A stretch of DNA of 64,000 nucleotides from Halobium salinum (GTDB lineage Archaea > Halobacteriota > Halobacteria > Halobacteriales > Haloferacaceae). The position numbers and the translations under genes were made by a program. The stretch is from assembly GCF_026586625.1 (NCBI RefSeq), contig NZ_JAODIW010000010.1:248001-312000 (forward strand), in the 5' to 3' direction. Within the stretch, counting starts at the first letter, position 1; every line of letters starts with the position of its first letter. The notes below the pieces were generated by a model that was not told where the DNA came from, ran no database searches, and saw only the letters and a program-made list of their open reading frames with translations. Positions 1 to 64,000 of the stretch are shown piece by piece.

Positions 1-87
1 CTCGCGGTCGACGAACTCCCCCTGCTCGACCATCTGGGCGATCCGCATCTCGAGGTGTTCGGGGACGGTGATTTCGACTTTCGGCAT
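1..87 (-). CDS. Ribbon-helix-helix DNA-binding protein, N-terminus only
   Basis: The first 29 codons of a gene that reads leftward out of the window. The protein begins MPKVEITVPEHLEMRIAQMV, a beta-strand followed by an amphipathic helix, which is the usual start of haloarchaeal CopG/Arc-type ribbon-helix-helix proteins. These bind DNA as dimers. The A/T-rich stretch at about 115-125 could hold the promoter. The family is read only from this short N-terminus, and target and partner are unknown. Confidence 0.6.
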   Translation of the reverse strand, partial: MPKVEITVPEHLEMRIAQMVEQGEFVDRE

Positions 88-387
88 CTGAACGGGCGTG
101 GCTTTGAAGAGGGCACATTTAAAACTACCGGGGCGGTTCTCGCGCTGTCGGAGCTTTTGATTTACTCGATAGAAATCGGTTTTCTGTTCGGCAACCTAAT
201 TTTCCGTCACGGCGAACTCGACGCCGGCCGGGGACGGAGGGGCTCTCCTGCTCTCCGCCCGTTTCTCCACCGCCCGGACGCTCACACCCGAGTTCTCTCG
301 TTTCCGCCGTCTCTTACGCCCCGGCCGTCTCGGTCCCGACCACACCCAAGTCGACACCGATAGGTGACCGCAGACGTTGGGTTCGGT

Positions 388-981
388 ATGGTAACCGACG
401 TCACCGGTCTGTACGAGGAGTTCGGCGACGAGCGCCTCCCGCCGGGACAACGACTGACGGAGCGGTTCCCGGTCCTCTCGAAGAGCGGGACGCCGTCGTG
501 GGACCGCGACTCGTGGACGTTCGACGCCTGGGGAGCGGTCGAGAACGAGCTCTCGCTCTCCTTCGAGGAGTTCACCGACCTCCCCAGCGAGACCCAGCGC
601 CAGGACTTTCACTGCGTGACGGGCTGGAGCAAGTTCGACTGTGCGTTCACCGGCGTCACCTTCCCGACGCTCGCCGACCGGGTCGGCGTCGACCCCGACG
701 CCGTCCACGTCATGTTCCACGCGATGGACGGGTACACGACGAACCTCCCGCTCGAGGACTGCGCGCGCGACGAGGTGCTGTTCGTCTACGAGTACGACGG
801 TGAGCCCCTCCCCGCCGACCACGGCGGCCCGCTCCGGGTCGTCACCCCACACAAGTACGCCTACAAGGGCGCGAAGTGGGTGAACGGCGTCGAGTTCCTC
901 ACCGACCCCGAGCGGGGGTACTGGGAGAAGCGGGGCTACTCGAACACGGCGAACCCGTGGGACGAGGAGCGCTACAGTTAG
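388..981 (+). CDS. Sulfite-oxidase-like molybdopterin oxidoreductase
   Basis: A 197-residue protein of the sulfite oxidase/YedY molybdopterin-binding fold. The segment DFHCVTGWS carries the conserved cysteine (about residue 76) that ligates molybdenum in this family, and the following HAMDGYT and [11 protein letters not shown] segments are typical cofactor-contact motifs. There is no signal peptide and no heme or dimerisation domain, so it is a compact cytoplasmic version. An in-frame GTG lies eight codons upstream, but the ATG at 388 gives a family-like N-terminus. The substrate is unknown; reduction or oxidation of sulfur or nitrogen oxides is only an inference. Confidence 0.85.
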
Positions 982-1030
982 TCCGAACGGGACGGCGAAT
1001 CGCCCGACGGGACTCCTCGGTCGGGGAGGG

Positions 1031-1039
1031 CTTTTATCC
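1031..1039 (+). promoter_or_regulatory. TATA box of the SBDS gene
   Basis: The sequence CTTTTATCC is centred about 26 bp before the ATG at 1061. That spacing places transcription start at or next to the start codon, so the message is probably leaderless, as is common in haloarchaea. Confidence 0.6.
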
Positions 1040-1060
1040 TCGGGGACAGTACCTCGTGAC

Positions 1061-1786
1061 ATGATTTCACTCGACGATGCGGTCACCGCCCGGCTCGAAT
1101 CACACGGTGCGCGCTTCGAGGTGCTCATCGACCCCGACGCGGCGCTCGCGATGAAACGCGGCGAGTTCGACGGCGACCTCCAGGACGTCATCGCAGCCGA
1201 GGACGTGTTCGAGGACGCCTCCCGCGGCGACCGACCCGCCGAGGAGGACCTCAAGAAGGTGTTCGACACCACCGACCCCCTCGAAATCATCCCCGAAGTG
1301 GTCGAACGCGGGGAGATTCAGATCACGGCCGAGCAGCGCCGCGAGATGCAGGAGCAGAAGCGAAAGCAGCTCATCAACACCATCGCGCGCAACGCGGTGA
1401 ACCCGCAGATGGACGACGCCCCGCACCCGCCCGACCGCATCGAACGCGCGCTCGAACAGGCCGGCTTCCGCGTCGACCCGATGGAGCAGGTCGAGACCCA
1501 GGTCGACGACGCGCTCGACGCCCTTCGCCCGGTGCTCCCCATCCGCTTCGCCGAGATCACCGTCGCGGTCAACATCCCGGCGCAGTACGCCGGCAAGGCG
1601 CAGGCGCGGGTGCGGAGCTTCGGCGACCTCGAGCGCGAGGAGTGGCAGGCCGACGGCTCGTGGGTCGGGGTAATGACGTTCCCCGCCGGGATGCAGAACG
1701 ACTTCTACGACCTCGTGAACGAGCACACCAGCGGCGAGGCCGAGACGCGAATCATCAAAGACGAGGACGAGATCGGCACGCGGTAG
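1061..1786 (+). CDS. Ribosome assembly factor SBDS
   Basis: A 241-residue protein matching the archaeal Shwachman-Bodian-Diamond protein over its full length. The N-terminal domain carries the pattern [17 protein letters not shown], the middle helical domain includes [17 protein letters not shown], and the C-terminal ferredoxin-like domain ends with the [15 protein letters not shown] segment. The family helps release the anti-association factor aIF6 from the large ribosomal subunit. The gene stands alone with its own TATA box. Confidence 0.95.
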
Positions 1787-2021
1787 GCCGGCGGTCCGAT
1801 TCTGCGACGGCGGCCCGCTCGGCTGGCTGATGGCCGGCCTCGTCTCGGGAAGCCTTCTGACACCTCTCGCGGGCGACGTCGGACTCGTCGTCTACGCCGC
1901 GCCGTAGAGCGTGAAGACGCACGTCGAGGCGGGTCGACGGGTGTCTCGACGACGAGAACATCGAAGCGGCCGCCGTACGGGTGAGACGGAAGAACGGACC
2001 GAACTGAGCGACCGTCGCCGA

Positions 2022-2354
2022 CTACCCCTTCTTGAAGCCGACGAGGAAGCCGGCGGTGAACCCGCCCGAGATGGAGAGCGTCGAGAGGATGGTCATCACC
2101 CAGTCCGGCGGGGCACCGTTGGTGGCCTGCTGGCTGGTCTTCACGAACCCGGCGGTCAGTCGCTCCCAGTCCACCGAGAGAATCTCCCGGGACTCGAGGA
2201 ACTTGAACAGCGCGAGTTCGAGCCCGACGATGACTGCGACGAGCTTCGCGACCTTCTTCGCCGCGAAGCCGACGATTCCGCCCACCACGGCGCCCGACCC
2301 GGCCTCGATACCGAGTTGGCGCACGTCGACGAGCTGGAGAGGCACCTCTAGCAT
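2022..2354 (-). CDS. FUN14 family small membrane protein
   Basis: A 110-residue protein with two glycine-rich membrane helices (GSGAVVGGIVGFAAKKVAKL and SISGGFTAGFLVGFKKG), the hallmark of the FUN14 family. In eukaryotes FUN14 proteins act at mitochondria; the archaeal role is unknown. The start is followed by a short amphipathic N-terminus. The AT-rich block at about 2370-2390 is the likely promoter on this strand. Confidence 0.8.
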   Translation of the reverse strand: MLEVPLQLVDVRQLGIEAGSGAVVGGIVGFAAKKVAKLVAVIVGLELALFKFLESREILSVDWERLTAGFVKTSQQATNGAPPDWVMTILSTLSISGGFTAGFLVGFKKG

Positions 2355-2429
2355 AGTCGAGGGTATGTCGATTCAAAATAAATTCTTTTCGCCTGATGTC
2401 TGACGGGCGTCGGACCGGTCGGTGAGCGT

Positions 2430-2708
2430 CGCTGGCTCACGGCTTCGCCGTTCGCCTCTCCGAGGTGTTCGCTGCGCTCGCACCTCGTATCCGTTCGCCG
2501 AGGACGCCGAGAACACGGTCGCTAACGCTCCCTGCTCCCGGCTCGCTGCTCTGCCGACTCGCTCCGCTCGTCGACAACACGGTCGGACGGTTCGCTTCGC
2601 TCACCGTCCTCCCTGCCCTCGGCTCGCTGGCTCACGGCTCCGCCGTTCGCCCCTCCGAGGTGCTCGCTCGGCTCGCACCTCGCATTCGCTCGCCGAGGAC
2701 GCCGAGAA
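2430..2708 (+). repeat. Two imperfect 84-bp direct repeats in a gene-free stretch
   Basis: Copy one lies at 2430-2513 and copy two at 2625-2708. Both start CGCTGGCTCACGGC and end GAGGACGCCGAGAA, with the same order of blocks between and only scattered substitutions. The whole 2400-2710 stretch is built from short permutations of GCTCGC/GAGCG, resembling the palindromic filler often found between haloarchaeal genes. No convincing reading frame was found. Confidence 0.75.
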
Positions 2709-2783
2709 GCTTCAATATCCGCCGTGCCCTACGCGCGCACATGGAACACGGAATCGAGGTGGAGAACGCCCGTCCCTGAGGTC

Positions 2784-3146
2784 GTGGGCGTCGACATCAG
2801 CGGTCGCCACGAGGAGGCCGGCGAGTACCTGATGGTCGCCGCCGCCGTCCACGCCGACGTGGACTCCGACCGCATCCGGAGCGTGCTCGGGGTTGGGTTC
2901 GCGACGAGTCGGGAGGGGCCGACCCTCGACGCGACGCTTGCCGTGGCCGGCGAGGCGGTGTCGGAACTCCCGACGGTGCCGAAGGGACCCGTCGTCACCG
3001 AACACGGCGAGTTCTACGAGGAGCCAGCCGGCACGGTCGCCCTCTCGTTCCGACCGGGGTTCAAGTACATCGAGAGCATAGCCGAACGGGAGACCGTGCA
3101 GGCCGCACACCACGCCGCGTACGCCGCCCGGGAGTTGGTCCGATGA
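2784..3146 (+). CDS. DUF2209-like protein
   Basis: A 120-residue protein starting at a GTG, so that it opens with the conserved-looking MGVDISGRHEEAGEYLMVAA. This resembles the RNase H-like strand-turn-strand with an early aspartate and suits the archaeal DUF2209 family. Function is unknown. The stop overlaps the start of hflX (ATGA), so the two are probably co-translated. Upstream in-frame starts add a tail with no family character. Confidence 0.7.
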   Translation: MGVDISGRHEEAGEYLMVAAAVHADVDSDRIRSVLGVGFATSREGPTLDATLAVAGEAVSELPTVPKGPVVTEHGEFYEEPAGTVALSFRPGFKYIESIAERETVQAAHHAAYAARELVR

Positions 3147-4441
3147 GCCGCGCCGTCGTCGCAAAGCGCGTCGACTCCGGTCGCGCCGACCTGAGCGAAA
3201 TCGTCGAACTCGCCGAGGCCGCCGGCTACGACGTCGTCGCCACCCTCACCCAGTCCCGCGAGGAGGACGCCGCCTACCACATCGGCGAGGGGAAGGCCGA
3301 CGAACTCGCGCGAGTCGTCGCCGACAGCGGCGCCGAGGTCGTCATCTTCGACAACAGCCTCGGCCCCTACCAGACGTACAACCTCGGCGGGAAGTTCCCC
3401 GAGGGCGTCGAAGTGCTGGACCGATTCACCCTCATCCTCGAGATATTCGGTCAGCGCGCCCAGACCCGGAAGGCTCAGCTCCAGGTCGAACTCGCCGAAC
3501 TGCGCTACGAACTCCCGCGCGCCGAAGCGAAGGCCTCGCTCGCGAAGCGCGACGAGCGCCCGGGGTTCATGGGGCTCGGCGAGTACGACGAGAGCCGCGA
3601 ACAGGACATCAAAAAGCAGATTTCGACCATCAAGCGGGAGCTGGACCGCATCGCCGAGCAGGAGGAGAGCCGGCGCGAACAGCGCCGCGAGTCCGGCTTC
3701 GACCTCGTCGCGCTCGCCGGCTACACGAACGCCGGGAAGTCCACGCTCCTGCGCCGGCTCGCGTCGGACCTCGACGTGGACCAGAACGAGGAACTCCACC
3801 CGGACCTCGACCCGACCGCCGAGTCCGAGGACCGGCTGTTCACCACGCTGGGAACGACGACCCGCCGCGCCGACACCGGGAAGCGCGACGTACTGCTCAC
3901 CGACACCGTCGGGTTCGTCTCGAACCTCCCACACTGGCTCGTCGAGTCGTTCAAGTCCACCCTCGACTCGGTGTACAGAGCCGACCTCGTCCTCCTCGTC
4001 GTCGACGCCAGCGAGTCCGTCGAGGAGATGCGCGAGAAGCTCGTCACCTGTCACGACACCCTCTACGAGCGCAACGAGGCGCCCATCGTCACCGTCCTCA
4101 ACAAGGTCGACAAAGTGCCGCCCGAGGAGCTCGAAGAGAAGAAGAAGGCGCTGTCGGCGCTCGCACCGAACCCGGTGAGCGTCTCGGCGGCCACGGGCGA
4201 GAACGTCGAGGCGCTCTCCGCCCGAATCGAGACCGAACTCCCCGAGTGGCAACAGGAACGACTCCTCCTGCCGATGACCGACCGGACGATGAGCGTCGTC
4301 TCGTGGGTCCACGACCACGGCCACGTCGAGCGCGAGGAGTACGAGGGAGACCACGTCGTGCTGGAGTTCGAGGCCAAACCCGCCATCGTCGAGCGCGCCC
4401 GCGCGAAGGCCGCCGACCTCGCGACCGTCGAATCGAACTGA
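3143..4441 (+). CDS. hflX: GTPase HflX
   Basis: A 432-residue GTPase. The HflX N-terminal domain (about 1-185) includes YHIGEGKADELA and the long helical hairpin. The G domain carries G1 GYTNAGKST (about residues 193-201), G3 DTVGF with leucine following, and G4 NKVD. In bacteria HflX splits stalled or hibernating ribosomes; archaeal members bind the large subunit. It is coupled to the upstream DUF2209-like gene by a 4-bp overlap. Confidence 0.95.
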   Translation: MSRAVVAKRVDSGRADLSEIVELAEAAGYDVVATLTQSREEDAAYHIGEGKADELARVVADSGAEVVIFDNSLGPYQTYNLGGKFPEGVEVLDRFTLILEIFGQRAQTRKAQLQVELAELRYELPRAEAKASLAKRDERPGFMGLGEYDESREQDIKKQISTIKRELDRIAEQEESRREQRRESGFDLVALAGYTNAGKSTLLRRLASDLDVDQNEELHPDLDPTAESEDRLFTTLGTTTRRADTGKRDVLLTDTVGFVSNLPHWLVESFKSTLDSVYRADLVLLVVDASESVEEMREKLVTCHDTLYERNEAPIVTVLNKVDKVPPEELEEKKKALSALAPNPVSVSAATGENVEALSARIETELPEWQQERLLLPMTDRTMSVVSWVHDHGHVEREEYEGDHVVLEFEAKPAIVERARAKAADLATVESN

Positions 4442-4553
4442 GGCCGACGGCCTCGCCCGTCGTGCCGACCGCCGAGTAACCCGTTCCAAACCGACACCGT
4501 CACGTCCGCTAACCAGTCATTACTTATGCAGACGGGTGTGGTCGGTACGAGCG

Positions 4554-4697
4554 ATGAGAGAGAGTGGTGTGTTCCACGTGGTGTGTCGCGAGTGCCGGAC
4601 GGAGTCGGTGGTCGACCGACGGGCCGACGCGGAGACGGTCGCCGAGAGCCACCGCTCGGCGGTCGGTCACCGGGTCGAGTTCGCGCGCGTCGAGTGA
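4554..4697 (+). CDS. Small CxxC...HxxxxxxH zinc-finger-like protein
   Basis: A 47-residue reading frame starting at an ATG, with one CRECR knuckle near residue 11 and histidines near residues 33 and 39. It follows the pattern CxxC-(n)-H-(n)-H of the many single-finger microproteins in haloarchaea. The AT-rich TACTTATG at about 4521-4528 sits about 28 bp upstream as a possible promoter. Role unknown. Confidence 0.55.
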   Translation: MRESGVFHVVCRECRTESVVDRRADAETVAESHRSAVGHRVEFARVE

Positions 4698-4802
4698 GCG
4701 GCCGTCGGCCGGTGGTCAGCGGTCGACTGTCGACGTCCGACGGTCGATAGCCGGCGGCCGGCAGTCGGTGGGTTTCAACACCGGTCGGGCCGACCGGCGA
4801 GT

Positions 4803-5618
4803 ATGGTAGTCGACGAGGAGGAGAGCGGAGGCGACGAGTTCGACGGGCGCAGGAGCCTGTTGGCGGAGGTGGCTCGCGAGGGCGGCGAGCGTGCGCTCGA
4901 GTCGTTCCGCGAGGTCGTCACCGTGGAGACGAAAGAGGGACCGCTCGACAGCGTGACCGAGGTCGACCGCGCGGTTCAACGCCACGTCGCCGACCGCGTC
5001 GCCGACGCGTTCCCCGACGACGCGCTGGTGGGCGAAGAGGACGGCGCCGAGAAGGAGATTCCCGAAACGGGGTACGCGTGGGTCGTCGACCCCATCGACG
5101 GGACGAACAACTACGTCGCCGGCAACCGCAACTGGACGACGAGCGTCGCGCTCGTCCGCGACGGCGCCGTCGTCGGCGCCGTCAACCGGGCTCCGGCCCT
5201 CGGCGAGTCCTACGTCGCGCTCGGGAACGGGTCGACGCGGAGCGACGGTCCCTGCACCACCAGCGACCGCGCCGACCTGGCGACGTTCACCGTCGACCCC
5301 GTCTTCGGCCTCTCCCCGGCCCACCGGACGGGGCTAGCGGCGGTGACGGGCGTCGTCGCGAACCGGCTCGGCGACCTTCGGCGGGTGGGAAGCGGCCAGC
5401 TAACCCTGTCGATGGTCGCCGCCGGCGAACTGGACGCCGCCGTCTCGACGGTGTCGCTCCCGCCGTGGGACACGCGCGCCGGCGTCTACCTCGTCCGCGA
5501 GGCCGGGGGCGTCGTCACCGACCTCGCCGGCGAGCGCTGGACGGGCGCCTCGGAGAGTCTACTCGTGTCGAACGGCCGAGCGCACGACGAGTTGGTCGAG
5601 GCGTTCGGCGGGCTGTAA
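4803..5618 (+). CDS. Inositol monophosphatase family phosphatase
   Basis: A 271-residue protein with the metal-binding signatures of the inositol monophosphatase/archaeal fructose-bisphosphatase superfamily: GEEDG, then WVVDPIDGTNNY (about residue 93) and, near the C-terminus, PPWDTRAGVYLVREAGG. These motifs coordinate two or three Mg ions for phosphate ester hydrolysis. The substrate could be inositol phosphate or fructose-1,6-bisphosphate; the sequence does not decide. Confidence 0.9.
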   Translation: MVVDEEESGGDEFDGRRSLLAEVAREGGERALESFREVVTVETKEGPLDSVTEVDRAVQRHVADRVADAFPDDALVGEEDGAEKEIPETGYAWVVDPIDGTNNYVAGNRNWTTSVALVRDGAVVGAVNRAPALGESYVALGNGSTRSDGPCTTSDRADLATFTVDPVFGLSPAHRTGLAAVTGVVANRLGDLRRVGSGQLTLSMVAAGELDAAVSTVSLPPWDTRAGVYLVREAGGVVTDLAGERWTGASESLLVSNGRAHDELVEAFGGL

Positions 5619-5673
5619 GGGGCAGTCGGTGGGAGTCGGCGTGAGAACGGCGAAGCGCCGCCGGCGCGCCGAC

Positions 5674-6009
5674 TCAGCCGAGGCGTTCGACGATGGCCGT
5701 CAGGTCCTCTTTGCTCTGGACGCCGACGACGCGCTCTGCGGGCTCGCCGTTCGCGAAGAACTGGAGCGTCGGTACCGACCGCACGCCCTCCTCCTTCGCG
5801 AGCGCCTGGAGTTCGTCGATGTCGACCTTCGCGACGACCGCGTCGGTCTCCGCGGCGATCTCCTTCACCGTCGGCTCCAGCATGTTGCACGGGCCACACC
5901 AGTCGGCGTAGTAGTCCACGAGGACGATCTCGTGGGTCGAAACGAGCTCCTGCAGGTGGTCGGCGCTCTCGACGTGAATCGGCGCGCCAGTCTGCTGAGT
6001 TTCGCTCAT
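5674..6009 (-). CDS. trxA: Thioredoxin
   Basis: A 111-residue thioredoxin with the canonical active site WCGPC at residues 37-41 after the strand VLVDYYADWC, and the cis-proline motif VPTLQFF. It reduces protein disulfides in the cytoplasm. It stands alone and has its own TATA-like element upstream. Confidence 0.95.
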   Translation of the reverse strand: MSETQQTGAPIHVESADHLQELVSTHEIVLVDYYADWCGPCNMLEPTVKEIAAETDAVVAKVDIDELQALAKEEGVRSVPTLQFFANGEPAERVVGVQSKEDLTAIVERLG

Positions 6010-6033
6010 CGACGAGTGGTTACAGCGCCGACC

Positions 6034-6044
6034 GTTTAACTATT
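6034..6044 (-). promoter_or_regulatory. TATA box of the thioredoxin gene
   Basis: Read on the minus strand the block is GAATAGTTAAACGG, centred about 30 bp before the thioredoxin ATG at 6009. It is the only A/T-rich block in the gap. Confidence 0.5.
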
Positions 6045-6136
6045 CAGCCCGTATGCCGGCGGCGCGCACGACCGGGAAATCGCGATGTGGTCCCGCCGGA
6101 GCGGGGTCCCGTCGATCACTCGAAGCCGAGCGGCGG

Positions 6137-6799
6137 TCACTCGACCGTGTACGAGAGCACGACGCCGTCGTCCAGCCTGTCGACCGCCTCCAGTGTGAGC
6201 CGCGGAAACGCCTCGACGAACCCCTCCCCGTCGGCGAGCGTGGGCGCGTCCCGGCCGCCGACGACCATCGACCCGACGTACACCGAGAGTTCGTCGACCA
6301 GGTCGGCCTCGAACAGCGAGAAGATGAGTTCGCCGCCCCCTTCGACCATCAGCCGGTCGAGCCCCCGCGATTCGAGGCGCTCGAACGCGCCCGGGAGGTC
6401 GACCCGGTCGTCGCCGGCGACGACGACGACCCCGCCGCGCTCGCGGAGCGCCTCGACGCGCTCCTCGGGGGCGGCCTCGCTCACGAGGAGGTACGTCGTC
6501 GCCGCGTCGTCGAGGATTCGGGCGTCCGGCGGCGTCCGGGCCGTCGAGTCCGCGACGACGCGGGCGGGGTTCCCCGGTCGGCCGTTCTTGAGCCGCTCGA
6601 CGCGTCGGTCCTCCACGTCGAGGGCGAGTCGCGGGTCGTCTGCGAGCACGGTACCGACGCCGACCATCACGCCGTCGGCGGCCGCACGGACCCGGTCCAC
6701 CCGGTCGAAGTCCTCGGGCCCGCTAATCTTCAGCTGGGTGCGCCGTCGGGAGGCCAGCTTCCCGTCGACGCTCGTCGCCGCGTTGACCACGACGTGCAT
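6137..6799 (-). CDS. 2,5-diamino-6-ribosylamino-pyrimidinone phosphate reductase
   Basis: A 220-residue RibD C-terminal-domain reductase. The N-terminal MHVVVNAATSVDGKLASR, the AADGVMVGVGTVLADDPRL segment and the C-terminal VEGGGELIFSLFEADLVDEL match the archaeal/fungal stand-alone reductase. It uses NAD(P)H to reduce the ribosyl group of the second riboflavin-pathway intermediate, which also feeds coenzyme F420. The length is normal. Confidence 0.9.
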   Translation of the reverse strand: MHVVVNAATSVDGKLASRRRTQLKISGPEDFDRVDRVRAAADGVMVGVGTVLADDPRLALDVEDRRVERLKNGRPGNPARVVADSTARTPPDARILDDAATTYLLVSEAAPEERVEALRERGGVVVVAGDDRVDLPGAFERLESRGLDRLMVEGGGELIFSLFEADLVDELSVYVGSMVVGGRDAPTLADGEGFVEAFPRLTLEAVDRLDDGVVLSYTVE

Positions 6800-6927
6800 G
6801 GTGTTCGAGTGGCCATGTGCGGGTCGGCGACATTGGCGTTTCGGTGCGGCGGGCGCCGGCCCGCCGAGACCGTCGATTCGTCGGGCGACGGTGCGCGGAA
6901 TCGCCGGCTCGTCCGGCAGTCCCCGGT

Positions 6928-8424
6928 CTACAGCAGGCGCCGTGCGAGGCCGGCGAGGAGTAGGAGGAGCGTCCCGCCGCCGATTTCGAGTGGCCCGAGC
7001 GGCACGTCCGGCGCGCGCTCTCGCAGGTCCGACACCGGGGCGAGCAGGCCACCCGAGGACTCGTTCGCCGTCGACGAGTTCGCGTCCGTCGTGGCGGCCG
7101 CGTCGACCGTCCCGACGGTGGTCGGCGTCGGCTCGGCTGTGGGGGTCGATGTGGGAGCCACCGTCGGCGTCGGCTCCGCGGTAGTCGGCGTCGGTTCGGG
7201 CGTCGGGGTCGGCGTCGGTGTCGCGTTCGGGTCGCCACCGACGTAGGCCGTGTGGGAGACTCCCTCCCCGCCGAAGCGAATCTCGAAGGCGGTCCGTCCC
7301 GTCACGTCGCCGAAGTCGAACGTCGCGGACGCCGTTCCGGCCTCGGAGACCGTCACCGTCTGGCGTTTCACGAACAGATTGTCGACCGACCTGGAGACGG
7401 CTCGGACGTTCAGCCGCGTCCCCGGAGCGAGCGTCGTCCCGATGTCGACGCGCTGGCCGCCCGCCGCCTCGACGACCAGCGGGTCTCCCCCGACGCCGAT
7501 TCGGCGCTTCTTCACCGTGACGGTACGCGTGCGTCGCTCCGTCTCGCCGGCCGCGACGTAGGGGTTCTTCGACCCGTCGACGGTGAACTGGGTCCGGAAG
7601 CTGTCGCCGGGTTCGGCGTCGAAGTCGTCCGTGTCGAGGACGAGGTACAGCCGCTCGTCGGCGGTGAACAGCCGGCCCGACTGGATATCGACGAAGCGCC
7701 GCCCCTGATTGAACCGTTCGGTCGAGACGGAGAGCCGGACGCCGTCGGTCGCCTGTTGGACGTCGTCGACGGTCCGGACGTAGCCGGAGAGTCCGGTCGC
7801 GTCGACCCGTGCGACGAGGTAGTCGCCCCGCGCGACCGCCGCCGTCTCGGAGGCGTTCGTCGAGAGCGCCGTCGCGTTCGCCATGACGGCCTCGAGCGAC
7901 CCCGTCGAGGTCCCGCGCGGTGCGGTGTAGAGGGTGAGGCCGCGAGTCTCCCGCTCCTCGAGTTCGAGCACGCCGATGTCCGTCAGCCCGCCGTCGACCC
8001 GGGTGAAGACCCGGTAGGTCCCCGTGTCCACGGGTGCCTCGAGCGTCGGGGTCTCCCGGGTGGCGCTCACCAGCGTGGCGTTCGGCACCGAGAACACCTC
8101 TTCGGCGGACGCACCGCGCCAGCCACCCGCCTCGTAGGTGTTCATGTGAATCGTGACCCGCTCTCCTTGCTTCCCGCGGATGGTGAGGTTCACCCGATAG
8201 TTCACCGCCTCGGTGCCGACCTGTACGCGGGCCTGATTGGAGCCGTCGAGCTCGACGGTGAACGTCGCGACGTCGCCCACCTGTTCGACGGCCGTCCCGG
8301 TGCCGACGGTGACACTCGTGCTCCCGGTGCTCCCGGTACCGGCACCGCCGACGTACACCGAACCGAGGACGAGGGCGACGAGCAGGAGCGACCGGAACCG
8401 ACGTGGAGGGGGTGACGGGGACAT
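6928..8424 (-). CDS. Secreted, membrane-anchored surface protein with Thr/Pro stalk
   Basis: A 498-residue exported protein. Residues about 8-28 form a Sec signal (RSLLLVALVLGSVYVGGAG). A long beta-rich ectodomain resembles the BGTF/S-layer-like modules of haloarchaeal cell-surface glycoproteins. A stalk of repeated TPTPTP/EPTPTT (about 400-440) follows, then a C-terminal hydrophobic anchor (LLLLLAGLARRLL). The threonines and N-x-T/S sites suggest glycosylation. There is no canonical PGF-CTERM motif. Confidence 0.75.
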   Translation of the reverse strand: MSPSPPPRRFRSLLLVALVLGSVYVGGAGTGSTGSTSVTVGTGTAVEQVGDVATFTVELDGSNQARVQVGTEAVNYRVNLTIRGKQGERVTIHMNTYEAGGWRGASAEEVFSVPNATLVSATRETPTLEAPVDTGTYRVFTRVDGGLTDIGVLELEERETRGLTLYTAPRGTSTGSLEAVMANATALSTNASETAAVARGDYLVARVDATGLSGYVRTVDDVQQATDGVRLSVSTERFNQGRRFVDIQSGRLFTADERLYLVLDTDDFDAEPGDSFRTQFTVDGSKNPYVAAGETERRTRTVTVKKRRIGVGGDPLVVEAAGGQRVDIGTTLAPGTRLNVRAVSRSVDNLFVKRQTVTVSEAGTASATFDFGDVTGRTAFEIRFGGEGVSHTAYVGGDPNATPTPTPTPEPTPTTAEPTPTVAPTSTPTAEPTPTTVGTVDAAATTDANSSTANESSGGLLAPVSDLRERAPDVPLGPLEIGGGTLLLLLAGLARRLL

Positions 8425-8622
8425 CGGTGACTGTTAGTATACAATTAACTAACTGTCACAAATACGTACCGGTCAGAAATTTTATTTTCCGAGGTGAGAC
8501 GCTCGGAGTCCCAGCCAGGTCCGGCCTGACCATCGAATCGGGCCTCGGAGTCGAGCGGCCGCGGTCGGCGACCCACCGGAGAGACGCGACGCTTTTCCCG
8601 TCACCGTGGCTACCTCCGGCAA

Positions 8623-9153
8623 ATGAGCCAGCGAAACGACGTCGCCCCGAGCACCGTCTCGATATCGCTCGTCGATTACGGGGTCGAGGTGGAGTACCTC
8701 GACGGTCGGACCGCGGTGTACCGCGGAGTTCCCCAGAAGCGCGAGGGGTCGGTGACGACCGCCCCGGGCAAGGAGACCCACGTACTCGTCACCGACCCGA
8801 CGGAGACGGAGGGCGTGATGCTGTACGTCAACGACTACAAGACCGACGACGACATCCTCGAGGGCTCCGGCGTCGGGCGCATCCTCCTCGACGGGGACGA
8901 AGAGGAGGAGGTGTTCCCGGGCGTGACGGTCCACCGGTTGGGGAGCGAGCGCACCGAGGTGACGGCGGACCCCGAAGTCGCCCGCGGCCGCGTCTTCGTC
9001 TTCGCCGAGGACGACTGGAGCGAACAGAGCTACGAGATCGTCTCGTCCGACGAGGCGGGAGCTGACGAGCCGAGCGGCGAGGACGCGGGCGAGTCGAGCG
9101 ACGCAGACACGACAGAGTCGAGCGACGCGACCGACGCCGACGAGGGAGTCTGA
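8623..9153 (+). CDS. DUF5796-like acidic protein
   Basis: A 176-residue cytoplasmic protein with a beta-rich N-terminal half (DYGVEVEYLDGRTAVYRGVP) and a C-terminal tail of about 35 residues made of Ser, Asp, Glu and Thr. It fits a conserved haloarchaeal family of unknown function. The next gene begins 4 bp after its stop, so the two form an operon. Confidence 0.7.
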   Translation: MSQRNDVAPSTVSISLVDYGVEVEYLDGRTAVYRGVPQKREGSVTTAPGKETHVLVTDPTETEGVMLYVNDYKTDDDILEGSGVGRILLDGDEEEEVFPGVTVHRLGSERTEVTADPEVARGRVFVFAEDDWSEQSYEIVSSDEAGADEPSGEDAGESSDADTTESSDATDADEGV

Positions 9154-9156
9154 ACG

Positions 9157-9390
9157 GTGGCCCTCAGAAAGGCGTGGCGGACCCTCGACGCCTCGACCGT
9201 CGGGAGCGCTCCCGAGCGCTACGGCTACTACGAACTCGGCGACGGGTCGGGCGAGCGAATCGGCCGCGGCGTCGGCGTCCTCCGCGACGAGTTGAAGGAG
9301 GTGATGGCCTACGGGGACGCGGCGCAGGTGCGATGGGAGGCGGCGACGTCGAGGGAGCACGCCGAGCGAATCGCCGAGAGCCACGAGTAA
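9157..9390 (+). CDS. Conserved haloarchaeal small protein
   Basis: A 77-residue protein starting at GTG, directly after the preceding stop. The segment YGYYELGDGSGERIGRGVGV resembles the first strand-turn-strand of a GIY-YIG-like fold, but no catalytic Arg/Glu set can be traced, so nuclease activity is not claimed. It is co-transcribed with the DUF5796-like gene. Confidence 0.65.
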   Translation: MALRKAWRTLDASTVGSAPERYGYYELGDGSGERIGRGVGVLRDELKEVMAYGDAAQVRWEAATSREHAERIAESHE

Positions 9391-9443
9391 GACGAGTCGG
9401 GTTCGAGCGGTCGTCGCGCGCCGACGCCGACGCTGCCTCCGAC

Positions 9444-10547
9444 TCAGCGGAGCCGCCACACCAGTTTGTTGACCGCCTCGCCCGTCCCGACCGCCCAGAG
9501 GTCCGAGGCGACGGCGTAGGTGAAGTACAGCGGCGAGGCGTCGGGTGCGACCTCCACGATTCGCACGCCGGCGGCGGACTGCCCTGGCTCGACGAGCTCG
9601 CCGTCGTAGGCCGGTCGCCCCTCGAACTCGCCCGGGAGTTCGAGTCGGCGGGCGAACGACCGACCGAGCGCGTCGGTGAGCGCCATCCCGCCGACCCCGC
9701 CCACGTCCGCGACGATGGGGATGGCGGAGTCGTTCGCCACCGAGAGGTCGACGACGGCGTACTCGACGCCCTCGGGTCTGTCGAACTCCGGCACCTCGTC
9801 GACGAACGCCACGTCCGCCACCCGCGCGGTGATGCCGGCGACGCGGGCCTCCTCGCCGACGCCGGGGACGTTCCGGAAGGTCTGAGTCAGCGTCGCGGGC
9901 GTCTCCGCGGCCGAGACCACGTCGACGGCCGCCTCCGGGAGCGCCTCGAAGTCGGCCGGCAGCCGGCGCACGGACGGCGTGACGTGCAACGTCGGCGCGG
10001 GAGCGTCGACCGGAATCTCGAACGTCGCCGTCGCGGTCTGCATCTCCCCGGGTGCGAGTGCGAGCCCGCCGAAGTTCGCGAGCAACTCGGGGCTGAAGAA
10101 GTCCTCTACGTCGTGGCGCTCGCCGGTCCCGTCGTCGAGTTCGAACGCGTCGAACCCCAGCGCGAGGTACGCGTCGTCGACGTTCCTGAAGGCATACCGG
10201 AGCCGGTAGAAGGTCATCCCCTCGTCCGGTTCGAGTTCGACGGTGCCGCGCTGGAGCGTCGGGATGGTCGTGGCCTCGGTGACGAGGAACTCGAGCGACG
10301 GATACTCGACGGTTTGCCCGACGATGGCGGCGTCGCCGCCGCCCGCGACGGCGTCCGTCCCGCCGCCGGCTACGTCACCGTCGGTCGCGCCGTCGCCGCT
10401 CGCCGTCGCGTTCCCCCCTGCGGACTCGTTCTCGCTCGCGTTTCCCGGCGACGGGTCGCCACCCCCGGCCCCACAGCCCGCCAGCGTCGCGACCGCCGCG
10501 ACCCCACCCGCCCGAACGAAGTCTCTCCTGGTGAATCGGGGTGTCAT
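9444..10547 (-). CDS. Tat-exported lipoprotein with DUF4352-like domains
   Basis: A 367-residue protein. The N-terminus has a twin-arginine motif (RRDFVRAGG) and a lipobox ending LAGC (about residue 25), so it should be exported folded and lipid-anchored. After a Gly/Asn/Asp-rich linker come two similar beta-sandwich halves with motifs such as YRLRYAFRNVDD and VVDLSVANDS, which fit DUF4352-type immunoglobulin-like domains. The role is unknown. Confidence 0.75.
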   Translation of the reverse strand: MTPRFTRRDFVRAGGVAAVATLAGCGAGGGDPSPGNASENESAGGNATASGDGATDGDVAGGGTDAVAGGGDAAIVGQTVEYPSLEFLVTEATTIPTLQRGTVELEPDEGMTFYRLRYAFRNVDDAYLALGFDAFELDDGTGERHDVEDFFSPELLANFGGLALAPGEMQTATATFEIPVDAPAPTLHVTPSVRRLPADFEALPEAAVDVVSAAETPATLTQTFRNVPGVGEEARVAGITARVADVAFVDEVPEFDRPEGVEYAVVDLSVANDSAIPIVADVGGVGGMALTDALGRSFARRLELPGEFEGRPAYDGELVEPGQSAAGVRIVEVAPDASPLYFTYAVASDLWAVGTGEAVNKLVWRLR

Positions 10548-10641
10548 CTTCGAGCGGAGTACGCAATCGTCGATTATAGGCTTTGTACGGTGAGGTGTCC
10601 TCCGAACCGAACGTCACGGGAGCCGGAGAGTCGGCCGGAGG

Positions 10642-10776
10642 TCACTGGAGGTACGACGGGTCCTCCGCGTCGCACGTCTTCTCGTGCTGTCGGGCGTCAT
10701 CCTGGGCGTCGAAGAGGAGGCCGCACTTCTCGCACTCGTACCACGTCGCCTCCTCCTTCTGGGTCGTGGTGACCAT
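10642..10776 (-). CDS. Small C2HC-type zinc-finger protein
   Basis: A 44-residue protein starting MVTTTQKEEATWY, with CEKCGLLF followed by H and C (about residues 34 and 38), giving a CxxC...HxxxC finger. Longer upstream extensions are rich in Arg and lack family character, so the ATG at 10776 is preferred. Matching microproteins are widespread in haloarchaea; the function is unknown. Confidence 0.7.
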   Translation of the reverse strand: MVTTTQKEEATWYECEKCGLLFDAQDDARQHEKTCDAEDPSYLQ

Positions 10777-10914
10777 ACGCACACCTCGGACGGGGCGGAA
10801 CAAAACGGTTGCCCCACCCGTGACGGCGCCGGACCGAGCCGAGCGCAAACCCGCGGTGACGGGGTCGCCTCCCCGGGGCCAACGCTAAAGCGGGGGCCAC
10901 GCCAACGGTCGGCC

Positions 10915-13344
10915 ATGAGCGACGATTCCGGACTCGAACTCAGCGTCCGCGGCGCCGAGAAGCGCGACGCGGGCCGGGGAATCGCCCGGCTCCCGCAGTC
11001 GGCGATGCAGGCGCTCTCCGTCATCAGCGGCGACACCGTCGTCGTCGCCGGCGAGCGCGAGACGGTGGCGAAGGTGTGGCCCGGCCGCGGCCTCGCCGAG
11101 GAGGGGACGGTGCTCGTCGACGCCGACACGCGTGGCAACGCGGGGGTCCACATCGGCGACACCGTTCGGGTCAGAAAAGAGGACGTCGAGGAGGCGGACG
11201 CCGTCACCCTCGCCGCCCCCGACGACCTCTCGAACACGAGCCGGGACGTCGTCGTCGAGGCCGTCCGGCGCGAACTGCTGAACCGCCCGCTCCACGCCGA
11301 GGAGCGGGTTCGCATCGAACGTCTCGGCGGCAGTGCGTTCGTGGTCGAGCGCACCTCTCCCGACGGAATCGTGAGCGTCACCGACGAGACGCGCGTGGAG
11401 GTGGCCTTCGCCGACGACACGGTCCGCTCCGGGTCCGGGCCGGGCGCCGGGTCGCGGACGACGGGAACGGGGTCGGCCCCGAGTTCCACCTCGTCCTCGT
11501 CTTCGGCCTCGAACGTCGACGGGGCGTCGGGAGCGGGGTCCTCCGGCGGCGGCCGAGCATCGGGAGCGGGGGCAGGGGCAGGGTCCACGTCGGAGTCGGG
11601 GAGGGCCGCCAACCACCAGCGCACGGGCGTCAGCTACGAGGACATCGGCGGGCTGGACGAAGAACTCGAACTCGTTCGCGAGATGATAGAGCTCCCCCTC
11701 TCCGAGCCGGAGCTGTTCACTCGGCTCGGCGTCGAACCGCCGAAGGGCGTCCTCCTCCACGGGCCGCCCGGCACGGGGAAGACGCTCATCGCGAAGGCCG
11801 TCGCCAACGAGGTCGACGCGCACTTCATCTCCGTCTCGGGGCCCGAAATCGTCTCGAAGTACAAGGGAGACAGCGAGGAGCGCCTGCGCGAGACGTTCGC
11901 CGAGGCCCGGAACGAGGCGCCCACCGTCGTCTTCTTCGACGAAATCGACTCCATCGGCGGGAAGCGCGACGAGGGCGGCGACATGGAGGACCGCATCGTC
12001 GGCCAACTCCTCTCGCTGATGGACGGTCTGGAGGGCCGTGGCGAGGTCGTCGTCATCGGCGCCACGAACCGCGTCGACGACCTCGACCCGGCGCTCCGAC
12101 GCGGCGGGCGCTTCGACCGCGAAATCGAAATCGGCGTCCCGGGCGAGGCCGGCCGGCGGGAGATTCTCGACGTCCACACCCGAAACATGCCCCTCGCGGA
12201 CGACGTGGACCTCGACCGCGTCGCCGACCGCACCTACGGGTTCGTCGGCGCCGACCTCGAGTCGCTGGCGAAGGAGGCGGCGATGACGGCGCTCCGACGA
12301 CTCCGTCGGGGGAGCGGACCCGAGAAACCCCGGAGCGTCGGCGTCGGCGACGGTGACCGGGGCGAGGACGAAGACGAGGGCGACGGCGCCGACGGGGAGT
12401 CGGCGGATGCGCACGGGGAGGGAGACGACGACACCCGGTCGGCGACCGGCATCGCCATCGACGACCTGCAGGTCACCCGGAGCGACTTCGACGCGGCCAT
12501 GGCGAGCGTCGAGCCCAGCGCGATGCGGGAGTACGTCGCCGAACAGCCGAGTACGACGTACGCCGACGTGGGCGGGCTGGACGAGGCGAAGGCGACGCTT
12601 CAGCGGTCGGTGACGTGGCCGCTGACCTACGGCCCGCTGTTCGACGCCGCCAACGCCGACCCGCCGACGGGCGTCCTCCTGCACGGCCCGCCGGGCACCG
12701 GGAAGACGCTGCTCGCGAAGGCCATCGCCGGCGAGACCGGCGTCAACTTCATCCACGTCGCCGGCCCCGAACTGCTCGACCGGTACGTCGGCGAGTCCGA
12801 GAAGGCCGTCCGGAAGGTGTTCGAGCGCGCCCGACAGGCCGCCCCGGCCATCGTCTTCTTCGACGAGATAGACGCCATCGCGACGACCAGAGACGGCGGC
12901 GGGAGCGACTCCGGCGTCGGCGAGCGCGTCGTCTCCCAACTCCTGACCGAACTCGACCGGCTCTCCGAGAACCCGAACCTCGTCGTCCTCGCGGCCACCA
13001 ATCGGAAGCCCGCGCTCGACCCGGCGCTCCTGCGGCCCGGCCGCCTCGAGTCCCACGTCGAAGTGCCGGCGCCCGACGAGGCCGGCCGCCGGAAGATATT
13101 CGCCGTCCACACCGCCGACAAGCCCCTCGCGGACGACGTGGACCTCGACGACCTCGCGAGCCGGACCGCGAACTACACCGGCGCCGACGTGCAGGCCGTC
13201 TGCCGGGAGGCCGCGATGCTCGCCATCAAGGACGTGACCGAGCGCTACGAGGGCGAGACGGCGAACGAGCACGCCGACGAGGTGGTGCTCCGCGACGAAC
13301 ACTTCGAGGCCGCGCTCGACACCGTGTCGCCGACGCTGGCCTGA
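10915..13344 (+). CDS. Cdc48/VAT-type AAA ATPase
   Basis: An 809-residue double-AAA ATPase. The N domain (about 1-170) has a double-psi beta-barrel start (RLPQSAMQALSVISGDTVVV). D1 has Walker A GPPGTGKT near residue 283 with DEIDSIGG, and D2 has Walker A near 591 with DEIDAIATT. The family unfolds substrates for the proteasome and remodels complexes. Two long low-complexity linkers are unusual: a Gly/Ser/Ala-rich one between N and D1 (about 172-235) and an acidic one between D1 and D2. No PAN-like coiled coil or HbYX tail is present. Confidence 0.93.
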   Translation: MSDDSGLELSVRGAEKRDAGRGIARLPQSAMQALSVISGDTVVVAGERETVAKVWPGRGLAEEGTVLVDADTRGNAGVHIGDTVRVRKEDVEEADAVTLAAPDDLSNTSRDVVVEAVRRELLNRPLHAEERVRIERLGGSAFVVERTSPDGIVSVTDETRVEVAFADDTVRSGSGPGAGSRTTGTGSAPSSTSSSSSASNVDGASGAGSSGGGRASGAGAGAGSTSESGRAANHQRTGVSYEDIGGLDEELELVREMIELPLSEPELFTRLGVEPPKGVLLHGPPGTGKTLIAKAVANEVDAHFISVSGPEIVSKYKGDSEERLRETFAEARNEAPTVVFFDEIDSIGGKRDEGGDMEDRIVGQLLSLMDGLEGRGEVVVIGATNRVDDLDPALRRGGRFDREIEIGVPGEAGRREILDVHTRNMPLADDVDLDRVADRTYGFVGADLESLAKEAAMTALRRLRRGSGPEKPRSVGVGDGDRGEDEDEGDGADGESADAHGEGDDDTRSATGIAIDDLQVTRSDFDAAMASVEPSAMREYVAEQPSTTYADVGGLDEAKATLQRSVTWPLTYGPLFDAANADPPTGVLLHGPPGTGKTLLAKAIAGETGVNFIHVAGPELLDRYVGESEKAVRKVFERARQAAPAIVFFDEIDAIATTRDGGGSDSGVGERVVSQLLTELDRLSENPNLVVLAATNRKPALDPALLRPGRLESHVEVPAPDEAGRRKIFAVHTADKPLADDVDLDDLASRTANYTGADVQAVCREAAMLAIKDVTERYEGETANEHADEVVLRDEHFEAALDTVSPTLA

Positions 13345-13556
13345 CGCCGGCGAGGTCGGCTAAACCGCCGTCGACGTGCTCGCCGAGGAGCCGCCCGAGG
13401 ACTCTCCCCTCGTCGGCCGCGAGAACGTCCTCGTCACGCCTACGGAGCCGGTACTCGGAGGCCTCCCGCGAGGAGCTGAACCGGGCCACGTCGCCGACGT
13501 GGCCCGCGTGGTCCGCGGCGACAAACCCTATGCGTCGACGGTCCTTCGCGGCGGGT

Positions 13557-13772
13557 ATGCAGGTCGACGACGAGACGAGACGCGCCGTCGCGTTCGGCGG
13601 AGCACTGGTGATGACGGGGGTCCTCCTGGTCGCGGTCGCGGTCGCCGTCTCGCTGACCGAGGCGCCCGGCGACGGGGTGCTCTTTCTCATGCCCTACTTC
13701 GTGGGTACCGTGGGCGCGTTCTTCCTGTTCGGCGGGGGCGTCGCCGTGGTTGGCAGACTCAGGCGTCGGTGA
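13557..13772 (+). CDS. Small two-helix membrane protein
   Basis: A 71-residue protein starting MQVDDETRRAVAFGGALVM, with two hydrophobic helices (about 12-32 and 43-65) and a positively charged C-terminal RLRRR. The start is the first ATG after a non-coding stretch. Function unknown. Confidence 0.6.
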   Translation: MQVDDETRRAVAFGGALVMTGVLLVAVAVAVSLTEAPGDGVLFLMPYFVGTVGAFFLFGGGVAVVGRLRRR

Positions 13773-13897
13773 ATCAGTCGACACCGCCGTCGGTACGTGG
13801 GTGGACCATCCGACACCGGCGGTTCCCGAGGCCAACCCGCCCTCCGAACTGTCGCCCCGAACGCCGGCTATTTGTGCCTCGGTGTCACCCCACCAGT

Positions 13898-14281
13898 ATG
13901 GACGACGACCTCCTGCCCGAGGAAGCCCGGGACCGACTGACGACGACCTGCCGGACCGCCGTCGGCGACAGCCTGCGCTCGCTGACGTACTTCAACCGCT
14001 TCGACTACCAGCAGTTGTACCTCCGCTCGGACCTCGAACGCGACGCCGACCTCAGCTCCTTCATCGGCAACGAGTGGCACGATTTCAAGACCACGCAGGA
14101 CGCGTACCGCGGCTCCGAACTCGGGGAGTATCGCTACACCATCCGCGTGTTCGAGAACGGCTACCTCGTCCGTATCACGCTCGAAGACTCGGGCGTGTTC
14201 GTGACGACGGACGGCATCACGATGCAGGACTTCGAGGCGTTGTCGGCGGCGGTGGTCGAGACGCTGAACGAGTGGGAGTGA
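13898..14281 (+). CDS. Conserved haloarchaeal protein (DUF7522-like)
   Basis: A 127-residue soluble acidic protein with alternating helices and strands, including SLRSLTYFNRFDYQQLYLR and YRYTIRVFENGYLVRITLED. It looks like a conserved haloarchaeal family of unknown function. It is a single gene with a start at the first in-frame ATG. Confidence 0.65.
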   Translation: MDDDLLPEEARDRLTTTCRTAVGDSLRSLTYFNRFDYQQLYLRSDLERDADLSSFIGNEWHDFKTTQDAYRGSELGEYRYTIRVFENGYLVRITLEDSGVFVTTDGITMQDFEALSAAVVETLNEWE

Positions 14282-14392
14282 AGCGACGCGTCGACGCGTC
14301 GGACACCGCGCCGACGTGTCGACGGCGAGATACAGCTATGCCGGCTCCCCGCCAATCGATACCGTCATGCACGGACGCGTCGGCGGTGACGA

Positions 14393-14719
14393 GTGGTGAG
14401 GTCGCAGTCGTGGCCCCGCAAGGTGAAGCGCGAGGTCGACTACATCACGGGGAGCCCGCTCGGACCGTTCAAGTGGCTGATGCGGGCCGTGCTCCGGACC
14501 GCGTTCGTCGTCGTCGCCCTCGGGGTTCCCATCCTGCTGTACAACGAGCCCGAACGGATGCGGGCGCTGGCGGACGGCCCCGTCGTGTTCGACGAGGTGC
14601 ACGGTCTCGCACTGAGCGTGCTGACGACGGAGCTGGGACTCCTCCTCGGTATCGTCGCGCTGCTGGCGTTCGTCGCGCCGTTCCTCCCGGACCGGCGGAC
14701 CGACGGAGGGCCGTACTGA
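14393..14719 (+). CDS. Small two-helix membrane protein
   Basis: A 108-residue protein with a basic N-terminus, a first membrane helix near residues 33-50 (TAFVVVALGVPILLY) and a second near 78-97 (ELGLLLGIVALLAFVAPFL). Two consecutive GTG codons compete as start. It converges on the helicase gene, with 8 bp between stops. Role unknown. Confidence 0.55.
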   Translation: MVRSQSWPRKVKREVDYITGSPLGPFKWLMRAVLRTAFVVVALGVPILLYNEPERMRALADGPVVFDEVHGLALSVLTTELGLLLGIVALLAFVAPFLPDRRTDGGPY

Positions 14720-14727
14720 CCCCGAAA

Positions 14728-17604
14728 TCAGTCCCAGAACGACTGCGTCCGCGCGTACTGGCGCTCCTGTGAGAGGATATCGCGGTAGAAGTCCTCCTCG
14801 TTCTCACGGAGCTTCGAGATGATGCGCGCCGCGTTGTGCGGACCGACCCCCCGAGCGGCCATCGCGACCACGGCCTGCTTCCCGTGGCCCTGCACGAGAC
14901 TCGCCGACTGGTACGCCCGTTCGGTCATGCGCTCCTGTTCCTCGTCCTTCTCGGGCGCGCGGACGGCCTTCACGACCTCCTCGGCCCACGGGTTGAGCGC
15001 GGCGATTCTCGTCGACCCGCAGTCGGGACACTCCGGCTGGTCGGGCACTCGCCGCACCTTCGTCTTGCGCTGCCAGTCCTGGCAGTGCAGACAGAAGAGG
15101 ATGACCCGGTCGTCCTGGATGCGCTCCTTGATGGCCTCGATGACGCTGGCGTCGGCGTTCTCGGGCACCAGCAACTCCCGGCCCGACGAGCGGCCCGCGA
15201 CCCCGATGGGGGTGCGCTCCCGCGCGGTGACGAGTTCGAGGTCACCGTCATGGAGTCGACGGAGCACGTCGGCGGTCTCCTCGACGGCGAGGTCGCGGTG
15301 GAACACCTCCCGGACCGCCTCGTCGTAGACGGGGGTATCTTTGAGCGCGGCCATGAGTCGGTCGGCGCCGAAGCGGCTGTTCCCCTGGTAGCGTTTGAGC
15401 GCGCCGAACTTCGCGGCCACCTGCGCGAGGGTGAACTTCAGCGAGTCGGAGTTCTTCAGCGCGAGTTCGAGCAGCGCCTCGACGTGGTCGGGGTCGGTCG
15501 ATTCGAGCACGTCGACCACGTCGTGCGGACCGGTCCGGGGCGGGACCTCCAACTCGATGCGGTAGGGGTCGACCTCCATCCCGACCGACGACCCGGTGCG
15601 CTGGCCGAGCAGGGCCGAGATGACTCGGCCGAGCGTCTCGTTCACTGTGTGCCCGAAAGCGGCGTCGACGACGACCGACCGGCCCTGTCCCTCGACGACG
15701 ACGCGGTCGTGGGTCGGCATCGGGTGTCCGGACGCCACCTGTCGCTCGACGGGTTCGAGCGCCGTCTCGACGGTGCGTTCGTCGCTCGGGTAGCGCCCGA
15801 GGAACTGCCGGGCTACGGAAGCGAGGTCGCCGCCGGACTCGAACTGCGGGGCGGCCACGTCACGCATCTCTCCGACCTCGCCGGCGACGGCCATCGGGAC
15901 CGGAATCTCGCGGCCGGTCCACGACGGCACCTCGCCGGCCGGGTCTTCGATGGGCGCGACGTTTACTCTCCCTTCCTCCTCGTCGATGTCGTTGATGCGC
16001 CACATCTCGCCGCGCTGGATGAACACCTCCCCCGGCTGGGCGAAGTTGACGACGAAGCGCTCGTCGAGGGTGCCTATCTGCCGCCGGGAGGACATGTCGT
16101 TGACCTCGTACGTCTCCTCGTCGGGAATCATCGAGAGGTTGGCGTAGAAGTACTGCCACGTCCCGCCCGACTTCTCGATGCGGTCGGCCTCCTCGTCGAG
16201 CCACACCAGCCGGCTCTTCGACACCTCGCGCACCACGTCGCGGAACGTCTCCTCGGTCAGGTCGCGGAACGGGTAGGCACGGGTGAGGAGTTCGTAGGCC
16301 TCTCTCGCCGAGACGTCGCCGACGTCCATCACCATCCCGACGATCTGGTTCGCGACCACGTCGAGGCTCCCGTGGTGGATGTTCGCGGGTTCGACCTCGT
16401 CGGCCTCGGCGCGGCGGGCGATGGCCAGCGCCTCCATCGTATCGTCTGGGCTGGCCGTGACCACGGTCCCGCGGCTGACGGCGCCCTCCCGGTGGCCCGC
16501 GCGCCCGACGCGTTGGAGCAGGCGGGCCACTTCACGAGGACTGTTGTACTGGACGACGTGGTCGACGCGCCCGACGTCGATGCCGAGTTCCATCGAGGAG
16601 GTGCAGATGAGGCCGTCCAGCTCGCCCGACTTGAACGCGTCCTCGACCTCGATGCGGGCGTCGGTCGACAGCGACCCGTGGTGGATACCGACCGGCTCGT
16701 CGATGGTCTTGAAGCGCGAGCCGAGCGCCTCGGCGGTCTGTCGGGTGTTGACGAATATCAGCGTCGACTCGTGCTCGCGCACGAGGTCCCGGATGACTCG
16801 GACGTGGCTCGCCACCTCGTCGTCGGTGGCGAGTTTCCCCGCCAGTCGCTCGTCCTCCGGCGTCACCTCGGGCCGGACGACGGTGAAGTCGACCGAACTC
16901 CCGGCGTCGACCTCCACGACCGCGTAGTCGCGGTCGGCGTTGTGGTCGGAGCGCCGAGGGTCGTCCTGGTACCCCGTGAGGAACTTCGCGACCTCTTCGG
17001 GGGAGCCGACGGTGGCGGAGAGGCCGATGCGCTGGAACGGCCCCGAGAGCACCTGGAGGCGTTCGAGCCCGACCGTCATCTGTGCCCCGCGCTTCGACGA
17101 GGCCAACTCGTGTACTTCGTCGACGACGACGTGGTGTACGTCCCGGAGGGCCTTCCGGAGCTTCTTCCCCGTCAGCATCGCCTGTAGCGTCTCGGGCGTC
17201 GTGACGAGCACGTCCGGCGGGTCGTCCGCCTGCTTGCTCCGCTGGTACTGGGTCGTGTCCCCGTGGCGCACCTGCACGTCGAGGTCGAGGTAGTCGCCCC
17301 ACCAGTCGAGACGCTCGCGCATGTCGCGGTTGAGCGCCCGGAGCGGGGTGATGTACAGCGCCGAGATGCCCTCTCGGGGGTCGGCCTCGGCGATAGAATC
17401 GAAGACGGGGAGCATCGCCGTCTCCGTCTTCCCCGTGCCGGTGGGCGCGAGGACGAGCGCGTTACGCCCCGCGGCGAGCGGCGGGATGGCCCGGCGCTGT
17501 GGCTCCGTCGGGGTGGAGAAGCCGCGCTCGGAGAGGGCGTCCCGGACGCGAGAGCCGAGGTGCGTGAACGCGTCCGCACCGTCGGCCAGCTCCTGTTTCG
17601 ACAT
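14728..17604 (-). CDS. Lhr-type superfamily 2 ATP-dependent helicase
   Basis: A 958-residue helicase. RecA domain 1 has the Q-motif region (STPTEPQRRAI), Walker A APTGTGKT at residues 53-60, DEVH, and SAT within IGLSATVGSPEE. Domain 2 has VGRAGHR, followed by winged-helix and Lhr-core domains. A C-terminal zinc-ribbon pattern (CLHCQDW...CPDCG) and a helical tail follow. Lhr-family helicases unwind DNA and RNA:DNA duplexes in repair. It lies downstream of the rpa operon on the same strand. Confidence 0.9.
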   Translation of the reverse strand: MSKQELADGADAFTHLGSRVRDALSERGFSTPTEPQRRAIPPLAAGRNALVLAPTGTGKTETAMLPVFDSIAEADPREGISALYITPLRALNRDMRERLDWWGDYLDLDVQVRHGDTTQYQRSKQADDPPDVLVTTPETLQAMLTGKKLRKALRDVHHVVVDEVHELASSKRGAQMTVGLERLQVLSGPFQRIGLSATVGSPEEVAKFLTGYQDDPRRSDHNADRDYAVVEVDAGSSVDFTVVRPEVTPEDERLAGKLATDDEVASHVRVIRDLVREHESTLIFVNTRQTAEALGSRFKTIDEPVGIHHGSLSTDARIEVEDAFKSGELDGLICTSSMELGIDVGRVDHVVQYNSPREVARLLQRVGRAGHREGAVSRGTVVTASPDDTMEALAIARRAEADEVEPANIHHGSLDVVANQIVGMVMDVGDVSAREAYELLTRAYPFRDLTEETFRDVVREVSKSRLVWLDEEADRIEKSGGTWQYFYANLSMIPDEETYEVNDMSSRRQIGTLDERFVVNFAQPGEVFIQRGEMWRINDIDEEEGRVNVAPIEDPAGEVPSWTGREIPVPMAVAGEVGEMRDVAAPQFESGGDLASVARQFLGRYPSDERTVETALEPVERQVASGHPMPTHDRVVVEGQGRSVVVDAAFGHTVNETLGRVISALLGQRTGSSVGMEVDPYRIELEVPPRTGPHDVVDVLESTDPDHVEALLELALKNSDSLKFTLAQVAAKFGALKRYQGNSRFGADRLMAALKDTPVYDEAVREVFHRDLAVEETADVLRRLHDGDLELVTARERTPIGVAGRSSGRELLVPENADASVIEAIKERIQDDRVILFCLHCQDWQRKTKVRRVPDQPECPDCGSTRIAALNPWAEEVVKAVRAPEKDEEQERMTERAYQSASLVQGHGKQAVVAMAARGVGPHNAARIISKLRENEEDFYRDILSQERQYARTQSFWD

Positions 17605-17718
17605 TCGACTTCGCTAGCGGTTTCTGGGGGTTAAGCCCTCCGCTCGCGGTACATTGGCGGCTGTAGGCCGGCGGAGATTCTCGGCGCCTCCCGACACCGA
17701 GAGTCTCCGAGCGGGTAC

Positions 17719-17850
17719 TCAGAAGTCGAGGAACCGGGCGCCGAGGCCGAGCAGGACGATGAGGATGCCCAGCACCGAGAGGCCCGGAATCGGGAGGCCG
17801 AAGACCGCGAGCAACAGCCCGATGACGACGACGATGGTGGATGCTTTCAT
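17719..17850 (-). CDS. 43-residue hydrophobic microprotein
   Basis: A reading frame MKASTIVVVIGLLLAVFGLP then GLSVLGILIVLLGLGARFLDF. It is nearly all membrane-spanning: either one long helix or two short ones around a Pro-Gly turn. It sits between the helicase and the phosphoesterase on the same strand. Codon use is haloarchaeal and the ATG is the only start. No function can be assigned. Confidence 0.5.
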   Translation of the reverse strand: MKASTIVVVIGLLLAVFGLPIPGLSVLGILIVLLGLGARFLDF

Positions 17851-17929
17851 CGGCTCGGTGTTCGCCCGCTTGCCCGTAAGGCGTTGGGGCCGAGAGGGCG
17901 TCGCCGAGACCGACGGCGGCCGCTCGCGT

Positions 17930-18724
17930 CTAGACGCGCCGATAATCCCCCAACCGCGTCCCGTCGAGCAGGTACGCCTCCGCCGACGCCAGCCCGTCGG
18001 GGAGGAACGGCGCGAGGAAGCCCTGACCGTCGACGTTCACCCACGTCCCGCCCGAACGGTCGTTGAACGCCGGGAAGACGACGAGTTCCGGGTCGTTCCA
18101 GTCGAGGTCGGCGGCGTCGACCTCGAAGTGTTCGGCGAACGGCTCCCGGCGAAGCGGGCCGCGGAGCCACGCGGGTTCGACGCGGCTCCCGCCCACCGAG
18201 TCGGTGAGCTTCACCGCGGGGTGTTCGTGGCCCATGCAGACGGTCGAGGCGGCGAGTACGTCCTCGCTCGGCCACGTGTGGCCGTGGACGAACGCCACGT
18301 CGCCGACGACGTGGCCGGCGCCGTCGCGGACGTCGAGACGGTCGCCGAACTCGTCGGCGACGCCGCCGTCGTGGTTCCCCTTCACGAGCGTGAACGGGAC
18401 GCGGTCGGTGACGGCGTCGACGAGGGCGTCGAGCTCCTCGCGCTCGTCGCCGCGGGAGGCGCCGATACGGTGGCCGAGGTCGCCGAGCACGACGAGACGG
18501 TCGGCGTCGGTTCGGTCGAGCAGGGCGAGCAGGCGGTCGCGGCGGGTGACGGCGTTGCTCTCCAATTCGACCCCGCGCTCGTAGCGCAGGGCGTCCTCGA
18601 TACCGGCGTGGTAGTCGGCGACGACGAGCGCCGTCTCACCGTCGTGGTCGCCGCCGAGGGTGGCGACGGCGGCCGGCTCGCCTGGGACGGGTTCGACCGC
18701 GGTGTGACTCCCCTCCACGGCCAC
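17930..18724 (-). CDS. rpe: Calcineurin-like phosphoesterase of the rpa operon
   Basis: A 264-residue metallophosphoesterase. Its metal-site motifs in order are DYHAG, GDLGH, GNHDGG, GHTW and GHEHPA. It follows the RPA-associated gene with one base between stop and start, so it is the third gene of that operon. The same order (rpa1, associated protein, phosphoesterase) is known in Haloferax. Start is a GTG. The substrate is unknown; a role in DNA end or nucleotide processing is inferred from context. Confidence 0.85.
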   Translation of the reverse strand: MAVEGSHTAVEPVPGEPAAVATLGGDHDGETALVVADYHAGIEDALRYERGVELESNAVTRRDRLLALLDRTDADRLVVLGDLGHRIGASRGDEREELDALVDAVTDRVPFTLVKGNHDGGVADEFGDRLDVRDGAGHVVGDVAFVHGHTWPSEDVLAASTVCMGHEHPAVKLTDSVGGSRVEPAWLRGPLRREPFAEHFEVDAADLDWNDPELVVFPAFNDRSGGTWVNVDGQGFLAPFLPDGLASAEAYLLDGTRLGDYRRV

Positions 18725-18725
18725 G

Positions 18726-20756
18726 TCAGATGGCCTTCAGCGAGTCCTCGCCGGGCTCGTAACATTTCCCGCTCATCAGGGCGTCCTGGATGGCGTCGTC
18801 GGCGTCCTCGGGGTCCGCGCCGTAGCGCTCGACGAGCGCCGCGACGACGTTCTCGCGGGCGGCGCCGTCGCCGTCGTCCAGTTCGTCCATGATGTCGACG
18901 GCCGTAGATTCGAGGTCGACGTCGGCGGCGTCAGGGGTGCCCTCGGCGTCGGCCTCGTCGGTCTCCGCGGTCGCGGTGTCGGTGTCGGCTCCGGAGTCCT
19001 CGCTGCCCGCGTCGAAGTCCCCGAGGTCGCCGTCGCCGGTGGCGTCGGTCGCCTCTGCGGGTTCGGCGGCCGCGTCGGCGTCCGCGCTCGCGGCCTCGGC
19101 GTCGACGGTCGAACCGGTGGAGGCCGCACTCGACGTACCGCCAGTAGCGGCCTTCTCGTCTTCGTCCCCGTCGCCGCCGTCGGCCTCCTCGGTCAGGTCG
19201 TCGGCGTCGGGTACGTCGATGTCGGCCTCGCCGGGGTCGGCCACGTCGTTCCCCGTCGAGAACTCGGTGCCGAACTCCGCTTCGACCTCGCGGCGTTCGT
19301 CGTCGTCGAGTTCGTACATCCCGTCGTCGTCCGACCCGGCCGTCTCGGCCGCCTCGGCGGGTTCGGCCGCCGTCGACTCGTCCTCGTCGACGAGCGACCC
19401 GGTGGAGGCGGCGTCGTCGGCCCTCGCGGCGGCCGGCTCCGACTCGCTCCCGTCGCCGGCGTCGGCTCCCGCATCGAAGTCGCCCAAGTCGTCACTCGCG
19501 GCGCCGGGGTCCGCCGCTTCGGCGGGCTCGGCGGCCCCCGATTCGGTGTCGACCGTCGACCCCGTCGAGGCGGCGCTGGACGCGTCTCCGCTCGCCGAAT
19601 CGGCGGCGCTCGTATCGGCCGCGGGCTCGTCCGCGACCGTCTCGGTCGGCGTCGCCTCGTCGGTCCCGGTCGCCTCGGCGGGTTCGGCGGCCGTTTCGTC
19701 GCCGGCGGCGTCCGCGTCGAGGGTCGACCCCGTCGAGGCGGCGCTCGTCGCGTCCGCGGTCGCCGGTCCGTCGGTATCGGTCGCATCGCTCGCGTCTGCC
19801 GAACCGCTCGCGTCGGCGCCGCCCGTGGTCGTCTCGGGGTCGCTCGACTCCGGCGTCGCCGCCTCGGCGGGTTCGGCCGCCGTCGACTCGTCCTCGTCGA
19901 CGAGCGCCCCGGTGGAGGCGGCGTCGGCCGCGCCTGCGGCGGCCGGTTCGTCCGCATCTTCGGCCGACGACGGTTCGGCTGCGGCGGCGTCGAGGTCGAC
20001 GCCCTCCGGGAGCGCGCCGAGGTCGGCGCTGCCGCCCTCGTCGGGAGCGACGTTCAGACCCCGGACCTCGTCGCGCTCCCCGGCGACGACTTCGAGTGCG
20101 TCGACGGCGAGTTGGCGAACCGCCTCCAGATAGGCCGTCGTCGTCCCGTAGTGGTCGATTGCGTACGGGACGCCCGTCGCGAGCGAGGACTGGACGCCCG
20201 CGGCTTCGAGGGCGTCGCGCAGGTCGTCGCCGCGCAGGTCCGAGGCGACCGCGTCGCGCATCACCGCGAGGCGGTGGAGGGTGGACTCGGCGGTCGTGAC
20301 GAGCCACCGGTCGCGAGTCTCGGCGTCGACAGAGTTGAGGCTCTCCGGGCGGACCGAGGTGTAGATGCGGTCGCTGTCCTCCGGCTGAAACGTCCGGGCC
20401 TTCCCGGTGAGCGCGACGAACGCGGGCGGCGTGGTGCGTTCTAAGTACGCCTGCTCGTCGGGCTGGTACTGGCCGGCGTAGGTGACGAACGGGCCGGTCG
20501 CGTCGACGACGCGGCCCCGGACGATGTCCTCGTTGACGGACTCGACCTCCGTCAGAACGCCGACGGCGAACATCCGGTTGATGCGCGCGCCGGTCGGCGA
20601 GACGACGTAGTTCGGGGCGCGCTCCTCGTCGCTCTCGGAGTAGGAGAACGTCGCGTCGTCGAACTCCGCCGCGAACAGGCGCTGGGCGACCTCGCGGCTG
20701 CCCGGGCCGGCGTCGGAACTGTCGTTCGAGTTCGAATCCGAGTTCGACCCGCTCAT
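18726..20756 (-). CDS. RPA-associated protein with long disordered repeat tail
   Basis: A 676-residue protein starting at the ATG that overlaps the rpa1 stop by 3 bp. The N-terminal 220 residues form the conserved OB-fold-like region (VVSPTGARINRMFAVGVL, RGRVVDATGPFVTYAG). A very long acidic Ala/Asp/Glu/Ser/Thr linker follows, then a C-terminal winged-helix-like domain (ENVVAALVERYGADPEDADD). The family (COG3390) works with RPA in haloarchaeal replication and repair. The linker carries five internal repeats and makes the protein far longer than a bare family core. Confidence 0.88.
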   Translation of the reverse strand: MSGSNSDSNSNDSSDAGPGSREVAQRLFAAEFDDATFSYSESDEERAPNYVVSPTGARINRMFAVGVLTEVESVNEDIVRGRVVDATGPFVTYAGQYQPDEQAYLERTTPPAFVALTGKARTFQPEDSDRIYTSVRPESLNSVDAETRDRWLVTTAESTLHRLAVMRDAVASDLRGDDLRDALEAAGVQSSLATGVPYAIDHYGTTTAYLEAVRQLAVDALEVVAGERDEVRGLNVAPDEGGSADLGALPEGVDLDAAAAEPSSAEDADEPAAAGAADAASTGALVDEDESTAAEPAEAATPESSDPETTTGGADASGSADASDATDTDGPATADATSAASTGSTLDADAAGDETAAEPAEATGTDEATPTETVADEPAADTSAADSASGDASSAASTGSTVDTESGAAEPAEAADPGAASDDLGDFDAGADAGDGSESEPAAARADDAASTGSLVDEDESTAAEPAEAAETAGSDDDGMYELDDDERREVEAEFGTEFSTGNDVADPGEADIDVPDADDLTEEADGGDGDEDEKAATGGTSSAASTGSTVDAEAASADADAAAEPAEATDATGDGDLGDFDAGSEDSGADTDTATAETDEADAEGTPDAADVDLESTAVDIMDELDDGDGAARENVVAALVERYGADPEDADDAIQDALMSGKCYEPGEDSLKAI
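19051..19923 (-). repeat. Five coding repeats in the RPA-associated protein
   Basis: Units at about 19861-19923, 19672-19743, 19515-19575, 19351-19413 and 19051-19128 each encode AASTG(S/A) followed by (T/L)(V/L)D, a short acidic stretch and AAEPAEA. They are 60-78 bp long, spaced unevenly, and similar in DNA sequence, which suggests duplication. Confidence 0.8.
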
Positions 20757-22042
20757 GCCTCCACCCCCTGTGTCCCGACCAGTCGCTGTAAGGCGTCGCG
20801 GGCGCGCTCGGCCGGGTCGTCGTCGGACTCGGCGAACTCCGTCGCGTCGAGGTTCGCGCCGTACTCGTCGACCGAGAGGTTCCCCCGAACGCGGAACTCC
20901 CGACCCACGACCTCCTCGCGGATGTCGTCGGCGACGACCTCGCGGTCCATCGCCTCGCGGGCCGCGTCGAGGGCGGCGTCCATGTCGTCGCCGTAGACGC
21001 GCTCGGTGAGCTCGCGGTCGAGCACGGCGGTGAGGGTGCCGCTGCCGTCGTCGATGATTGCCTTTACGCGCATGTCGTCCTCGGCGTCGACCTCGCCGTG
21101 ACTCCGGCACTGGCCGTTCTGGACGACGCGTCCGCACTCCGGACAGCGTTCGATGAGCCCCGAGCCGTCGCGGACGGCGAGGAGACTGCCGACCACTTCG
21201 ACGTCGAACATCCCGCCCGTCGCGACGGCCTCGCCGACGCCCATCTTCGGGGCTTCCTCGGCGACCTCCACGTCGGCGTCGAGTTCGCTGACGGTGGTGT
21301 GTTCCGAGAGGTTCACCGAGGGGACGCCCCGGAACTCCCGAACGTACACGTCCGAGAGTCGGAGGCTCGCTCCGGGCTGAATGTCCGGGTGCGGGCTCCA
21401 GTCGGTGAACGGCAGTTTGGCGGTCTCGTCGCCGACGACGCCCGAGAGGATGGTGGTCTCCCCGTCCCGACCGTCGATGGTCTTCTGTTCGACTTCGAGC
21501 ACCTGCACGTCGAGGACGCGCCCGCGGTCGCCGGGGTCGATGTCGATGAGGTCGGCCTCGCCGCCCACCTCGTAGGGCACGTCGACTTCCTCGTCGCTCA
21601 TCGCGACCGTCGTCGACTGCCCGAGGTTGAGTTCGGGGGCGCCGTCCCACTCGCGGACGTTCGCGTTGCCGACCGTGAGCGAGTCGCCCGGCTCGAAGCC
21701 GAAGTCCTGCCACGCGGTGTAGGAGATGCGACCCGTCCCGTCGGCGAGTTCGCCCTCCCGGATGGTCTGGTCCTCACCCTGATAGCGGATGGTGCGGGTG
21801 CCCACCGACAGCACGCGCACGGAGACGGTGACGTTGCCGTCGCCGGTGGTCACGTCGCCGACGTCCTTTGAGGTCGGGGCCGAGCCGCCCGAACTGCCCC
21901 CGCCGTGTTTCCGGCGGACGGACTGCTTGGCTTCCTCGATGGGGACGCTGTACTGTACGAGATTTTCCAGGTCCTGCTTGACCTCCGCTTTGTCGACGCC
22001 GAGGTCGGAGGCGAGCTCCTCGGCATGGTCGTCTACGTCCAT
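20753..22042 (-). CDS. rpa1: Single-stranded DNA-binding protein RPA1
   Basis: A 429-residue replication protein A. An N-terminal helical segment (DDHAEELASDLGVDKAEVKQ) is followed by OB folds with repeated motifs such as VGTRTIRYQGEDQTIREGEL and VEQKTIDGRDGETTILSGVV. A zinc finger (CPECGRVVQNGQCRSH) and a final OB-like region follow. It protects single-stranded DNA in replication and repair. The ATG at 22042 is chosen over one 7 codons upstream because the TATA box abuts the upstream ATG and would place transcription start at the inner one. It heads the rpa1 operon. Confidence 0.92.
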   Translation of the reverse strand: MDVDDHAEELASDLGVDKAEVKQDLENLVQYSVPIEEAKQSVRRKHGGGSSGGSAPTSKDVGDVTTGDGNVTVSVRVLSVGTRTIRYQGEDQTIREGELADGTGRISYTAWQDFGFEPGDSLTVGNANVREWDGAPELNLGQSTTVAMSDEEVDVPYEVGGEADLIDIDPGDRGRVLDVQVLEVEQKTIDGRDGETTILSGVVGDETAKLPFTDWSPHPDIQPGASLRLSDVYVREFRGVPSVNLSEHTTVSELDADVEVAEEAPKMGVGEAVATGGMFDVEVVGSLLAVRDGSGLIERCPECGRVVQNGQCRSHGEVDAEDDMRVKAIIDDGSGTLTAVLDRELTERVYGDDMDAALDAAREAMDREVVADDIREEVVGREFRVRGNLSVDEYGANLDATEFAESDDDPAERARDALQRLVGTQGVEA

Positions 22043-22064
22043 CGCTCGGGCCTTGGGCGCCATC

Positions 22065-22074
22065 GGATAAAAAC
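22065..22074 (-). promoter_or_regulatory. TATA box of the rpa1 operon
   Basis: On the minus strand GGTTTTTATCC lies directly before an in-frame ATG (22063) and about 26 bp before the ATG at 22042. The spacing supports a leaderless message starting at 22042 and decides the start codon. Confidence 0.65.
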
Positions 22075-22448
22075 CGTCGTCTATCGCGGTGGAAGTGATT
22101 TCTTGCGTGGTCGGACTCGGGATTGTTGTGCGACTTTCGGCCGGCGACGACCCGATGACCCAGCAAAGCCCTCGCGCTCTCGGGTCGCACGGCGGGGCGG
22201 CCGGCGCGCGCCGCCGCGGCTCCGGCCGCGGTGCATCCGTGCGAGGGATGAGCGACCGAAGGGAGCGAATCGGCTGGGGAGGACGTGGCTGCAGTGCGGT
22301 CGGGTGGGGCCCCTTTCAAGGGACATCGCCTCGATACCTCGTCACATCGGTACCTCGACACCTCGTTGTACACAGTCACATCCACCGAACACCACTAAAA
22401 CGGCACGAACCCCTAAGTACCACCGACGTACACACCCAAGTAGCAACC
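22075..22448. other. Gene-free stretch with GC-rich repeat-like sequence
   Basis: About 370 bp without a credible frame. The part around 22180-22330 holds GC-rich inverted blocks and the run GCGAGGGATGAGCGACC, followed by GAGCGAATCGGC. It resembles the degenerate palindromic sequence found between many haloarchaeal genes. The last 40 bp should hold the promoter of the gene at 22449. Confidence 0.5.
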
Positions 22449-22814
22449 ATGGCCGAAGAGTTCGACTGCGAGACCCACATCGACGAGTCGCGAACGCGCA
22501 TCCAGGTCACCGGCACGCAGGAGGCCGCCGTCGTCGTCCGCGACGAGGCCGGCGAGCGCATCTACCTCCCGCCGGAGGACTTCAACAAGGACACCGAGGC
22601 CAGTCCCTACCAGTCGGTGCAGGACGACTCCCCGTACCAGTCCGTCCCCGACGACTCGCCGTATCAGTCGGTGCAGGACGACTCCCCCTACCAATCGGCC
22701 CGCGACGACTCCCCCTACCAGTCGCTCGCGCGCGGCCCCGGCGTCCAGAAGACGACCAACGGGTTCGTCATCAGCCACCCGCGGCCGGTCACCGAGTTCC
22801 ACGTCTTCCGCTGA
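22449..22814 (+). CDS. SPYQS-repeat protein
   Basis: A 121-residue haloarchaeal protein of unknown function. Residues 1-50 form a compact beta-rich domain (TRIQVTGTQEAAVVVRDEAG, ending RIYLPPEDF). The middle holds five tandem 9-residue units SPYQSVxDD, and the last 28 residues (GFVISHPRPVTEFHVFR end) form another conserved patch. The repeats are rich in Tyr, Gln and Asp and look like a binding or condensation-prone linker. A possible match is the family named DUF7510; that name is recalled, not checked. Confidence 0.7.
   Translation: MAEEFDCETHIDESRTRIQVTGTQEAAVVVRDEAGERIYLPPEDFNKDTEASPYQSVQDDSPYQSVPDDSPYQSVQDDSPYQSARDDSPYQSLARGPGVQKTTNGFVISHPRPVTEFHVFR
22602..22724 (+). repeat. Five tandem 27-bp coding repeats
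   Basis: Each unit encodes Ser-Pro-Tyr-Gln-Ser plus a four-residue acidic spacer (VQDD, VPDD, VQDD, ARDD). Synonymous differences between units show they are not a very recent slippage product. Confidence 0.9.
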
Positions 22815-22874
22815 GCGAGAAAAGAGAGAAGACGGTCTTCGCGACCGCACCCGGCTTTCTGCATTCTCCGCCGC

Positions 22875-23966
22875 CTACTCCGACTCCGCCTCTCCCGCCT
22901 CTCCTGCTTCGTCCGCCCGCGCCGCGACCTCCGTGTACACCTCGACGTGGTCGTCGACGACCTCGTCCCAGGTGCGCGGTTCGTACTCCGGCGGCCCCTC
23001 CCGCGAGAGCGCCTCCTCGATGCCGCGGACGATGGACTCGGAGTCGCGCTCGACCTCCACGATGCAGTCCTCGGGCAGACACTCGGCGACGCCGGACTCG
23101 GTGGCGACGACCTGCGTGCCGACCGCCAGCGCCTCCGTGATGGTGATGCCGAACGGCTCCGCGAGCGACGGCGAGACGAACACGTCCGCGGACTTGTAGT
23201 AGTCGCCCAACTCCTTCTCGGGGACGTAGCCGGCCCACACCAGCTTGTCCTCGATGCCCAGCAGTTCGGCGAACTTCACGAGCTGGTCGGTGAGGTGGCC
23301 CTTCCCGCCGAGCACGAGCGTCACGTCGTCCCGACGGAGCTTCTGCATGGCGTAGAGGAGATGCGAGATGCCCTTCTGGTCGGTGTGCCGTCCGACGAAG
23401 AAGAGCATCTTCCCGTCGATACCGTGGCGCTCCTTCATGTCGGTGCCCGTCAGCTCGGGTTCGGTGAACCCGTTGTGGATGACGTGGCAGTCGCCCCCGT
23501 AGTGTTCCTTCACGTTGCCGGCGAGCAGGTGGCTCACGGCGACGAGGAAGTCCGCGCGGTTCGTGAGGCGCTGTTCGGTCTCCACCTCGCGCTGGGGCGG
23601 GTCGAGGTTGCGGTCCGAACTCAGCGCGTGAAAGGAGTTGATCCACTCCACGTCGGCGGTCGACTGCGCCCGGGAGCCCGGCCCGTAGCCGAACCAGTCG
23701 TGGGTGTGGATGACGTCGGCGTCCTCGGCCTTCTCGGCGAAGCGCTTGCTCAGCCGGCCGATACGAGTGATGATGTCCCCGTCGCCGGTCGGCACCCCCT
23801 CGATGTGCTCGCGGTCCTCCGGTGCGTACTCCGCGGGCAGCAGCAGTTCGGCCTCGACGTCGTCGCGCTCGACCAGCCGGTCGAACACCTCACCGACGTG
23901 CGTGTCCAGTCCGCCGGTGACGTTCGGCGGGTAGCCCCAGCCCAGCATCAGAACCCGTGGTGGCAT
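22875..23966 (-). CDS. Glycosyltransferase family 4 protein
   Basis: A 363-residue GT-B glycosyltransferase. The N-terminal LMLGWGYPPNVTGGLDTHV is the acceptor-side glycine loop. The C-terminal half has FFVGRHTDQKGISHLLYAM and the donor-binding EPFGITITEALAVGTQVV with the conserved ExxxxxxE. It likely transfers a nucleotide-activated sugar to a glycan, trehalose-like or glycogen-like acceptor. The GTG nine codons upstream is less likely than the ATG at 23966. Confidence 0.9.
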   Translation of the reverse strand: MPPRVLMLGWGYPPNVTGGLDTHVGEVFDRLVERDDVEAELLLPAEYAPEDREHIEGVPTGDGDIITRIGRLSKRFAEKAEDADVIHTHDWFGYGPGSRAQSTADVEWINSFHALSSDRNLDPPQREVETEQRLTNRADFLVAVSHLLAGNVKEHYGGDCHVIHNGFTEPELTGTDMKERHGIDGKMLFFVGRHTDQKGISHLLYAMQKLRRDDVTLVLGGKGHLTDQLVKFAELLGIEDKLVWAGYVPEKELGDYYKSADVFVSPSLAEPFGITITEALAVGTQVVATESGVAECLPEDCIVEVERDSESIVRGIEEALSREGPPEYEPRTWDEVVDDHVEVYTEVAARADEAGEAGEAESE

Positions 23967-24101
23967 ATGTCCCGGAGTTTGCGTACCCGCCACTTAGCGT
24001 TTGTCGCTCGTGACCCCGTATCGAGGGGTCGTCCCGGCGGCTCGGGGGCGAAATCGGCGGCGACCCCCAGATTGATGCACTCGCGTCTCGCCCTCCCGGG
24101 T

Positions 24102-25019
24102 ATGGAGGGTCGAGCAGCCGCCCTCGGGGCGGGCACCGTCGTCAACGCGCTCGCGACCGGTCGAGGCGCCGCCTTCGCCATCGACGCCGAGACGCGCGCG
24201 ACGGTCGAACTGTGGGCCGGCGGCGAGCGCGCCGGCGACGCGTCGGCGACACCGACCGTCGAGGGCGAGATAGCCGAGGCCCCCGACGCCGACACCCGCC
24301 TCGTCGAGCGCTGTGTCGAACTCGTCGTGGAACGCTACGGCGACGGCCAAGGCGGACGCGTCCGCACCGAGTCCGACGTGCCGATGGCGGCCGGCCTGAA
24401 GAGTTCGAGCGCGGCCGCCAACGCGACCGCGCTCGCGACACTGGACGCCCTCGGGCTCGAGCCGGTCGACGCCGACGGCGGCGAGACGACGGGTCGCTCG
24501 CGAGTCGCCCGCGTCGACGCCTGCCGCCTCGGGGTACAGGCCGCCCGCGACACCGGCGTCGCCGTCACCGGCGCGTTCGACGACGCCGCCGCCAGCATGC
24601 TCGGAGGCGTCGTCGTCACCGACAACCGCGAGGACGCCCTGCTCTCCCACGAGGCGTTCGAGCAGGACGCCCTGGTGTGGACCCCACCGGAGCGCGCCTA
24701 CAGCGCCGACGCCGACGTGAGCCGCTGTGAGGCGGTCGCGCCGATGGCCGACCTCGCGATAGAACTCGCCCGCGACGGCCGCTACGGCGAGGCGATGACG
24801 GTCAACGGCCTCGCGTTCTCCGCGGCGCTCGACTTCCCGACCGACCCCGCCGTCGAGGCGATGGGACTCGCGGAGGGCGTCTCGCTCTCCGGCACCGGCC
24901 CGAGCGTCGTCGCCGTCGGCGACCGGGAGAAACTCGACGCCGTCCGCGACCTATGGGCCGAGCGTCCGGGCGAGACCAGACTGCTTACCACGCGCAACGA
25001 CGGAGCACGCGTACTATGA
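24102..25019 (+). CDS. Archaeal shikimate kinase (GHMP type)
   Basis: A 305-residue GHMP-family kinase. The phosphate loop is PMAAGLKSSSAAANA and the C-terminal GHMP motif is LSGTGPSVVAVG. Archaeal shikimate kinases of this type are unrelated to bacterial AroK. It phosphorylates shikimate in aromatic amino acid synthesis. The stop overlaps the chorismate mutase start (ATGA), which supports the pathway assignment. Confidence 0.93.
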   Translation: MEGRAAALGAGTVVNALATGRGAAFAIDAETRATVELWAGGERAGDASATPTVEGEIAEAPDADTRLVERCVELVVERYGDGQGGRVRTESDVPMAAGLKSSSAAANATALATLDALGLEPVDADGGETTGRSRVARVDACRLGVQAARDTGVAVTGAFDDAAASMLGGVVVTDNREDALLSHEAFEQDALVWTPPERAYSADADVSRCEAVAPMADLAIELARDGRYGEAMTVNGLAFSAALDFPTDPAVEAMGLAEGVSLSGTGPSVVAVGDREKLDAVRDLWAERPGETRLLTTRNDGARVL

Positions 25020-25342
25020 CCGACCAGACAGACTTCGACGCCGAGACGAGCCTGGAAGAATCGCCCGTGGACTCGATGAGCCTCGACGAACTGCGCGCGG
25101 AGATCGAGGAGATCGACCGCGACATCGTCGAACTCATCGCCCGCCGAACGTACGTCGCCGACACCGTCGCGACCGTGAAGGCCGAACGCGACCTCCCGAC
25201 TACGGACGAGGGCCAGGAGGAGCGCGTCATGGAGCGCGCCGGCGAGAACGCCGAACGATTCGAGGTGGACGCCAACCTGGTGAAGGCGATTTTCCGGTTG
25301 CTCATCGAGCTGAACAAGGTCGAACAGCGAGAGAACCGCTAA
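25016..25342 (+). CDS. Chorismate mutase (AroQ type)
   Basis: A 108-residue all-helical AroQ mutase. The first helix carries the signature LDELRAEIEEIDRDIVELIA and RRTYVADTVATVK, followed by EERVMERAGENAERF. It converts chorismate to prephenate for Phe and Tyr. It is translationally coupled to shikimate kinase. There is no fused prephenate dehydratase or dehydrogenase domain. Confidence 0.93.
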   Translation: MTDQTDFDAETSLEESPVDSMSLDELRAEIEEIDRDIVELIARRTYVADTVATVKAERDLPTTDEGQEERVMERAGENAERFEVDANLVKAIFRLLIELNKVEQRENR

Positions 25343-25405
25343 CGCTCGTTTCGGGGGTCGCCGAGACAGCCCAAGCAGTTTACCGGTCACCGACGAAGTC
25401 CCGGT

Positions 25406-25711
25406 ATGGTCACGAAACACGACATCCGAAACGGCATCCGCGGCGGTGTCGGACGGTTCAAGCGAGAGGTGACGGCGTCGTTTACGAAGGAGGAACTCGG
25501 GGCGCTGCGTGCGGAACTCGGCGTCGGCGACACGACCGACCCGACCGAATCGACGGCGACGATGCGTCGGCAGGTACGAGTCGCCGTCGGCCTCGCCGAG
25601 GAACTGGACGAGGCGCCCGACGGGGCGTTCTCGAAGAGCGAGTTGGAAGCAATCGCGGCCGCCATCGGGGTCGACCCCGTCAGCGGTGACGAACCGGAGC
25701 CGCTGTTCTGA
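25406..25711 (+). CDS. Conserved haloarchaeal hypothetical protein
   Basis: A 101-residue acidic protein with mostly helical character: a basic N-terminal segment (IRNGIRGGVGRFKREVTAS), then two helices separated by a DPTEST linker. No catalytic motif is visible. Start and codon use look genuine and the gene follows the aromatic operon after a 63-bp gap. Function unknown. Confidence 0.65.
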   Translation: MVTKHDIRNGIRGGVGRFKREVTASFTKEELGALRAELGVGDTTDPTESTATMRRQVRVAVGLAEELDEAPDGAFSKSELEAIAAAIGVDPVSGDEPEPLF

Positions 25712-25768
25712 CCGGCGGACAGTCCGCCGTGCCGGGCGGAGTCCGGGAAGGCGCGCTCCAGCCCGGCC

Positions 25769-27190
25769 TCAGTACGTCCGCTCGACGACGACCGTCCCGG
25801 TCTCGTCTCGGACGGTAATCGTGTCGCCGCCGTTGTTCCAGACGGCGCGCCCCGACCCCCAGTAGAGGGCGCCGTCGCCGTCCGTCCCCGACCCGGTGTA
25901 GAGCGTCACACGCTCGCCGGGCCGGAGCGTCAGCGCCGGGAACGAGTAGTCGTGGTCTGCGGCGTCGGTGACGGTCCAGCCGGAGAGGTCGACCGCCGAG
26001 TCGCCGGCGTTCTCGAAGACGACGTACTCCTCGTTGAGGTTGTCGTGGTCGTTACCGGGGGCGTCCGCGTGTACCTCGGCGACGGCGAGGTCGCCGGAGG
26101 AGCCGCCGTCGGTGACCGGGGTCGAGGTGGCCTCGGATGTGCCGGGTGTGTCGGTCGACGGCGGTGTCGCTGTCGGAGTCCGCGTGGATGTCGGCGTGGC
26201 GGTCTCGGGGGCGCCGTAGTTCCAGAGGCCGAGTTCGTCGCGCTGTGCCGTCCGTTCGGCGGTCGCGTAGGCGTCGTACCGACTGAACTCCGACTCGTAC
26301 AGTCGAGCGTACCCCTGGCTGAGCAGCCGCCGGTTGAAGTCGGTCCCCTCGTGGTCGACGTACACGAGGAGGCGACCGTAGCCCCCGCGGCGGTCCGCCG
26401 CCGGGTCGGTCGAGATGGCGACCTCCTCGCCGGCGAGCTTCGAGGTGGCGTAGGTGCTGGCCTCGCGACCCCAGGAGCGCAGGTGGTCGCGCCCGCCGTC
26501 CGTGACGGGGATGCCTTCGAACTCGTCCGGCGTGTTCTCGACGTGAACCTCCGGCGTGTCGACGCCGAGTAGCCGCACGTTCTCCGTGTGGCCGTCCGGG
26601 AACCGAACTTCGAGAGTGTCGCCGTCGACGACGCGGACGACGGTGACGGTCCACTCGGTACGGTCCGAGAACTCGGGCGTGGCCGTCGGCGTCTCCGTCG
26701 GGACGGCGGTCGTGCTGGTCGTCGGTCGAGCCGTGCTGGTCGCCATCGTCGTCGGTCGAGCCGTACTAGTCGGGGTGCGGGTCGCGGTCTCCGTCGTCGT
26801 AGCCGTGCTGGTCGCGGTCGCCGTCGTCGTCGACTCCCGAGCGCCGGCGGTCGTGGCGACGGTGTCGTCCTCGTCACCGGACGACCCGGCAGGAGCGGGG
26901 TCGCCGTCCGAGTCCGGTCCGTCGTTCGAGCCGGATGCCGTCGAGTCCGGCGTGTCGACCGACGCGTCGGTTCCCGTCGTCCGGGACGTCGTCGAATCCG
27001 GCGTCCCCGCCTCGGTCACCGACCCGGAGTCGGCTCCGGTCTGTGTGCCAGCCCCCGCTCCGACCGGGGTCTCCGTGGCGGTGTCGGTGCCGACGCCGTC
27101 GGCGGTCCCGTTGGGGTCGGTCGTCACGCCCCCGCCACACCCCGCGAGAACCACCGTCAGCACCACCGCGAGCGTCAGAAGGTCCCTCAT
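25769..27190 (-). CDS. Secreted lipoprotein nuclease with lamin-tail domain
   Basis: A 473-residue protein. The N-terminal lipobox is VVLAGC. A very long Thr/Ser/Pro/Gly linker (to about residue 185) leads to a staphylococcal-nuclease-like domain with VVRVVDGDTLEVRF, RLLGVDTPEV and GGYGRLLVYV, holding the expected Asp/Arg/Glu-type catalytic positions. A second Thr-rich linker precedes a C-terminal lamin-tail domain (NEEYVVFENAGDSAVDLSGW). It probably degrades extracellular DNA at the cell surface. Confidence 0.88.
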   Translation of the reverse strand: MRDLLTLAVVLTVVLAGCGGGVTTDPNGTADGVGTDTATETPVGAGAGTQTGADSGSVTEAGTPDSTTSRTTGTDASVDTPDSTASGSNDGPDSDGDPAPAGSSGDEDDTVATTAGARESTTTATATSTATTTETATRTPTSTARPTTMATSTARPTTSTTAVPTETPTATPEFSDRTEWTVTVVRVVDGDTLEVRFPDGHTENVRLLGVDTPEVHVENTPDEFEGIPVTDGGRDHLRSWGREASTYATSKLAGEEVAISTDPAADRRGGYGRLLVYVDHEGTDFNRRLLSQGYARLYESEFSRYDAYATAERTAQRDELGLWNYGAPETATPTSTRTPTATPPSTDTPGTSEATSTPVTDGGSSGDLAVAEVHADAPGNDHDNLNEEYVVFENAGDSAVDLSGWTVTDAADHDYSFPALTLRPGERVTLYTGSGTDGDGALYWGSGRAVWNNGGDTITVRDETGTVVVERTY

Positions 27191-27372
27191 TGACGTGTCG
27201 TTCGGGGGCACTCGGCGGGGCGACTAAGTTGTGGGGAAGCGAACAGGTCCGTGAATGTCACGAAACGCGAAACACGAGACGCCCGACTAGTCGCTCTCGC
27301 GAAGCGTCTCGCGCCGGTGAGGATGCGGTCGGGCCGAGAAGCATGCGACCGCGGTCCCGCCGACGGAGTGCC

Positions 27373-28053
27373 TCAGTACTCCCAGAGCCGGCGAATCCGG
27401 TCCTCGGCCTCCGGGTGCGCCCCCCGAAGCGCCTCGACGCTCGTCTCCCCCCCGACGTTCACCACGTGGACCTCGCCGCGCTTTCCGCCGTAGACGTCCT
27501 GGAAGTCGTAGACCGCGCCGACGACGTCCACGCCGTCGGGGACCGAGTCGTCCTCCAGCAGGGCTTCCACCTGCCGGTCGACGTTGTACTCGACGAGCCG
27601 ATTGACGGCGCCGGCCCGGTCCACGTCGTCGGGGAGCGCCTCGACGCCGTCGGCCAGGCGAGACTTCAGCAGGTCGATGCTGTACTCGATGCCCGGCGGC
27701 TCGGAGATGCCGTCGGTCAGCGCGTCGTAGGTCGCCGTGACGGCGCCACAGCCGGTGTGACCCAGCACGACGGCGAGTTCGGTCCCCGTGTGTTCGAGCG
27801 GGTAGAGTACGTCACCGGAGACGACCTCCCCCTGCTCGGTCCGCTGGACGACCCGGTTGCCGATGTTCGAGACGGTGAACAGGTGACCGGGCCGGTCGTT
27901 CTCCCAGACGTGGTCCTGGAGGACGCGGGAGTCCGAACAGCAGACGGTGACCGCGTCCGGGTGTTGGGCGTCCTGTACCTCGTCGAAGCGCGAGTCGAAC
28001 TCGCGGGCGTGTTCGGCGTTGTGTTCCAACAGGTCGAGGAACGTCCGGTGCAT
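27373..28053 (-). CDS. Beta-class carbonic anhydrase
   Basis: A 226-residue enzyme with the zinc site Cys-x-Asp-x-Arg (in VTVCCSDSR) and His-x-x-Cys (in VLGHTGCGAV). It interconverts CO2 and bicarbonate. An ATG nine codons further upstream is possible; the inner ATG (MHRTFLDLLEHNAEHA) is preferred because it fits the family start. Single gene. Confidence 0.93.
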   Translation of the reverse strand: MHRTFLDLLEHNAEHAREFDSRFDEVQDAQHPDAVTVCCSDSRVLQDHVWENDRPGHLFTVSNIGNRVVQRTEQGEVVSGDVLYPLEHTGTELAVVLGHTGCGAVTATYDALTDGISEPPGIEYSIDLLKSRLADGVEALPDDVDRAGAVNRLVEYNVDRQVEALLEDDSVPDGVDVVGAVYDFQDVYGGKRGEVHVVNVGGETSVEALRGAHPEAEDRIRRLWEY

Positions 28054-28151
28054 ACCCGTGACTCCGCGGGGGACGACCATATTGGTTGGTGGTCGGTGCG
28101 ACCCTCGCCGGTGTGCCAACCGGGCGACTCCCGCCGGGGCGCCGCGACGTT

Positions 28152-28745
28152 TCAGCGCTCGAAGACGAGTCCGTAGTGGTGCGGCGGCAGGTCGACGTCC
28201 TCGACGAGGTCGAAGTCGGCGGCGTCGAGGACGACGCGTTCGGTCGCTTCGGGCGTCATCCGCCTTTCGGGTGGCGGTCCCCGTGGTTCGCCCAGCACGG
28301 CCGTCTCCTCGCGCGGACGAGCGTGCCAGTTCACGACGACGAACTGCCCGCCGGGTCGGAGCGACTCGAAGCACTGCCGGAGGAGCGTGCCGGGGTCGTC
28401 GACGCCGTGGAGGGCGTTCGCGAACAGGACGCGGTCGACCGGTTCGGGCAGGAGGTCCGACAGCTCGCGCGCGTCGCCGCGGACCGGTTCGACGGTGTCG
28501 ATTCCCTGCGCCGACGCGAGATGAGCTAGCTCGTCGAGCAGGCGCTCGTCGAGGTCGACCGCGTACACCATCGCCGGGTCGGCGATTCGGGCGACGGGAA
28601 GCGCGAAGTAGCCGTTGCCGGAGCCGACCTCGGCGAGCGTCTCTTCGGGTGCGACGCCGAGTCGGCGGAGCGTCGCGCCAGGTGTCGGCCACAGCCGACC
28701 CCACCAGTCCCAGTCCGGCTGGCGGGTGTTCTCGAAGCGTTCCAC
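28152..28745 (-). CDS. Class I SAM-dependent methyltransferase
   Basis: A 197-residue methyltransferase starting at a GTG. Motif I is LAEVGSGNGYFALPVA, then the acidic end of strand 2 (VYAVDLDERLLDELA), and the post-motifs VDRVLFANALHGVDD and LRPGGQFVVVNWHA. The upstream extension is Pro/Arg-rich and would overlap the neighbouring gene, so the inner GTG is chosen. The substrate is unknown. Confidence 0.82.
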   Translation of the reverse strand: MERFENTRQPDWDWWGRLWPTPGATLRRLGVAPEETLAEVGSGNGYFALPVARIADPAMVYAVDLDERLLDELAHLASAQGIDTVEPVRGDARELSDLLPEPVDRVLFANALHGVDDPGTLLRQCFESLRPGGQFVVVNWHARPREETAVLGEPRGPPPERRMTPEATERVVLDAADFDLVEDVDLPPHHYGLVFER

Positions 28746-28762
28746 ACCGGGGCGTACCGCGT

Positions 28763-29008
28763 CTACCGGAAAGTCGGTTCCGGGTTCCGACGGCGGGGAG
28801 TCAGCCGTCGGCGCGGTGACCCCCGGCGGCGCCGCACCAGCCAGAGCAGAATCACGACGCCTTCGAGGCGCGCGAGCGCGTACAGCCACGGACGGACTTC
28901 CACGGTGTCGGGGTTCGAGACGGCCACCCGAAGCCAGAACTCCACGACGCGCTTCGGCGCGAACAGCTCCGCGAGGGCGAGGAGAGCGAGGGCGAGTCCG
29001 AGGACCAT
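28763..29008 (-). CDS. Small two-helix membrane protein
   Basis: An 81-residue protein with an N-terminal membrane helix (LGLALALLALAELF), a second helix near residues 42-58 (YALARLEGVVILLWLV) and an Arg-rich cytoplasmic tail. It ends 17 bp before the methyltransferase start and is probably in the same operon. Role unknown. Confidence 0.6.
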   Translation of the reverse strand: MVLGLALALLALAELFAPKRVVEFWLRVAVSNPDTVEVRPWLYALARLEGVVILLWLVRRRRGSPRRRLTPRRRNPEPTFR

Positions 29009-29099
29009 GAGAAGACTACGCGCCCGGCCGAGAAGTATCTCTCAGTCGCTCCGCTGGGGGGACCGGTACGCTTGACACCGCCGCCCGCGTGGCTCCCGC

Positions 29100-30239
29100 A
29101 TGGACATCCCCCCGTTCGAACTCGAACGCTGGTTCGACGAGTACGAACCCGACGCCGACCTGATGCTCGCGGAGAGCGGGGTCCGGAGCCTCGACGCCGA
29201 CCGCTTCGACCTCGACGTCGGCGAGATGGGCTACGTCATCCCGACCGACGGCGACCCGACGTTCAGAGCCGACATCGCCGACAGACACGGTCGCGACGCC
29301 GAGGAGGTCGTCCTCACCTGCGGCACCCAGGAGGCTGACTTCCTCGGCTTCCTCTCGCTCGTGGACGAGGGCGACCACGCCGTCGTCGTCGCGCCGACGT
29401 ACCAGTCCCTGGAGAGCGTCCCCGCCTCGGTCGGCTCGGTGACCACCGTGGAGACCGAACCGCCCGAGTGGGACCTCGACGTCGACGCCGTCGCCGACGC
29501 GATGCGCCCGGAGACGCGCCTCGTCGTGCTCACGAACCCGAGCAACCCGACCGGGCGCTACTACGGTCCGGAGACGATGCGGGCGCTGTACGACCTCGTC
29601 GCGGACCACGACGCCGACGGCCGTCGGGGAGGCTCCGGGCCGGGAGCCGGTACGAGTGTCGGCGGCGGACACGGCACCTACCTCTTCGTCGACGAGGTGT
29701 ACCGGATGCTCGCTCCCGACCCCCACGAGCCGGCGGCGGCGCTCGGTCCGCACGCTATCTCGGCGGCCGGCGTCTCGAAGTCGTACGGGCTCGCCGGTGC
29801 CCGACTCGGTTGGCTCGTCGCCGAGCCCGCGGTCGCGGACGCGGTCCGGCGCTGGAAGGATTACACCACCATCTCGCCGCCGAAACTCGGCCAGCACGTC
29901 GCGAAGCAGGCGATGGGCGCACAGGAGGCCGAGATTCTCGACGCGAACCGCGCGCACGCGGCGGGGAACCGCGAACGCGTCGCGGCGTTCCTCGAGGAGT
30001 ACGGGATGGAGTGGTACGAGCCGACCGGCGTCAACGGCTTTCCGACGCTCCCCGAGGGGTTCGACAGCGGGAAGGAGTTCTGTCGGTCGCTGGTCGAGGC
30101 CGAGAGCGTCGTCCTCGCCCCCGGGGAGCTGTTCGGCCACCCCGACCGATTCCGTATCGGCTTCGGCCTGCACACCCACGAACTGGAGGAGGGGCTGGCG
30201 CGGGTCGGTCGACACGTCGAGTCGGTCCGGTCGAACTGA
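29100..30239 (+). CDS. PLP-dependent aminotransferase (fold type I)
   Basis: A 379-residue class I/II aminotransferase. Visible are the NPSNPTGRYY loop, VDEVYR with the cofactor Asp, and SKSYGLAGARLGWL with the PLP lysine at about K227. The C-terminal FRIGFG contains the arginine that binds the substrate carboxylate. The substrate amino acid cannot be read from sequence. An insertion rich in glycine at about residues 178-197 is unusual. Confidence 0.92.
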   Translation: MDIPPFELERWFDEYEPDADLMLAESGVRSLDADRFDLDVGEMGYVIPTDGDPTFRADIADRHGRDAEEVVLTCGTQEADFLGFLSLVDEGDHAVVVAPTYQSLESVPASVGSVTTVETEPPEWDLDVDAVADAMRPETRLVVLTNPSNPTGRYYGPETMRALYDLVADHDADGRRGGSGPGAGTSVGGGHGTYLFVDEVYRMLAPDPHEPAAALGPHAISAAGVSKSYGLAGARLGWLVAEPAVADAVRRWKDYTTISPPKLGQHVAKQAMGAQEAEILDANRAHAAGNRERVAAFLEEYGMEWYEPTGVNGFPTLPEGFDSGKEFCRSLVEAESVVLAPGELFGHPDRFRIGFGLHTHELEEGLARVGRHVESVRSN

Positions 30240-30319
30240 ACACCGCTTCACCGAGCCGGTCGGACGGAACTTCCCGTCACGCGAGTAACGCTTTTCCCCG
30301 GCCACCGTCAACGCATCAC

Positions 30320-31216
30320 ATGGAACGGGGGGAGCCGGCCGGACCGGTGCTCGTGGCGGTCGAAGAGCCGGCGCACGTCCAACAGCTGGTCCGGACCGCC
30401 GGCGACCTCGCACGCCTCGCCGGGAAGACGGTGCGGCTCGTGACGGTCGTGGTGAAGTCGTACGACTCGCCGTTCGGGGTGTTCGACGACGAGACCATCG
30501 TCAGACAGTTCTCGGGTGACGACCGCGAGCTCCTCGCGCGAGCGGAGGCGCCGCCGGGCGTCACCGTCGAGCGCGACCTCATCGTCGCGCGGTCGGTCGC
30601 GAGGGGGCTCCTCGCGGCGGTCGACGAGACCGACCCCGCCGCGCTGGTGGTGGGGTGGGAAGGGCGTCCGCGGCGGAGCGACGCGGTCCTCGGCTCGACC
30701 GTCGACCGGCTCGTCGAGCGCGCCGCCTGTGACCTCTACGTCGAGCGCGTCGGCGCCGAGGCGAACGGGGTCGACGCCGTCCTCCTGCCGGTCGCCGGCG
30801 GTCCGCACGTCGCGGCGGCCGCCGCGGTCGTCAAGGCCATCGCCGCCCGGAACGAGGCCCGCGTGGTGCTCCTGTCGGTCGCGACGCCGGGGCCGGACGC
30901 CGGCGACGCGCGCGAGGTGGCAGGTCGGTACGTCGAGGAGGCCGCGGCGGCGCTCGACCGTGCGCCCGGGCCCGCGGTGCCGGTCGAACGGGTCGTCCGC
31001 GTCGACGACGACGTCGTCGGGACCATCGTCGACGTCGCCTACGACGGCGACGTCATCGTGCTCGGCGCGACCCGGCAGGGGCGACTCCGACGGCGGCTCG
31101 TCGGGTCGGTTCCGCGCCGGCTGGTCGGAGAGACCGACAGGACCGTCATCCTCGCACGGGACGGGGACGTGGTCGGGGGACCGCTCGGACGGGTCGGGGA
31201 GCTGCTCAGACGATGA
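30320..31216 (+). CDS. Tandem universal stress protein
   Basis: A 298-residue protein made of two UspA-like domains. The first half opens VLVAVEEPAHVQQLV; the second has VIVLGATRQGRLRRRLVGSV, the ATP-binding G-x2-G-x9-G(S) pattern. The stop overlaps the start of the phosphate-transporter-like gene by 4 bp, so it is probably a regulatory partner of that transporter. Confidence 0.85.
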   Translation: MERGEPAGPVLVAVEEPAHVQQLVRTAGDLARLAGKTVRLVTVVVKSYDSPFGVFDDETIVRQFSGDDRELLARAEAPPGVTVERDLIVARSVARGLLAAVDETDPAALVVGWEGRPRRSDAVLGSTVDRLVERAACDLYVERVGAEANGVDAVLLPVAGGPHVAAAAAVVKAIAARNEARVVLLSVATPGPDAGDAREVAGRYVEEAAAALDRAPGPAVPVERVVRVDDDVVGTIVDVAYDGDVIVLGATRQGRLRRRLVGSVPRRLVGETDRTVILARDGDVVGGPLGRVGELLRR

Positions 31217-32457
31217 ACGGTCCCGGGAGCCTCGGGGTCGCGCTCGTCTCCGCGCTCGGGCTCGGCTTCTGGGCGTTGGTCGCCATCGCGACCCTGACCG
31301 GGCTGGCGACGGCGTGGGCGCTCGGCGCGAACAGCAACTCCCCACCCTTCGCCCCCGCCATCGGCGCGAACGCCATCTCCACGATGCGGGCCGCGTTTCT
31401 CATCGGTATTCTCGCGGCGCTGGGGGCGCTCACGCAGGGCGGGAGCATCTCCGAGACGGTCGGCTCGGGGCTGATAAACGGCGTCGCCATCGGCTCGCTC
31501 GCGGCGACCGCCGGCCTGCTGACCGCGACGCTGTTCATGGGGTTCGGCGTCTACTCGGGCTACCCGGTGCCGGCGGCGTTCGCGACGACCGGCGCGATGG
31601 TCGGCGTCGGACTCTCCCTCGGCGGGACGCCGGCGTTCGACACCTACCGGCGTATCGCGACGTTCTGGCTGCTGGTCCCGCCGGTCTCGGGCGGGCTGGC
31701 CTACCTGACGGCGACGCTACTCCGGCGCGACGACGTCCCGGAGACGGTCGGCATCCCGCTGCTCGCCGGGCTCGTCGGCGGCATCGTCGCGAACGTCGAA
31801 CTGAGCATCGTCCCCGCGGCGCCGGGGGAGACGGCGAGCTCCCTCGCCGCGTTCGGGAGCCGGCTCCTCGGCTCCCCGACCGTCGGCGGCGTCGACTCCG
31901 CGGCGGTGGCGCTCACGCTCCTCGCCGCGGCGGCGAGTTTCCGGTTCATCCGCCGACGGACGCAGGCCTCGGTCGACCGGGGGGTCAGGACCTTTCTCGT
32001 CGCTCTCGGGAGCGTCGTCGCCTTCTCGAGCGGCGGGAGTCAGGTCGGGTTGGCGACGGGGCCCCTCGAGAACCTCTACGGGACGGAGCTGGGGCTTCCG
32101 GGAATCGCGCTGCTCGCAATCGGAGCGGTCGGCATCCTCGGCGGCGCCTGGATGGGCTCGCCACGACTCCTGCAGGCGACCTCCCGGGAGTACGCCCAAC
32201 TGGGAATCAGGCGCTCCATCGCCGCGCTCGTCCCCGGGTTCGTCATCGCGCAGTCGGCCATCGCGCTCGGCATCCCCATCTCGTTCAACAACATCATCAT
32301 CTCCGGCGTCATCGGCGGAGGGTTGGCGGGCGGGTCGGCCGGCGTCTCGCGGCGAAAAATCGGCGTGACGCTCCTCTTCTGGGTGTTGACGCTCGTCGCC
32401 TCCGTCGGCGTCGGGTTCGGGCTCTACCGACTGTTCGCGGCGGTTCTCGGGGGGTGA
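31213..32457 (+). CDS. PiT family inorganic phosphate transporter
   Basis: A 414-residue protein with about ten membrane helices. The two inverted PiT signatures are visible: GANSNSPPFAPAIGANAIST near the N-terminus and PISFNNIIISGVIGGG near the C-terminus. The family carries phosphate with a cation. The gene is coupled to the tandem UspA gene upstream. Confidence 0.88.
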   Translation: MNGPGSLGVALVSALGLGFWALVAIATLTGLATAWALGANSNSPPFAPAIGANAISTMRAAFLIGILAALGALTQGGSISETVGSGLINGVAIGSLAATAGLLTATLFMGFGVYSGYPVPAAFATTGAMVGVGLSLGGTPAFDTYRRIATFWLLVPPVSGGLAYLTATLLRRDDVPETVGIPLLAGLVGGIVANVELSIVPAAPGETASSLAAFGSRLLGSPTVGGVDSAAVALTLLAAAASFRFIRRRTQASVDRGVRTFLVALGSVVAFSSGGSQVGLATGPLENLYGTELGLPGIALLAIGAVGILGGAWMGSPRLLQATSREYAQLGIRRSIAALVPGFVIAQSAIALGIPISFNNIIISGVIGGGLAGGSAGVSRRKIGVTLLFWVLTLVASVGVGFGLYRLFAAVLGG

Positions 32458-32492
32458 AGGGGTCGGCGGCGGCGAGGCGCCGGTGACGGGTC

Positions 32493-32924
32493 TCACCGAA
32501 CGACCGTCACCGTCGCCGGCGCCGCGCCGACGACCGCGGTCGCGACCGTCCCGAGCAGGCGTCGCGCGATGTCACCGCGCTCGCCGCCGTGGCCGCCCAT
32601 CACGACCTGGTCCACGTCGTGTGCGTCGACGTACGCGAGGACGGTCTCCGCGGGGTCGCCCGACTCGACCGCCGGCTCCACCGTCCGGTCGGCGGCCTCG
32701 GCGCGGCGCTCGGCGTCCGCGACCAGCCGTTCTGCGCGGGCGCGTGCGTCGGCCCGTCGCCCCTCGTCGACGCCGAGGACGCCCCCTTCGCTCATCGACG
32801 CGTCGACGGGGGTGACGACGTTGAGGACGGTGGTCCGACAGTCGAACGTCTCGAGCGCGTAGTCGAGTGCCGCCTCGGCCAGCGGCGACCCGTCGAGCGC
32901 GACTAGGACGTGCGAAGGAGCCAT
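32493..32924 (-). CDS. Universal stress protein, single domain
   Basis: A 143-residue UspA protein starting MAPSHVLVALDGSPLAEAAL. The ATP-binding loop near the C-terminus is VMGGHGGERGDIARRLLGTV. It converges on the phosphate-transporter gene. Role in stress physiology is only by family. Confidence 0.88.
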   Translation of the reverse strand: MAPSHVLVALDGSPLAEAALDYALETFDCRTTVLNVVTPVDASMSEGGVLGVDEGRRADARARAERLVADAERRAEAADRTVEPAVESGDPAETVLAYVDAHDVDQVVMGGHGGERGDIARRLLGTVATAVVGAAPATVTVVR

Positions 32925-32996
32925 GTCGCTACTCGGTGAGCGAGGCACAAGAAGGTCCCGCGGGGGTGTGGCGGGACGTGGGTACAGCGGGTTGCG

Positions 32997-33398
32997 CTAC
33001 GGGCTCGGCGTCTGGACCGTCGAGATGTACGCCGTCAGGTCGGTGGTCGTTATCATGCCGATGACGCCGTCCTCGTCGTCGACGACCGGCATGTGGTGGA
33101 ACCCGTTCCCGACCATCGCGTCGGCGACCTCGCGGATGTCGGTCTGGGCGGTCGTCGTGACCACGTCCGTCGTCATGTACTCGGAGACGGGCGTCTGGTC
33201 CTTCGGCTTGCGCTCCGACACGATGCGGACGAAGTCCGTGTTGGTGAGAATCCCCTGGAGTCGCCCGTCGTCGTCGACGACCACGAGCGAGCCGATGCCG
33301 TGTTCGAGCATGGTCGTCGCGGCGTGTTCGACCAGCGTGTCCGGCGTGACGGTGACGAGGTCGGAGGACATGAGTCGCGCGACGAAGATGTCGTCCAT
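32997..33398 (-). CDS. CBS-domain pair protein
   Basis: A 133-residue protein made of two CBS domains: LMSSDLVTVTPDTLVEHAAT with VVVDDDGRLQGILTNTDFVR, and YMTTDVVTTTAQTDIREVAD with VVDDEDGVIGMITTTDL. Such pairs bind adenine nucleotides and regulate partner proteins. No partner is fused or clearly adjacent. Confidence 0.92.
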   Translation of the reverse strand: MDDIFVARLMSSDLVTVTPDTLVEHAATTMLEHGIGSLVVVDDDGRLQGILTNTDFVRIVSERKPKDQTPVSEYMTTDVVTTTAQTDIREVADAMVGNGFHHMPVVDDEDGVIGMITTTDLTAYISTVQTPSP

Positions 33399-33490
33399 GG
33401 GTGGCGTTTCCAGCGGGCGGGGGTTAAGGGTGCGGGTCGCGTCCGGCGTCGTCCGAGGTGTTCTCGAGACTCGGTTGTGATTAGTCCGGC

Positions 33491-34294
33491 TCAGTTCCCG
33501 TAGTCCGCCGCCAAGTCGTCGAGGGCCTCGTGGCGTTCGGTCGTGTGCGGCGCCGTCAGGGGGGAGACGCTCACCTTCCCGTCGACGAGGGCGCGGCAGT
33601 CGGTCCCCTCGGGGTCCGGAAAGTCGCCACTCTTCATCCGGCCCCAGAGGCCGTCCGTGAGGTGGACGCGGGAGTCCTCGTGTCGGGCCCGCATCTCGTG
33701 AAAGCTCGACGGGCGGGTGACGACCATCTCGGCCGGCTCGGCGGCGGCGTTCTCCGGCATCGGGGCGTTCACGTTCAGGTAGTCGGCCTCCTCGAAGACG
33801 CCGGCGCCGAGCGCCTCGCGGGCGAGGTACGCCCCGGCATGGGTCGCGACCCGAAAGTCCGTCGGGTCGCTCGCCAACTCGGTCCAGTTCGCCTCGTCGC
33901 CGCCGGTGACGAACATCGAGACGGCGATGGCGGGCACGCCGAAGAACGCCGACTCGACGGCGGCGCTGACGGTGCCCGAGCGGCCGAGCACGTAGGCGGA
34001 GATGTTCGCGCCCTTGTTGCAGCCGGCGACGACGAGGTCGGCGTCGGGACAGAGCGCGTCGAGGCCGGCGACGACGCAGTCGCCGGGCGTCCCGTGGACG
34101 GCGTAGCCGAGGGGGTGCTCCACCACGTCGGCCTCGCGGGAGAGCTTCCGCCCGACGGCGCTCTGGTCGTCGGCGGGTGCGACGGCGGTCACCTCGGCGA
34201 ACGAGTCGAGCGCGTCGTACAACGCGCGGAACCCGACGGCGTCGATTCCGTCGTCGTTCGTGAGCAGGATGCGGGGCGTACCCGTGGTACCCAT
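33491..34294 (-). CDS. surE: 5'/3'-nucleotidase SurE
   Basis: A 267-residue SurE phosphatase. The N-terminal ILLTNDDGIDAVG holds the metal-binding Asp pair, and VVAPADDQSAVGRK and VVAGCNKGANIS are further family signatures. The family dephosphorylates nucleoside monophosphates and helps in stress survival. Single gene. Confidence 0.94.
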   Translation of the reverse strand: MGTTGTPRILLTNDDGIDAVGFRALYDALDSFAEVTAVAPADDQSAVGRKLSREADVVEHPLGYAVHGTPGDCVVAGLDALCPDADLVVAGCNKGANISAYVLGRSGTVSAAVESAFFGVPAIAVSMFVTGGDEANWTELASDPTDFRVATHAGAYLAREALGAGVFEEADYLNVNAPMPENAAAEPAEMVVTRPSSFHEMRARHEDSRVHLTDGLWGRMKSGDFPDPEGTDCRALVDGKVSVSPLTAPHTTERHEALDDLAADYGN

Positions 34295-34419
34295 GTCTCA
34301 CCCTTCGACGGGGGCGCGAAAAGCACACCGGGTCGACGACGGGGTTCGTTTCGCGAGAACCCCCACACCCCCGACGACCCGCCGACAGCTGATTGCCGAC
34401 CGGGCGCCTACGCTCTACC

Positions 34420-35037
34420 ATGCACGCGAGAGACCCGACGCGCCGGGAGTTTCTCAGAGCGGGGACCGCCGTCGGTGTGAGCGTCGGGGTGGGCGTCGCA
34501 TCGGGCGCCACCGCACCCGTCGTCGCACAGGAGGCAACCGAACACCTGGTCGAGATGACCGACGGACTGGTGTTCGACCCCGACTCGCTGACGGTCGCCC
34601 CCGGCGACACCGTCGTTTGGCGGACGGTCGGGAGCGTCGGTCACAGCGTCACCGCCTACGCGGACGGCATTCCCGAGGACGCCGAGTACTTCGCGAGCGG
34701 CGGCTTCGAGACCGAGAGCGCGGCACGGCGGGGGTACCCGCGAGGGGACGTCGGCACCGACGAGGAGTTCGGCCACACGTTCGGGGTGGAAGGGGAGTAC
34801 GAGTACTTCTGCATCCCCCACGAGAGCGTCGGGATGGTCGGGACGGTCACCGTCCAGGCGGGCGGTGCGGCTCCCGAACCGGCCGTCGAACTCCCGTCGG
34901 TCCCGGACGCGGCGAAGTCACTCGCCCTCGCGGCCGGGACGGCGATGGTCTCGGTCGTCGCGATGGCCTACGTGCTCCTGAAGTACGGCGGCGACTACGG
35001 CGGCGAGGACGACGAGGGGCGGCGTCCGGTTCGCTGA
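34420..35037 (+). CDS. Tat-exported halocyanin-like copper protein
   Basis: A 205-residue cupredoxin. The twin-arginine signal is TRREFLRAGTAVGVSVG. The plastocyanin-like domain has the first copper histidine in GHSVTAY and the Cys-His-Met set in YFCIPHESVGMVG. A C-terminal membrane helix (LALAAGTAMVSVVAMAYVLL) anchors it at the cell surface. It likely carries electrons. Confidence 0.9.
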   Translation: MHARDPTRREFLRAGTAVGVSVGVGVASGATAPVVAQEATEHLVEMTDGLVFDPDSLTVAPGDTVVWRTVGSVGHSVTAYADGIPEDAEYFASGGFETESAARRGYPRGDVGTDEEFGHTFGVEGEYEYFCIPHESVGMVGTVTVQAGGAAPEPAVELPSVPDAAKSLALAAGTAMVSVVAMAYVLLKYGGDYGGEDDEGRRPVR

Positions 35038-35162
35038 CCGGTCCTCGGGGTCGTCGGGACCCGCGGGGCCCTCCGCGCCCTCGAGGCTTCCGGGGCCGGT
35101 GGTCCGTCCGGTTCCCCCGCCCAAGCGGAACGCACACAAGGGAGCGACCCGTTCGCCCGCCC

Positions 35163-35549
35163 ATGGGACTCGGAGGAACGGCGAAGAAGATCCAGAAAGT
35201 CGCGGAGATGGCAGAGGACGTCTACCAGCGGTTGAACGAGATGCGAGAGGAGCTCCGGCGGACGAAGGAGACCGTCGAGATGACGAAGGACCGCGTCGAC
35301 TCGCTGGAGTCGGAGGTCGTCGAACAGCGGGCGCTCGTCGCCGCCATCGCCGAGGAGCAGGGTCTCGACGTGGACTCGATTCGGGCGACCGCTCACGTCG
35401 ACGAGGCGGAGCGCTCGGGGGACGACGCGTCGTCGACCGACGCAGGCGGCGCCTCCACGGACGCCGATGCGGACACCGAATCGGAGACGCCGGCCGAGGA
35501 GACGACGCGCGGGGCGAACCCCTCCGAGGCGCCGACCGACGGCGACTGA
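35163..35549 (+). CDS. Coiled-coil protein (DUF5798-like)
   Basis: A 128-residue protein. Residues 1-65 are a predicted coiled coil (VAEMAEDVYQRLNEMREELR), followed by a disordered tail of Asp, Ser, Thr, Glu and Ala. It fits a conserved haloarchaeal family of unknown role. Confidence 0.7.
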   Translation: MGLGGTAKKIQKVAEMAEDVYQRLNEMREELRRTKETVEMTKDRVDSLESEVVEQRALVAAIAEEQGLDVDSIRATAHVDEAERSGDDASSTDAGGASTDADADTESETPAEETTRGANPSEAPTDGD

Positions 35550-35751
35550 GTCGGATTCGACGGCGGAGTTGCGGATAAACGCCTCGTTTAAGCCCGTGCC
35601 GGCGGGTTTCGCCTCTCACGGGGGCTGTCTCGAGGTCGGCGAGGAAGACCGATTCTCTCGGTTGCGGACCCGTCTGTGTCTCCGAGAAGAGTTCAGCCTG
35701 CCGGAACAGTACCACTAACTAACTTGATAGAAGTATTGATATTCTCTTAAG

Positions 35752-37224
35752 ATGATAGATTTGGGAGGGGACGCGAAACCCTGTGGTCGTTGTGGCGGTA
35801 CGTCGCGGCGGCGGCGTCTCGCGTACGAGCACGAACCGTGTGGCCGAATCGACCTCACGACCGACGACTGCGGGGCCGTCTCGTGTCCTCGGTGTGCGGT
35901 CGGGAGCGAGGACCGGACGCACCCCGAGTTCGCTCACGTCGGGACCGTCGACGAGTGCCGGAACTGCGGCTACCGCGAGCACGCGACGGACGCTACCCCT
36001 GCCGAGCCCGAAGGGTCGGACCGGGCGGTGGCGCGCCCGTCGCTCTCGGCGCTCGTCGCCGGGGGCGCCGGTGCGGCTCGACGGACGGCGACCGTCGCGC
36101 TGGTGGTGCTTCTGGTGACCACGGCGGTCGGCGCCGGCGTGCCGACCGGGCTGGTCGGCGGGGTCTCGTTCGACGGGAACGAGGGTCAGCCGGCGACGAC
36201 GCAGCCGACCGAGTGGCGCGAGTACCGGACCATCGTCGTGTTCCGGAACGACGACCCACAGCCGGCGTACCACTTCGAGACGCTCCTGGCGGTCGACCGG
36301 GTGTTCGTTGAGGAGAACGTCCCCCTCACGACGGGGGTCGTCGGCGCCCCCCACGGGGAGGAACTCGAACCCGACAGCCGGTTCTGTCGCTACCTGCGCG
36401 CCAACGAGCGGCGACATCCGGAGCTCGTCGAGTACGCGCTCCACGGTTACAGCCACCGCACGGAGACGGCGTTCGCGTCCGGGAGCGAGTTCGGCGGGTT
36501 GCCGGCCGCCGAACAGCAGCGGCGCGTCGAGCGGGGCACCGAAGCGGTGACCGACTGTGTCGGCCAGCGACCGCGTACGTTCGTTCCCCCGCTGAACTCC
36601 TACGACCGGAACACGACCGCGGCGCTCTCCGCGGCCGGCTACCGGACCGTCTCCGGCGGCGGCTGGTTCACGAAAGCGTACTACAATCGGTCGGGAACGT
36701 TCGAATCGGGCGGGCTCCGTCACACACCCTCCGTGAGCGGGTTCGTCGCGAACTGGAGCACCGGCGAGTTCCACGACCGTGAACGGCTCTACGGCGACTT
36801 CGACCGGTCGTATCGGAACGGGTCGATACACGTCCAGATGCTCCACTACCAGTACTTCGCGACGGCCGACCGGCGGCAGCTGCTCCGTGAGTATCTCCGC
36901 CACGCGAAGTCGAAGCCCGGCGTCCGATTCATGACGCTCGGCGAGCTCTCGACCGGACTCGACGAGGGGACGGTCGTCCGCACCGACGACGGCTGGCGGG
37001 TGCTCGAGTCGACCGACCCGACCGACAGGAGCGACTCGACCGACCCGACCGACAGGAGCGACTCGACCGACCCGACCGACAGGAGCGATAGGAGCGACCG
37101 AGCCGGGTCGGCGCTCGGTACGGCCGGCGGCGAGGGTGTCGGGGCGGACGGGCCGGCGCCGTCTGTCGGCTCCCCCGCCGCGAGTCGCCCCGTCCGGCTC
37201 CCGGTCACGGGAGGGCGACGATGA
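35752..37224 (+). CDS. Membrane-anchored polysaccharide deacetylase
   Basis: A 490-residue protein. The N-terminus holds Cys pairs resembling zinc ribbons (CGRCG, CPRC, CRNCG), then a membrane helix near 105-125. A NodB-type deacetylase domain follows, with FRNDDP near residue 164 and HGYSHRTE near 230, the metal-binding Asp and His motifs. The C-terminal tail carries short SDSTDPTDR repeats. It overlaps the glycosyltransferase start by 4 bp. It probably deacetylates an amino-sugar polymer. Confidence 0.82.
   Translation: MIDLGGDAKPCGRCGGTSRRRRLAYEHEPCGRIDLTTDDCGAVSCPRCAVGSEDRTHPEFAHVGTVDECRNCGYREHATDATPAEPEGSDRAVARPSLSALVAGGAGAARRTATVALVVLLVTTAVGAGVPTGLVGGVSFDGNEGQPATTQPTEWREYRTIVVFRNDDPQPAYHFETLLAVDRVFVEENVPLTTGVVGAPHGEELEPDSRFCRYLRANERRHPELVEYALHGYSHRTETAFASGSEFGGLPAAEQQRRVERGTEAVTDCVGQRPRTFVPPLNSYDRNTTAALSAAGYRTVSGGGWFTKAYYNRSGTFESGGLRHTPSVSGFVANWSTGEFHDRERLYGDFDRSYRNGSIHVQMLHYQYFATADRRQLLREYLRHAKSKPGVRFMTLGELSTGLDEGTVVRTDDGWRVLESTDPTDRSDSTDPTDRSDSTDPTDRSDRSDRAGSALGTAGGEGVGADGPAPSVGSPAASRPVRLPVTGGRR
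37012..37090 (+). repeat. Three tandem 27-bp coding repeats
   Basis: About three near-identical 27-bp units encode STDPTDRSD in the tail of the deacetylase. The near identity of DNA suggests recent slippage. Confidence 0.9.
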
Positions 37225-38726
37225 GTCCCGGCGAGCGAATCGGCTCGTTCGCCGCCGACCCGACGAGCCTCCTCCTGTACCTCGTCGCCGCGGTGCCGTT
37301 CGCGGCGGTGGCGCTCCTGGCGTCACGGGCCGCGCTCACGCTGGCCGCCGTCGGCGTCGCCCTCGGGGCGGCCTACCTGCTCTGGTCGGCGTACGTCGTC
37401 GACCGCAAGCCGGCGTTGGAACGCTACTTCGGCGTCCGGGGGTTCCTGGTCGCGGCGGTCGGCTGTGGGCTCTTTGCGGCGACCCGCGTCCACCTCGTCG
37501 CGCTCGACGTCGTCTACCTCGCCGCGTTCGTCCTGGTGGCGTTCTACTACTGGGTCGTCGGTGCGGGGGCCCTCGCGAGCGCGGGCGCCGAGGGGCCGAC
37601 CGTCGACGACGACGCGCTCCCGTCGGTCAGCGTCCTCGTCCCGGCGTACGACGAGGCGGGGTACATCGGCGAGACGGTCCGGTCGGTGCTCGAGACGGAG
37701 TACGACCCCGAACGTCTGGAGGTAATCGTCGTCGACGACGGGAGCACCGACGACACCGCCGCGGAGGCGGCGGCCGTCGACAGCGACCTCGTCAGGGTGG
37801 TCTCGAAATCCAACGGCGGCAAACACTCGGCGCTCAACTACGGGCTGTTGTTCGCCTCGAACGAGGTCGTCGTCACCGTCGACGCGGACACGACCCTCGA
37901 GTCCGATTCGCTACGACGGTTGGTCGCACCGTTCGTCGACGAACCCGACCTGGGCGGCGTCGCCGGCACCATCCGGGTCGCGAACCGCTCCGGCCTCCTC
38001 GGCCGCTGTCAGGCGCTCGAGTACGTCGTCGGCATCAACCTCAAGCGCCGCCTCTTCGACCGACTGGGCGCCGTCACCATCGTCCCCGGCTGTTTCGGCG
38101 CCTTCCGGCGGGAGGCGCTCGAGACGGTCTCGGGCTACGAACCGGACACGCTGACCGAGGATTTCGACGTGACGATGAAAGTGCTCCGGGCGGGCTACCG
38201 GGTCCGAGCGAGCGACGCGGTCGCGACGACCGAGGCCCCGGACGACTGGCGCAGCCTCTATCGGCAGCGCCTGCGCTGGTACCGAGGGAATCTCCTCACG
38301 CTCGTGAAACACGGCGACGTGCTCGGCGAGTCGGAGGCGGGGTACCTTCACCGGCTCGCGTACCCCCTCTGGCTCGTCGAGTCGCTATTCCTGCCGGCGG
38401 CGGGGGTCGTCGTGCTCGGCGCCGTCGGGTGGTCGCTGGCGACCGGGGAGACCGCCGTCGTCGCGACGCTCGTCGCCTTCCTCGCTCTCGTCGGCGTCGC
38501 GCTCGCCCTCGCAGTTCGCCTCGGCGACGAGGACCCCCGCCTCCTGCTGGTCGCCCCGCTACTCGTCGTCGGTTACAAGACCGTCGTCGACCTCGTGCTC
38601 CTCCGCAGCCTGTGCGACGTCGTCACCGGCCGCTACGTGACGTGGACCCACCCGGACCGTATTCGACAGACGACGGAGGCGGCGACGGCCGAGCCGTCTA
38701 CGACCGAGACGTCCACCGCCGGGTAG
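37221..38726 (+). CDS. Processive family 2 glycosyltransferase
   Basis: A 501-residue membrane enzyme. N-terminal helices lead to a GT2 domain with VSVLVPAYDEAGYIGETVR, VVDDGSTDDT, the DxD-type VTVDADT, the TED motif and the QxxRW-like RQRLRWYRG of processive synthases such as NodC or PgaC. C-terminal membrane helices follow. It is coupled by ATGA to the deacetylase, a classic synthase-deacetylase pairing. Confidence 0.9.
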   Translation: MSPGERIGSFAADPTSLLLYLVAAVPFAAVALLASRAALTLAAVGVALGAAYLLWSAYVVDRKPALERYFGVRGFLVAAVGCGLFAATRVHLVALDVVYLAAFVLVAFYYWVVGAGALASAGAEGPTVDDDALPSVSVLVPAYDEAGYIGETVRSVLETEYDPERLEVIVVDDGSTDDTAAEAAAVDSDLVRVVSKSNGGKHSALNYGLLFASNEVVVTVDADTTLESDSLRRLVAPFVDEPDLGGVAGTIRVANRSGLLGRCQALEYVVGINLKRRLFDRLGAVTIVPGCFGAFRREALETVSGYEPDTLTEDFDVTMKVLRAGYRVRASDAVATTEAPDDWRSLYRQRLRWYRGNLLTLVKHGDVLGESEAGYLHRLAYPLWLVESLFLPAAGVVVLGAVGWSLATGETAVVATLVAFLALVGVALALAVRLGDEDPRLLLVAPLLVVGYKTVVDLVLLRSLCDVVTGRYVTWTHPDRIRQTTEAATAEPSTTETSTAG

Positions 38727-38742
38727 CAACCTTAACGAACCG

Positions 38743-38757
38743 GGGCAACATTTGCCC
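38743..38757. promoter_or_regulatory. Perfect inverted repeat before the cysteine synthase gene
   Basis: GGGCAA-CAT-TTGCCC lies 5 bp before the ATG at 38762. The TATA-like CTTAAC at 38731-38736 would place transcription start inside it, so it could be an operator. Regulator unknown. Confidence 0.4.
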
Positions 38758-38761
38758 GGGC

Positions 38762-39742
38762 ATGACGACCCACCGCGAACCCCTCGACTCGGTGCTCGAC
38801 ACGGTCGGGGAGACACCGCTCGTCCGGGTGCAGGCGAGCCCGGACGAGGTGCCCGTCTACGCCAAACTGGAGTCGTTCAACCCCGGTGCCAGCATCAAGG
38901 ACCGAATCGGCAGGTACATGCTCGAAGCGATGCTCGACGACGGGACGCTCCCCGAGGGGGGGACGGTCGTCGAACCGACTGCCGGCAACACCGGCATCGG
39001 CTTCGCCGTCGCGGCCGGGCAACTCGACGTGGACGCCGTCTTCGTCGTCCCCGAGCGCTTCTCCGTGGAGAAACAACAGCTGATGCGCGCCCTCGGCGCC
39101 GAGGTCATCAACACGCCCACCGCCGACGGGATGGGCGGCGCCATCGACCGCGCCCACCAGCTCGCCGAGGAGTTGGACGACGCCGTGGTGCCCCAGCAGT
39201 TCTCCAACCCGCTGAACGTCGAGGCCCACTACGAGACGACCGGGCCGGAGGTGTACGAGGCGCTCGGCGACCGCGTCGGCGCCGTCGTCGCCGGCTGTGG
39301 CACCGCCGGGACGCTGATGGGGATGGCACAGTACGCCCGCGAGCAGCACCCGGACACCTACGTCGCCGCCGTCGAACCCGAGGGGTCGCTCTATCGGACG
39401 CTCGTCGGGCGGGACGTCGAGGAGGGCGAGTACAAGACGGAGGGTATCGGCACCCACGAGCCGGCGACGAACGAGCTGTTCGACCCCGAACTCGTCGACG
39501 ACGTGCTCTCCTTCTCCGACCGCGACATCCATACCGAGATGCAGCGGCTGGCCCGTGAGGAGGGCCAACTCGTCGCCTCCAGCGCGGCGGCCAACTCGCT
39601 CGCGGCCCGTGAGGTCGCCCGCCGGGCGGTCGACGGCGAAATCGAACTGCCCGGCGACGCCGTCGTCACCGTCTTCGCCGACTCCAGCGAGCGCTACCTC
39701 TCGAAGGGCGTCTACGGCGACTTCGAGGCGTGGCAGGGGTGA
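38762..39742 (+). CDS. Cysteine synthase
   Basis: A 326-residue PLP enzyme of the O-acetylserine sulfhydrylase/cystathionine beta-synthase family. The PLP lysine is K46 in NPGASIKDRIG, the substrate loop is PTAGNTGIGFA, and the phosphate loop is VVAGCGTAGTLMG. It makes cysteine from an activated serine and sulfide. It has a compact length with no CBS domain. Confidence 0.93.
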   Translation: MTTHREPLDSVLDTVGETPLVRVQASPDEVPVYAKLESFNPGASIKDRIGRYMLEAMLDDGTLPEGGTVVEPTAGNTGIGFAVAAGQLDVDAVFVVPERFSVEKQQLMRALGAEVINTPTADGMGGAIDRAHQLAEELDDAVVPQQFSNPLNVEAHYETTGPEVYEALGDRVGAVVAGCGTAGTLMGMAQYAREQHPDTYVAAVEPEGSLYRTLVGRDVEEGEYKTEGIGTHEPATNELFDPELVDDVLSFSDRDIHTEMQRLAREEGQLVASSAAANSLAAREVARRAVDGEIELPGDAVVTVFADSSERYLSKGVYGDFEAWQG

Positions 39743-39769
39743 GCGCGGCCGCCCTCCCCACCCGGCGGC

Positions 39770-40192
39770 TCAGCCCGACAGCCGCTCGTGTTCGACCTTC
39801 ATACAGCGGTCCTGGACGACCCGGAGCCCCGCCTCCTCGGCGCGTTTCGCGGCCTCGTCGTCTCGGATGCCGAGTTGGAGCCAGACCGCCCGCACGTCGC
39901 CGCGGCTCTCGCGGCGCTCGACGACCTGGTCGACGATTCCGGCGACCTCCTCGCTCGGCCGGAACACGTTGACGAGGTCGATCTCCCCCTCGACGTCGGC
40001 GAGAGAGTCGACCGCCTCGACGCCGAGCACCTCGTCGGCGTAGGGGTTGACGGGGTGAATCTCGTACCCGTGGCGCTGGAGGTACGCGGGGATGTCGTGG
40101 GCGGCCTTGCCGGGCGTCGAGGAGCAGCCGACGACGGCGATACGGTCGAGGTCGAGCAGTTCTCGAAGGTAGGTGTCGGCCGTGATGGGCAT
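39770..40192 (-). CDS. CoA-binding domain protein
   Basis: A 140-residue Rossmann-fold protein of the CoA-binding family. RIAVVGCSSTPGKAAHDIPA and YEIHPVNPYADEVLG are the strand-loop-helix and second strand. The ATG at 40192 matches the family start. Such proteins bind coenzyme A-like cofactors; the partner is unknown. Confidence 0.88.
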   Translation of the reverse strand: MPITADTYLRELLDLDRIAVVGCSSTPGKAAHDIPAYLQRHGYEIHPVNPYADEVLGVEAVDSLADVEGEIDLVNVFRPSEEVAGIVDQVVERRESRGDVRAVWLQLGIRDDEAAKRAEEAGLRVVQDRCMKVEHERLSG

Positions 40193-40271
40193 AGTGTGAG
40201 AGACGTGACCGTACCTCAAAAGCGTTCGCCGCCGCGACCGGCGTGCGGAGCCGTCCCGGACGAGGCCGTGC

Positions 40272-40883
40272 TCAGACCTCGGCGATCTTGACGACGGGTT
40301 CTCCGTCCTCGCTGGTCTCGACGACGCCGTCGAACAGCTGTTTGAGCGTGTTCAGCGTCCGGTCGTCGTGGATGGAGGCGTCGATGCAGAACAGGCCGAG
40401 ACCGTCGACGCTCTGGATGCGACCGGTGAACACGTGGAGGAACCTGAAGACGGTCTGCAGGTCCGAGTACATCAGCAGCGTCGACAGCGAGTGGACCATG
40501 ACGCGGTTCCGGCGGATGCCGCGGTCCTGGTAGAACGCCTGAAGGAACTCCGAGAGCTTGATTCCGATGCCGGTCATGTCGACCGGCGAGGAGGTGTACT
40601 TCACCCGGTCGTCGTCGCGCACGTCGTTGACGCCCTGCTGGCGAGTGACGCAGTCGACGACGGCGACGGGGCTGTCCGCGTGGGAGACGCGCTTGCCGTA
40701 CTCGTCGAGCAGTCGGCTCGCGCTGTCCTTCGTCGTGACGATGATGCCCCCGTCACCCCGACGGGTGCCGCTGGCGAGCACGTCGAGACAGAGCGCGCGC
40801 TTGCCCGACAGCGGCGGGCCGGTCACGAGGAGGTTCGTCCCCGGGTCGATGTCGGGACCGAGGTCCCGCGGGAGGTCATACAT
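40272..40883 (-). CDS. RecA-fold (RAD55/KaiC-like) ATPase, HTR-like
   Basis: A 203-residue single-domain ATPase. Walker A is VTGPPLSGKRALCLDVL (degenerate GPPLSGKR). The DxxH-type Walker B segment lies in RNRVMVHSLSTLLMYSDL. Similar haloarchaeal proteins often sit near transducer or regulator genes, but no sensory gene is adjacent here. The start is the ATG at MYDLPRDLG. Confidence 0.75.
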   Translation of the reverse strand: MYDLPRDLGPDIDPGTNLLVTGPPLSGKRALCLDVLASGTRRGDGGIIVTTKDSASRLLDEYGKRVSHADSPVAVVDCVTRQQGVNDVRDDDRVKYTSSPVDMTGIGIKLSEFLQAFYQDRGIRRNRVMVHSLSTLLMYSDLQTVFRFLHVFTGRIQSVDGLGLFCIDASIHDDRTLNTLKQLFDGVVETSEDGEPVVKIAEV

Positions 40884-41010
40884 CCGGACCCCCCCGCGTG
40901 CGCGGGCGCCGTCGCTCTCCGTCGACGGTGTGACGCACGCGCTCACGAACGTTCATCGGCTGGTAGTGAGATAACGGCTGGTGTTAATATTCTTTTTCAT
41001 TATCAGACCG

Positions 41011-41934
41011 TCAGAGTGTGAATCCGACGAGGACGGCGACCCGGCTCACGAGGAACGCCCCCGAGGCGAGCAACATCCCCGTCTTCAACAGCTCCTGGCT
41101 CCGCGTGGGGTCGCGAAACGAGTGAACGGTCGCCCCGAGCAAAAGCCCGTCGGCGGGGACGATGAGCGCGAGGTAGAGCCGGCCGAAGGTCCCGACGAGG
41201 TACGGCAGACCGCTCGCCGCGACGGCCGCCACCATCGCCACCACGCCGAGCCAGAGCGTCGGGCGCTCGCCGAGGACGATAGGAAGGGTTCGGAGCCCCT
41301 CCTGGCGGTCGCCTTCGAGGTCCTCCACGTCTTTGACTGCCTCGCGGGTGAAGGTCGCCGTCGCCGCCAGTGCGAAGAGGACGAGTAACCCGACCGGGAG
41401 CGTCGGGAGGCTGTACGGGTCGCTCGCGCTGTCGAGGACCGCCAGCCCGCCGAAGAGGAACGTCGACCCGGTGAGGTAGCCGACGACGACGTTCCCCACG
41501 CCCGGAAGCCCCTTGAAGAACTTCGTGTAGGCGACGAGCGCGAGCAGGTTGACGACTGCGACGGCGATGGCCGCCGGCGGCAACTGAAGCGCGCAGACGA
41601 CCGCCCCGAGGAAGAGACAGGCGCTGAACACGAGCGCCTCCCGCTCGGACACCGCGCCGCGGGGGATTGCCCGGTTCGGCCGGTTTATCGCGTCGATGTC
41701 GGCGTCGAAGTAGTCGTTGATGGCGTTGCCGGCGGCGGTGGCGAAGACGGTCGCGCCGACCGCGAACCCCATCGCCGCCACGTCCTCGCTTCCGCTGGTC
41801 AGCGGGAGGACGGTGAACGCGCCGATGAACGTGAGCGCCCCCGCCGCGAGGACGTTCCCCAGTCGCGAGAGCTCCACCAACCCCTGGACGAAGTCGGCGG
41901 TGGCGTTCGCGGCGGAGCGCTCGTCGACAGTCAC
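41011..41934 (-). CDS. UbiA prenyltransferase for ether-lipid synthesis
   Basis: A 307-residue integral membrane enzyme. The first Asp-rich motif is NAINDYFDADIDAINRPNR and the second is KDVEDLEGD. These match archaeal geranylgeranylglycerol-phosphate geranylgeranyltransferase, which adds the second isoprenoid chain to the core lipid. The start is the GTG at 41934; a second GTG lies 3 codons upstream. Confidence 0.9.
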   Translation of the reverse strand: MTVDERSAANATADFVQGLVELSRLGNVLAAGALTFIGAFTVLPLTSGSEDVAAMGFAVGATVFATAAGNAINDYFDADIDAINRPNRAIPRGAVSEREALVFSACLFLGAVVCALQLPPAAIAVAVVNLLALVAYTKFFKGLPGVGNVVVGYLTGSTFLFGGLAVLDSASDPYSLPTLPVGLLVLFALAATATFTREAVKDVEDLEGDRQEGLRTLPIVLGERPTLWLGVVAMVAAVAASGLPYLVGTFGRLYLALIVPADGLLLGATVHSFRDPTRSQELLKTGMLLASGAFLVSRVAVLVGFTL

Positions 41935-42106
41935 AGTTCCCACTGTACGACGACGATTCTTAAATCGCGCGGACCGGGTGGCGCGAGGGAAGCCGTTCCC
42001 ATCGGCCGACCGACGCGGTTCGCGGGCTGGCGGGCCGACGGACCGCTCGCCGGATTCTCTGCGTCCGAGCGGTCGGGCGTCGGCCTCGTGGTGACTGGAT
42101 GCCGCC

Positions 42107-42148
42107 GACTGTACGCTTCCGTCCTCCCCCGACTGTACGCTTCCGTCC
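42107..42148. repeat. Two tandem 24-bp repeats
   Basis: CGACTGTACGCTTCCGTCCT occurs twice in register, 24 bp apart, in the gap between the prenyltransferase and the beta-propeller lipoprotein. It does not appear to be coding. Confidence 0.8.
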
Positions 42149-42228
42149 TCTCGCATCGTTCCCGCCCACGAGGCGAGCCTCGTGAACTCAGGATTATGGT
42201 CTGAAACGACGTCTACTGCTCGATAGCT

Positions 42229-43569
42229 GTGAATCGACGCACGTTTCTCGCATCGAGTGTCGGAACGGTCGGAGCCGGACTCGCCGGCTGCCTTACGTCC
42301 TCCCTTCCGATGGCCCCCGACGCGCTTCCGCCGGACCCGACGCTACAGTGGACTCGTCGCTACGGCGAACGGATTACCCACGTGAAACTCGGTACCCTCG
42401 TCAGTACGGCAGACGACGGCCTCTTCGCCGCCGGCGAGCGGATGGACGGCACAGACGGTAGCCTGAGCGCGTTCCTCGTACGAACGGACCGGGCCGGGGA
42501 AGACCTCTGGCGACGAACCGTCGAGGGCTCGGCCGCGGTTGCCGCTCTCGACCCCGTCGACGGGGGGTTCCTCGTGCTCCTCGGATATCCTGCCCCCCGT
42601 TTACTCCGCCTCGACGGCGACGGGCGAACGCTGTGGACACGCGACATCGAGATGCCCGACGGGGTCGGCTTCGAGCCTGTCGCGCTCGTCGCTCGGGAGG
42701 TGGGTGGCTACGCAATCGCCGGCGTCTCCGTCGAGGGGATACGGGTGGGGCCGGACGCGTTCGCCGAACGCCGAAGTCCGGTCGTGATGGCAGTCGACAG
42801 TGATGGACACGAACGCTGGCGACGTACGTTCCCCGCCCCGGACATCATCGTGAGCTCCGACGGGAAGGGGAACGTCGAGTGGGGTCCCGGTTCGGACATC
42901 GCGACCGGAATCGCCGCGACGGGAGGCGGGTATCTCTTGGTCAGCAACCCCGAGGGGGAGCCGCCGGTCGTTCGAGCGCTCGGCGCACGCGTCGAGGAAC
43001 GGTGGCGGCGGTCGTACGGGAACGTCTACGGGGGGTATCTCCGGTCGATTACTCCGACCCCGGAGGGGTTCGTTCTCACCGGGCGGATTCTCGACCCTGA
43101 AGCGGATAGCGAGGTTCCCTGGCTGTTGGCTATCGACGACGCGGGCGAACCGTTGTGGAGCTACGGCTACCTGTTCAGCGACGGACCCGACGCCGCCGCT
43201 GCCGACTTCGCCGCACTCGAGGTCGATAGCGACGGGTCGCTGGTCGTCGCCGGAACCTACCATCCGGACGGCCACTGGAGCGACCGGTCCCGTCCGATGC
43301 TCGCCCGAATCGGCCGCGACGGCTCGCAGGTACAGTGGGTGCGCCAGTACGGCGACCGGGGCGGAATCGGAGAAGCCGTCGCTCGGACTTCCGACGGTTC
43401 GATGGTGCTCGCGGGCGAGCGCAACGGCTCTTGGACGGAGGGGCTTCTCATCCACGCCGGGCGGCCGACGGCGTCGAACCTCGGGTCGGTGCTCCCCGTT
43501 CGGATAGAGCCCGAACCCGCATCGGAGAGATTCATCCAAGACAGAAGTGGGCCATCCTCTCACCGGTGA
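42229..43569 (+). CDS. Tat lipoprotein with beta-propeller repeats
   Basis: A 446-residue protein. The N-terminus RRTFLASSVGTVGAGLAGC has the twin-arginine and lipobox features. The body is about seven blades of the type GGFLVLLGYPAPRLLRLDGD and GGYLLVSNPEGEPPVVRALG, typical of PQQ/Kelch-like propellers in haloarchaeal surface lipoproteins. The start is GTG. It ends 183 bp before the tRNA gene. Ligand unknown. Confidence 0.8.
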   Translation: MNRRTFLASSVGTVGAGLAGCLTSSLPMAPDALPPDPTLQWTRRYGERITHVKLGTLVSTADDGLFAAGERMDGTDGSLSAFLVRTDRAGEDLWRRTVEGSAAVAALDPVDGGFLVLLGYPAPRLLRLDGDGRTLWTRDIEMPDGVGFEPVALVAREVGGYAIAGVSVEGIRVGPDAFAERRSPVVMAVDSDGHERWRRTFPAPDIIVSSDGKGNVEWGPGSDIATGIAATGGGYLLVSNPEGEPPVVRALGARVEERWRRSYGNVYGGYLRSITPTPEGFVLTGRILDPEADSEVPWLLAIDDAGEPLWSYGYLFSDGPDAAAADFAALEVDSDGSLVVAGTYHPDGHWSDRSRPMLARIGRDGSQVQWVRQYGDRGGIGEAVARTSDGSMVLAGERNGSWTEGLLIHAGRPTASNLGSVLPVRIEPEPASERFIQDRSGPSSHR

Positions 43570-43719
43570 CAGCGGATTTTCCACCCTCCGACGCAACACT
43601 GCCCTGGGAGTCGTTCGGGTCAGTGCGACGTCGATAAGCCCACGGCTTCGTTCGCACACGATTACGTCACTGGGCACAGTTGACTCGGGGACACTACGGC
43701 CCGAGGACAAACCGTATGG

Positions 43720-43725
43720 TTTAAA
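43720..43725 (+). promoter_or_regulatory. TATA box of the tRNA-Arg gene
   Basis: TTTAAA sits 28-33 bp before the first base of the tRNA, the standard spacing for an archaeal promoter. Confidence 0.65.
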
Positions 43726-43752
43726 CGACCGACGCGGCTCTGCTATAGTACA

Positions 43753-43827
43753 GGGCGCTTAGCTCAGTCTGGACAGAGTGCTTGGCTTCGGACCAAGTTG
43801 CCGTGGGTTCAAATCCTGCAGCGCCCA
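43753..43827 (+). tRNA. tRNA-Arg (anticodon TCG)
   Basis: A 75-nt cloverleaf with a perfect acceptor stem (GGGCGCT pairs with AGCGCCC), D arm GCTC/GAGT, anticodon stem CTTGG/CCAAG around loop CTTCGGA giving anticodon TCG, variable loop TTGCC, and T arm around TTCAAAT. The discriminator base is A and no CCA is encoded. There is no intron. The genomic island begins directly after it, so its 3' end is the likely attachment site. Confidence 0.95.
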
Positions 43828-43828
43828 T

Positions 43829-43922
43829 TCGTTCTCCGAACGATTCAAATCCGCAAGACGGCATCATATCGCTTATAAAGCGGAGCCGTCAAACCAAGTT
43901 GATTTCGTTCGGTCACCGAACG
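43829..43922. other. Cluster of inverted repeats at the island's left edge
   Basis: Three structures follow the tRNA: TCGTTC-TCC-GAACGA at 43829-43843; a nested stem GACGGC...GCCGTC (43856-43890) around CGCTT-ATA-AAGCG; and CGTTCGGT-C-ACCGAACG at 43906-43922. A partial echo of the tRNA T arm (ATTCAAATCC then GCA) lies at 43843-43855. These could be recombinase or excisionase sites or a terminator. Confidence 0.55.
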
Positions 43923-44060
43923 GGGGTCCACGCTATCCCGCGATTCGTCAACATCTAAAACGCAGACGAGTGCAAAACCATTGTCGATTGTTGTGGTCTA
44001 ATTGTCAATCCGTTCCCGTCGGAGATTGATCTTGAGGGGGACTCGGTTATGAGGTGAGAC

Positions 44061-44287
44061 GTGTTCGGAACCGGACGGGTACAGCCGACCCGTGCTTACG
44101 GCTACCTAGAGTGCCGTTCTCCCGGCAAAGAGTGTAAGTATTGCTGTGCAAGGCATGCAGCCGAGTGGTCCCTATCGAATCTTGGATTAGCCAATGGCTA
44201 GCCTGCGAGGATTGGTATGAAGACGACTGTGCCGGCTGTTCCGGAGCGTCTTTCCCCCGCATTTGTAATACTATCAGGAAGGTTTAA
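44061..44287 (+). pseudogene. Possible frameshifted Cys-rich small protein
   Basis: Two overlapping short frames are both rich in cysteine. Frame one (GTG 44061 to stop 44199-44201) contains LECRSPGKECKYCCARH. Frame two (GTG 44165 to stop 44285-44287) contains ACEDWYEDDCAGCSG and ends RICNTIRKV. Joined by one shift near 44165-44195 they would give a zinc-binding protein of about 75 residues. It ends 25 bp before the next gene. This may instead be two tiny genes or chance. Confidence 0.3.
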
Positions 44288-44312
44288 CAGATGAACACTC
44301 CATATATCTTCT

Positions 44313-45302
44313 ATGTCTGGGGGAGAAAAATTCACCGTCTATTCAATGAAGTTGCAGCCTGCGAAACAGACCGGTTTCTATGATGCCTGCCGCCAACACA
44401 ATATCATCGGAACCGGATGGGACCCCAATGGTCCCCAGAAATCTCCTGATGATATTGAGCAAGCCCACCGCGCCGCCGGACGGACGACCAAGAGCGGAAG
44501 ACTGCGTCATGAACTCCGCTACATCATCCACGGAATGAACAGTGGCGAGGATGGATCGCCGTCAGATTATGTCTGGGTGAACGAAGGGAGCAAGTACGCT
44601 ATTTGTAAGGTCAAATCGGAATGCGTGACCAGTTACGATGTAAAAGAGGAACTCCGCGAAGACCTAACCAACGAAAACGGGGCACAAATATATAACATCC
44701 GTCGGGTTGAGTGGACAGATGTCCCAGTGAACTTCGTACCGGGATACGTGCAGCGCAAGTTCACAGGTCGTTTCGGAACGCTGAACAAGATGAAGACAGG
44801 TGTTGATGCAGACGCTAAGCGCGTCATCCAACATCTTCATTCAATTGATGACTTTGATACGGAGCGCTCTGTATCGCTGGATAAGCTACAATCAGCTGTA
44901 GAGGCTCTCGATGCTGATACCCTGTTCAGTATTTTAGATGCCGACGATACCGAGGAGTTGGTACTAGACTACCTCCAATCAAAGGGCTGGCGACTTACAA
45001 AATACTCAACTGGCGACTCGCAAGCAACGTATGAATGCGAACTCCGGCGCGTTACTGACCAGAATCGCGAAACTGCCTACGTGCAGGTTAAATCTGGCAG
45101 TGCAACTGTTGATCCACAGGATTATACAGAACTGGCAAAGCAAGGAAGAGTGTTCTTGTTCAGTAACTTGATGGGCACTGAAGAAGATAGTATTCCTCAG
45201 AACATTTCTGTCTTGGAACCAAATGAACTCATGCAACATCTCCAAGAGAATCTTGGATGGCTTCCAATGCCGACGCTCCTCCGTCTCTCGACTTCGATAT
45301 AG
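44313..45302 (+). CDS. Candidate modification-dependent nuclease: reader-like domain plus Mrr-like domain
   Basis: A 329-residue protein of unknown activity. The N-terminal half has the pattern of a PUA/EVE-like reader: HNIIGTGW, then SDYVWVNEGSKYAICKV and RVEWTDVPVNFVPGYVQRKF. The C-terminal half looks like a restriction-endonuclease fold: LVLDYLQSKGWRLTKY, then YECELRR and AYVQVKSG, where E and QxK fit the PD-(D/E)xK variant used by Mrr enzymes. Together this suggests a type IV restriction enzyme. It is an inference from motifs, without a search. Confidence 0.6.
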   Translation: MSGGEKFTVYSMKLQPAKQTGFYDACRQHNIIGTGWDPNGPQKSPDDIEQAHRAAGRTTKSGRLRHELRYIIHGMNSGEDGSPSDYVWVNEGSKYAICKVKSECVTSYDVKEELREDLTNENGAQIYNIRRVEWTDVPVNFVPGYVQRKFTGRFGTLNKMKTGVDADAKRVIQHLHSIDDFDTERSVSLDKLQSAVEALDADTLFSILDADDTEELVLDYLQSKGWRLTKYSTGDSQATYECELRRVTDQNRETAYVQVKSGSATVDPQDYTELAKQGRVFLFSNLMGTEEDSIPQNISVLEPNELMQHLQENLGWLPMPTLLRLSTSI

Positions 45303-45362
45303 CGATTGATAGAAAGTCTTGGAAGCTATGGGGCGCGATGCCGTTCATCGCTCTTTACTTGC

Positions 45363-45749
45363 TCATCTGATTTCTGGACCGGTCTCTCCGGCGACAAAAA
45401 ATAGTGTGTAGAGGAATTTACCGCAGTGGCAGCTCGCCTCACCATTCTTCGGGTTAATATATCGAAGGCTGGGACGCCCCTCGCTACTATAACGTATCGC
45501 GTAGTATCCATCCTGTTCACCTCGAAGCGTTATCTGGCGTTCGCCTTCCTCTTCAACTATACTTACGACCGTAACAGGCTTGTGAACAGTATCTTTCTCG
45601 CCAGCAAACACGACCCGATCACCAACGTGAAGAAATTCAAGCAACCGTCGTAGTTCACCAAGGCCATCGCCATTTTCTGGAGGAGATACTCGACCGTTGT
45701 TACCACCGATAGAGTGGATGTAGCCGCCTCTAGTAGCGCTCTGTGCCAT
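45363..45749 (-). CDS. Small hypothetical protein
   Basis: A 128-residue acidic protein starting at an ATG. The body is beta-rich (LEFLHVGDRVVFAGEKDT, VTVVSIVEEEGERQITLRG) with a later NPKNGEASCHCGKF segment containing two cysteines and a histidine. It resembles small haloarchaeal proteins with an SH3-like barrel. It converges with the nuclease candidate. Function unknown. Confidence 0.45.
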   Translation of the reverse strand: MAQSATRGGYIHSIGGNNGRVSPPENGDGLGELRRLLEFLHVGDRVVFAGEKDTVHKPVTVVSIVEEEGERQITLRGEQDGYYAIRYSSEGRPSLRYINPKNGEASCHCGKFLYTLFFVAGETGPEIR

Positions 45750-46143
45750 GCTGTTGAATCGTCCCAACCGATCATCAATAGAGTGTGATAGTAGATAACC
45801 TCCGTCTCAGCACAGCTACAGAGAGCGGTGGATGTGTCGCTGGGACAGTCATGAGAAGGCGGACCGCACGCGCGACCATTACCATGGGTTTCCCTGAGAC
45901 TGCCACGAGAATGGAGGAACCAAGGCTATCCTCGAGAATTCGCGGAAGTGATCGCCAGAGTGGCCGGAATAACGCTTCGGGACACGGTATTCCTGAGGAG
46001 AGAATCCTATGGGTGCCCCTGAGAGACAGAGATAACGTGATGTTCGAGGTGGGGATGGAATCTGACAGGATACCGAATGGTCGACAATGAGTCCAGTCCT
46101 TTCCTGTGAACGCTTTGAAGTACTTGTGTTGAGAGCCAAGCAT
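45750..46143. other. Gene-free stretch in the island
   Basis: Frames of 85-122 codons exist on both strands here but have no protein-like composition, no promoter in place and overlap each other. Nothing convincing was found. Confidence 0.4.
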
Positions 46144-47595
46144 ATGGTACTCCAGCGTGAGAACCCACTATTTCAGGCTCAGCAAACTTGGCCTCTCCAT
46201 CAGTTCGGGTCAGACCGTCACGACTTCATCAAGCGACCACCATACCAGCGCAAGACTGTTTGGGAGCGCAAAAAGCAGAAGAGCCTCATGGAGAGCTTCA
46301 TTTGCGGGCTCTACGTTCCTCCAGTCGTTCTCAGAAGTATTACCCACGAGACCATCCAGAAGTACGAAGTAATCGATGGCCAGCAACGCATTACAGCAAT
46401 CCAAGATTACCTCAACGACGAGTACTCCCTCCCAAATAGCCAGCAAATCCGAGAGATCGATAACCGCCAAGATCGTGGTTTCGCTGGCAACAGCTTTGCC
46501 GAACTCAGCGACGATGACCAGGCCGCTATCGAGCAAGACTGCAACCTCACAGTAGACATCTTGCAAGGAATTAGTAATCCGACGAGCACCGAACACCAGC
46601 AACTCGCCACACAGGTGTTTTGGCGCCTCCAACAAGGCGAGTCTCTCAATACGTTGGAGGAAAACCACTCCAAAATCACGAGCCCGGTTCGGAACTACAT
46701 TGTTGAGCGTGCTGACGATATTAGTTTCGACTATGATGAGTACAAGAGCTTGGATCACAACGACGACCGGCACCCGTTCTTTTCTTTGGTCAACTATGGG
46801 AACAACCGTCTGAAACACCTCGGCCTGCTCGCTCGGTTCCTTCTCATTGAGATTGCTGACGGCCCGGCTTACGTAACCGGAACCCGTGTCACTCGCCTCT
46901 TCGACTGCGAGAAGGGCACGCTAAATCCAAACGAGGACCAAACGGCGTTCCGGAGCCGCCGAGAAGTTCAGCGAACAGACGAGATGCTCGACACTCTACA
47001 CGACATCTTCAAAGATACCGAGATGATGACTGACGACGACCAAGTTGTCTACTTCGATAATGAGTACTACATCATCACACTCTACACCCTCATCCGGGAA
47101 CTCCAGTTCGGCAATTACCGCTTCAACTCTGGTAATTTCAGGGAGATTCGAGAATTCGCCCGTGACTTCTACCGCCGTATGCAGAACGAACCTGTCGGTG
47201 ATGATGCCATTCTCCGGTTCAAGTCGAAAAGCCAGCAAAGTGCCGATCCGGTAGCTGCTCGCCACTGGATAATGATGAACGAGCTCTGGAAAACAGAACC
47301 CGATATCGTCGAACTTGACAGTCAGCGGTTGTTCACACACGCCCAAAGGGTTGCTATCTTTCTCCGTGACGACCGCGTCTGTCAGCAGTGTTTGGAGGAA
47401 GAGTTAGAAGCGCTCGACCCCGATGAGGACGAATCAAAAGCGAAAAATCGTGCCCGAGTCGCTTGGAGCAATTGGGACGCCGATCACATCGTAATGCACG
47501 CTGAAGGTGGGGATACAACAATCGAGAATGGGCAAGTGCGTTGCCCGGAACACAACCGAAGCGACAACGTCATCCGCTCCGAACTCACCGACTAA
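46144..47595 (+). CDS. DUF262 - HNH nuclease protein
   Basis: A 483-residue protein. The N-terminal DUF262 (ParB-like) domain has PPYQRKTVWERKKQKSLMES, LYVPPVVLR and the signature VIDGQQRITAI. The C-terminus has an HNH-type zinc nuclease: CQQC near residue 416, WDADHIVMHAEGG, then CPEHNRSDN. DUF262-HNH/DUF1524 proteins (GmrD, SspE relatives) act in nucleotide-dependent restriction of modified phage DNA. The inner ATG is preferred to one 19 codons upstream. It stands alone, without the usual partner subunits. Confidence 0.82.
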   Translation: MVLQRENPLFQAQQTWPLHQFGSDRHDFIKRPPYQRKTVWERKKQKSLMESFICGLYVPPVVLRSITHETIQKYEVIDGQQRITAIQDYLNDEYSLPNSQQIREIDNRQDRGFAGNSFAELSDDDQAAIEQDCNLTVDILQGISNPTSTEHQQLATQVFWRLQQGESLNTLEENHSKITSPVRNYIVERADDISFDYDEYKSLDHNDDRHPFFSLVNYGNNRLKHLGLLARFLLIEIADGPAYVTGTRVTRLFDCEKGTLNPNEDQTAFRSRREVQRTDEMLDTLHDIFKDTEMMTDDDQVVYFDNEYYIITLYTLIRELQFGNYRFNSGNFREIREFARDFYRRMQNEPVGDDAILRFKSKSQQSADPVAARHWIMMNELWKTEPDIVELDSQRLFTHAQRVAIFLRDDRVCQQCLEEELEALDPDEDESKAKNRARVAWSNWDADHIVMHAEGGDTTIENGQVRCPEHNRSDNVIRSELTD

Positions 47596-47629
47596 CAACT
47601 AATTCGTTCATATTACAAAGCCCTCAACT

Positions 47630-47878
47630 ATGTCTCATTTTAACCCAGGTGACCGGGTCCGAGTAGACCTTCCTGATCAGACCGACCCAGATCACCAAGA
47701 ACATCATGGGAAGCACGGGACTATCGTCGAAGTCCTCGATGACGACGGGGGAAAAGTAACGGGCGATGAACGAGACAGCCATCTATATCGGGTGGAGCTA
47801 GACACAGGCACGACTATTGACTTCAGATGGCGGGACCTGCGTCTGTCAATTGATGAACAGGCTTCTAAAGAGTTCTAG
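47630..47878 (+). CDS. Small SH3-like-barrel protein
   Basis: An 82-residue protein with FNPGDRVRVDLPDQTDPDHQ, HGKHGTIVEVLDDD and LYRVELDTGTTIDFRWRDLR, a beta-barrel pattern like KOW or Hsp-type nucleic-acid-binding folds. It starts 34 bp after the DUF262-HNH gene and is probably in its operon. Function unknown. Confidence 0.5.
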   Translation: MSHFNPGDRVRVDLPDQTDPDHQEHHGKHGTIVEVLDDDGGKVTGDERDSHLYRVELDTGTTIDFRWRDLRLSIDEQASKEF

Positions 47879-47887
47879 TGAGGGGTA

Positions 47888-48202
47888 TTACACAGAGAGT
47901 GTGTTCCCCTTGACTCGAAGCCATTCACGGCGTTCTCGGTAGTCAGGAACCAACGTCCCCACCGTGTTCCAGAACGAATCTGAGTGGTCGCCATGTTTCG
48001 AATGAGCGAGTTCGTGGGCAACCACGTAGTCCTGGATTTTACGAGGCGCGAGAATTAGCCGCCAGTTCAGGACGACGTGACCGGAACGGTACTCTCCCCA
48101 TCTCCGGGCGATTTCTCGAACCTTGATGTTGACGTCATTGGTTCCGAGTTTCTGGGTGTACTCCTCAGCACGCTCTGGAATGGCTAATTGAGGCTGATTG
48201 CG
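47888..48202 (-). pseudogene. Truncated YgjP/SprT-like metallopeptidase
   Basis: A 104-codon open frame with no usable start. It encodes the C-terminal half of a YgjP-type metallopeptidase: YTQKLGTNDVNIKVREIARR, GHVVLNWRLILAPRKIQDYV, the zinc motif VAHELAHSKHGDHSDSFW, and the end YRERREWLRVKGNT. A stop codon lies just upstream of RNQPQLAIPERAEEY and the N-terminal half is gone. Intact relatives (about 230 residues) often neighbour type I restriction genes, so this is probably a relic of such a locus. Confidence 0.75.
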
Positions 48203-48234
48203 CTACTTCAACACAACTTAGGATAGTGCTGCCG

Positions 48235-49743
48235 CTACTCAATTCTATCAATCAACCCCCAAAGCCACGATATCAGGACTATGAGGGTTACTGGCAATGT
48301 CGCTACGACCGCCCGGTGAATCCGGCCCAACCCGGACGCGGGACGATCCACGGCGTCCAGGGGACTTTGCGCGGCTAAATTCCTACGTCCACTTTCGCTA
48401 TCACGCTCACACTCCGCAACGTCCAAAATCGACGTTTCCGGGTACTCAATAAACTCAAACTTCGGCTCCTCAATCGGCGAGTTCAACCTCTGTGAATTCG
48501 TTGAGAATCTTGATTCCATCTCCATGTATAGCGCCAATTTCCACGGAACCATTTTCCCGGCACTCGACGAGAACGCGTCCCGCCCCATGTCCTTCTTGCC
48601 CTCCGCAACGTCAAGAAGTGTCCGCAGCCCCTTCAGTAAGTACGCACGCACAGGAACATCCGTATCGTCATACCTCCACCGACCAGCTTCACCAACATGA
48701 ACCCCGCGCACACTCACCTCCTTGCAATGCCTCCGCTGATAGTACATATACTGCGCAATCTCTTCCTCGTCCATCAACTCATCTGGCGAAAAACCGTACA
48801 CCAGCACGTGAGCGTGCGGAATGCCTGTATCCGTATATTCGAAGAACGTCTGGTAATCGGGGGCCTGGTTCTTGTCGACCGCCTCACGCATCAACTTCTT
48901 CAGTAACGACTCAATCGAATCAACCAACTCTTCCCGCATATGCGGGATGTTCTCAAACTTCTCTTCCCCATCTTTATCATTTATGAACGGCCACGTCGTC
49001 ACCGTAATCTCTGTTGCCACCTCATGACCCTCTGCCGCATTTTCTAGAGGCGTTACCGCCGATGCCCACGACTTACCCGCCCTTTTTCGGTCCATAAACC
49101 GCGTCCTCAGCTCTAATTCTCCTCTAGACTTCCACATCCCCGCCATTCGACCCTCCAGAGCATTATTCGCATACCAGGCCAGATTCTGACGATGCCACTG
49201 TGACTGTAACATTCGTGTCGACTCGATTTCTCCCCTTATCCGTTCCAACGGATACTCATCCGAATCTACCCCAGAACCCCCGCTCTCTGAAAACCCGCCA
49301 TACAGGCCTCTATGCGACCGTTGGACATCGCGCTTTCCTAGAACAAGAGAGTCAATGAGCTGTCTGAGCTCCTTCGTGGGATAGACAATATATCTCGAAT
49401 TACCAGTGTCATCCCCGGAGATGTCGACCTCAGTAAACCAGTCATCATAATCATCGAAGAACCGGCGGATCAATTGCCGGTCAGAGTTCGAAGAATCTTG
49501 TTCTAGTGTCTCAGAAATCAGATTTGGATAGAAATGAAAATCACCATTACACGCCACATGAGTCGCGACTCGTGTCTTTTCATCTGCTTTCTTATCGCCG
49601 GCCCAAGGGAGTGATCCGACTGCAATGTATGCCTCAGCGGGTGGGCGTGAGTCATCAGAGTCTACCGACGGTGAATGTGTACGGTCGTCTCCTGCCACCC
49701 AGTCGAGATGGATGATGTCGGGTTGCGGTGTCGAAATGTGCAT
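48235..49743 (-). CDS. HUH replication initiator (rolling circle), with C-terminal membrane segment
   Basis: A 502-residue Rep-like protein. The HUH motif is in TGIPHAHVLVYG (about residue 307), preceded by a motif-1-like ITVTTWPFINDKDG. The catalytic-Tyr motif 3 may be VRAYLLKGL (about residue 367). It would nick and join single strands to start rolling-circle replication. Unusually it ends with a membrane-like segment (VVATLPVTLIVLISWLWGLI). It is divergent from the winged-helix gene at 50471, as in small haloarchaeal plasmids and proviruses. Confidence 0.68.
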   Translation of the reverse strand: MHISTPQPDIIHLDWVAGDDRTHSPSVDSDDSRPPAEAYIAVGSLPWAGDKKADEKTRVATHVACNGDFHFYPNLISETLEQDSSNSDRQLIRRFFDDYDDWFTEVDISGDDTGNSRYIVYPTKELRQLIDSLVLGKRDVQRSHRGLYGGFSESGGSGVDSDEYPLERIRGEIESTRMLQSQWHRQNLAWYANNALEGRMAGMWKSRGELELRTRFMDRKRAGKSWASAVTPLENAAEGHEVATEITVTTWPFINDKDGEEKFENIPHMREELVDSIESLLKKLMREAVDKNQAPDYQTFFEYTDTGIPHAHVLVYGFSPDELMDEEEIAQYMYYQRRHCKEVSVRGVHVGEAGRWRYDDTDVPVRAYLLKGLRTLLDVAEGKKDMGRDAFSSSAGKMVPWKLALYMEMESRFSTNSQRLNSPIEEPKFEFIEYPETSILDVAECERDSESGRRNLAAQSPLDAVDRPASGLGRIHRAVVATLPVTLIVLISWLWGLIDRIE

Positions 49744-50470
49744 GGGGGTGTCCGACGGACTTAAGGCCCTGCTCCCCCGAGAACCAGGTGTCCACGCCGG
49801 TTCTTCGCGGAATCACGAACCTCCTTAGCGCCGCGTCCGTCAATCGGCGACTTCCGCTTATGAACACCTTTCAACGCCAGGTACAAAAGAGTTCTACAAC
49901 TAACGTAGTTGTGACTATCGGCTGCACTCGTCTCTTTGGCTTGAAGCCACTTAAAGTTTGATGCCCTTTTAGGCGCAGCGCTGTTCGTATCCTCGCTCTG
50001 GCGCTTGCGTATTCGCTTCCGCTGAGCTCCCCTACATCCCCCTATCGAATGCCGGTCGGTTCCTTCTCTTCTTTCGATGATTTCTGATTCACTTGCTATG
50101 TGTGGCCGGGGTCCGATCTGATGTGGGCCCGGGGGTAAACCTCAGTTCTTGGAACGTGATTTTGGTGCCCGATTTCCGAGTGACCGGGTCGAAAAAGGGT
50201 TACCAATAGCCTCGTCAGAACTGCTGTTTAGTTTCCGTTGTGAATTGTGGTGAATGAGAGGATGAATTCTCGAGGTGGTGTGTTACCGGGTACTGGGTTT
50301 GACTATCTAGTTACCCGGTGGACTGTTCCCCTGGGACCATAGCCTTGATTCACCATATGGATTGGTTGGGTTGCGTGTTACACGGTCGCAGTTTACCGTA
50401 CGACTCGACACTCGAAACGCGTCTCGGGGTTTTATATTCTGACCATGTACCAGCAGCAGAGACCTCGACA
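49744..50470. other. Long divergent intergenic region with inverted repeats; candidate origin
   Basis: About 730 bp between the Rep gene and the winged-helix gene, with no credible frame. It holds GTCCG-A-CGGAC (49750-49760), ACAACTA-ACG-TAGTTGT (49896-49912), and ACCGGGTA...TACCCGGT with 19 bp between (50285-50319). Related sequences recur as GGTTACC, GTTACCGGG, GTTACCCGG and GTTACACGG at about 50201, 50282, 50311 and 50378. Repeats next to a Rep gene suit an origin or operator. Confidence 0.5.
50430..50439 (+). promoter_or_regulatory. TATA box of the winged-helix gene
   Basis: TTTTATATTC lies about 36 bp before the ATG at 50471, giving a message with a short leader. This also supports 50471 rather than the upstream start of the open frame. 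Confidence 0.55.
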
Positions 50471-51022
50471 ATGTCGAAATACGAGAACTGGAAGCCGCAT
50501 GACACGGAAAAGAAGCGAGTAGAAACGTTAGATGATATGAGCGACCTGACTATCGAAATCTTGGCTGCTCTCAAAAATGAGGGCGGGTCTGCAACCACCT
50601 CAGAACTATCGTCGCTCACCGGTGCGGATAGTAACAAAGTGAAATATCGGTATCGGAAACTCGCAGAAAAGTACGGACTAGTTAATATTGACCGTCAAGG
50701 AACGTACGACAACGGAGTCTCACTCCCCAATATCGTATCCCTCACAGATACGTGCCGGGAAATCGTGAAAGAGATGAATTTAGCGGATTTCCACGCCGGT
50801 GAGTCCGGAAATGAGCGACCGACAAAAGCGCGTCTTGATGAGCTGGAGCGTGATTTGACCGTGCTTGAGAACCATGTTGGGGATGATGTTCAAGACCGCT
50901 TGAACCAGCACGAAGCGGTTATTCAGGCACTTGTAACCATCATTGTGAAGATCGACGATGTTTCGATGAATGATTTGCCTGGAAATGATGTGGTACGTGA
51001 TGCAGTGATGGGTGACAACTAA
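50471..51022 (+). CDS. Winged-helix regulator with C-terminal coiled coil
   Basis: A 183-residue protein starting MSKYENWKPHDTEKKRVE. The N-terminal winged helix runs LTIEILAALKNEGGSATTSE, LSSLTGADSNKVKYRYRKL and LVNIDRQG. The C-terminal half (KARLDELERDLTVLENHVG) is a coiled coil. It is likely the copy-control or immunity-type regulator of the neighbouring Rep module. Confidence 0.7.
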   Translation: MSKYENWKPHDTEKKRVETLDDMSDLTIEILAALKNEGGSATTSELSSLTGADSNKVKYRYRKLAEKYGLVNIDRQGTYDNGVSLPNIVSLTDTCREIVKEMNLADFHAGESGNERPTKARLDELERDLTVLENHVGDDVQDRLNQHEAVIQALVTIIVKIDDVSMNDLPGNDVVRDAVMGDN

Positions 51023-51639
51023 CTGGTTCCTCTTTTCGCCCGTGCCTTGATGACTGTGTCCACGTCCGTGTTCAGTTATTCTCGGAGAAAAAGTGCCGTG
51101 GAGTATCGCTGATCGCCCGGAAGCGGCATCCTCATCACAGAATTGGGCTCCGCTATGTCCGTTGGCGTCGGACCTGATACTCTTATCACCCGGGGTGGGC
51201 CCCTCATCTATACCGCTATATTGTCGGTAGCCCCGAGAATACAGTATATCTTCAGTATACTTTTATCCAGTATCTTCCTGGACGCGGTGCTGCGCTCCGT
51301 CCCCTCAATTACAAGTGGTCTTATCGATGTCACCGTATGTTGTCATCGCAGGTGGTGCCGCATCCGCCGCGTCACGCTCACTTAGCGCTCCACCCATCAG
51401 CCGTCTGTATCATATAAACCCGATTCTGGACTCCGGGGCGCTCCTTCACCACTTTCACCGGAAACCTTCTAATCGTTAATGCCTCTTAGAAAGTTTGTCC
51501 CGTCTCTACTAAAGCCCTGAACGGAGGTTAGAACTGCCAATGCGGCCTGGTGCGATAACGGGGGCGTGTCCGCGCCACGGAACCACTTACACTCCGGGTA
51601 CTCCAGAGATATATCGGGGTGTGGTCACGTCTTCTCAGT
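51023..51639. other. Gene-free stretch in the plasmid-like region
   Basis: About 617 bp. A frame at 51143-51385 has poor composition and no promoter and is not called. The end of the stretch carries a TATA-like GAGATATATCG at about 51606-51616 in position for the gene at 51640. Confidence 0.45.
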
Positions 51640-51960
51640 ATGTCTTCGGAGATCGCACCAGACCTAGATGATGCCCGATCGTGGTTCATGCGTGAGCATA
51701 GCCGGTGGTGCAGCGAGACGGACGCGAGGTTGTGGAGCGGTCTCCGCGAATTGTCCATCCGTGAACGTGAGATTGCATCGAAATACCAGGCGACACCTCA
51801 CCCTGACGAGCTTGCGCTGCGCGACCCGGAAACAGCGGCGAATTGGTGGAGGATTCGGATGCGAATCATACTACTCGTTTCATTACTCGCGGTGCGTGAG
51901 GACGTGTTCTCGGCACTTCCGTGGATTGATCGGGGGCCGTGGTCGGAGGGGTTGGAATGA
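51640..51960 (+). CDS. Small hypothetical protein of the plasmid-like module
   Basis: A 106-residue protein, mostly helical, starting MSSEIAPDLDDARSWFMREH. Trp and Arg are frequent (WWRIRMRIILLVSLLAVRED) and the middle could touch the membrane. It overlaps the next gene by 4 bp. No family recognised. Confidence 0.55.
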   Translation: MSSEIAPDLDDARSWFMREHSRWCSETDARLWSGLRELSIREREIASKYQATPHPDELALRDPETAANWWRIRMRIILLVSLLAVREDVFSALPWIDRGPWSEGLE

Positions 51961-52184
51961 CTGATTTTCCTGACCCGGACGCGGAACCAGACCCGGAGTT
52001 CCTCACGTCGATGTGGACCCGGCACGCCGATGAGGAACGAGAGAAGTCGACCGATGATTTGTGGATGCGGCTGTCGTATTTCAGCGGTAACGCGGACGCG
52101 GACTCGGAATTCCGGTGGCGCGCGGCCGTTGTCGCATCTGTGCTCGCGGAGCGCGGTGAGCTCCTGTTAGTCGGGTACAAGTGA
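51957..52184 (+). CDS. Small acidic hypothetical protein
   Basis: A 75-residue protein beginning MTDFPDPDAEPDPEFLTSMW. It is coupled to the preceding gene by an ATGA overlap, which argues that both are real. It ends 6 bp before the first TTTCCGCCGCAA repeat. Unknown function. Confidence 0.55.
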   Translation: MTDFPDPDAEPDPEFLTSMWTRHADEEREKSTDDLWMRLSYFSGNADADSEFRWRAAVVASVLAERGELLLVGYK

Positions 52185-52190
52185 GTTGAG

Positions 52191-52213
52191 GGACTCCCCA
52201 TTTCCGCCGCAAC
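52191..52213 (+). repeat. Copy 1 of the TTTCCGCCGCAA repeat
   Basis: GGACTCCCCATTTCCGCCGC then AAC; shares the core CATTTCCGCCGCAA with four other copies in the island. It lies just after the stop of the coupled gene pair. Confidence 0.7.
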
Positions 52214-52214
52214 T

Positions 52215-52451
52215 CTATGACAGAACAATTGCGATGTCAATGACACAGACCGGTCCGCGTCCGGGTCTGCGGGATACAGGAACACACCATTTCATTTCTC
52301 GACGTGACCGAACTCCAAGTTCGACGCACGCGGACGCAAACACGCCAAATCGGTCCGCATCTGCATATTCGAGCAGGTCTGTGAGCCGATACCCGTCTAG
52401 CTGATTCGCTATCGCTTCCACGATGTGTCCACGTTCTTTGTCGATCCGTCC
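52215..52451 (-). pseudogene. Possible remnant of a small regulator-like gene
   Basis: A 78-codon open frame bounded by stops, with protein-like content only in its first 50 codons: DKERGHIVEAIANQLDGYRL, TDLLEYADADRFGVFASACV, ELGVRSRREMKW. It has GTG but no ATG start. The C-terminal part is poor. It may be the tail of a regulator broken by recombination. Confidence 0.3.
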
Positions 52452-52503
52452 TCATGTCGAACGCGGGACGAACACTTTCCCTCCGCCACTCAATCACCCA
52501 TCT

Positions 52504-52881
52504 ATGCCTGACCGTCCACGTAACCCCGAAGACCTACTCCCCGACGATCCGCAGCTCCCCCTCGAACACTACCTGTCAATGCTCCGCCCACTCACCGACC
52601 CACTCGGCTTTCGATGCGCGTACTGGTTGCTCTCCGAGGACCTGACCGTCGAGGAACTCACCGACCGGCTCAGCGCGGACGCGGACGCGGTACACGACAG
52701 TCTCAGCGCTCTTGCAGATGTCGGTGTCGTTGAACGCAGGGTCCGCGTCCGGGACGACGTCTCAAACGAATACTACCGAGCAACGATCATCGCCGAAACG
52801 CTCCTCTCATGCGTCGCTGAACTGATGACTCGCGAGCATCTGTTCGCGTCCGTGTACGACTCGGATTCTGATGGCCTCTGA
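52504..52881 (+). CDS. ArsR-like winged-helix regulator
   Basis: A 125-residue protein. LGFRCAYWLLSEDLTVEELT and DAVHDSLSALADVGVVERRV match a winged helix with recognition helix and wing. It is likely a DNA-binding regulator. Start ATG; no operon partner immediately downstream. Confidence 0.68.
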   Translation: MPDRPRNPEDLLPDDPQLPLEHYLSMLRPLTDPLGFRCAYWLLSEDLTVEELTDRLSADADAVHDSLSALADVGVVERRVRVRDDVSNEYYRATIIAETLLSCVAELMTREHLFASVYDSDSDGL

Positions 52882-53135
52882 CCTATTTGTCGCTACCCGA
52901 AATGGTGGTGTACTGCTCCGGGAGTGGGGTTTCTGAGAGTCGGCGCTACCTCCCTCCCCCGGACGCGGTCCGATCTTGTGTTAGATAATAACCAGCACAC
53001 AGAATTGAATCATGGTGTGAATAGGGTTGGCGTGGTTTGTGAGAATCATTGTTCTCGGACGCGGATTAGGGGTGGGAATGGTGTCGGCTCCTGTTGCGTT
53101 TTGGGGCCATTTCACAACCTTCTTGCATACAAATA

Positions 53136-53160
53136 GTTCCGCAACATATTAGTGCGAAAC
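53136..53160. promoter_or_regulatory. Imperfect palindrome over the recombinase promoter
   Basis: GTTCCGCAAC-ATATTA-GTGCGAAAC centred on the TATA-like ATATTA, about 28 bp before the recombinase ATG at 53177. GCAACAT is repeated next to the start codon. It could be an autoregulatory site or a recombination site. Confidence 0.45.
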
Positions 53161-53176
53161 GATAGCATTATGCAAC

Positions 53177-53830
53177 ATGGCGGAACTCGCGGAAAATTCT
53201 CGAATCGCGGCGTATATTCGTGTGTCGACAGAACGACAGAAAGAAGAAGAATCACACATCCGACAGAAAGATACAATCAAGGCGTGGGCCGAACGCCGAG
53301 ACATCCCCGAGGAGAACATCGACTTCTACGAAGACATCGCAATCTCCGGTCAGTCAGAGAATCGAGACGACTACAACGACCTGATGGACACCTACCCCGA
53401 GTACGACGCCATCGTCGTCCGCGAACTCTCACGGTTCGGACGCGACCTCGGAACCATCGTGACCGACGTCGACGAAATCACGAACAGCGACACCGAATTC
53501 GTTTCTACTACCGAGCAGTTCGACACGTCGAGCGCGATGGGGTCGGCGATGCTTGGCGTGATTGCGGTGATGAACCAGCTCACCAGCGACCTCGCACGGG
53601 AGCGCGCCGAACGGATGCACGAACGGCGAAAGGAGCAGGGACTTCCGGTGGGGCGGAAGCGGAAGCTCGACGACAAAGCGATGGAAGACGTGTACAAGTG
53701 GAGGGAGATGGGAATGTCGTACAGTCAGATCACCGCACTCGTCTCCGAAATGCACGGCGTCGATGTCGACCGGAGCACGATCTATCGGTACTGCGACAAA
53801 GCCGGAGTAGAACCAGAGGCGGAAACGTGA
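53177..53830 (+). CDS. Serine recombinase (resolvase/invertase family)
   Basis: A 217-residue small serine recombinase. The catalytic serine is S17 in AAYIRVSTERQ. Other family motifs are the Arg-rich VVRELSRFGRDLGTIVTDVD and GVIAVMNQLTSDLARERAER. The C-terminal helix-turn-helix reads MEDVYKWREMGMSYSQITAL and VDRSTIYRYCDKAG. It could resolve or invert DNA of the island. Its stop overlaps the start of the next gene. Confidence 0.92.
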   Translation: MAELAENSRIAAYIRVSTERQKEEESHIRQKDTIKAWAERRDIPEENIDFYEDIAISGQSENRDDYNDLMDTYPEYDAIVVRELSRFGRDLGTIVTDVDEITNSDTEFVSTTEQFDTSSAMGSAMLGVIAVMNQLTSDLARERAERMHERRKEQGLPVGRKRKLDDKAMEDVYKWREMGMSYSQITALVSEMHGVDVDRSTIYRYCDKAGVEPEAET

Positions 53831-54174
53831 GTAACTCGACACCACTCCCGCCGGAAGAACTCACCGTTCTGCAACAGATACTCGCGACCGACACAGCGTC
53901 ACTGTCGATCCCAGAACTCGTGACACGCGGCAGCTCCCGAGATGAATCCGAGGTCCGCAACGCGCTTGACGGGTTAGGGCGACGCGAGTTCGTTGTCGTC
54001 CTCGAATCCGAGTCCGGGTACGACGACGCTCAGGGGCCGTTCTACGCGGCGACAGAGTCGGCTGTCGATTACTTGAAACGTGCCGGCCGGTACGACGAAA
54101 TCTCGTTATGGTACGGAGCGTTCGACGCGGTGTCGAGCGAGTCGCGTTCGCGTCCGTCGCCTGAGTGGGTGTGA
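53827..54174 (+). CDS. Small winged-helix protein coupled to the recombinase
   Basis: A 115-residue protein starting at the GTG of GTGA that overlaps the recombinase stop. LSIPELVTRGSSRDESEVRN and ALDGLGRREFVVVLESESG form a winged-helix pattern. It is likely a directionality or regulatory partner of the recombinase. Start not fixed by anything else. Confidence 0.6.
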   Translation: MSNSTPLPPEELTVLQQILATDTASLSIPELVTRGSSRDESEVRNALDGLGRREFVVVLESESGYDDAQGPFYAATESAVDYLKRAGRYDEISLWYGAFDAVSSESRSRPSPEWV

Positions 54175-54497
54175 TGGTCGGCGTCGGGCGCTAGAACGGG
54201 TTGACGTACACTCCTGTCGTGTGCCATCCAGATACGGTCGGCGACCATGATGCAGATGAGTCCGAGGAGCACGCTGGCCGGTGAAAGTCCGACCGCGATC
54301 TCGGCGGCGAGCATCGCGGCGAGTCCGACTGCGATAATGACGATTGCGCCGGCGATGAACTTCCACCATCGGACGGTAGCGGTTCTCGCAGACCTGATTT
54401 TATGTATATGAAATATACTTTGGAAAGTGTGAATCAAACTATAGCGATATCGATATCGACAACGTAAGCCGCGTCCGCGTCCGGGCTGTTTGAACAC
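54069..54497 (-). CDS. Small membrane protein, start uncertain
   Basis: The frame encodes membrane helices in WKFIAGAIVIIAVGLAAMLA and LSPASVLLGLICIMVADRIW. Its 3' end overlaps the preceding winged-helix gene on the other strand by 106 bp. The only upstream start is a GTG inside a TTTCCGCCGCAA repeat; TATA-like A/T blocks lie at 54395-54420, downstream of that GTG. It may be shorter or not a gene. Confidence 0.35.
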   Translation of the reverse strand: MFKQPGRGRGLRCRYRYRYSLIHTFQSIFHIHKIRSARTATVRWWKFIAGAIVIIAVGLAAMLAAEIAVGLSPASVLLGLICIMVADRIWMAHDRSVRQPVLAPDADHHTHSGDGRERDSLDTASNAPYHNEISSYRPARFK

Positions 54498-54514
54498 CTC
54501 ATTTCCGCCGCAAG
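54492..54514 (+). repeat. Copy 2 of the TTTCCGCCGCAA repeat
   Basis: GAACACCTCATTTCCGCCGC then AAG. It is preceded by a shared flank (CCGCGTCCGCGTCC at 54471-54484) that also precedes copy 3. Confidence 0.7.
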
Positions 54515-54574
54515 TCAGTAACGGTCGCAGATTCTTTGAATCTTGTCCGTGCTAACTCAGCGCCCGATATCCGG

Positions 54575-56518
54575 TCACCTATCGACTGATCGTACAATTG
54601 TCGCGACAAAGAGGCTAATCAGGAATGCTCCGATGAAGCTCTCAATTGAAGATAGGAGATTCACCATTGGAGTGGCGTTCTCAATACCACCCCCGAACAT
54701 GAATCCGGTGAAGGATTGCCAACTCGCGATTAGGTTCCCCATCCCCCAGATGGTTATATTGAGTGTCTCGTTCTGACCGAGTCCAACCGAGAAGGTGTAT
54801 TCTACCGGTTGAATACCGGTTTCTTCTATAATCCCGTATAGTACTGAAAAGATACCCACGCAGAACAGGGACCAACCAACGACCCTCCCTGGGCTTTCAC
54901 CGTACACGCAGGCGATGTCGTACGACTTGTTCAGCGCCCACTGTACTCCATATCGTGCTTTCTTACGGACGTCGTCGGAATCGGCGAACCGGCTCGTGTA
55001 TTTTTGTCGCCGTGTTCGCTTCTCCCTCACGAAGAAATTCGATTCGGCAAGACTATCCCCGACATCGCTTGCGCCGAGTTTTGCTTTAGCGTAGGTCGTT
55101 TCTTTGTTCTCGGACTCTTGGGTGAATTCGTTCCCTCGGACGCCATCGATCTCCCATCTGATGTCCTCTAAATGGTCCCGGTTGTCGAAGAAGTCGAAGT
55201 TGTAAAATGACGTGTTGTCGATGAAGAGGTTCCTGAAGGGGTTGATGCCTTGCTTTGAATCAATAGTGACGTCCCCTAAATCGGTGCGTGGGACCTCGTA
55301 GAGGCTATTTTTGTGGTTGAATCTGAATACACCGCCGTTGATTTCAGACCCGTAGAATGCGACTGAACAGGGGTGGTTCTCAAATTCGACATCAAGTTCG
55401 ATGTGATGGAATTTCGCATTCGGTATGGTGAGGTAGTATTTTGAATTTATATCGGTAAACCGGAATATGTCGTTGGACTCAGTTTCGTTGAATGAAGCCG
55501 ACACTCGTGATGTATCCTCAATTTTATCGCTGAACACGCCATTGCCTAATACATTATTACAATTCTGTACACTCTCCCGTTCAATGCCCTCTGAAAAAAT
55601 ATGATCCGGGATGTCCTCCTCCATTAGATACACATATTTGCTACCGAACTCGCTTCCTTCAAAACTCGCCGGTCCGTTGAACACGGACTTGCTGAATGTT
55701 GCTGTTCCGAATTCCACATCGGTGAAGTCGGTTTCTCTTGTGAAGGTTGCAGAATCAAATACAACACCGGTTGAGAACGTAGTGCCGTGGAAGACACAAC
55801 CAGATTTAAATTCAGAATGGAAGAAATTTGCACCATTCCTGAATATGGATTTGGCAAAGATAGCTCCATTATTAAACTTCGCGCCCATGAAGTTTGCAGT
55901 CTGGATGAACCGACAATGGCCTTCTCCGAGATTGTCTTCCACCTCAGAAATTGACGCTGAATCGACCATAGAGTCGCACAAAGTGAGGTGTTTACTGAAA
56001 ACAGCCTCCATGAAACTCACCGAATGAAATGTCGTATCTGTAGCCTGAACCCGGTCGTGAAAGGTCGTGTCAGTGAAATCCCCATCAACAATCAGAGACT
56101 GCTCTACTCCGAACGGCGCCTGAACACTAGCGTGGGAGAGATCGATTTTACCGAATCTACAGTCAACTATTTGCAGGCTTCTTAGAATCTCTTCTCTAGA
56201 GAAATCCACCGTCCCAAGAACCGTTGAGAACCCGATCTTAACCTCTGAACCATTTGCGATATAGGGCCAAAGTCCCTTCAGATTCAGGTGATCTACCGTG
56301 GTGCAGATAATCTGTATACGCCCGGTCTTCGCGATTGCTTTCCGGTATTCACTATTCCTCTCCGATATAGTAGGGAAAACCTGGTTCCGAGCTCTCCGAG
56401 GAAGATGAAATATACAGTAATTTTCCCCCTTGACCGGGGGGTACGGGCACTCCCACGGTTCGGTGAGCTTTGAGGTTTCTCTGGGCCACAGGGAGGGGTC
56501 AAAGACAAACTCACACAT
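54575..56518 (-). CDS. Pentapeptide-repeat protein fused to a pore-like membrane domain
   Basis: A 647-residue protein. An N-terminal Cys/His cluster (WECP, then GENYCIFHLP) may bind zinc. Residues about 95-460 are pentapeptide-type repeats (TANFMGAKFNNGAIFAKSIF and similar), a right-handed beta-helix. A charged helical linker follows, then at least three membrane segments (VVGWSLFCVGIFSVLYGII, and IESFIGAFLISLFVATIV) with an intervening SFTGFMFGGG loop that resembles the pore loop of two-helix ion channels but lacks a canonical TVGYG filter. Likely a membrane effector or channel. Confidence 0.7.
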   Translation of the reverse strand: MCEFVFDPSLWPRETSKLTEPWECPYPPVKGENYCIFHLPRRARNQVFPTISERNSEYRKAIAKTGRIQIICTTVDHLNLKGLWPYIANGSEVKIGFSTVLGTVDFSREEILRSLQIVDCRFGKIDLSHASVQAPFGVEQSLIVDGDFTDTTFHDRVQATDTTFHSVSFMEAVFSKHLTLCDSMVDSASISEVEDNLGEGHCRFIQTANFMGAKFNNGAIFAKSIFRNGANFFHSEFKSGCVFHGTTFSTGVVFDSATFTRETDFTDVEFGTATFSKSVFNGPASFEGSEFGSKYVYLMEEDIPDHIFSEGIERESVQNCNNVLGNGVFSDKIEDTSRVSASFNETESNDIFRFTDINSKYYLTIPNAKFHHIELDVEFENHPCSVAFYGSEINGGVFRFNHKNSLYEVPRTDLGDVTIDSKQGINPFRNLFIDNTSFYNFDFFDNRDHLEDIRWEIDGVRGNEFTQESENKETTYAKAKLGASDVGDSLAESNFFVREKRTRRQKYTSRFADSDDVRKKARYGVQWALNKSYDIACVYGESPGRVVGWSLFCVGIFSVLYGIIEETGIQPVEYTFSVGLGQNETLNITIWGMGNLIASWQSFTGFMFGGGIENATPMVNLLSSIESFIGAFLISLFVATIVRSVDR

Positions 56519-56711
56519 TGTTCTTACAATCTATATCTGCTGCCACAAATACGGTTCTCGGCGATTCACAGTACTATCCTCACTCCCCCCGGCTCCATGA
56601 ACATTATCCTGTGGCTCCCCTGATGATTTCTGGGCGATAGCCGCGATTATTTTCTACCCTATAGCCTCGGAGGATAGGTTTGATGCGTGACTTTCTTTCA
56701 GCGTAGTTGCT

Positions 56712-57176
56712 GGTGACTCAGCTTCTAGAGACAGAGCGTGTCTACTGCTCTGCACCGATGCTTGTTCCAAGACTATTCTTCCGGCCCTGAACGATGAAGT
56801 AGACGGACAACAGGAGACTTACGCCCATCAGCCCGAATACTATCTCTGATGATACCAATGGTACACTCTGCTCTTCCAAGAGGTCGCTGAAGAGTATGAG
56901 CCCAAGCGCTAGTGAGAGTGTAGAGAACGTAAACTGGAGCTTCTGATTCTTACTCTGTTCTGATTTACGTGTCCACACCCAAACAATTGCGAAAGGAGCT
57001 GTGCCGACAAGAAAGAGAGTGGCAAGTAGTGAAATATCCATGTGCTACAGCTACATTCTGAAACGGTAAATATTCTATCACCCTCCGAGACGAATAATCA
57101 GCGTCCACTCCTCCCGAAAGCTACGACTCAATTATCTAGTGCTAGACTCGCGGCACCTCTCTAGGAGGTGAGTCAC
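56712..57176. mobile_element. Cassette 1: inverted-repeat-bounded single-gene unit
   Basis: Left repeat 56712-56744 (GGTGACTCAGCTTCTAGAGA, then CAGAGCGTGTCTA); right repeat 57144-57176 in opposite orientation (on the minus strand GTGACTCACCTCCTAGAGAG then GTGCCGCGAGTCT). One membrane-protein gene lies between them and its stop codon is part of the left repeat. No transposase. No clear target-site duplication. Confidence 0.65.
56742..57041 (-). CDS. Small membrane protein of cassette 1
   Basis: A 99-residue protein with three membrane helices (LLATLFLVGTAPFAIVWVW, TLSLALGLILFSDLL, EIVFGLMGVSLLLSVYFIV). It ends with AEQ and its TAG stop is within the flanking repeat. The sequence is unrelated to the protein of cassette 3. 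Function unknown. Confidence 0.6.
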   Translation of the reverse strand: MDISLLATLFLVGTAPFAIVWVWTRKSEQSKNQKLQFTFSTLSLALGLILFSDLLEEQSVPLVSSEIVFGLMGVSLLLSVYFIVQGRKNSLGTSIGAEQ

Positions 57177-57575
57177 AGCGAGTGGTGGTGAAATTAAGTT
57201 GCGTTGTGTCCCCCGACGAGGAGGACGAGGCATGAGCAAGCCTCTCGCCGGCCACGCTGATACCCTCACCGGTGCCCGAGAGCAACAGAACACACCCGCC
57301 CTCGTCAAGCGAATTGAGGGAACGAGACAGCCCGCATCGAGAGCGAGTCGCCAACCGGGCGCACCAAGGGTGACATGACCGCTTGCTTCGTCCTGTAGAC
57401 CGCCACCAGGGGTCTGCCGGGTTATCGTCTTCACCCGACCGATGACGCGCCGAACGTCGCCAATATGCTATTCGCGGAAACGCCGCTCTACCGTCAGATA
57501 CGTCTCTCAGCAGCGAAATGCGGTCTCTAATTCGTCCCCGGGACTCTGATTCGGTGGCGAGACAAACCAACCCGT
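57177..57575 (+). pseudogene. Decayed partial copy of the gene at 59739-61107
   Basis: The DNA aligns with about 60200-60560 in blocks such as CACCCGCCCTCGTC, GAGAGCGAGTC, ACCGGGCGCACCAAGG, GACGCGCCGAACGT and CGGTGGCGAG, but with many substitutions, indels and stops. The reading frame is destroyed. It begins right after the right repeat of cassette 1, so it was truncated by or before that insertion. Confidence 0.65.
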
Positions 57576-57660
57576 CTTACACCCCAATATAGGTGTAACG
57601 AGGCAGAAAAAGTCTCTCTCCCAATAAACATTTATATACTCGGGACGAGACGTTTCTAAT

Positions 57661-58785
57661 ATGCGAAACAGAATGCGTTTCCGCCCGGTTACAGTGGAAG
57701 ACGTAGAAGTGGAGGAGATAGTGCGAGGACTCGTTTATCTCCCGGACCTCCTAGAGGCACCAGCGCTTGATCCTCACGAATATGAGTCCATCTCCGAAGC
57801 AATCCAGGACGTAGCTTTTGAGATGGACGAGATCAAGGAGGAATTCGGAGACACAGAGTACGTTTCCCACTATCAGAAACTAGCTGAATGGGCTAATGAG
57901 TATGTGGCACGGGTTGATTCGGAGTGTAACTTTTCCGATGGTGATTCAGAAGCTATAGCTGGCGACTGTCTAACTCTCCGACTATGGGGAGATACTAAGC
58001 CCGCTGCAAGCCCGTTTGTATTCGAAATCGATTATCATGCAGGGGGAGAGGTCGGGTGCCGCTTACTGACGGTTCCAAATTACGACCGTTCATGGGCTGA
58101 GGGGACCCAAGTACCATGGACTGACAGAAGCCATGAGCTTCGAGAGACAGACGTCGAGTTGGACTACGACGGTACTTTGACTACATCGTCAATCAATGAG
58201 ATTTGGTCAATTCTCTTGGAAGAGGTTCCATATGTTACCGGCCGAGTACAGGAATTGTACGAGGAGGGTGGAATCCCACTTAGCCAAGCACGGACACGTG
58301 CACTCAAAGAAAGTGGATGCTCGGAAGAAGAGATCAGCCGTCGGTTGGATGTCGGAGAACGAACGGTGTCTTCATACCAATCAAAATATCGACAAACGGC
58401 TCGAGAAATCCGGCGTGCCTTCCTCGCGACAGCCGGACCACCGATGCGAATAGTCGCATCAAATACGTGGGAGTGGGATGAACAGCCCGTTCAGTTATTC
58501 GTTGCTATCCCTAACTGGTATGATTCTAATGTTGACCTTCCTAACGGTACCCAGGCATCAATTCCGGGAGCGTGGCTGATTGAGTTCCCGCCCGTGCAAA
58601 GCAGGTGGGACTTTCAAATGGAAGTTGAAGCGTTCGACTCTCTTAGCGACCTGCTTAGCGAGCTTGATGAAAGGGCAGAAAATGAGAGCTATCAGGGTTA
58701 TGGCCCCAATTGGAACGGGCTTCGCCAACAGATTCCTCGAGTCCTTCGTGAACGGGCTGATCAGCCGTCTCGGTGGTGGGTATGA
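57661..58785 (+). CDS. Unknown protein with sigma-70-region-4-like helix-turn-helix
   Basis: A 374-residue protein. Residues about 200-245 contain a helix-turn-helix of the LuxR/sigma-region-4 kind: GIPLSQARTRALKESGCSEE then EISRRLDVGERTVSSYQSKY. The rest is an alpha/beta domain with acidic patches and a C-terminal half rich in Trp and aromatic residues (ASNTWEWDEQPVQLFVAIPN). It is coupled to the Mre11-like gene by an ATGA overlap. No family recognised; possible regulator or DNA-recognition partner of the phosphoesterase. Confidence 0.6.
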   Translation: MRNRMRFRPVTVEDVEVEEIVRGLVYLPDLLEAPALDPHEYESISEAIQDVAFEMDEIKEEFGDTEYVSHYQKLAEWANEYVARVDSECNFSDGDSEAIAGDCLTLRLWGDTKPAASPFVFEIDYHAGGEVGCRLLTVPNYDRSWAEGTQVPWTDRSHELRETDVELDYDGTLTTSSINEIWSILLEEVPYVTGRVQELYEEGGIPLSQARTRALKESGCSEEEISRRLDVGERTVSSYQSKYRQTAREIRRAFLATAGPPMRIVASNTWEWDEQPVQLFVAIPNWYDSNVDLPNGTQASIPGAWLIEFPPVQSRWDFQMEVEAFDSLSDLLSELDERAENESYQGYGPNWNGLRQQIPRVLRERADQPSRWWV

Positions 58786-59732
58786 GTCAGAAAACACGCT
58801 TGCTCTGTGTGGGCGATACACATCTCGGAAGGGCGGAAACTTCGGACGGGAAGAAAGGCTCACATGGCCAGTGGGCGTACATCTTTGCGTTCGAAGCGGC
58901 CATTTCGATTGCAATATATCGAGACGCTGACGCCATCGTACACACGGGGGACATCTTTGAAACTCAGCGTCCGTCATCCACAATCGTAAGCATCGCACGG
59001 AGACAACTTGCTCGGCTAAGGGAAGCCGGGATACAATTCTGCTACGTACCCGGCGATCACGATGAGGAAACCGGACGCCACCAGCGACACCCTCGAGCGA
59101 GCCGGTACGAAGACGTACTACAGAAAATTCAACTTCCGAGAACGCCCGGAATTGACGACTTTATGAGCGAATACCAAACGTTCAATCTAGGTCGAACTCC
59201 CCATATGGTAGCTCACAATTGTGCCCTCTATGGAATCCCGAGTTCACAGCGAACTGAAAAAGAGTATCGCCAAGGTATCACTCCGATTCAATCGGACACC
59301 TCCAATCAGGATGGGATATTCAACATCATAAACGCTCATGCAGGAATTTCGCCGGGATGGAAACGAGCTCGTCACGACATCCCCTCAGTGCTTGGTGAAC
59401 TTCCCAATCGAATGTCGATAGACGTTCTCATTTGTGGTCATCTTCATCGACCGGAAGTGCGAGAATATCCCACTGACTCTTGCCCCCTGTTCATCAACCC
59501 CGGTTCTCCGGTCCGTATCAACGGAGCAACTAATCGAAATTATCAGCCACAGGTGACCTTGCTTGAGTTCCCGAACGGCCGAAGCAAGTCCACGGCAGGC
59601 TGTATTGAACGAGAAAGGATTGACGTTCCTGTGACCCAATCGGGCTGTGCAAGACTCGCTGAAAAGGCACGTGAAGCACTATTCGAAACCCGACAAAACA
59701 GGCAGGATGTGACCGCTGCCGAACCAGCATGA
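58782..59732 (+). CDS. Mre11/SbcD-like metallophosphoesterase
   Basis: A 316-residue phosphoesterase. Motifs in order: LLCVGDTHLGRAE, AIVHTGDIFE, YVPGDHDEE, INAHAGISPG and LICGHLHRPEV, the metal-binding set of DNA-repair exonucleases of the Mre11/SbcD type. The GDHDE motif has Asp where GNHD is usual. There is no SbcC/Rad50 ATPase nearby. It is translated with the helix-turn-helix protein upstream. Confidence 0.8.
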   Translation: MSQKTRLLCVGDTHLGRAETSDGKKGSHGQWAYIFAFEAAISIAIYRDADAIVHTGDIFETQRPSSTIVSIARRQLARLREAGIQFCYVPGDHDEETGRHQRHPRASRYEDVLQKIQLPRTPGIDDFMSEYQTFNLGRTPHMVAHNCALYGIPSSQRTEKEYRQGITPIQSDTSNQDGIFNIINAHAGISPGWKRARHDIPSVLGELPNRMSIDVLICGHLHRPEVREYPTDSCPLFINPGSPVRINGATNRNYQPQVTLLEFPNGRSKSTAGCIERERIDVPVTQSGCARLAEKAREALFETRQNRQDVTAAEPA

Positions 59733-59738
59733 GTTCCG

Positions 59739-61107
59739 GTGAAAACGCCGCGTCCTTGCCCAAGGAAGCCGATTGGCACTTTCACGTTTCGGGAAACCAG
59801 CGACAGTCCGGTGACCGTGGCCGACGCCGTCGAACGCGCCGCCACGCAGGGCGTTTACGACACCGCCTGTCGTGCCGGCGGCCCCGAGGCGTATGTTTAA
59901 ACCTCGCTGAGTGTGCCGACGCCGTCACGCGGCGTGTGGCCGCCCTCGACGAGATGCCCGTCCCCGACTCGGTCGGCGTCCTCCTCGACACCACCGACGA
60001 CCTGTGGCGCCGCCTCCTGCAGTACGTCAGCGACGACCGCCTCGACGTCCGCGAACAGGACGGGGAGGCGGTCCTCCGAGCGGTGTCGCCCCGCTTGACG
60101 ATCGCGACCGTCGGCGAGAATCAGTCCGCCGGCGGCGCCGGCTACGCCCTGCTCCTGTGGGACGCCCACCCCGGGCTGACGTACGCCGGCCTCGACATCA
60201 CAATCGCCGACGCGAGTGGCGACGACGCCGACGCCCTCGCTCGACCGACGCCCGAGGCCGAGCAGCACGCGCCCGCCCTCGTCGAGCGGCTCACCGGCGG
60301 CGAGGAGGCCCGCGTCGAGAGCGAGTCCTCGACCGGGCGCACCAAGGCCGGCATGACCGCCCGCCACGTTCTGCAGGCCGCCGCCGAAGGCCGTCGGGCT
60401 ATCGTCCTAACTCGCCCCGACGACGCGCCGAACGTGGCCGACACGCTCCTCGCGGAACCGCCGTTCTGCCGGTCAGATTCAGTCGAAGACGGCGAAACCC
60501 GATACTACACCTCGCCCCGTGACCTCCGAATCGGTGGCGAGGCCTTGACCCGGCCCGGCTCCCGGTCGAACGTGTGGGTACGGGAGGCGAGCGGCGAGGT
60601 CGTCCTCCGAGACGACGTCGGGACCGAACACGCCCGGTTCCCCGACGTCGCCGCCGCGTTCAGCGACGCCGACGCCTACCCGGGCGGCGAGCGGACGGTG
60701 AAACGCCCATCGTCCCCGAGGCGCTGCTCGACGGCGTCGACGCCGAGCCCCACACAGAGATAGTGACCGTCCCCGAGGGCGCGACCGACCTGTCGGACCT
60801 CTCGCTCGTCGTCGACGACCGGGGCCTGACCGTCCCTGCCGAGGCGGTCGGCGCCGGCTCGGGCTCGGGCGCTCCCGATCGGGACGCGGTCGACCCCGAG
60901 GACCTCGACGTGACCGACGGGGCGCGCGAGCTCCTGCGGGCGCTCCGAGAGGCCGGCGACAGTCCCGTGACCGTGGCCGACGCGGTCGAGCACGTCGACG
61001 TCTCCCGTCGGTCGGTGCGAAACTACCTCGGTGCCCTCGCCGACGAGGGGGCGCTCCGACGCGAGGAGACACCCGGGACGTCCGCCGACCTGTTCCACCT
61101 CGACTGA
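59739..61107 (+). pseudogene. Frameshifted gene of unknown function with C-terminal winged helix
   Basis: The reconstructed protein (about 455 residues) starts at GTG 59739 (KPIGTFTFRETSDSPVTVAD ...GGPEAYV), shifts frame near 59896 into LAECADAVTRRVAALDEMPV, and shifts again near 60700 into PIVPEALLDGVDAEPH, ending DLFHLD. The middle carries STGRTKAGMTARHVL and EGRRAIVLTRPDD. The C-terminal region (DSPVTVADAVEHVDVSRRSV) is a winged helix. The DNA encoding DSPVTVADAVE also occurs near the N-terminus. High GC unlike its surroundings suggests transfer from another haloarchaeon. Confidence 0.7.
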
Positions 61108-61145
61108 CTCGACTGCAGAAAGGCTTTATTCCACTACCGTTCGCT

Positions 61146-61808
61146 GTGAATCAGCTCCTAGAGAGGTGCCGCGTATGCAGGACATCAACCTATCAAGATT
61201 CGATTTTTACCGGTCACCAGTTTGAACACTGGTGTGTGGACATCGTCCAGTCGTCAGAACCACCTTTCTGCGATGTTACCCTGTAGCCTTGGATGGCTCC
61301 GCTACAGCTGAGCGTCTTTATTGAGCGATATGTCCCGTCGTCTTCGTCGTAGACAAGGACGACGATTGCTTTGTTAGGGGCGACACCCTCAACATCGATT
61401 TGCTTTCGCTCACCAGGCTGGAGGGTATACTCACCGTGTCTACTGGCGGACTCAGGAAAGTCAATGTGAGTGAAACTCGAAGCATTCGAGGTGGTGTATG
61501 TGGATGAGCCTTGGTTGATTGTGTAATTGAATGAATCACCATCTCCGTCCTGAACGGTGAGATTGTTACCGACTTCAACGACACCCACCGTGAACGTCTC
61601 CGTCTGAGTTGCGTTGTTCACCATCATCACCGGCGCTGGCTCTTTCTGTGGTGCAGGTTCTACACCGGGAATGGCGCTACAGCCTGCGAGACACACCAGA
61701 AGAACGAGTCCGAATGGCACCCACTGAGTCACTTTCTACTATTTTGTCAGGTAGCGATATGGTTCCTTCGCTCCGCAACTCACGCTCTATCTATAGGAGC
61801 TGGGTCAC
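61146..61808. mobile_element. Cassette 2: inverted-repeat-bounded single-gene unit
   Basis: Left repeat 61146-61176 (GTGAATCAGCTCCTAGAGAG then GTGCCGCG); right repeat 61781-61808 (CACGCTCTATCTATAGGAGC then TGGGTCAC) in the opposite orientation. Between them is one lipoprotein gene. In this unit the gene points toward the left repeat. Confidence 0.6.
61214..61732 (-). CDS. Small lipoprotein of cassette 2
   Basis: A 172-residue secreted protein. The signal ends in the lipobox CLAGC (LVLLVCLAGC, about residue 18). The mature part is beta-rich with a repeated Thr/Asn/Ser pattern (TETFTVGVVEVGNNLTVQDG) and two late cysteines. Resembles small immunoglobulin-like lipoproteins of haloarchaea. Function unknown. 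Confidence 0.65.
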   Translation of the reverse strand: MTQWVPFGLVLLVCLAGCSAIPGVEPAPQKEPAPVMMVNNATQTETFTVGVVEVGNNLTVQDGDGDSFNYTINQGSSTYTTSNASSFTHIDFPESASRHGEYTLQPGERKQIDVEGVAPNKAIVVLVYDEDDGTYRSIKTLSCSGAIQGYRVTSQKGGSDDWTMSTHQCSNW

Positions 61809-61855
61809 ACCGACTGACGCTGGAAGAAACTCCCTTTGTTCCGACCGGGTTCGAC

Positions 61856-62335
61856 GTGACTCAGCTCTTAGAGAGGTGCCGCGAGTCTCAGATTGACTCC
61901 CCAGCACCTATGTCGTGACCTTCCTATGTGTGAACGATGATTTCGCGTCGAACGAAGGCTCGGATTAGTTTTGTCAGCAGCCTCTATCGAGCATATCAAC
62001 GCTGTACTCGGGTGGTAAATAACGAAGAGACAGTTCAGTTTGCCCCTCGATATTTTGTCCTCGGTTTTATTTATCAAATCGTACGCGGATGGACATACGA
62101 CCGTGACTACGGCAATAACCGTACAAACCGCTGGCGTCGGTTCTTGATTCCGGTGGCGATCTTTCCTCTTCTTCTGAAACTATTAGACCTAATCTCAGAA
62201 TCCGAACGCGAAAGTCTCGTACTAGGTGCCGCAGTTGGGACGATACTGTACAGACTTTGGTATGGAGTCCTCAATCCGCTTCCTGACACAGTGAGCGAAC
62301 AATAGACACGCTCTGTCTCTAGAGGCTGAATCACC
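61856..62335. mobile_element. Cassette 3: inverted-repeat-bounded single-gene unit
   Basis: Left repeat 61856-61888 (GTGACTCAGCTCTTAGAGAG then GTGCCGCGAGTCT); right repeat 62303-62335 (TAGACACGCTCTGTCTCTAG then AGGCTGAATCACC). It matches cassette 1 turned round: the stop codon of the enclosed gene is the TAG of the right repeat. The tetranucleotide CGAC flanks both ends, a possible 4-bp target duplication. Confidence 0.65.
61937..62305 (+). CDS. Small membrane protein of cassette 3
   Basis: A 122-residue protein. Basic N-terminus (MISRRTKARISFVSSLYRAY), membrane-like segments around FVLGFIYQIV, FLIPVAIFPLLLKLL and LVLGAAVGTILYRLWYGV. The stop codon lies in the flanking repeat. Not related to the cassette 1 protein. 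Function unknown. Confidence 0.6.
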   Translation: MISRRTKARISFVSSLYRAYQRCTRVVNNEETVQFAPRYFVLGFIYQIVRGWTYDRDYGNNRTNRWRRFLIPVAIFPLLLKLLDLISESERESLVLGAAVGTILYRLWYGVLNPLPDTVSEQ

Positions 62336-62506
62336 GACGACTATACTGAAAAGAAAGGAACGTATCCGCGACGGATCAGACAGATAAAGCGGACGGTTTT
62401 CAGAGCGGTTCCAGATACTACTGACCCCCAGTTACCCGGACGCGGTTCACTTTCTCCCCGGTCCAAAAACATTGATAATACTGAAGGTACTCATTCCTAT
62501 CGTATC

Positions 62507-63142
62507 GTGATATCAACTGGTAATGATCGAGATCACGCCCGCCTCTTTGAACGAGACCACGAAACGGCGCACGAGAAACTGAATAACATCCTCGGCGGGG
62601 ATACTCTGAAAGCGTTCAGGGAAGACCTCGCCGACATCTTTCAAGAAACCTCTGAGGTATCCAATGTTTCTGAGGACCAGAAACGAGAGTGGTGGCGAAT
62701 CGGAAGACGAGGCCTTGAGGATAGCAGGGGTCAATTTAGGAACCTCAAACGCGGTCTTACTGTCATAGAGTACCTAGATAGTGTCATTACGCACGGAATT
62801 GCGTTCGTCGTGGGATGCCTGATTAGCACTCAGCTCGGTCAATCGTGGGCGCTTGGCGCGGCCATCTCCATGCTACTATCCTTCATCTTCAAACGGCTCT
62901 ACGACGGACGAATACTATCACAGGCTTTAGTCGAACAACTCGCATACAAACCCGAGGAACTCTCCACTCGGCTCGAAGCACCTGAGCTCCGATTCAAAGC
63001 TGGATGGAACAGCGGTGTGCTCAACTCGACCACGAGCCTTGTTGGGCTCGTTATCCTTGGTATCGTGGCGTCACCTGGGTCTTGGTCGTATAGGAATGGG
63101 CTCCAGGCCGTGAAGGTGTACGCGAAAATCAAGCACCACTAA
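62507..63142 (+). CDS. Membrane-associated hypothetical protein
   Basis: A 211-residue protein starting at GTG. The N-terminal 85 residues are helical and charged; then two membrane segments (GIAFVVGCLISTQLG, LGAAISMLLSFIFK) and a third near the end (STTSLVGLVILGIVA). No family recognised. The promoter is not obvious; AT-rich sequence lies at about 62465-62485. Confidence 0.5.
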   Translation: MISTGNDRDHARLFERDHETAHEKLNNILGGDTLKAFREDLADIFQETSEVSNVSEDQKREWWRIGRRGLEDSRGQFRNLKRGLTVIEYLDSVITHGIAFVVGCLISTQLGQSWALGAAISMLLSFIFKRLYDGRILSQALVEQLAYKPEELSTRLEAPELRFKAGWNSGVLNSTTSLVGLVILGIVASPGSWSYRNGLQAVKVYAKIKHH

Positions 63143-63685
63143 CGGTGCAACCACACTCCTCGCCACAGACGCTAAATGAACACACCCGCGACCGTCAGAG
63201 AACGCTAACTCGTCGCCCGAAACCCCGTGCGGCGAATCAGTACGGTGAAATCCCGTTGTGGTGCAACACGTATAGATTGGTGTCGGATGTTGAGTCGCGT
63301 CTGCGTCTGTCTCTGGATGGCTCTGATTAGTGATGGTTCGTACTTCAACGGCCCAATATCATTGTTACTGGCAACGCAAACCGCGTCCGTGTCGGACACC
63401 TTGTTTCCTCCGCAAGACACCTGTAGAACGCTCAACACACTAAGTCAACTCTAATACTGGAACTATGGACTTGGTCAAGCGGTTACTTCCACGTTCAGAC
63501 CCGCACCTTCGGAGGAAGACTGTACAATTGCGGACACCTCGTTTCCGCCGCAAACGCCACTCGGAGACACCTCATTTCCGCCGCAAGTGTGCGACAGAGC
63601 CGCTAATAGGCAACAATCGTCCCAAAACACCAAAAATCAACTAATATTTGTGATTACAGATGCTCGCCCTTTTCAACATTCTATG
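63143..63685. other. Gene-free stretch containing three repeat copies
   Basis: About 540 bp with only low-quality frames. It holds copies 3, 4 and 5 of the TTTCCGCCGCAA repeat. Confidence 0.5.
63394..63586 (+). repeat. Copies 3-5 of the TTTCCGCCGCAA repeat
   Basis: Copy 3 (63394-63416) GGACACCTTGTTTCCTCCGC then AAG; copy 4 (63532-63554) GGACACCTCGTTTCCGCCGC then AAA; copy 5 (63564-63586) GAGACACCTCATTTCCGCCG then CAAG. All are in the same orientation. Copies 4 and 5 are 32 bp apart. Copy 4 is flanked so that TTGCGG and CCGCAA could pair. Confidence 0.7.
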
Positions 63686-63988
63686 TCAGGAGTGCGAATC
63701 CGAAAGAGTAGGCAAGTACTCGCTAAAGTCGAAGTAGTAGAACAACACTCCGGCAATCAGAATTGCTGAGGCAATCGTGATCATATTGTGAGCTTCACCT
63801 TGCACCGGGTACTGGCTTCGAATCTTCCACGAGATAAGAAAAGCTGAGAGACCTGCTGTGTAGGTAGCGTAGGTATCCGGTCGTCCGTCCAACACCGCAG
63901 CGATATCTCTCGAATCGTAGACGTTCACATAAGCTCGACTGAGAACGACTATGAGGCTGAGCATTTGGACTACGGAAAGAGGCCCCAC
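63686..63988 (-). CDS. Small membrane protein at the window edge
   Basis: A 100-residue protein with three hydrophobic segments (VVQMLSLIVVLSRAYVNVY, YTAGLSAFLISWKI, MITIASAILIAGVLFYYF). The called start is a GTG, but the frame stays open to the window end, so the true start may lie outside. No family recognised. Confidence 0.45.
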   Translation of the reverse strand: MGPLSVVQMLSLIVVLSRAYVNVYDSRDIAAVLDGRPDTYATYTAGLSAFLISWKIRSQYPVQGEAHNMITIASAILIAGVLFYYFDFSEYLPTLSDSHS

Positions 63989-64000
63989 CTTACTCTCAAC

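Follow-up and report, generated by a model that had tools for sequence, protein, structure and literature searches.

Introduction

In dif modules, matching spacers determine which sites become partners, and the published model is the replacement of a single module via a cointegrate and its resolution (PMC13141974). Integrons are bacterial, with the addition of 75 archaeal MAGs (PMC9668308); Halobacteria are not mentioned in that report. In the viruses phiCh1 and phiH1, Int1 is an invertase that switches tail-fibre genes, and its own gene is flanked by inverted repeats (PMC6210493, PMC6471424). In laboratory recombinase-mediated cassette exchange, the cargo lies between two sites that do not cross-react and can be replaced.

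The locus described here (positions 56712-62335) lies in a window of 64,000 nucleotides, which is the whole stretch of Halobium salinum DNA that was analysed. It contains three single-gene cassettes that likely (probability of about 0.8) belong to a site-specific, integron-like system of cassette exchange, in which each cassette would have two sites that do not cross-react. The activity of the recombinase is inferred.

Cassettes in the window

The 19-nt core GTGACTCAGCTCCTAGAGA has six matches in the window with 1-3 mismatches (none in shuffled sequence): 56713 (+), 57158-57176 (-), 61146 (+), 61790-61808 (-), 61856 (+) and 62316-62334 (-). These cores form three +/- pairs, each enclosing a single gene. 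The ends are of G flavour (57176, 61146, 61856) or C flavour (56713, 61808, 62334), and each cassette has one of each. The original prediction, which described six repeat copies in three head-to-head pairs and two flavours with one of each per cassette, held on both points, and the flavours are assigned as it gave them.

Cassette 1 (464 bp, 56713-57176) runs from a C-type to a G-type end. The C-type end (56692-56749, + strand) consists of the outer motif TTTCTTTCA (56692-56700), the core (56713-56731), the centre CAGAGCGTG (56732-56740) and then the inner arm. The gene (56742-57041, - strand) encodes a 99-aa membrane protein with a sub-threshold match to DUF6249. The G-type end (57141-57202, - strand) has its core at 57158-57176, its centre GGTGCCGCG at 57149-57157 and the outer motif TTAATTTCA at 57189-57197. 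The next segment (57177-61145) is flanked by two outward-facing G-type ends and contains a 374-aa ORF, a 319-aa metallophosphoesterase gene and a pair of related, GC-rich gene remnants. Where locus L036 of contig C10 has the recombinase gene, this segment has none.

Cassette 2 (663 bp, 61146-61808) runs from a G-type end (61120-61181, + strand; core 61146-61164, centre GGTGCCGCG 61165-61173) to a C-type end (61773-61808, - strand; core 61790-61808, centre TAGAGCGTG 61781-61789). Its gene (61214-61732, - strand) encodes a 172-aa lipoprotein that has 31-35% identical relatives in the array region of another haloarchaeon, and the 116 bp of the cassette nearest its G end match a plasmid-borne cassette region of Halomarina sp. 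BCD28 at 88% identity. A 47-bp linker (61809-61855; mid-part GGAAGAAA-N-TTTGTTCC) separates it from cassette 3, with which it forms a two-cassette array. Cassette 3 (479 bp, 61856-62334) runs from a G-type end (61856-61891, + strand; core 61856-61874, centre GGTGCCGCG 61875-61883, then the inner arm) to a C-type end (62299-62360, - strand; core 62316-62334, centre CAGAGCGTG 62307-62315). Its gene (61937-62305, + strand) encodes a 122-aa membrane protein without family match. As predicted, the TAG stop codons of genes 1 and 3 lie inside the same repeat flavour: in both cassettes the inner arm (GTCTA) of the C-type end contains the stop. The C-type ends at 62299-62360 and 56692-56749 are an inverted pair bounding the whole island.

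Census and structure of the cassette ends

The scope first given to the repeat was too narrow: the GTGACTCAGCTCCTAGAGA-type core has 41 matches in the host genome versus 1 for the reversed pattern, models of both end types add more, and the window is a local part of a genome-wide system. Unpaired repeats elsewhere would have counted against the original prediction; elsewhere the repeats do pair and enclose many different genes, and the prediction is not refuted. The host genome contains about 30 or more cassettes of ~0.2-2.8 kb (fetched regions), either alone or in arrays with at most six members. All 28 pairable host cassettes are bounded, in inverted orientation, by two different ends, a G end with the centre GTGCCGCG and a C end with the centre AGAGCGTG. 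The host arrays are all head-to-tail. Linkers between neighbouring host cassettes are C|G in 14 of 14 cases and measure exactly 47 bp in 13 of them (46 bp in the other); each contains the outer half of a C side and that of a G side.

From outside to inside, an end consists of a TTTCTTTCA-like motif, ~12 nt, GTGACTCAGC, an arm, a 9-nt centre and the inverted arm. Conservation extends ~22 nt further outward (the TTTCTTTCA motif) than the repeat as originally delimited, and a second arm is found inward. Each end approximates a ~27-bp tyrosine-recombinase core site, with inverted 8-bp arms and an ~11-nt centre. The arms match as inverted repeats at 3.8-5.7 of 8 positions versus 2.0 in shuffles; the pair is clearest in genus g70 (TGTTAGAC - ACGTGCCGCGA - GTCTAACA), and in the host (CCTAGAG - GTCTAG) it is less distinct. 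The host and g70, which belong to two different families and differ in their arms, have the centres GTGCCGCG and AGAGCGTG in common. In g70, the array of Halomarina sp. BCD28 (genome G405) is located on plasmid NZ_CP100450. One genome per species was used, and counts outside the host genome are at-least values. No role is assigned to the outer arms (TTTCTTTCA/GTGACTCAGC, TTGCCGG), which is one of several points against the main reading.

The cargo of host and related cassettes consists chiefly of small membrane proteins, lipoproteins and unknowns. Other cassettes encode a PIN-domain toxin with a probable antitoxin, a CNNM protein, a beta-lactamase-family protein, an alpha/beta hydrolase, an acetyltransferase, an APH-like kinase, an aminotransferase or regulators.

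Movement of the cassettes

Identical cassettes are found at unrelated loci. The bodies shared by L041 and L042 (388 bp) and by L034 and L036 (292 bp) are 100% identical, their differences are confined to the end cores, and their flanks are unrelated. A cassette is likewise common to unrelated loci in two g70 species (L093/L100), and L109/L120 are a cassette pair with 96-98% identity. Over 1.55 kb, the beta-lactamase-family cassette of the host shares 93.7% identity with a cassette in G245, whose genome belongs to another family. In this pair, identity begins at the inner arms, the outer arms are specific to each genome, and the sites differ in their arms while having the same two kinds of centre.

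Conversely, different cassettes occupy one locus. At L093 and at L110/L111 (genomes G245 and G247), 4.9 kb of flank is 99.9% identical and 1.3 kb is 99.2% identical. The identity runs through the end site with its centre, beyond which the cassettes are unrelated; this pattern of identity up to the centre is also found on either side of the recombinase gene. Different content lies between the same flanking genes at host locus L036 and at L058, the corresponding locus of G043, which belongs to another genus. L058 seems to carry a C-type end on both sides, which would be an exception to the one-G-one-C rule and weighs against the main reading.

Since the same cassette is found at different loci and different cassettes at the same locus, the crossover is placed in the 7-9 bp centres. 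The breakpoints are inferred from few pairs, with an uncertainty of 1-3 bp. Other positions were considered. A crossover at the TTTCTTTCA region or in the middle of the linker was rejected because copies of the same cassette retain locus-specific sequence right up to the centre; a breakpoint at the CTAG of the core was rejected, differences being found on both sides of CTAG.

These data support both readings that had been offered, i.e. exchangeable cassettes moved in trans (the same cassettes at unrelated loci, different cassettes at one locus) and an undescribed family of recombination sites (two constant centres behaving as crossover regions). The expectation that insertion would resemble that of transposons, involving empty sites and target duplications, failed; the pattern is that of site-specific exchange. 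There are no target duplications: at five register shifts, 0-2 of 28 cassettes show matching flanks, about as many as among mismatched flank pairs. Essentially no empty sites were seen; a local search for empty docks in G000 was uninformative (low stringency). Exact-pattern scans of viral contigs gave no match, nor did an exact-pattern scan of genome contigs for the host-type site, in a set from which the host's own record is possibly missing.

Recombinase and distant homologues

The cassettes had been described as lacking a transposase, which is true of the window; a 266-aa tyrosine recombinase (PF00589) is nevertheless encoded in the same genome, outside the window (C10:20346-21143), between two outward-facing G sites. 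It is the single host gene of its clade and is distant from the window. The host has eight integrase genes in total, and none of the seven others lies within a cassette island. In three Halobacteria genomes (the host G000, G245 and G247), the recombinases are 73-77% identical and each gene lies between outward-facing sites. The 3′ end of the gene directly abuts an attachment arm in G245 and G247. The G245 gene has one in-frame TGA; the G247 copies are one intact, one frameshifted and one remnant. G245 also has a paralogue (63%) followed by a variant site. The clade is found in 5 of 391 genomes of the class, three of the five being among the richest in sites. G405 and G299 have site matches and no recombinase of the clade at the threshold used; like the single, distant gene of the clade in the host, this weighs against the main reading.

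The residues R..HxxR..Y of tyrosine recombinases are present (alignment of 15 sequences). The protein is 43% identical to phiCh1 Int1 and 50% identical to the HCTV-5 integrase; among its relatives, Int1 of phiCh1 and of phiH1 have been studied best. PF00589 is its only Pfam match. Among NCBIfam models, only Xer models match, weakly (best scores 24.6-26.8 bits versus a cut-off of 220), and no integron-integrase-specific model does. The AlphaFold model has low confidence (57.4); its Foldseek matches are tyrosine recombinases, none of which passes an E value of 0.001.

More distant homologues (~48%) in Haloferacaceae, the family of the host, to which G079 (Haloprofundus halobius) also belongs, end beside a different motif. 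All 8 of the 8 genomes have this 23-nt motif, each in 3-38 copies, versus 0-1 for controls. The motif again delimits cassette arrays: in the regions that were fetched, both of its two site types occur once in 56 of 60 cassettes, and 37 bp is the exact length of 43 of 49 linkers. Exact matches to the motif occur in many genera, including Haloquadratum, Halorubrum, Haloferax, Halorussus, Haladaptatus and Natronococcus.

Proposed mechanism

The sequences themselves show that sites are paired, that paired cassettes have one G and one C end, that linkers are constant, that cassettes have been replaced and transferred with breakpoints at the centres, and that recombinase genes lie beside sites. It is inferred that cassettes form circles, in which order the steps follow, that G and C sites are selective and which enzyme acts: there are no activity data and no circular cassette was seen. 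The acting enzyme is most likely the phiCh1-Int1-like tyrosine recombinase of C10, working in trans; this too is an inference, its catalytic activity included.

The inner 7-9 bp of the ~11-nt centre would be the crossover region. As the two ends carry different constant centres (GTGCCGCG for G, AGAGCGTG for C), G sites are expected to recombine with G sites only and C sites with C sites only. A lone cassette, with two inverted sites that do not cross-react, would be unable to excise itself. In an array, (G-body-C-linker)n, all sites of one type, whether G or C, are direct repeats of each other, and G x G or C x C recombination is therefore predicted to excise a circle. This putative circle would comprise one cassette plus a linker and could enter elsewhere at either type of site. 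If the circle entered at one type of site and the product was resolved at the other, the resident cassette would be replaced and the outer arms left unchanged. Replacement between untouched outer arms is the pattern observed at the compared loci, and the same logic of cointegrate formation and resolution has been published for dif modules (PMC13141974).

Alternative explanations

The cassettes could be non-autonomous transposons (MITE-like elements or transposase-less mobile insertion cassettes) moved in trans by a DDE transposase. Dispersed single genes in inverted repeats, with no transposase inside, would fit. This explanation is very unlikely, given the lack of target duplications, the two unlike constant centres of the two ends and the different cassettes inside identical end sites at orthologous loci; moreover, the ends do not travel with the element, 100% identical bodies having locus-specific end cores and outer arms. 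Swapping of cassettes by ordinary homologous recombination, the repeats being regulatory elements, is if anything even less credible. Homologous recombination is efficient in haloarchaea, and the outer motif and divergent linkers could be read as promoters. Against it, identical bodies occur where the flanks are unrelated, a stretch of 19-27 bp offers little length for such recombination, the one-G-one-C rule is strict and the linkers are constant.

A true integron, with an IntI-type integrase, attI and a folded single-stranded attC, would account for the head-to-tail arrays, the mostly single-gene cassettes and the recombinase gene adjoining an attachment site. The integron core is GTTRRRY, which the g70 arm GTTAGAC fits; the host arm is CCTAGAG. 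There is little room for this explanation: each of the 28 cassettes has two unlike sites instead of a single attC, the linker site has no conserved fold (4 pairs, no compensatory change) and no Rfam match, and the integrase-specific NCBIfam models fail to recognize the enzyme. Less remote, although still unlikely, is that a host XerA-type or other integrase, rather than the cassette-adjacent enzyme, moves the cassettes, as in dif modules. The C10 enzyme is distant from most cassettes, the host has other integrase genes, and host Xer proteins can move dif modules in Acinetobacter (PMC13141974). However, the adjacent recombinase is kept beside sites in three genomes, its 63% identical paralogue accompanies a variant site, and the distant homologues occur with site sequences of their own.

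Novelty and implications

No haloarchaeal system of the kind proposed here, i.e. site-specific cassette exchange, was found in the literature searched (open-licence PMC papers only, no preprints). It operates along the lines of integrons and dif modules, fails the features that define integrons, and is set apart from dif modules by the structure of its sites and its probable enzyme; it is therefore considered a variant of site-specific cassette systems. Its classification as a third kind of cassette system can be argued for. A bolder reading, towards which the balance tips only slightly, is that Halobacteria at large run a hitherto unrecognised third gene-cassette platform beside integrons and dif modules, with a virus-invertase-like recombinase, heterospecific inverted sites, arrays and single docks, and lineage-specific site families in many genera. 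If so, haloarchaea, known for rampant gene exchange, would own a dedicated machine for swapping single genes, and many orphan genes of their accessory genome would be explained. This would also suggest an origin of cassette exchange separate from that of integrons, perhaps out of a tail-fibre invertase of a virus. A small enzyme with two natural sites that do not cross-react would, in addition, make a useful tool for laboratory cassette exchange.

Comparison with known systems

Like the dif modules of Acinetobacter plasmids (p-dif), the haloarchaeal cassettes are small modules with inversely oriented tyrosine-recombinase sites (~28 bp in the former, ~27 bp here). The dif modules depend on the host XerC/XerD enzymes and have unlike arms and 6-bp spacers; the haloarchaeal sites have near-palindromic arms and a centre of 7-9 bp for the inferred crossover, and the genes of a recombinase family, the probable enzyme, lie next to them. 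The haloarchaeal cassettes also differ in having two constant centres each, fixed-length linkers, head-to-tail arrays and archaeal hosts. With integrons they share arrays of mostly single-gene cassettes, a recombinase gene at an attachment site, and isolated cassettes or arrays without an enzyme. Integrons use a single structured attC and IntI, whereas these cassettes have two heterospecific inverted sites and a phiCh1-Int1-like enzyme.

Mobile insertion cassettes and MITE-like passengers are also single genes in inverted repeats without a transposase; unlike them, the haloarchaeal cassettes show no target duplications, have unlike ends and are exchanged at fixed docks. The likeness to phiCh1/phiH1 Int1 lies in a homologous recombinase whose gene is found between inverted sites (G000, G245, G247). 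The viral Int1 inverts one tail-fibre region within the virus, and no dispersed cassettes or arrays have been described for it. Compared with laboratory recombinase-mediated cassette exchange, the haloarchaeal version would be a natural system.

Sequences flanking the docks, and other repeats

At the docks of several genera, conservation on the outer side of the C-type dock spans ~75 bp, CGGAGGATAGG...CTTTCTTTCAGCGTAGTTG (window 56665-56740, also the fetched loci L103, L104, L105, L106 and L108), and reaches far past the site. A ~130-bp repeat is found 100-300 bp away from several cassette docks, with copies at window 22184-22313 and, in other fetched loci, at L042 8773-8973, L043 8394-8593, L032 6895-6963 and L034 7920-8157. 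Short direct repeats of undetermined nature are present at window 19025-19946 and 37005-37088.

Arrangement of G and C ends

The segment between two G ends (window 57177-61145) includes a two-gene unit (57661-59732) and a duplicated stretch of a GC-rich gene (57323-57499, repeated at 60301-60478). The unit appears to have been inserted into this gene, or between two partial copies of it. In L058, the counterpart in another genus (G043) of the host recombinase locus, an island (6315-8181) around a DUF2971-like gene appears to have a C-type end at either side; this breaks the one-G-one-C rule, unless an inner G end has degraded.

Recombinase genes and neighbouring sites

Two A-type G sites lie in tandem upstream of a frameshifted recombinase in G247 (contig C26, L111 3372-3470); the sequence of one, TGTTAGACACGTGCCGCGAGTCTAACAGCTGAGT, comes close to that of an empty dock. 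In G245 (contig C16, L129), a second recombinase (63% identity) is followed by a further site variant, TTTCTTTTCACGCGCGCTGGCACCGATGTTGCCGATAGGC...GCCGCGTGTGTTTC. Immediately right of the window, 2.4 kb from cassette 3, lies a region (L045 2624-3889, 4339-12085, 12510-13520) where two tyrosine recombinase genes bracket a DNA methylase together with M, S and R subunits, assigned by eye, of a type I restriction-modification-like set.

Follow-up and report, generated by a model that had tools for sequence, protein, structure and literature searches.

A helix-turn-helix protein and an Mre11-like phosphoesterase without a Rad50 partner form an overlapping gene pair in a restriction-rich island of Halobium salinum

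A two-gene locus within a 64,000-nucleotide stretch of the Halobium salinum genome (hereafter the window) raises the question of what an Mre11-like phosphoesterase does beside a helix-turn-helix (HTH) protein instead of Rad50. Its genes, P1 and P2, were compared with haloarchaeal genomes, plasmids, viruses and solved structures, and the genes around them were analyzed.

The gene pair and its helix-turn-helix protein

Both genes are intact and lie on the + strand. P1 (57661-58785) encodes 374 amino acids from an ATG start, and P2 (58782-59732) encodes 316 amino acids, likewise from an ATG. The stop codon of P1 and the ATG of P2 share the ATGA at 58782-58785 (+ strand), the overlap on which the original prediction of a coupled pair was built. 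The frame of P2 as listed opens with a GTG at 58773 (319 aa), and the ATG at 58782 (316 aa) is preceded by GGTGG. A TATA-like box (ATTTATATAC, 57630-57639, + strand), recognized by eye, lies upstream of P1 at what we take to be archaeal promoter spacing. The longest stop-free stretch in 300 first-order Markov simulations of 8 kb with the local composition had a median of 181 and a maximum of 324 codons; P1 exceeds this maximum and P2 comes close to it, and the open frames of the pair are more than chance. With a pI of 4.4 P1 is acidic, as proteins of halophiles usually are, and P2 is near neutral (pI 7.7).

The HTH of P1 was located at residues ~204-256 (58270-58428, + strand) by Pfam, PHROG and AlphaFold2. 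The matches are weak, all of those in Pfam being below the cut-offs (Xre-like-HTH, 14.8 bits vs a cut-off of 25.8), with PHROG 664 at 9.6e-5, and among the sequences in the PDB no match to P1 was found. A single-sequence AlphaFold2 model reached a pLDDT of ~76-85 over residues ~190-230 only and is too poor overall (43.5). These results agree with the predicted picture of an HTH in the middle of an otherwise unrecognized protein, as the models match the central HTH only. A stretch of 65 residues is 34% identical (24.6 bits) to the HTH of an HTH-HNH-like protein found in one of 390 other Halobacteria genomes (G067, locus L002); the likeness does not extend beyond the HTH, and the other protein has an end that by eye resembles an HNH domain.

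Two further candidates were rejected. An internal duplication around the HTH, suspected by eye, had a BLOSUM62 score that was equalled by 1259 of 2000 shuffled sequences and a BLOSUM45 score that was equalled by 127 of 2000 (BLASTP E=15). A potential paralogue in the same genome (G000:C10, 38% identity over ~61 residues, E 0.005) was taken as a chance match because it lies inside a 317-aa open reading frame that by eye looks like an unrelated metabolic gene.

The phosphoesterase and its Rad50-free relatives

P2 was recognized by Pfam as a calcineurin-type phosphoesterase domain alone (Metallophos_2, 5.9e-11; Metallophos, 1.4e-10), and NCBIfam lists Mre11 models first (Mre11_Sulfo and Mre11_Halo). 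The scores are far below the curated cut-offs for full-length Mre11/SbcD equivalogs (58.5 vs 500, 49.2 vs 550 and 30.2 vs 77.65 bits, the first two for Mre11_Sulfo and Mre11_Halo) and the similarity to Mre11_Halo is confined to residues 5-225 of 316, so that the sequence does not reveal a capping domain or a Rad50-binding part. What P2 shares with the Mre11 and SbcD subunits of Mre11-Rad50 and SbcCD is the catalytic phosphoesterase core. A phmmer search of solved structures (E up to 0.01) returned 10 sequences, exclusively SbcD and Mre11 entries (best 0.00026). With a profile built from P2 and eight relatives, an Mre11 structure came first (1ii7, 2.9e-22), and the 20 structure sequences at E up to 1e-8 were named Mre11, Rad32 or SbcD with two exceptions, one called "exonuclease putative" and one Nbs1-Rad32 chimera. 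The structure model of P2 itself (pLDDT 33.9) was too poor for use.

P2 had been described as carrying all the metal motifs of Mre11/SbcD. This holds for D12, H14, D57, H93, H186, H220 and H222 but not for the asparagine of the GNH motif, which is replaced by Asp92 (GDHD). In an alignment of 12 sequences this position is occupied by Asp in five, Asn in four and Ser in three, and 4 of the 11 relatives of P2 share the Asp.

The predicted lack of a Rad50/SbcC partner was confirmed in that no Rad50 gene adjoins P2, the next open reading frame being a VirD4-like fragment. Elsewhere in the genome, at C13:256642-257787, a canonical Mre11 (618.3 bits, over the cut-off) overlaps a gene whose start, judged by eye, we take to be that of a Rad50-like protein. 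Since the genome already has this canonical arrangement, P2 is an extra enzyme, and its reading as a Rad50-free, Mre11-like protein that is probably co-transcribed with the HTH protein is well supported by sequence.

Matches to P2 at 1e-8 were present in 242 of 391 genomes of the class, and for most of the matches listed the identity is ~34-42% across the first 100 residues. Among the best matches are phosphoesterases without Rad50 that carry additional N-terminal sequence, which by eye comprises zinc-finger-like repeats, a TRAM-like start, an OB-like domain or a segment of 160-200 aa; Pfam recognizes the phosphoesterase domain alone in these proteins. Like P2, the Rad50-free haloarchaeal enzymes have a short core whose end comes shortly after the GHxH region, with no visible cap, and several lie in defence-type islands. 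In contrast to most of them, P2 has no N-terminal extension, follows a separate gene (P1) and branches apart. The original prediction held that the pairing would be a new architecture, which is half right: many haloarchaea have phosphoesterases of this type with an additional N-terminal domain in the same polypeptide. Because of these widespread fusions the joining of an extra domain to an Mre11-like enzyme appears as a repeated theme, of which P1-P2, judged from sequence, would be a two-gene version.

A nine-row profile built with these phosphoesterases (A3) was used to search the same 391 genomes and 39 loci were examined (L034, L038-L041, L043, L044 and L111-L142), with two loci each from three genomes. 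A BREX gene block (gene clusters C1-C2-C4-C3 or most of these) lies near the phosphoesterase in 16 of the 39 loci, a frequency that is biased because the loci top a profile search whose nine rows held three BREX-type sequences. In 15 loci (L112-L119, L121-L124, L126, L128 and L129) a Rad50-free Mre11-like phosphoesterase of ~410-477 aa is directly adjacent to, and divergent from, the brxA/brxB/brxC-type block, and phosphoesterase and brx genes also occur together in L034 and L040. The BREX identity was established by models in L112, where PADLOC and Pfam assign three of the four clusters to BrxA, BrxB and BrxC and leave C1 unrecognized, and in L040, where PADLOC assigns cluster C5 to PglX; the other loci share these clusters by BLASTP. 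In the annotation of a Halorarius halobius plasmid, the same type of phosphoesterase is next to a gene with a PglZ domain, and a BrxA gene lies nearby. The BREX-linked phosphoesterase, which in L112 has no PADLOC match, is a candidate BREX accessory nuclease. In the literature outside most subscription journals, the search found no BREX-linked or stand-alone Mre11-like defence phosphoesterase; in PMC12839542 the single passage on a phosphoesterase concerns other immune systems and the terms "calcineurin" and "Mre11" are absent.

Two other loci with Rad50-free phosphoesterases near TGT-family genes (L038, which also contains DUF5591, and L043) look like 7-deazaguanine DNA-modification islands, and one TGT-family locus has genes that by eye resemble preQ0 synthesis genes and are presumably Que genes. 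A search of viral_contigs with A3 yielded three viral loci; in the two that were read (L143 and L144) the phosphoesterase has beside it a gene that by eye we take to be SbcC-like.

The catalytic domain of the BREX-linked enzymes is related to that of P2, but no BREX gene was found near P1-P2 among the open reading frames that were read by eye or scanned, which cover 42-64 kb of the window plus sequence outside it. In a tree of 66 rows the BREX-linked group had a support of 100/100 and did not include P2. P2 lies outside every named group, and its end branch, 2.33 long against a median of 0.07, makes its placement unsure. Given this branch outside the BREX-linked and all other groups, a function cannot be transferred to P2 with confidence.

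Conservation of the two genes as neighbors in other genomes, on which the original prediction depended, was not observed. No full-length relative of P1 was found in the 391 Halobacteria genomes or in 170 genomes of the family, two samples that overlap; the three matches in the family sample at E up to 0.01 are the own genome and two weak, partial ones. The plasmid collection and the phages contained nothing similar to P1, and neither P1 nor P2 alone had confirmed loci in genome_contigs or viral_contigs. No P1-like gene was present among the genes called near the 39 related phosphoesterases, where a non-acidic neighbor could be overlooked because only acidic open reading frames were called (P2 itself was missed in L047). 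Overall, the pair was found in a single genome, the sole representative of its genus in the searched sample. This absence counts against a general system without implying that the present copy is inert. A neighboring pair of 374 and 314 aa in L131 was dismissed as a counterpart, as its members proved unrelated and lie 1.3 kb apart.

The island and the possible functions of the pair

The GC content of the island around the pair is 51-52%, and that of the window's initial 40 kb is ~70%. The expected wealth of restriction-like genes is borne out by a GmrSD-like gene (46087-47592; GmrSD_N, 75 bits), a weak Mrr-like gene (44313-45299; Mrr_cat, 18 bits, cut-off 21) and, just beyond the window, a full type I restriction system and a type II methyltransferase. 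The island further contains a rolling-circle-type replication gene below cut-off and a serine recombinase, and two tyrosine integrases (one identified by Pfam, one by eye) follow beyond the window. Four copies of a 33-nt direct repeat with a CACCTCRTTTCCGCCGCAA-like core (52192, 54493, 63533 and 63566) could be replication-initiator or integrase sites. A 647-aa pentapeptide-repeat protein (54578-56518, - strand; Pfam Pentapeptide_3) has an end that by eye resembles a membrane channel.

The closest neighbors of the pair are remnants of coupling-protein genes, all on the + strand. A frameshifted C-terminal part of a VirD4/TraM-recognition-like gene (59903-61107) is ~36-50% identical to VirD4/TraM-type proteins of haloarchaeal plasmids (27 records). 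Two degenerate VirD4-like fragments flank the pair, one upstream (57268-57561, 73% DNA identity to 60244-60541) and one just after P2 (59785-59841, 81% identity to 60941-60997), and the pair therefore looks inserted into, or as replacing, the middle of a decayed copy of a coupling-protein gene.

The tentatively preferred explanation, held at somewhat less than even chances, is that P1 and P2 make up a nuclease module of two genes with a probable role in defence, in which P1 regulates or targets P2. The operon would have been acquired horizontally; P2 would be a Rad50-independent, Mre11-like, metal-dependent phosphoesterase, most likely a DNA nuclease, and P1 its dedicated HTH partner, which would bind DNA as well as P2 and either restrain P2 or guide it to foreign DNA; together the two would serve as a small defence or element-versus-element module. 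We infer nuclease activity, DNA binding, contact between P1 and P2 and the defence role of the pair from family and neighborhood. A nuclease module is suggested by the overlapping, co-directional and intact genes, by the motifs of P2 and by its affinity to Mre11, and a defence role by the Rad50-free relatives of P2 in BREX and TGT-family loci and by an island of low GC content that holds a GmrSD-like gene, type I restriction-modification, a methyltransferase and integrases. The lack of a relative of the pair elsewhere, Asp92 and the weakness of the HTH argue against this reading, and neither protein has a PADLOC match among anti-phage system models at E up to 1. With its weak HTH, P1 could be a plain regulator.

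The gene order itself, with the HTH gene first, a short overlap, a mobile setting and an acidic protein paired with a neutral one, would also suit a toxin-antitoxin-like pair, with P2 as a nuclease that harms the host and P1 as an HTH autorepressor and neutralizer. This is unlikely, as P1 is large for an antitoxin and no antitoxin family (Xre-like-HTH included) scores above its cut-off; to our knowledge there is no Mre11-type toxin. It is distinctly improbable that P2, regulated by P1, is not a DNA nuclease but a phosphodiesterase of small molecules or RNA, or a phosphatase: Mre11/SbcD structures come first in both the sequence and the profile searches, even if the general metallophosphoesterase domain is the only one to pass its curated cut-off, YfcE-type models also match P2 (41.2 vs 56.25 bits) and the GNH asparagine is lost.

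The VirD4/TraM-like fragments on both sides would fit a DNA-processing accessory of a decayed conjugative element flanked by its coupling protein. The pair, however, looks inserted into the VirD4-like gene and not part of it, no relative of P1 was found in the plasmid collection, and the annotations around three VirD4-like plasmid genes, many of them "hypothetical", include no phosphoesterase, which leaves this origin with a rather low probability. That P1-P2 is orphan cargo which now has no function and was picked up by a mobile region rich in genes would agree with the decayed neighbors and with the lack of conservation in any search, but it is very unlikely for two genes that are intact over 690 codons amid decayed fragments and have a clean TATA box and overlap.

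Beyond the preferred nuclease module, a more far-reaching and doubtful extension is that the HTH protein replaces Rad50 as the DNA-reading partner in a nuclease of two components and that P1-P2 is a split form of a Rad50-free haloarchaeal radiation that cuts for defence islands. If so, Rad50-free Mre11-like enzymes would carry their own nucleic-acid-binding domains and BREX would be among the islands served. Mre11-type enzymes are known as one half of a Rad50-gated repair machine, and Rad50-free relatives that have other DNA-binding parts and lie beside BREX or restriction genes would mean that the same core was recruited repeatedly for immunity of haloarchaea against viruses and plasmids. P1-P2 alone is a single-genome case and its value is as one member of a wider, directly testable set.

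Integron-like cassettes around the pair

A 28-bp site (GTGACTCAGCTYCTAGAGANGTGCCGCG, up to three mismatches) has 19 occurrences in this genome, against 0 in the control, and is absent from 117 other genomes searched. The sites delimit gene cassettes, at 56713-62334 in the window and at L152, L153 and L154, that are integron-like by comparison with attC features. Inward-facing site pairs enclose small genes, which by eye encode membrane proteins, an XRE-type regulator and an RHH and PIN-like pair. In all four close pairs, the sites that join adjoining cassettes are spaced by exactly 66 bp, and three of the four + strand joints fold into a long hairpin better than shuffled sequences (z -2.5 to -3.5; fourth joint -0.1). 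One cassette with an 82-aa membrane-type open reading frame is found twice (L058, G000:C11:481920; L068, C11:1325814) with 97.5% identity over 408 bp, and the cassettes appear to move because these copies are near-identical inside and surrounded by different sequence.

The segment that holds the pair is bordered by B-type cassette half-sites at 57149-57176 (- strand) and 61146-61173 (+ strand). A single-copy, 266-aa open reading frame that by eye resembles a tyrosine recombinase (L154:3346-4143, - strand) lies between two outward-facing B-type sites in the same arrangement as around P1-P2 (57158, 61146), and this protein may be the cassette integrase.
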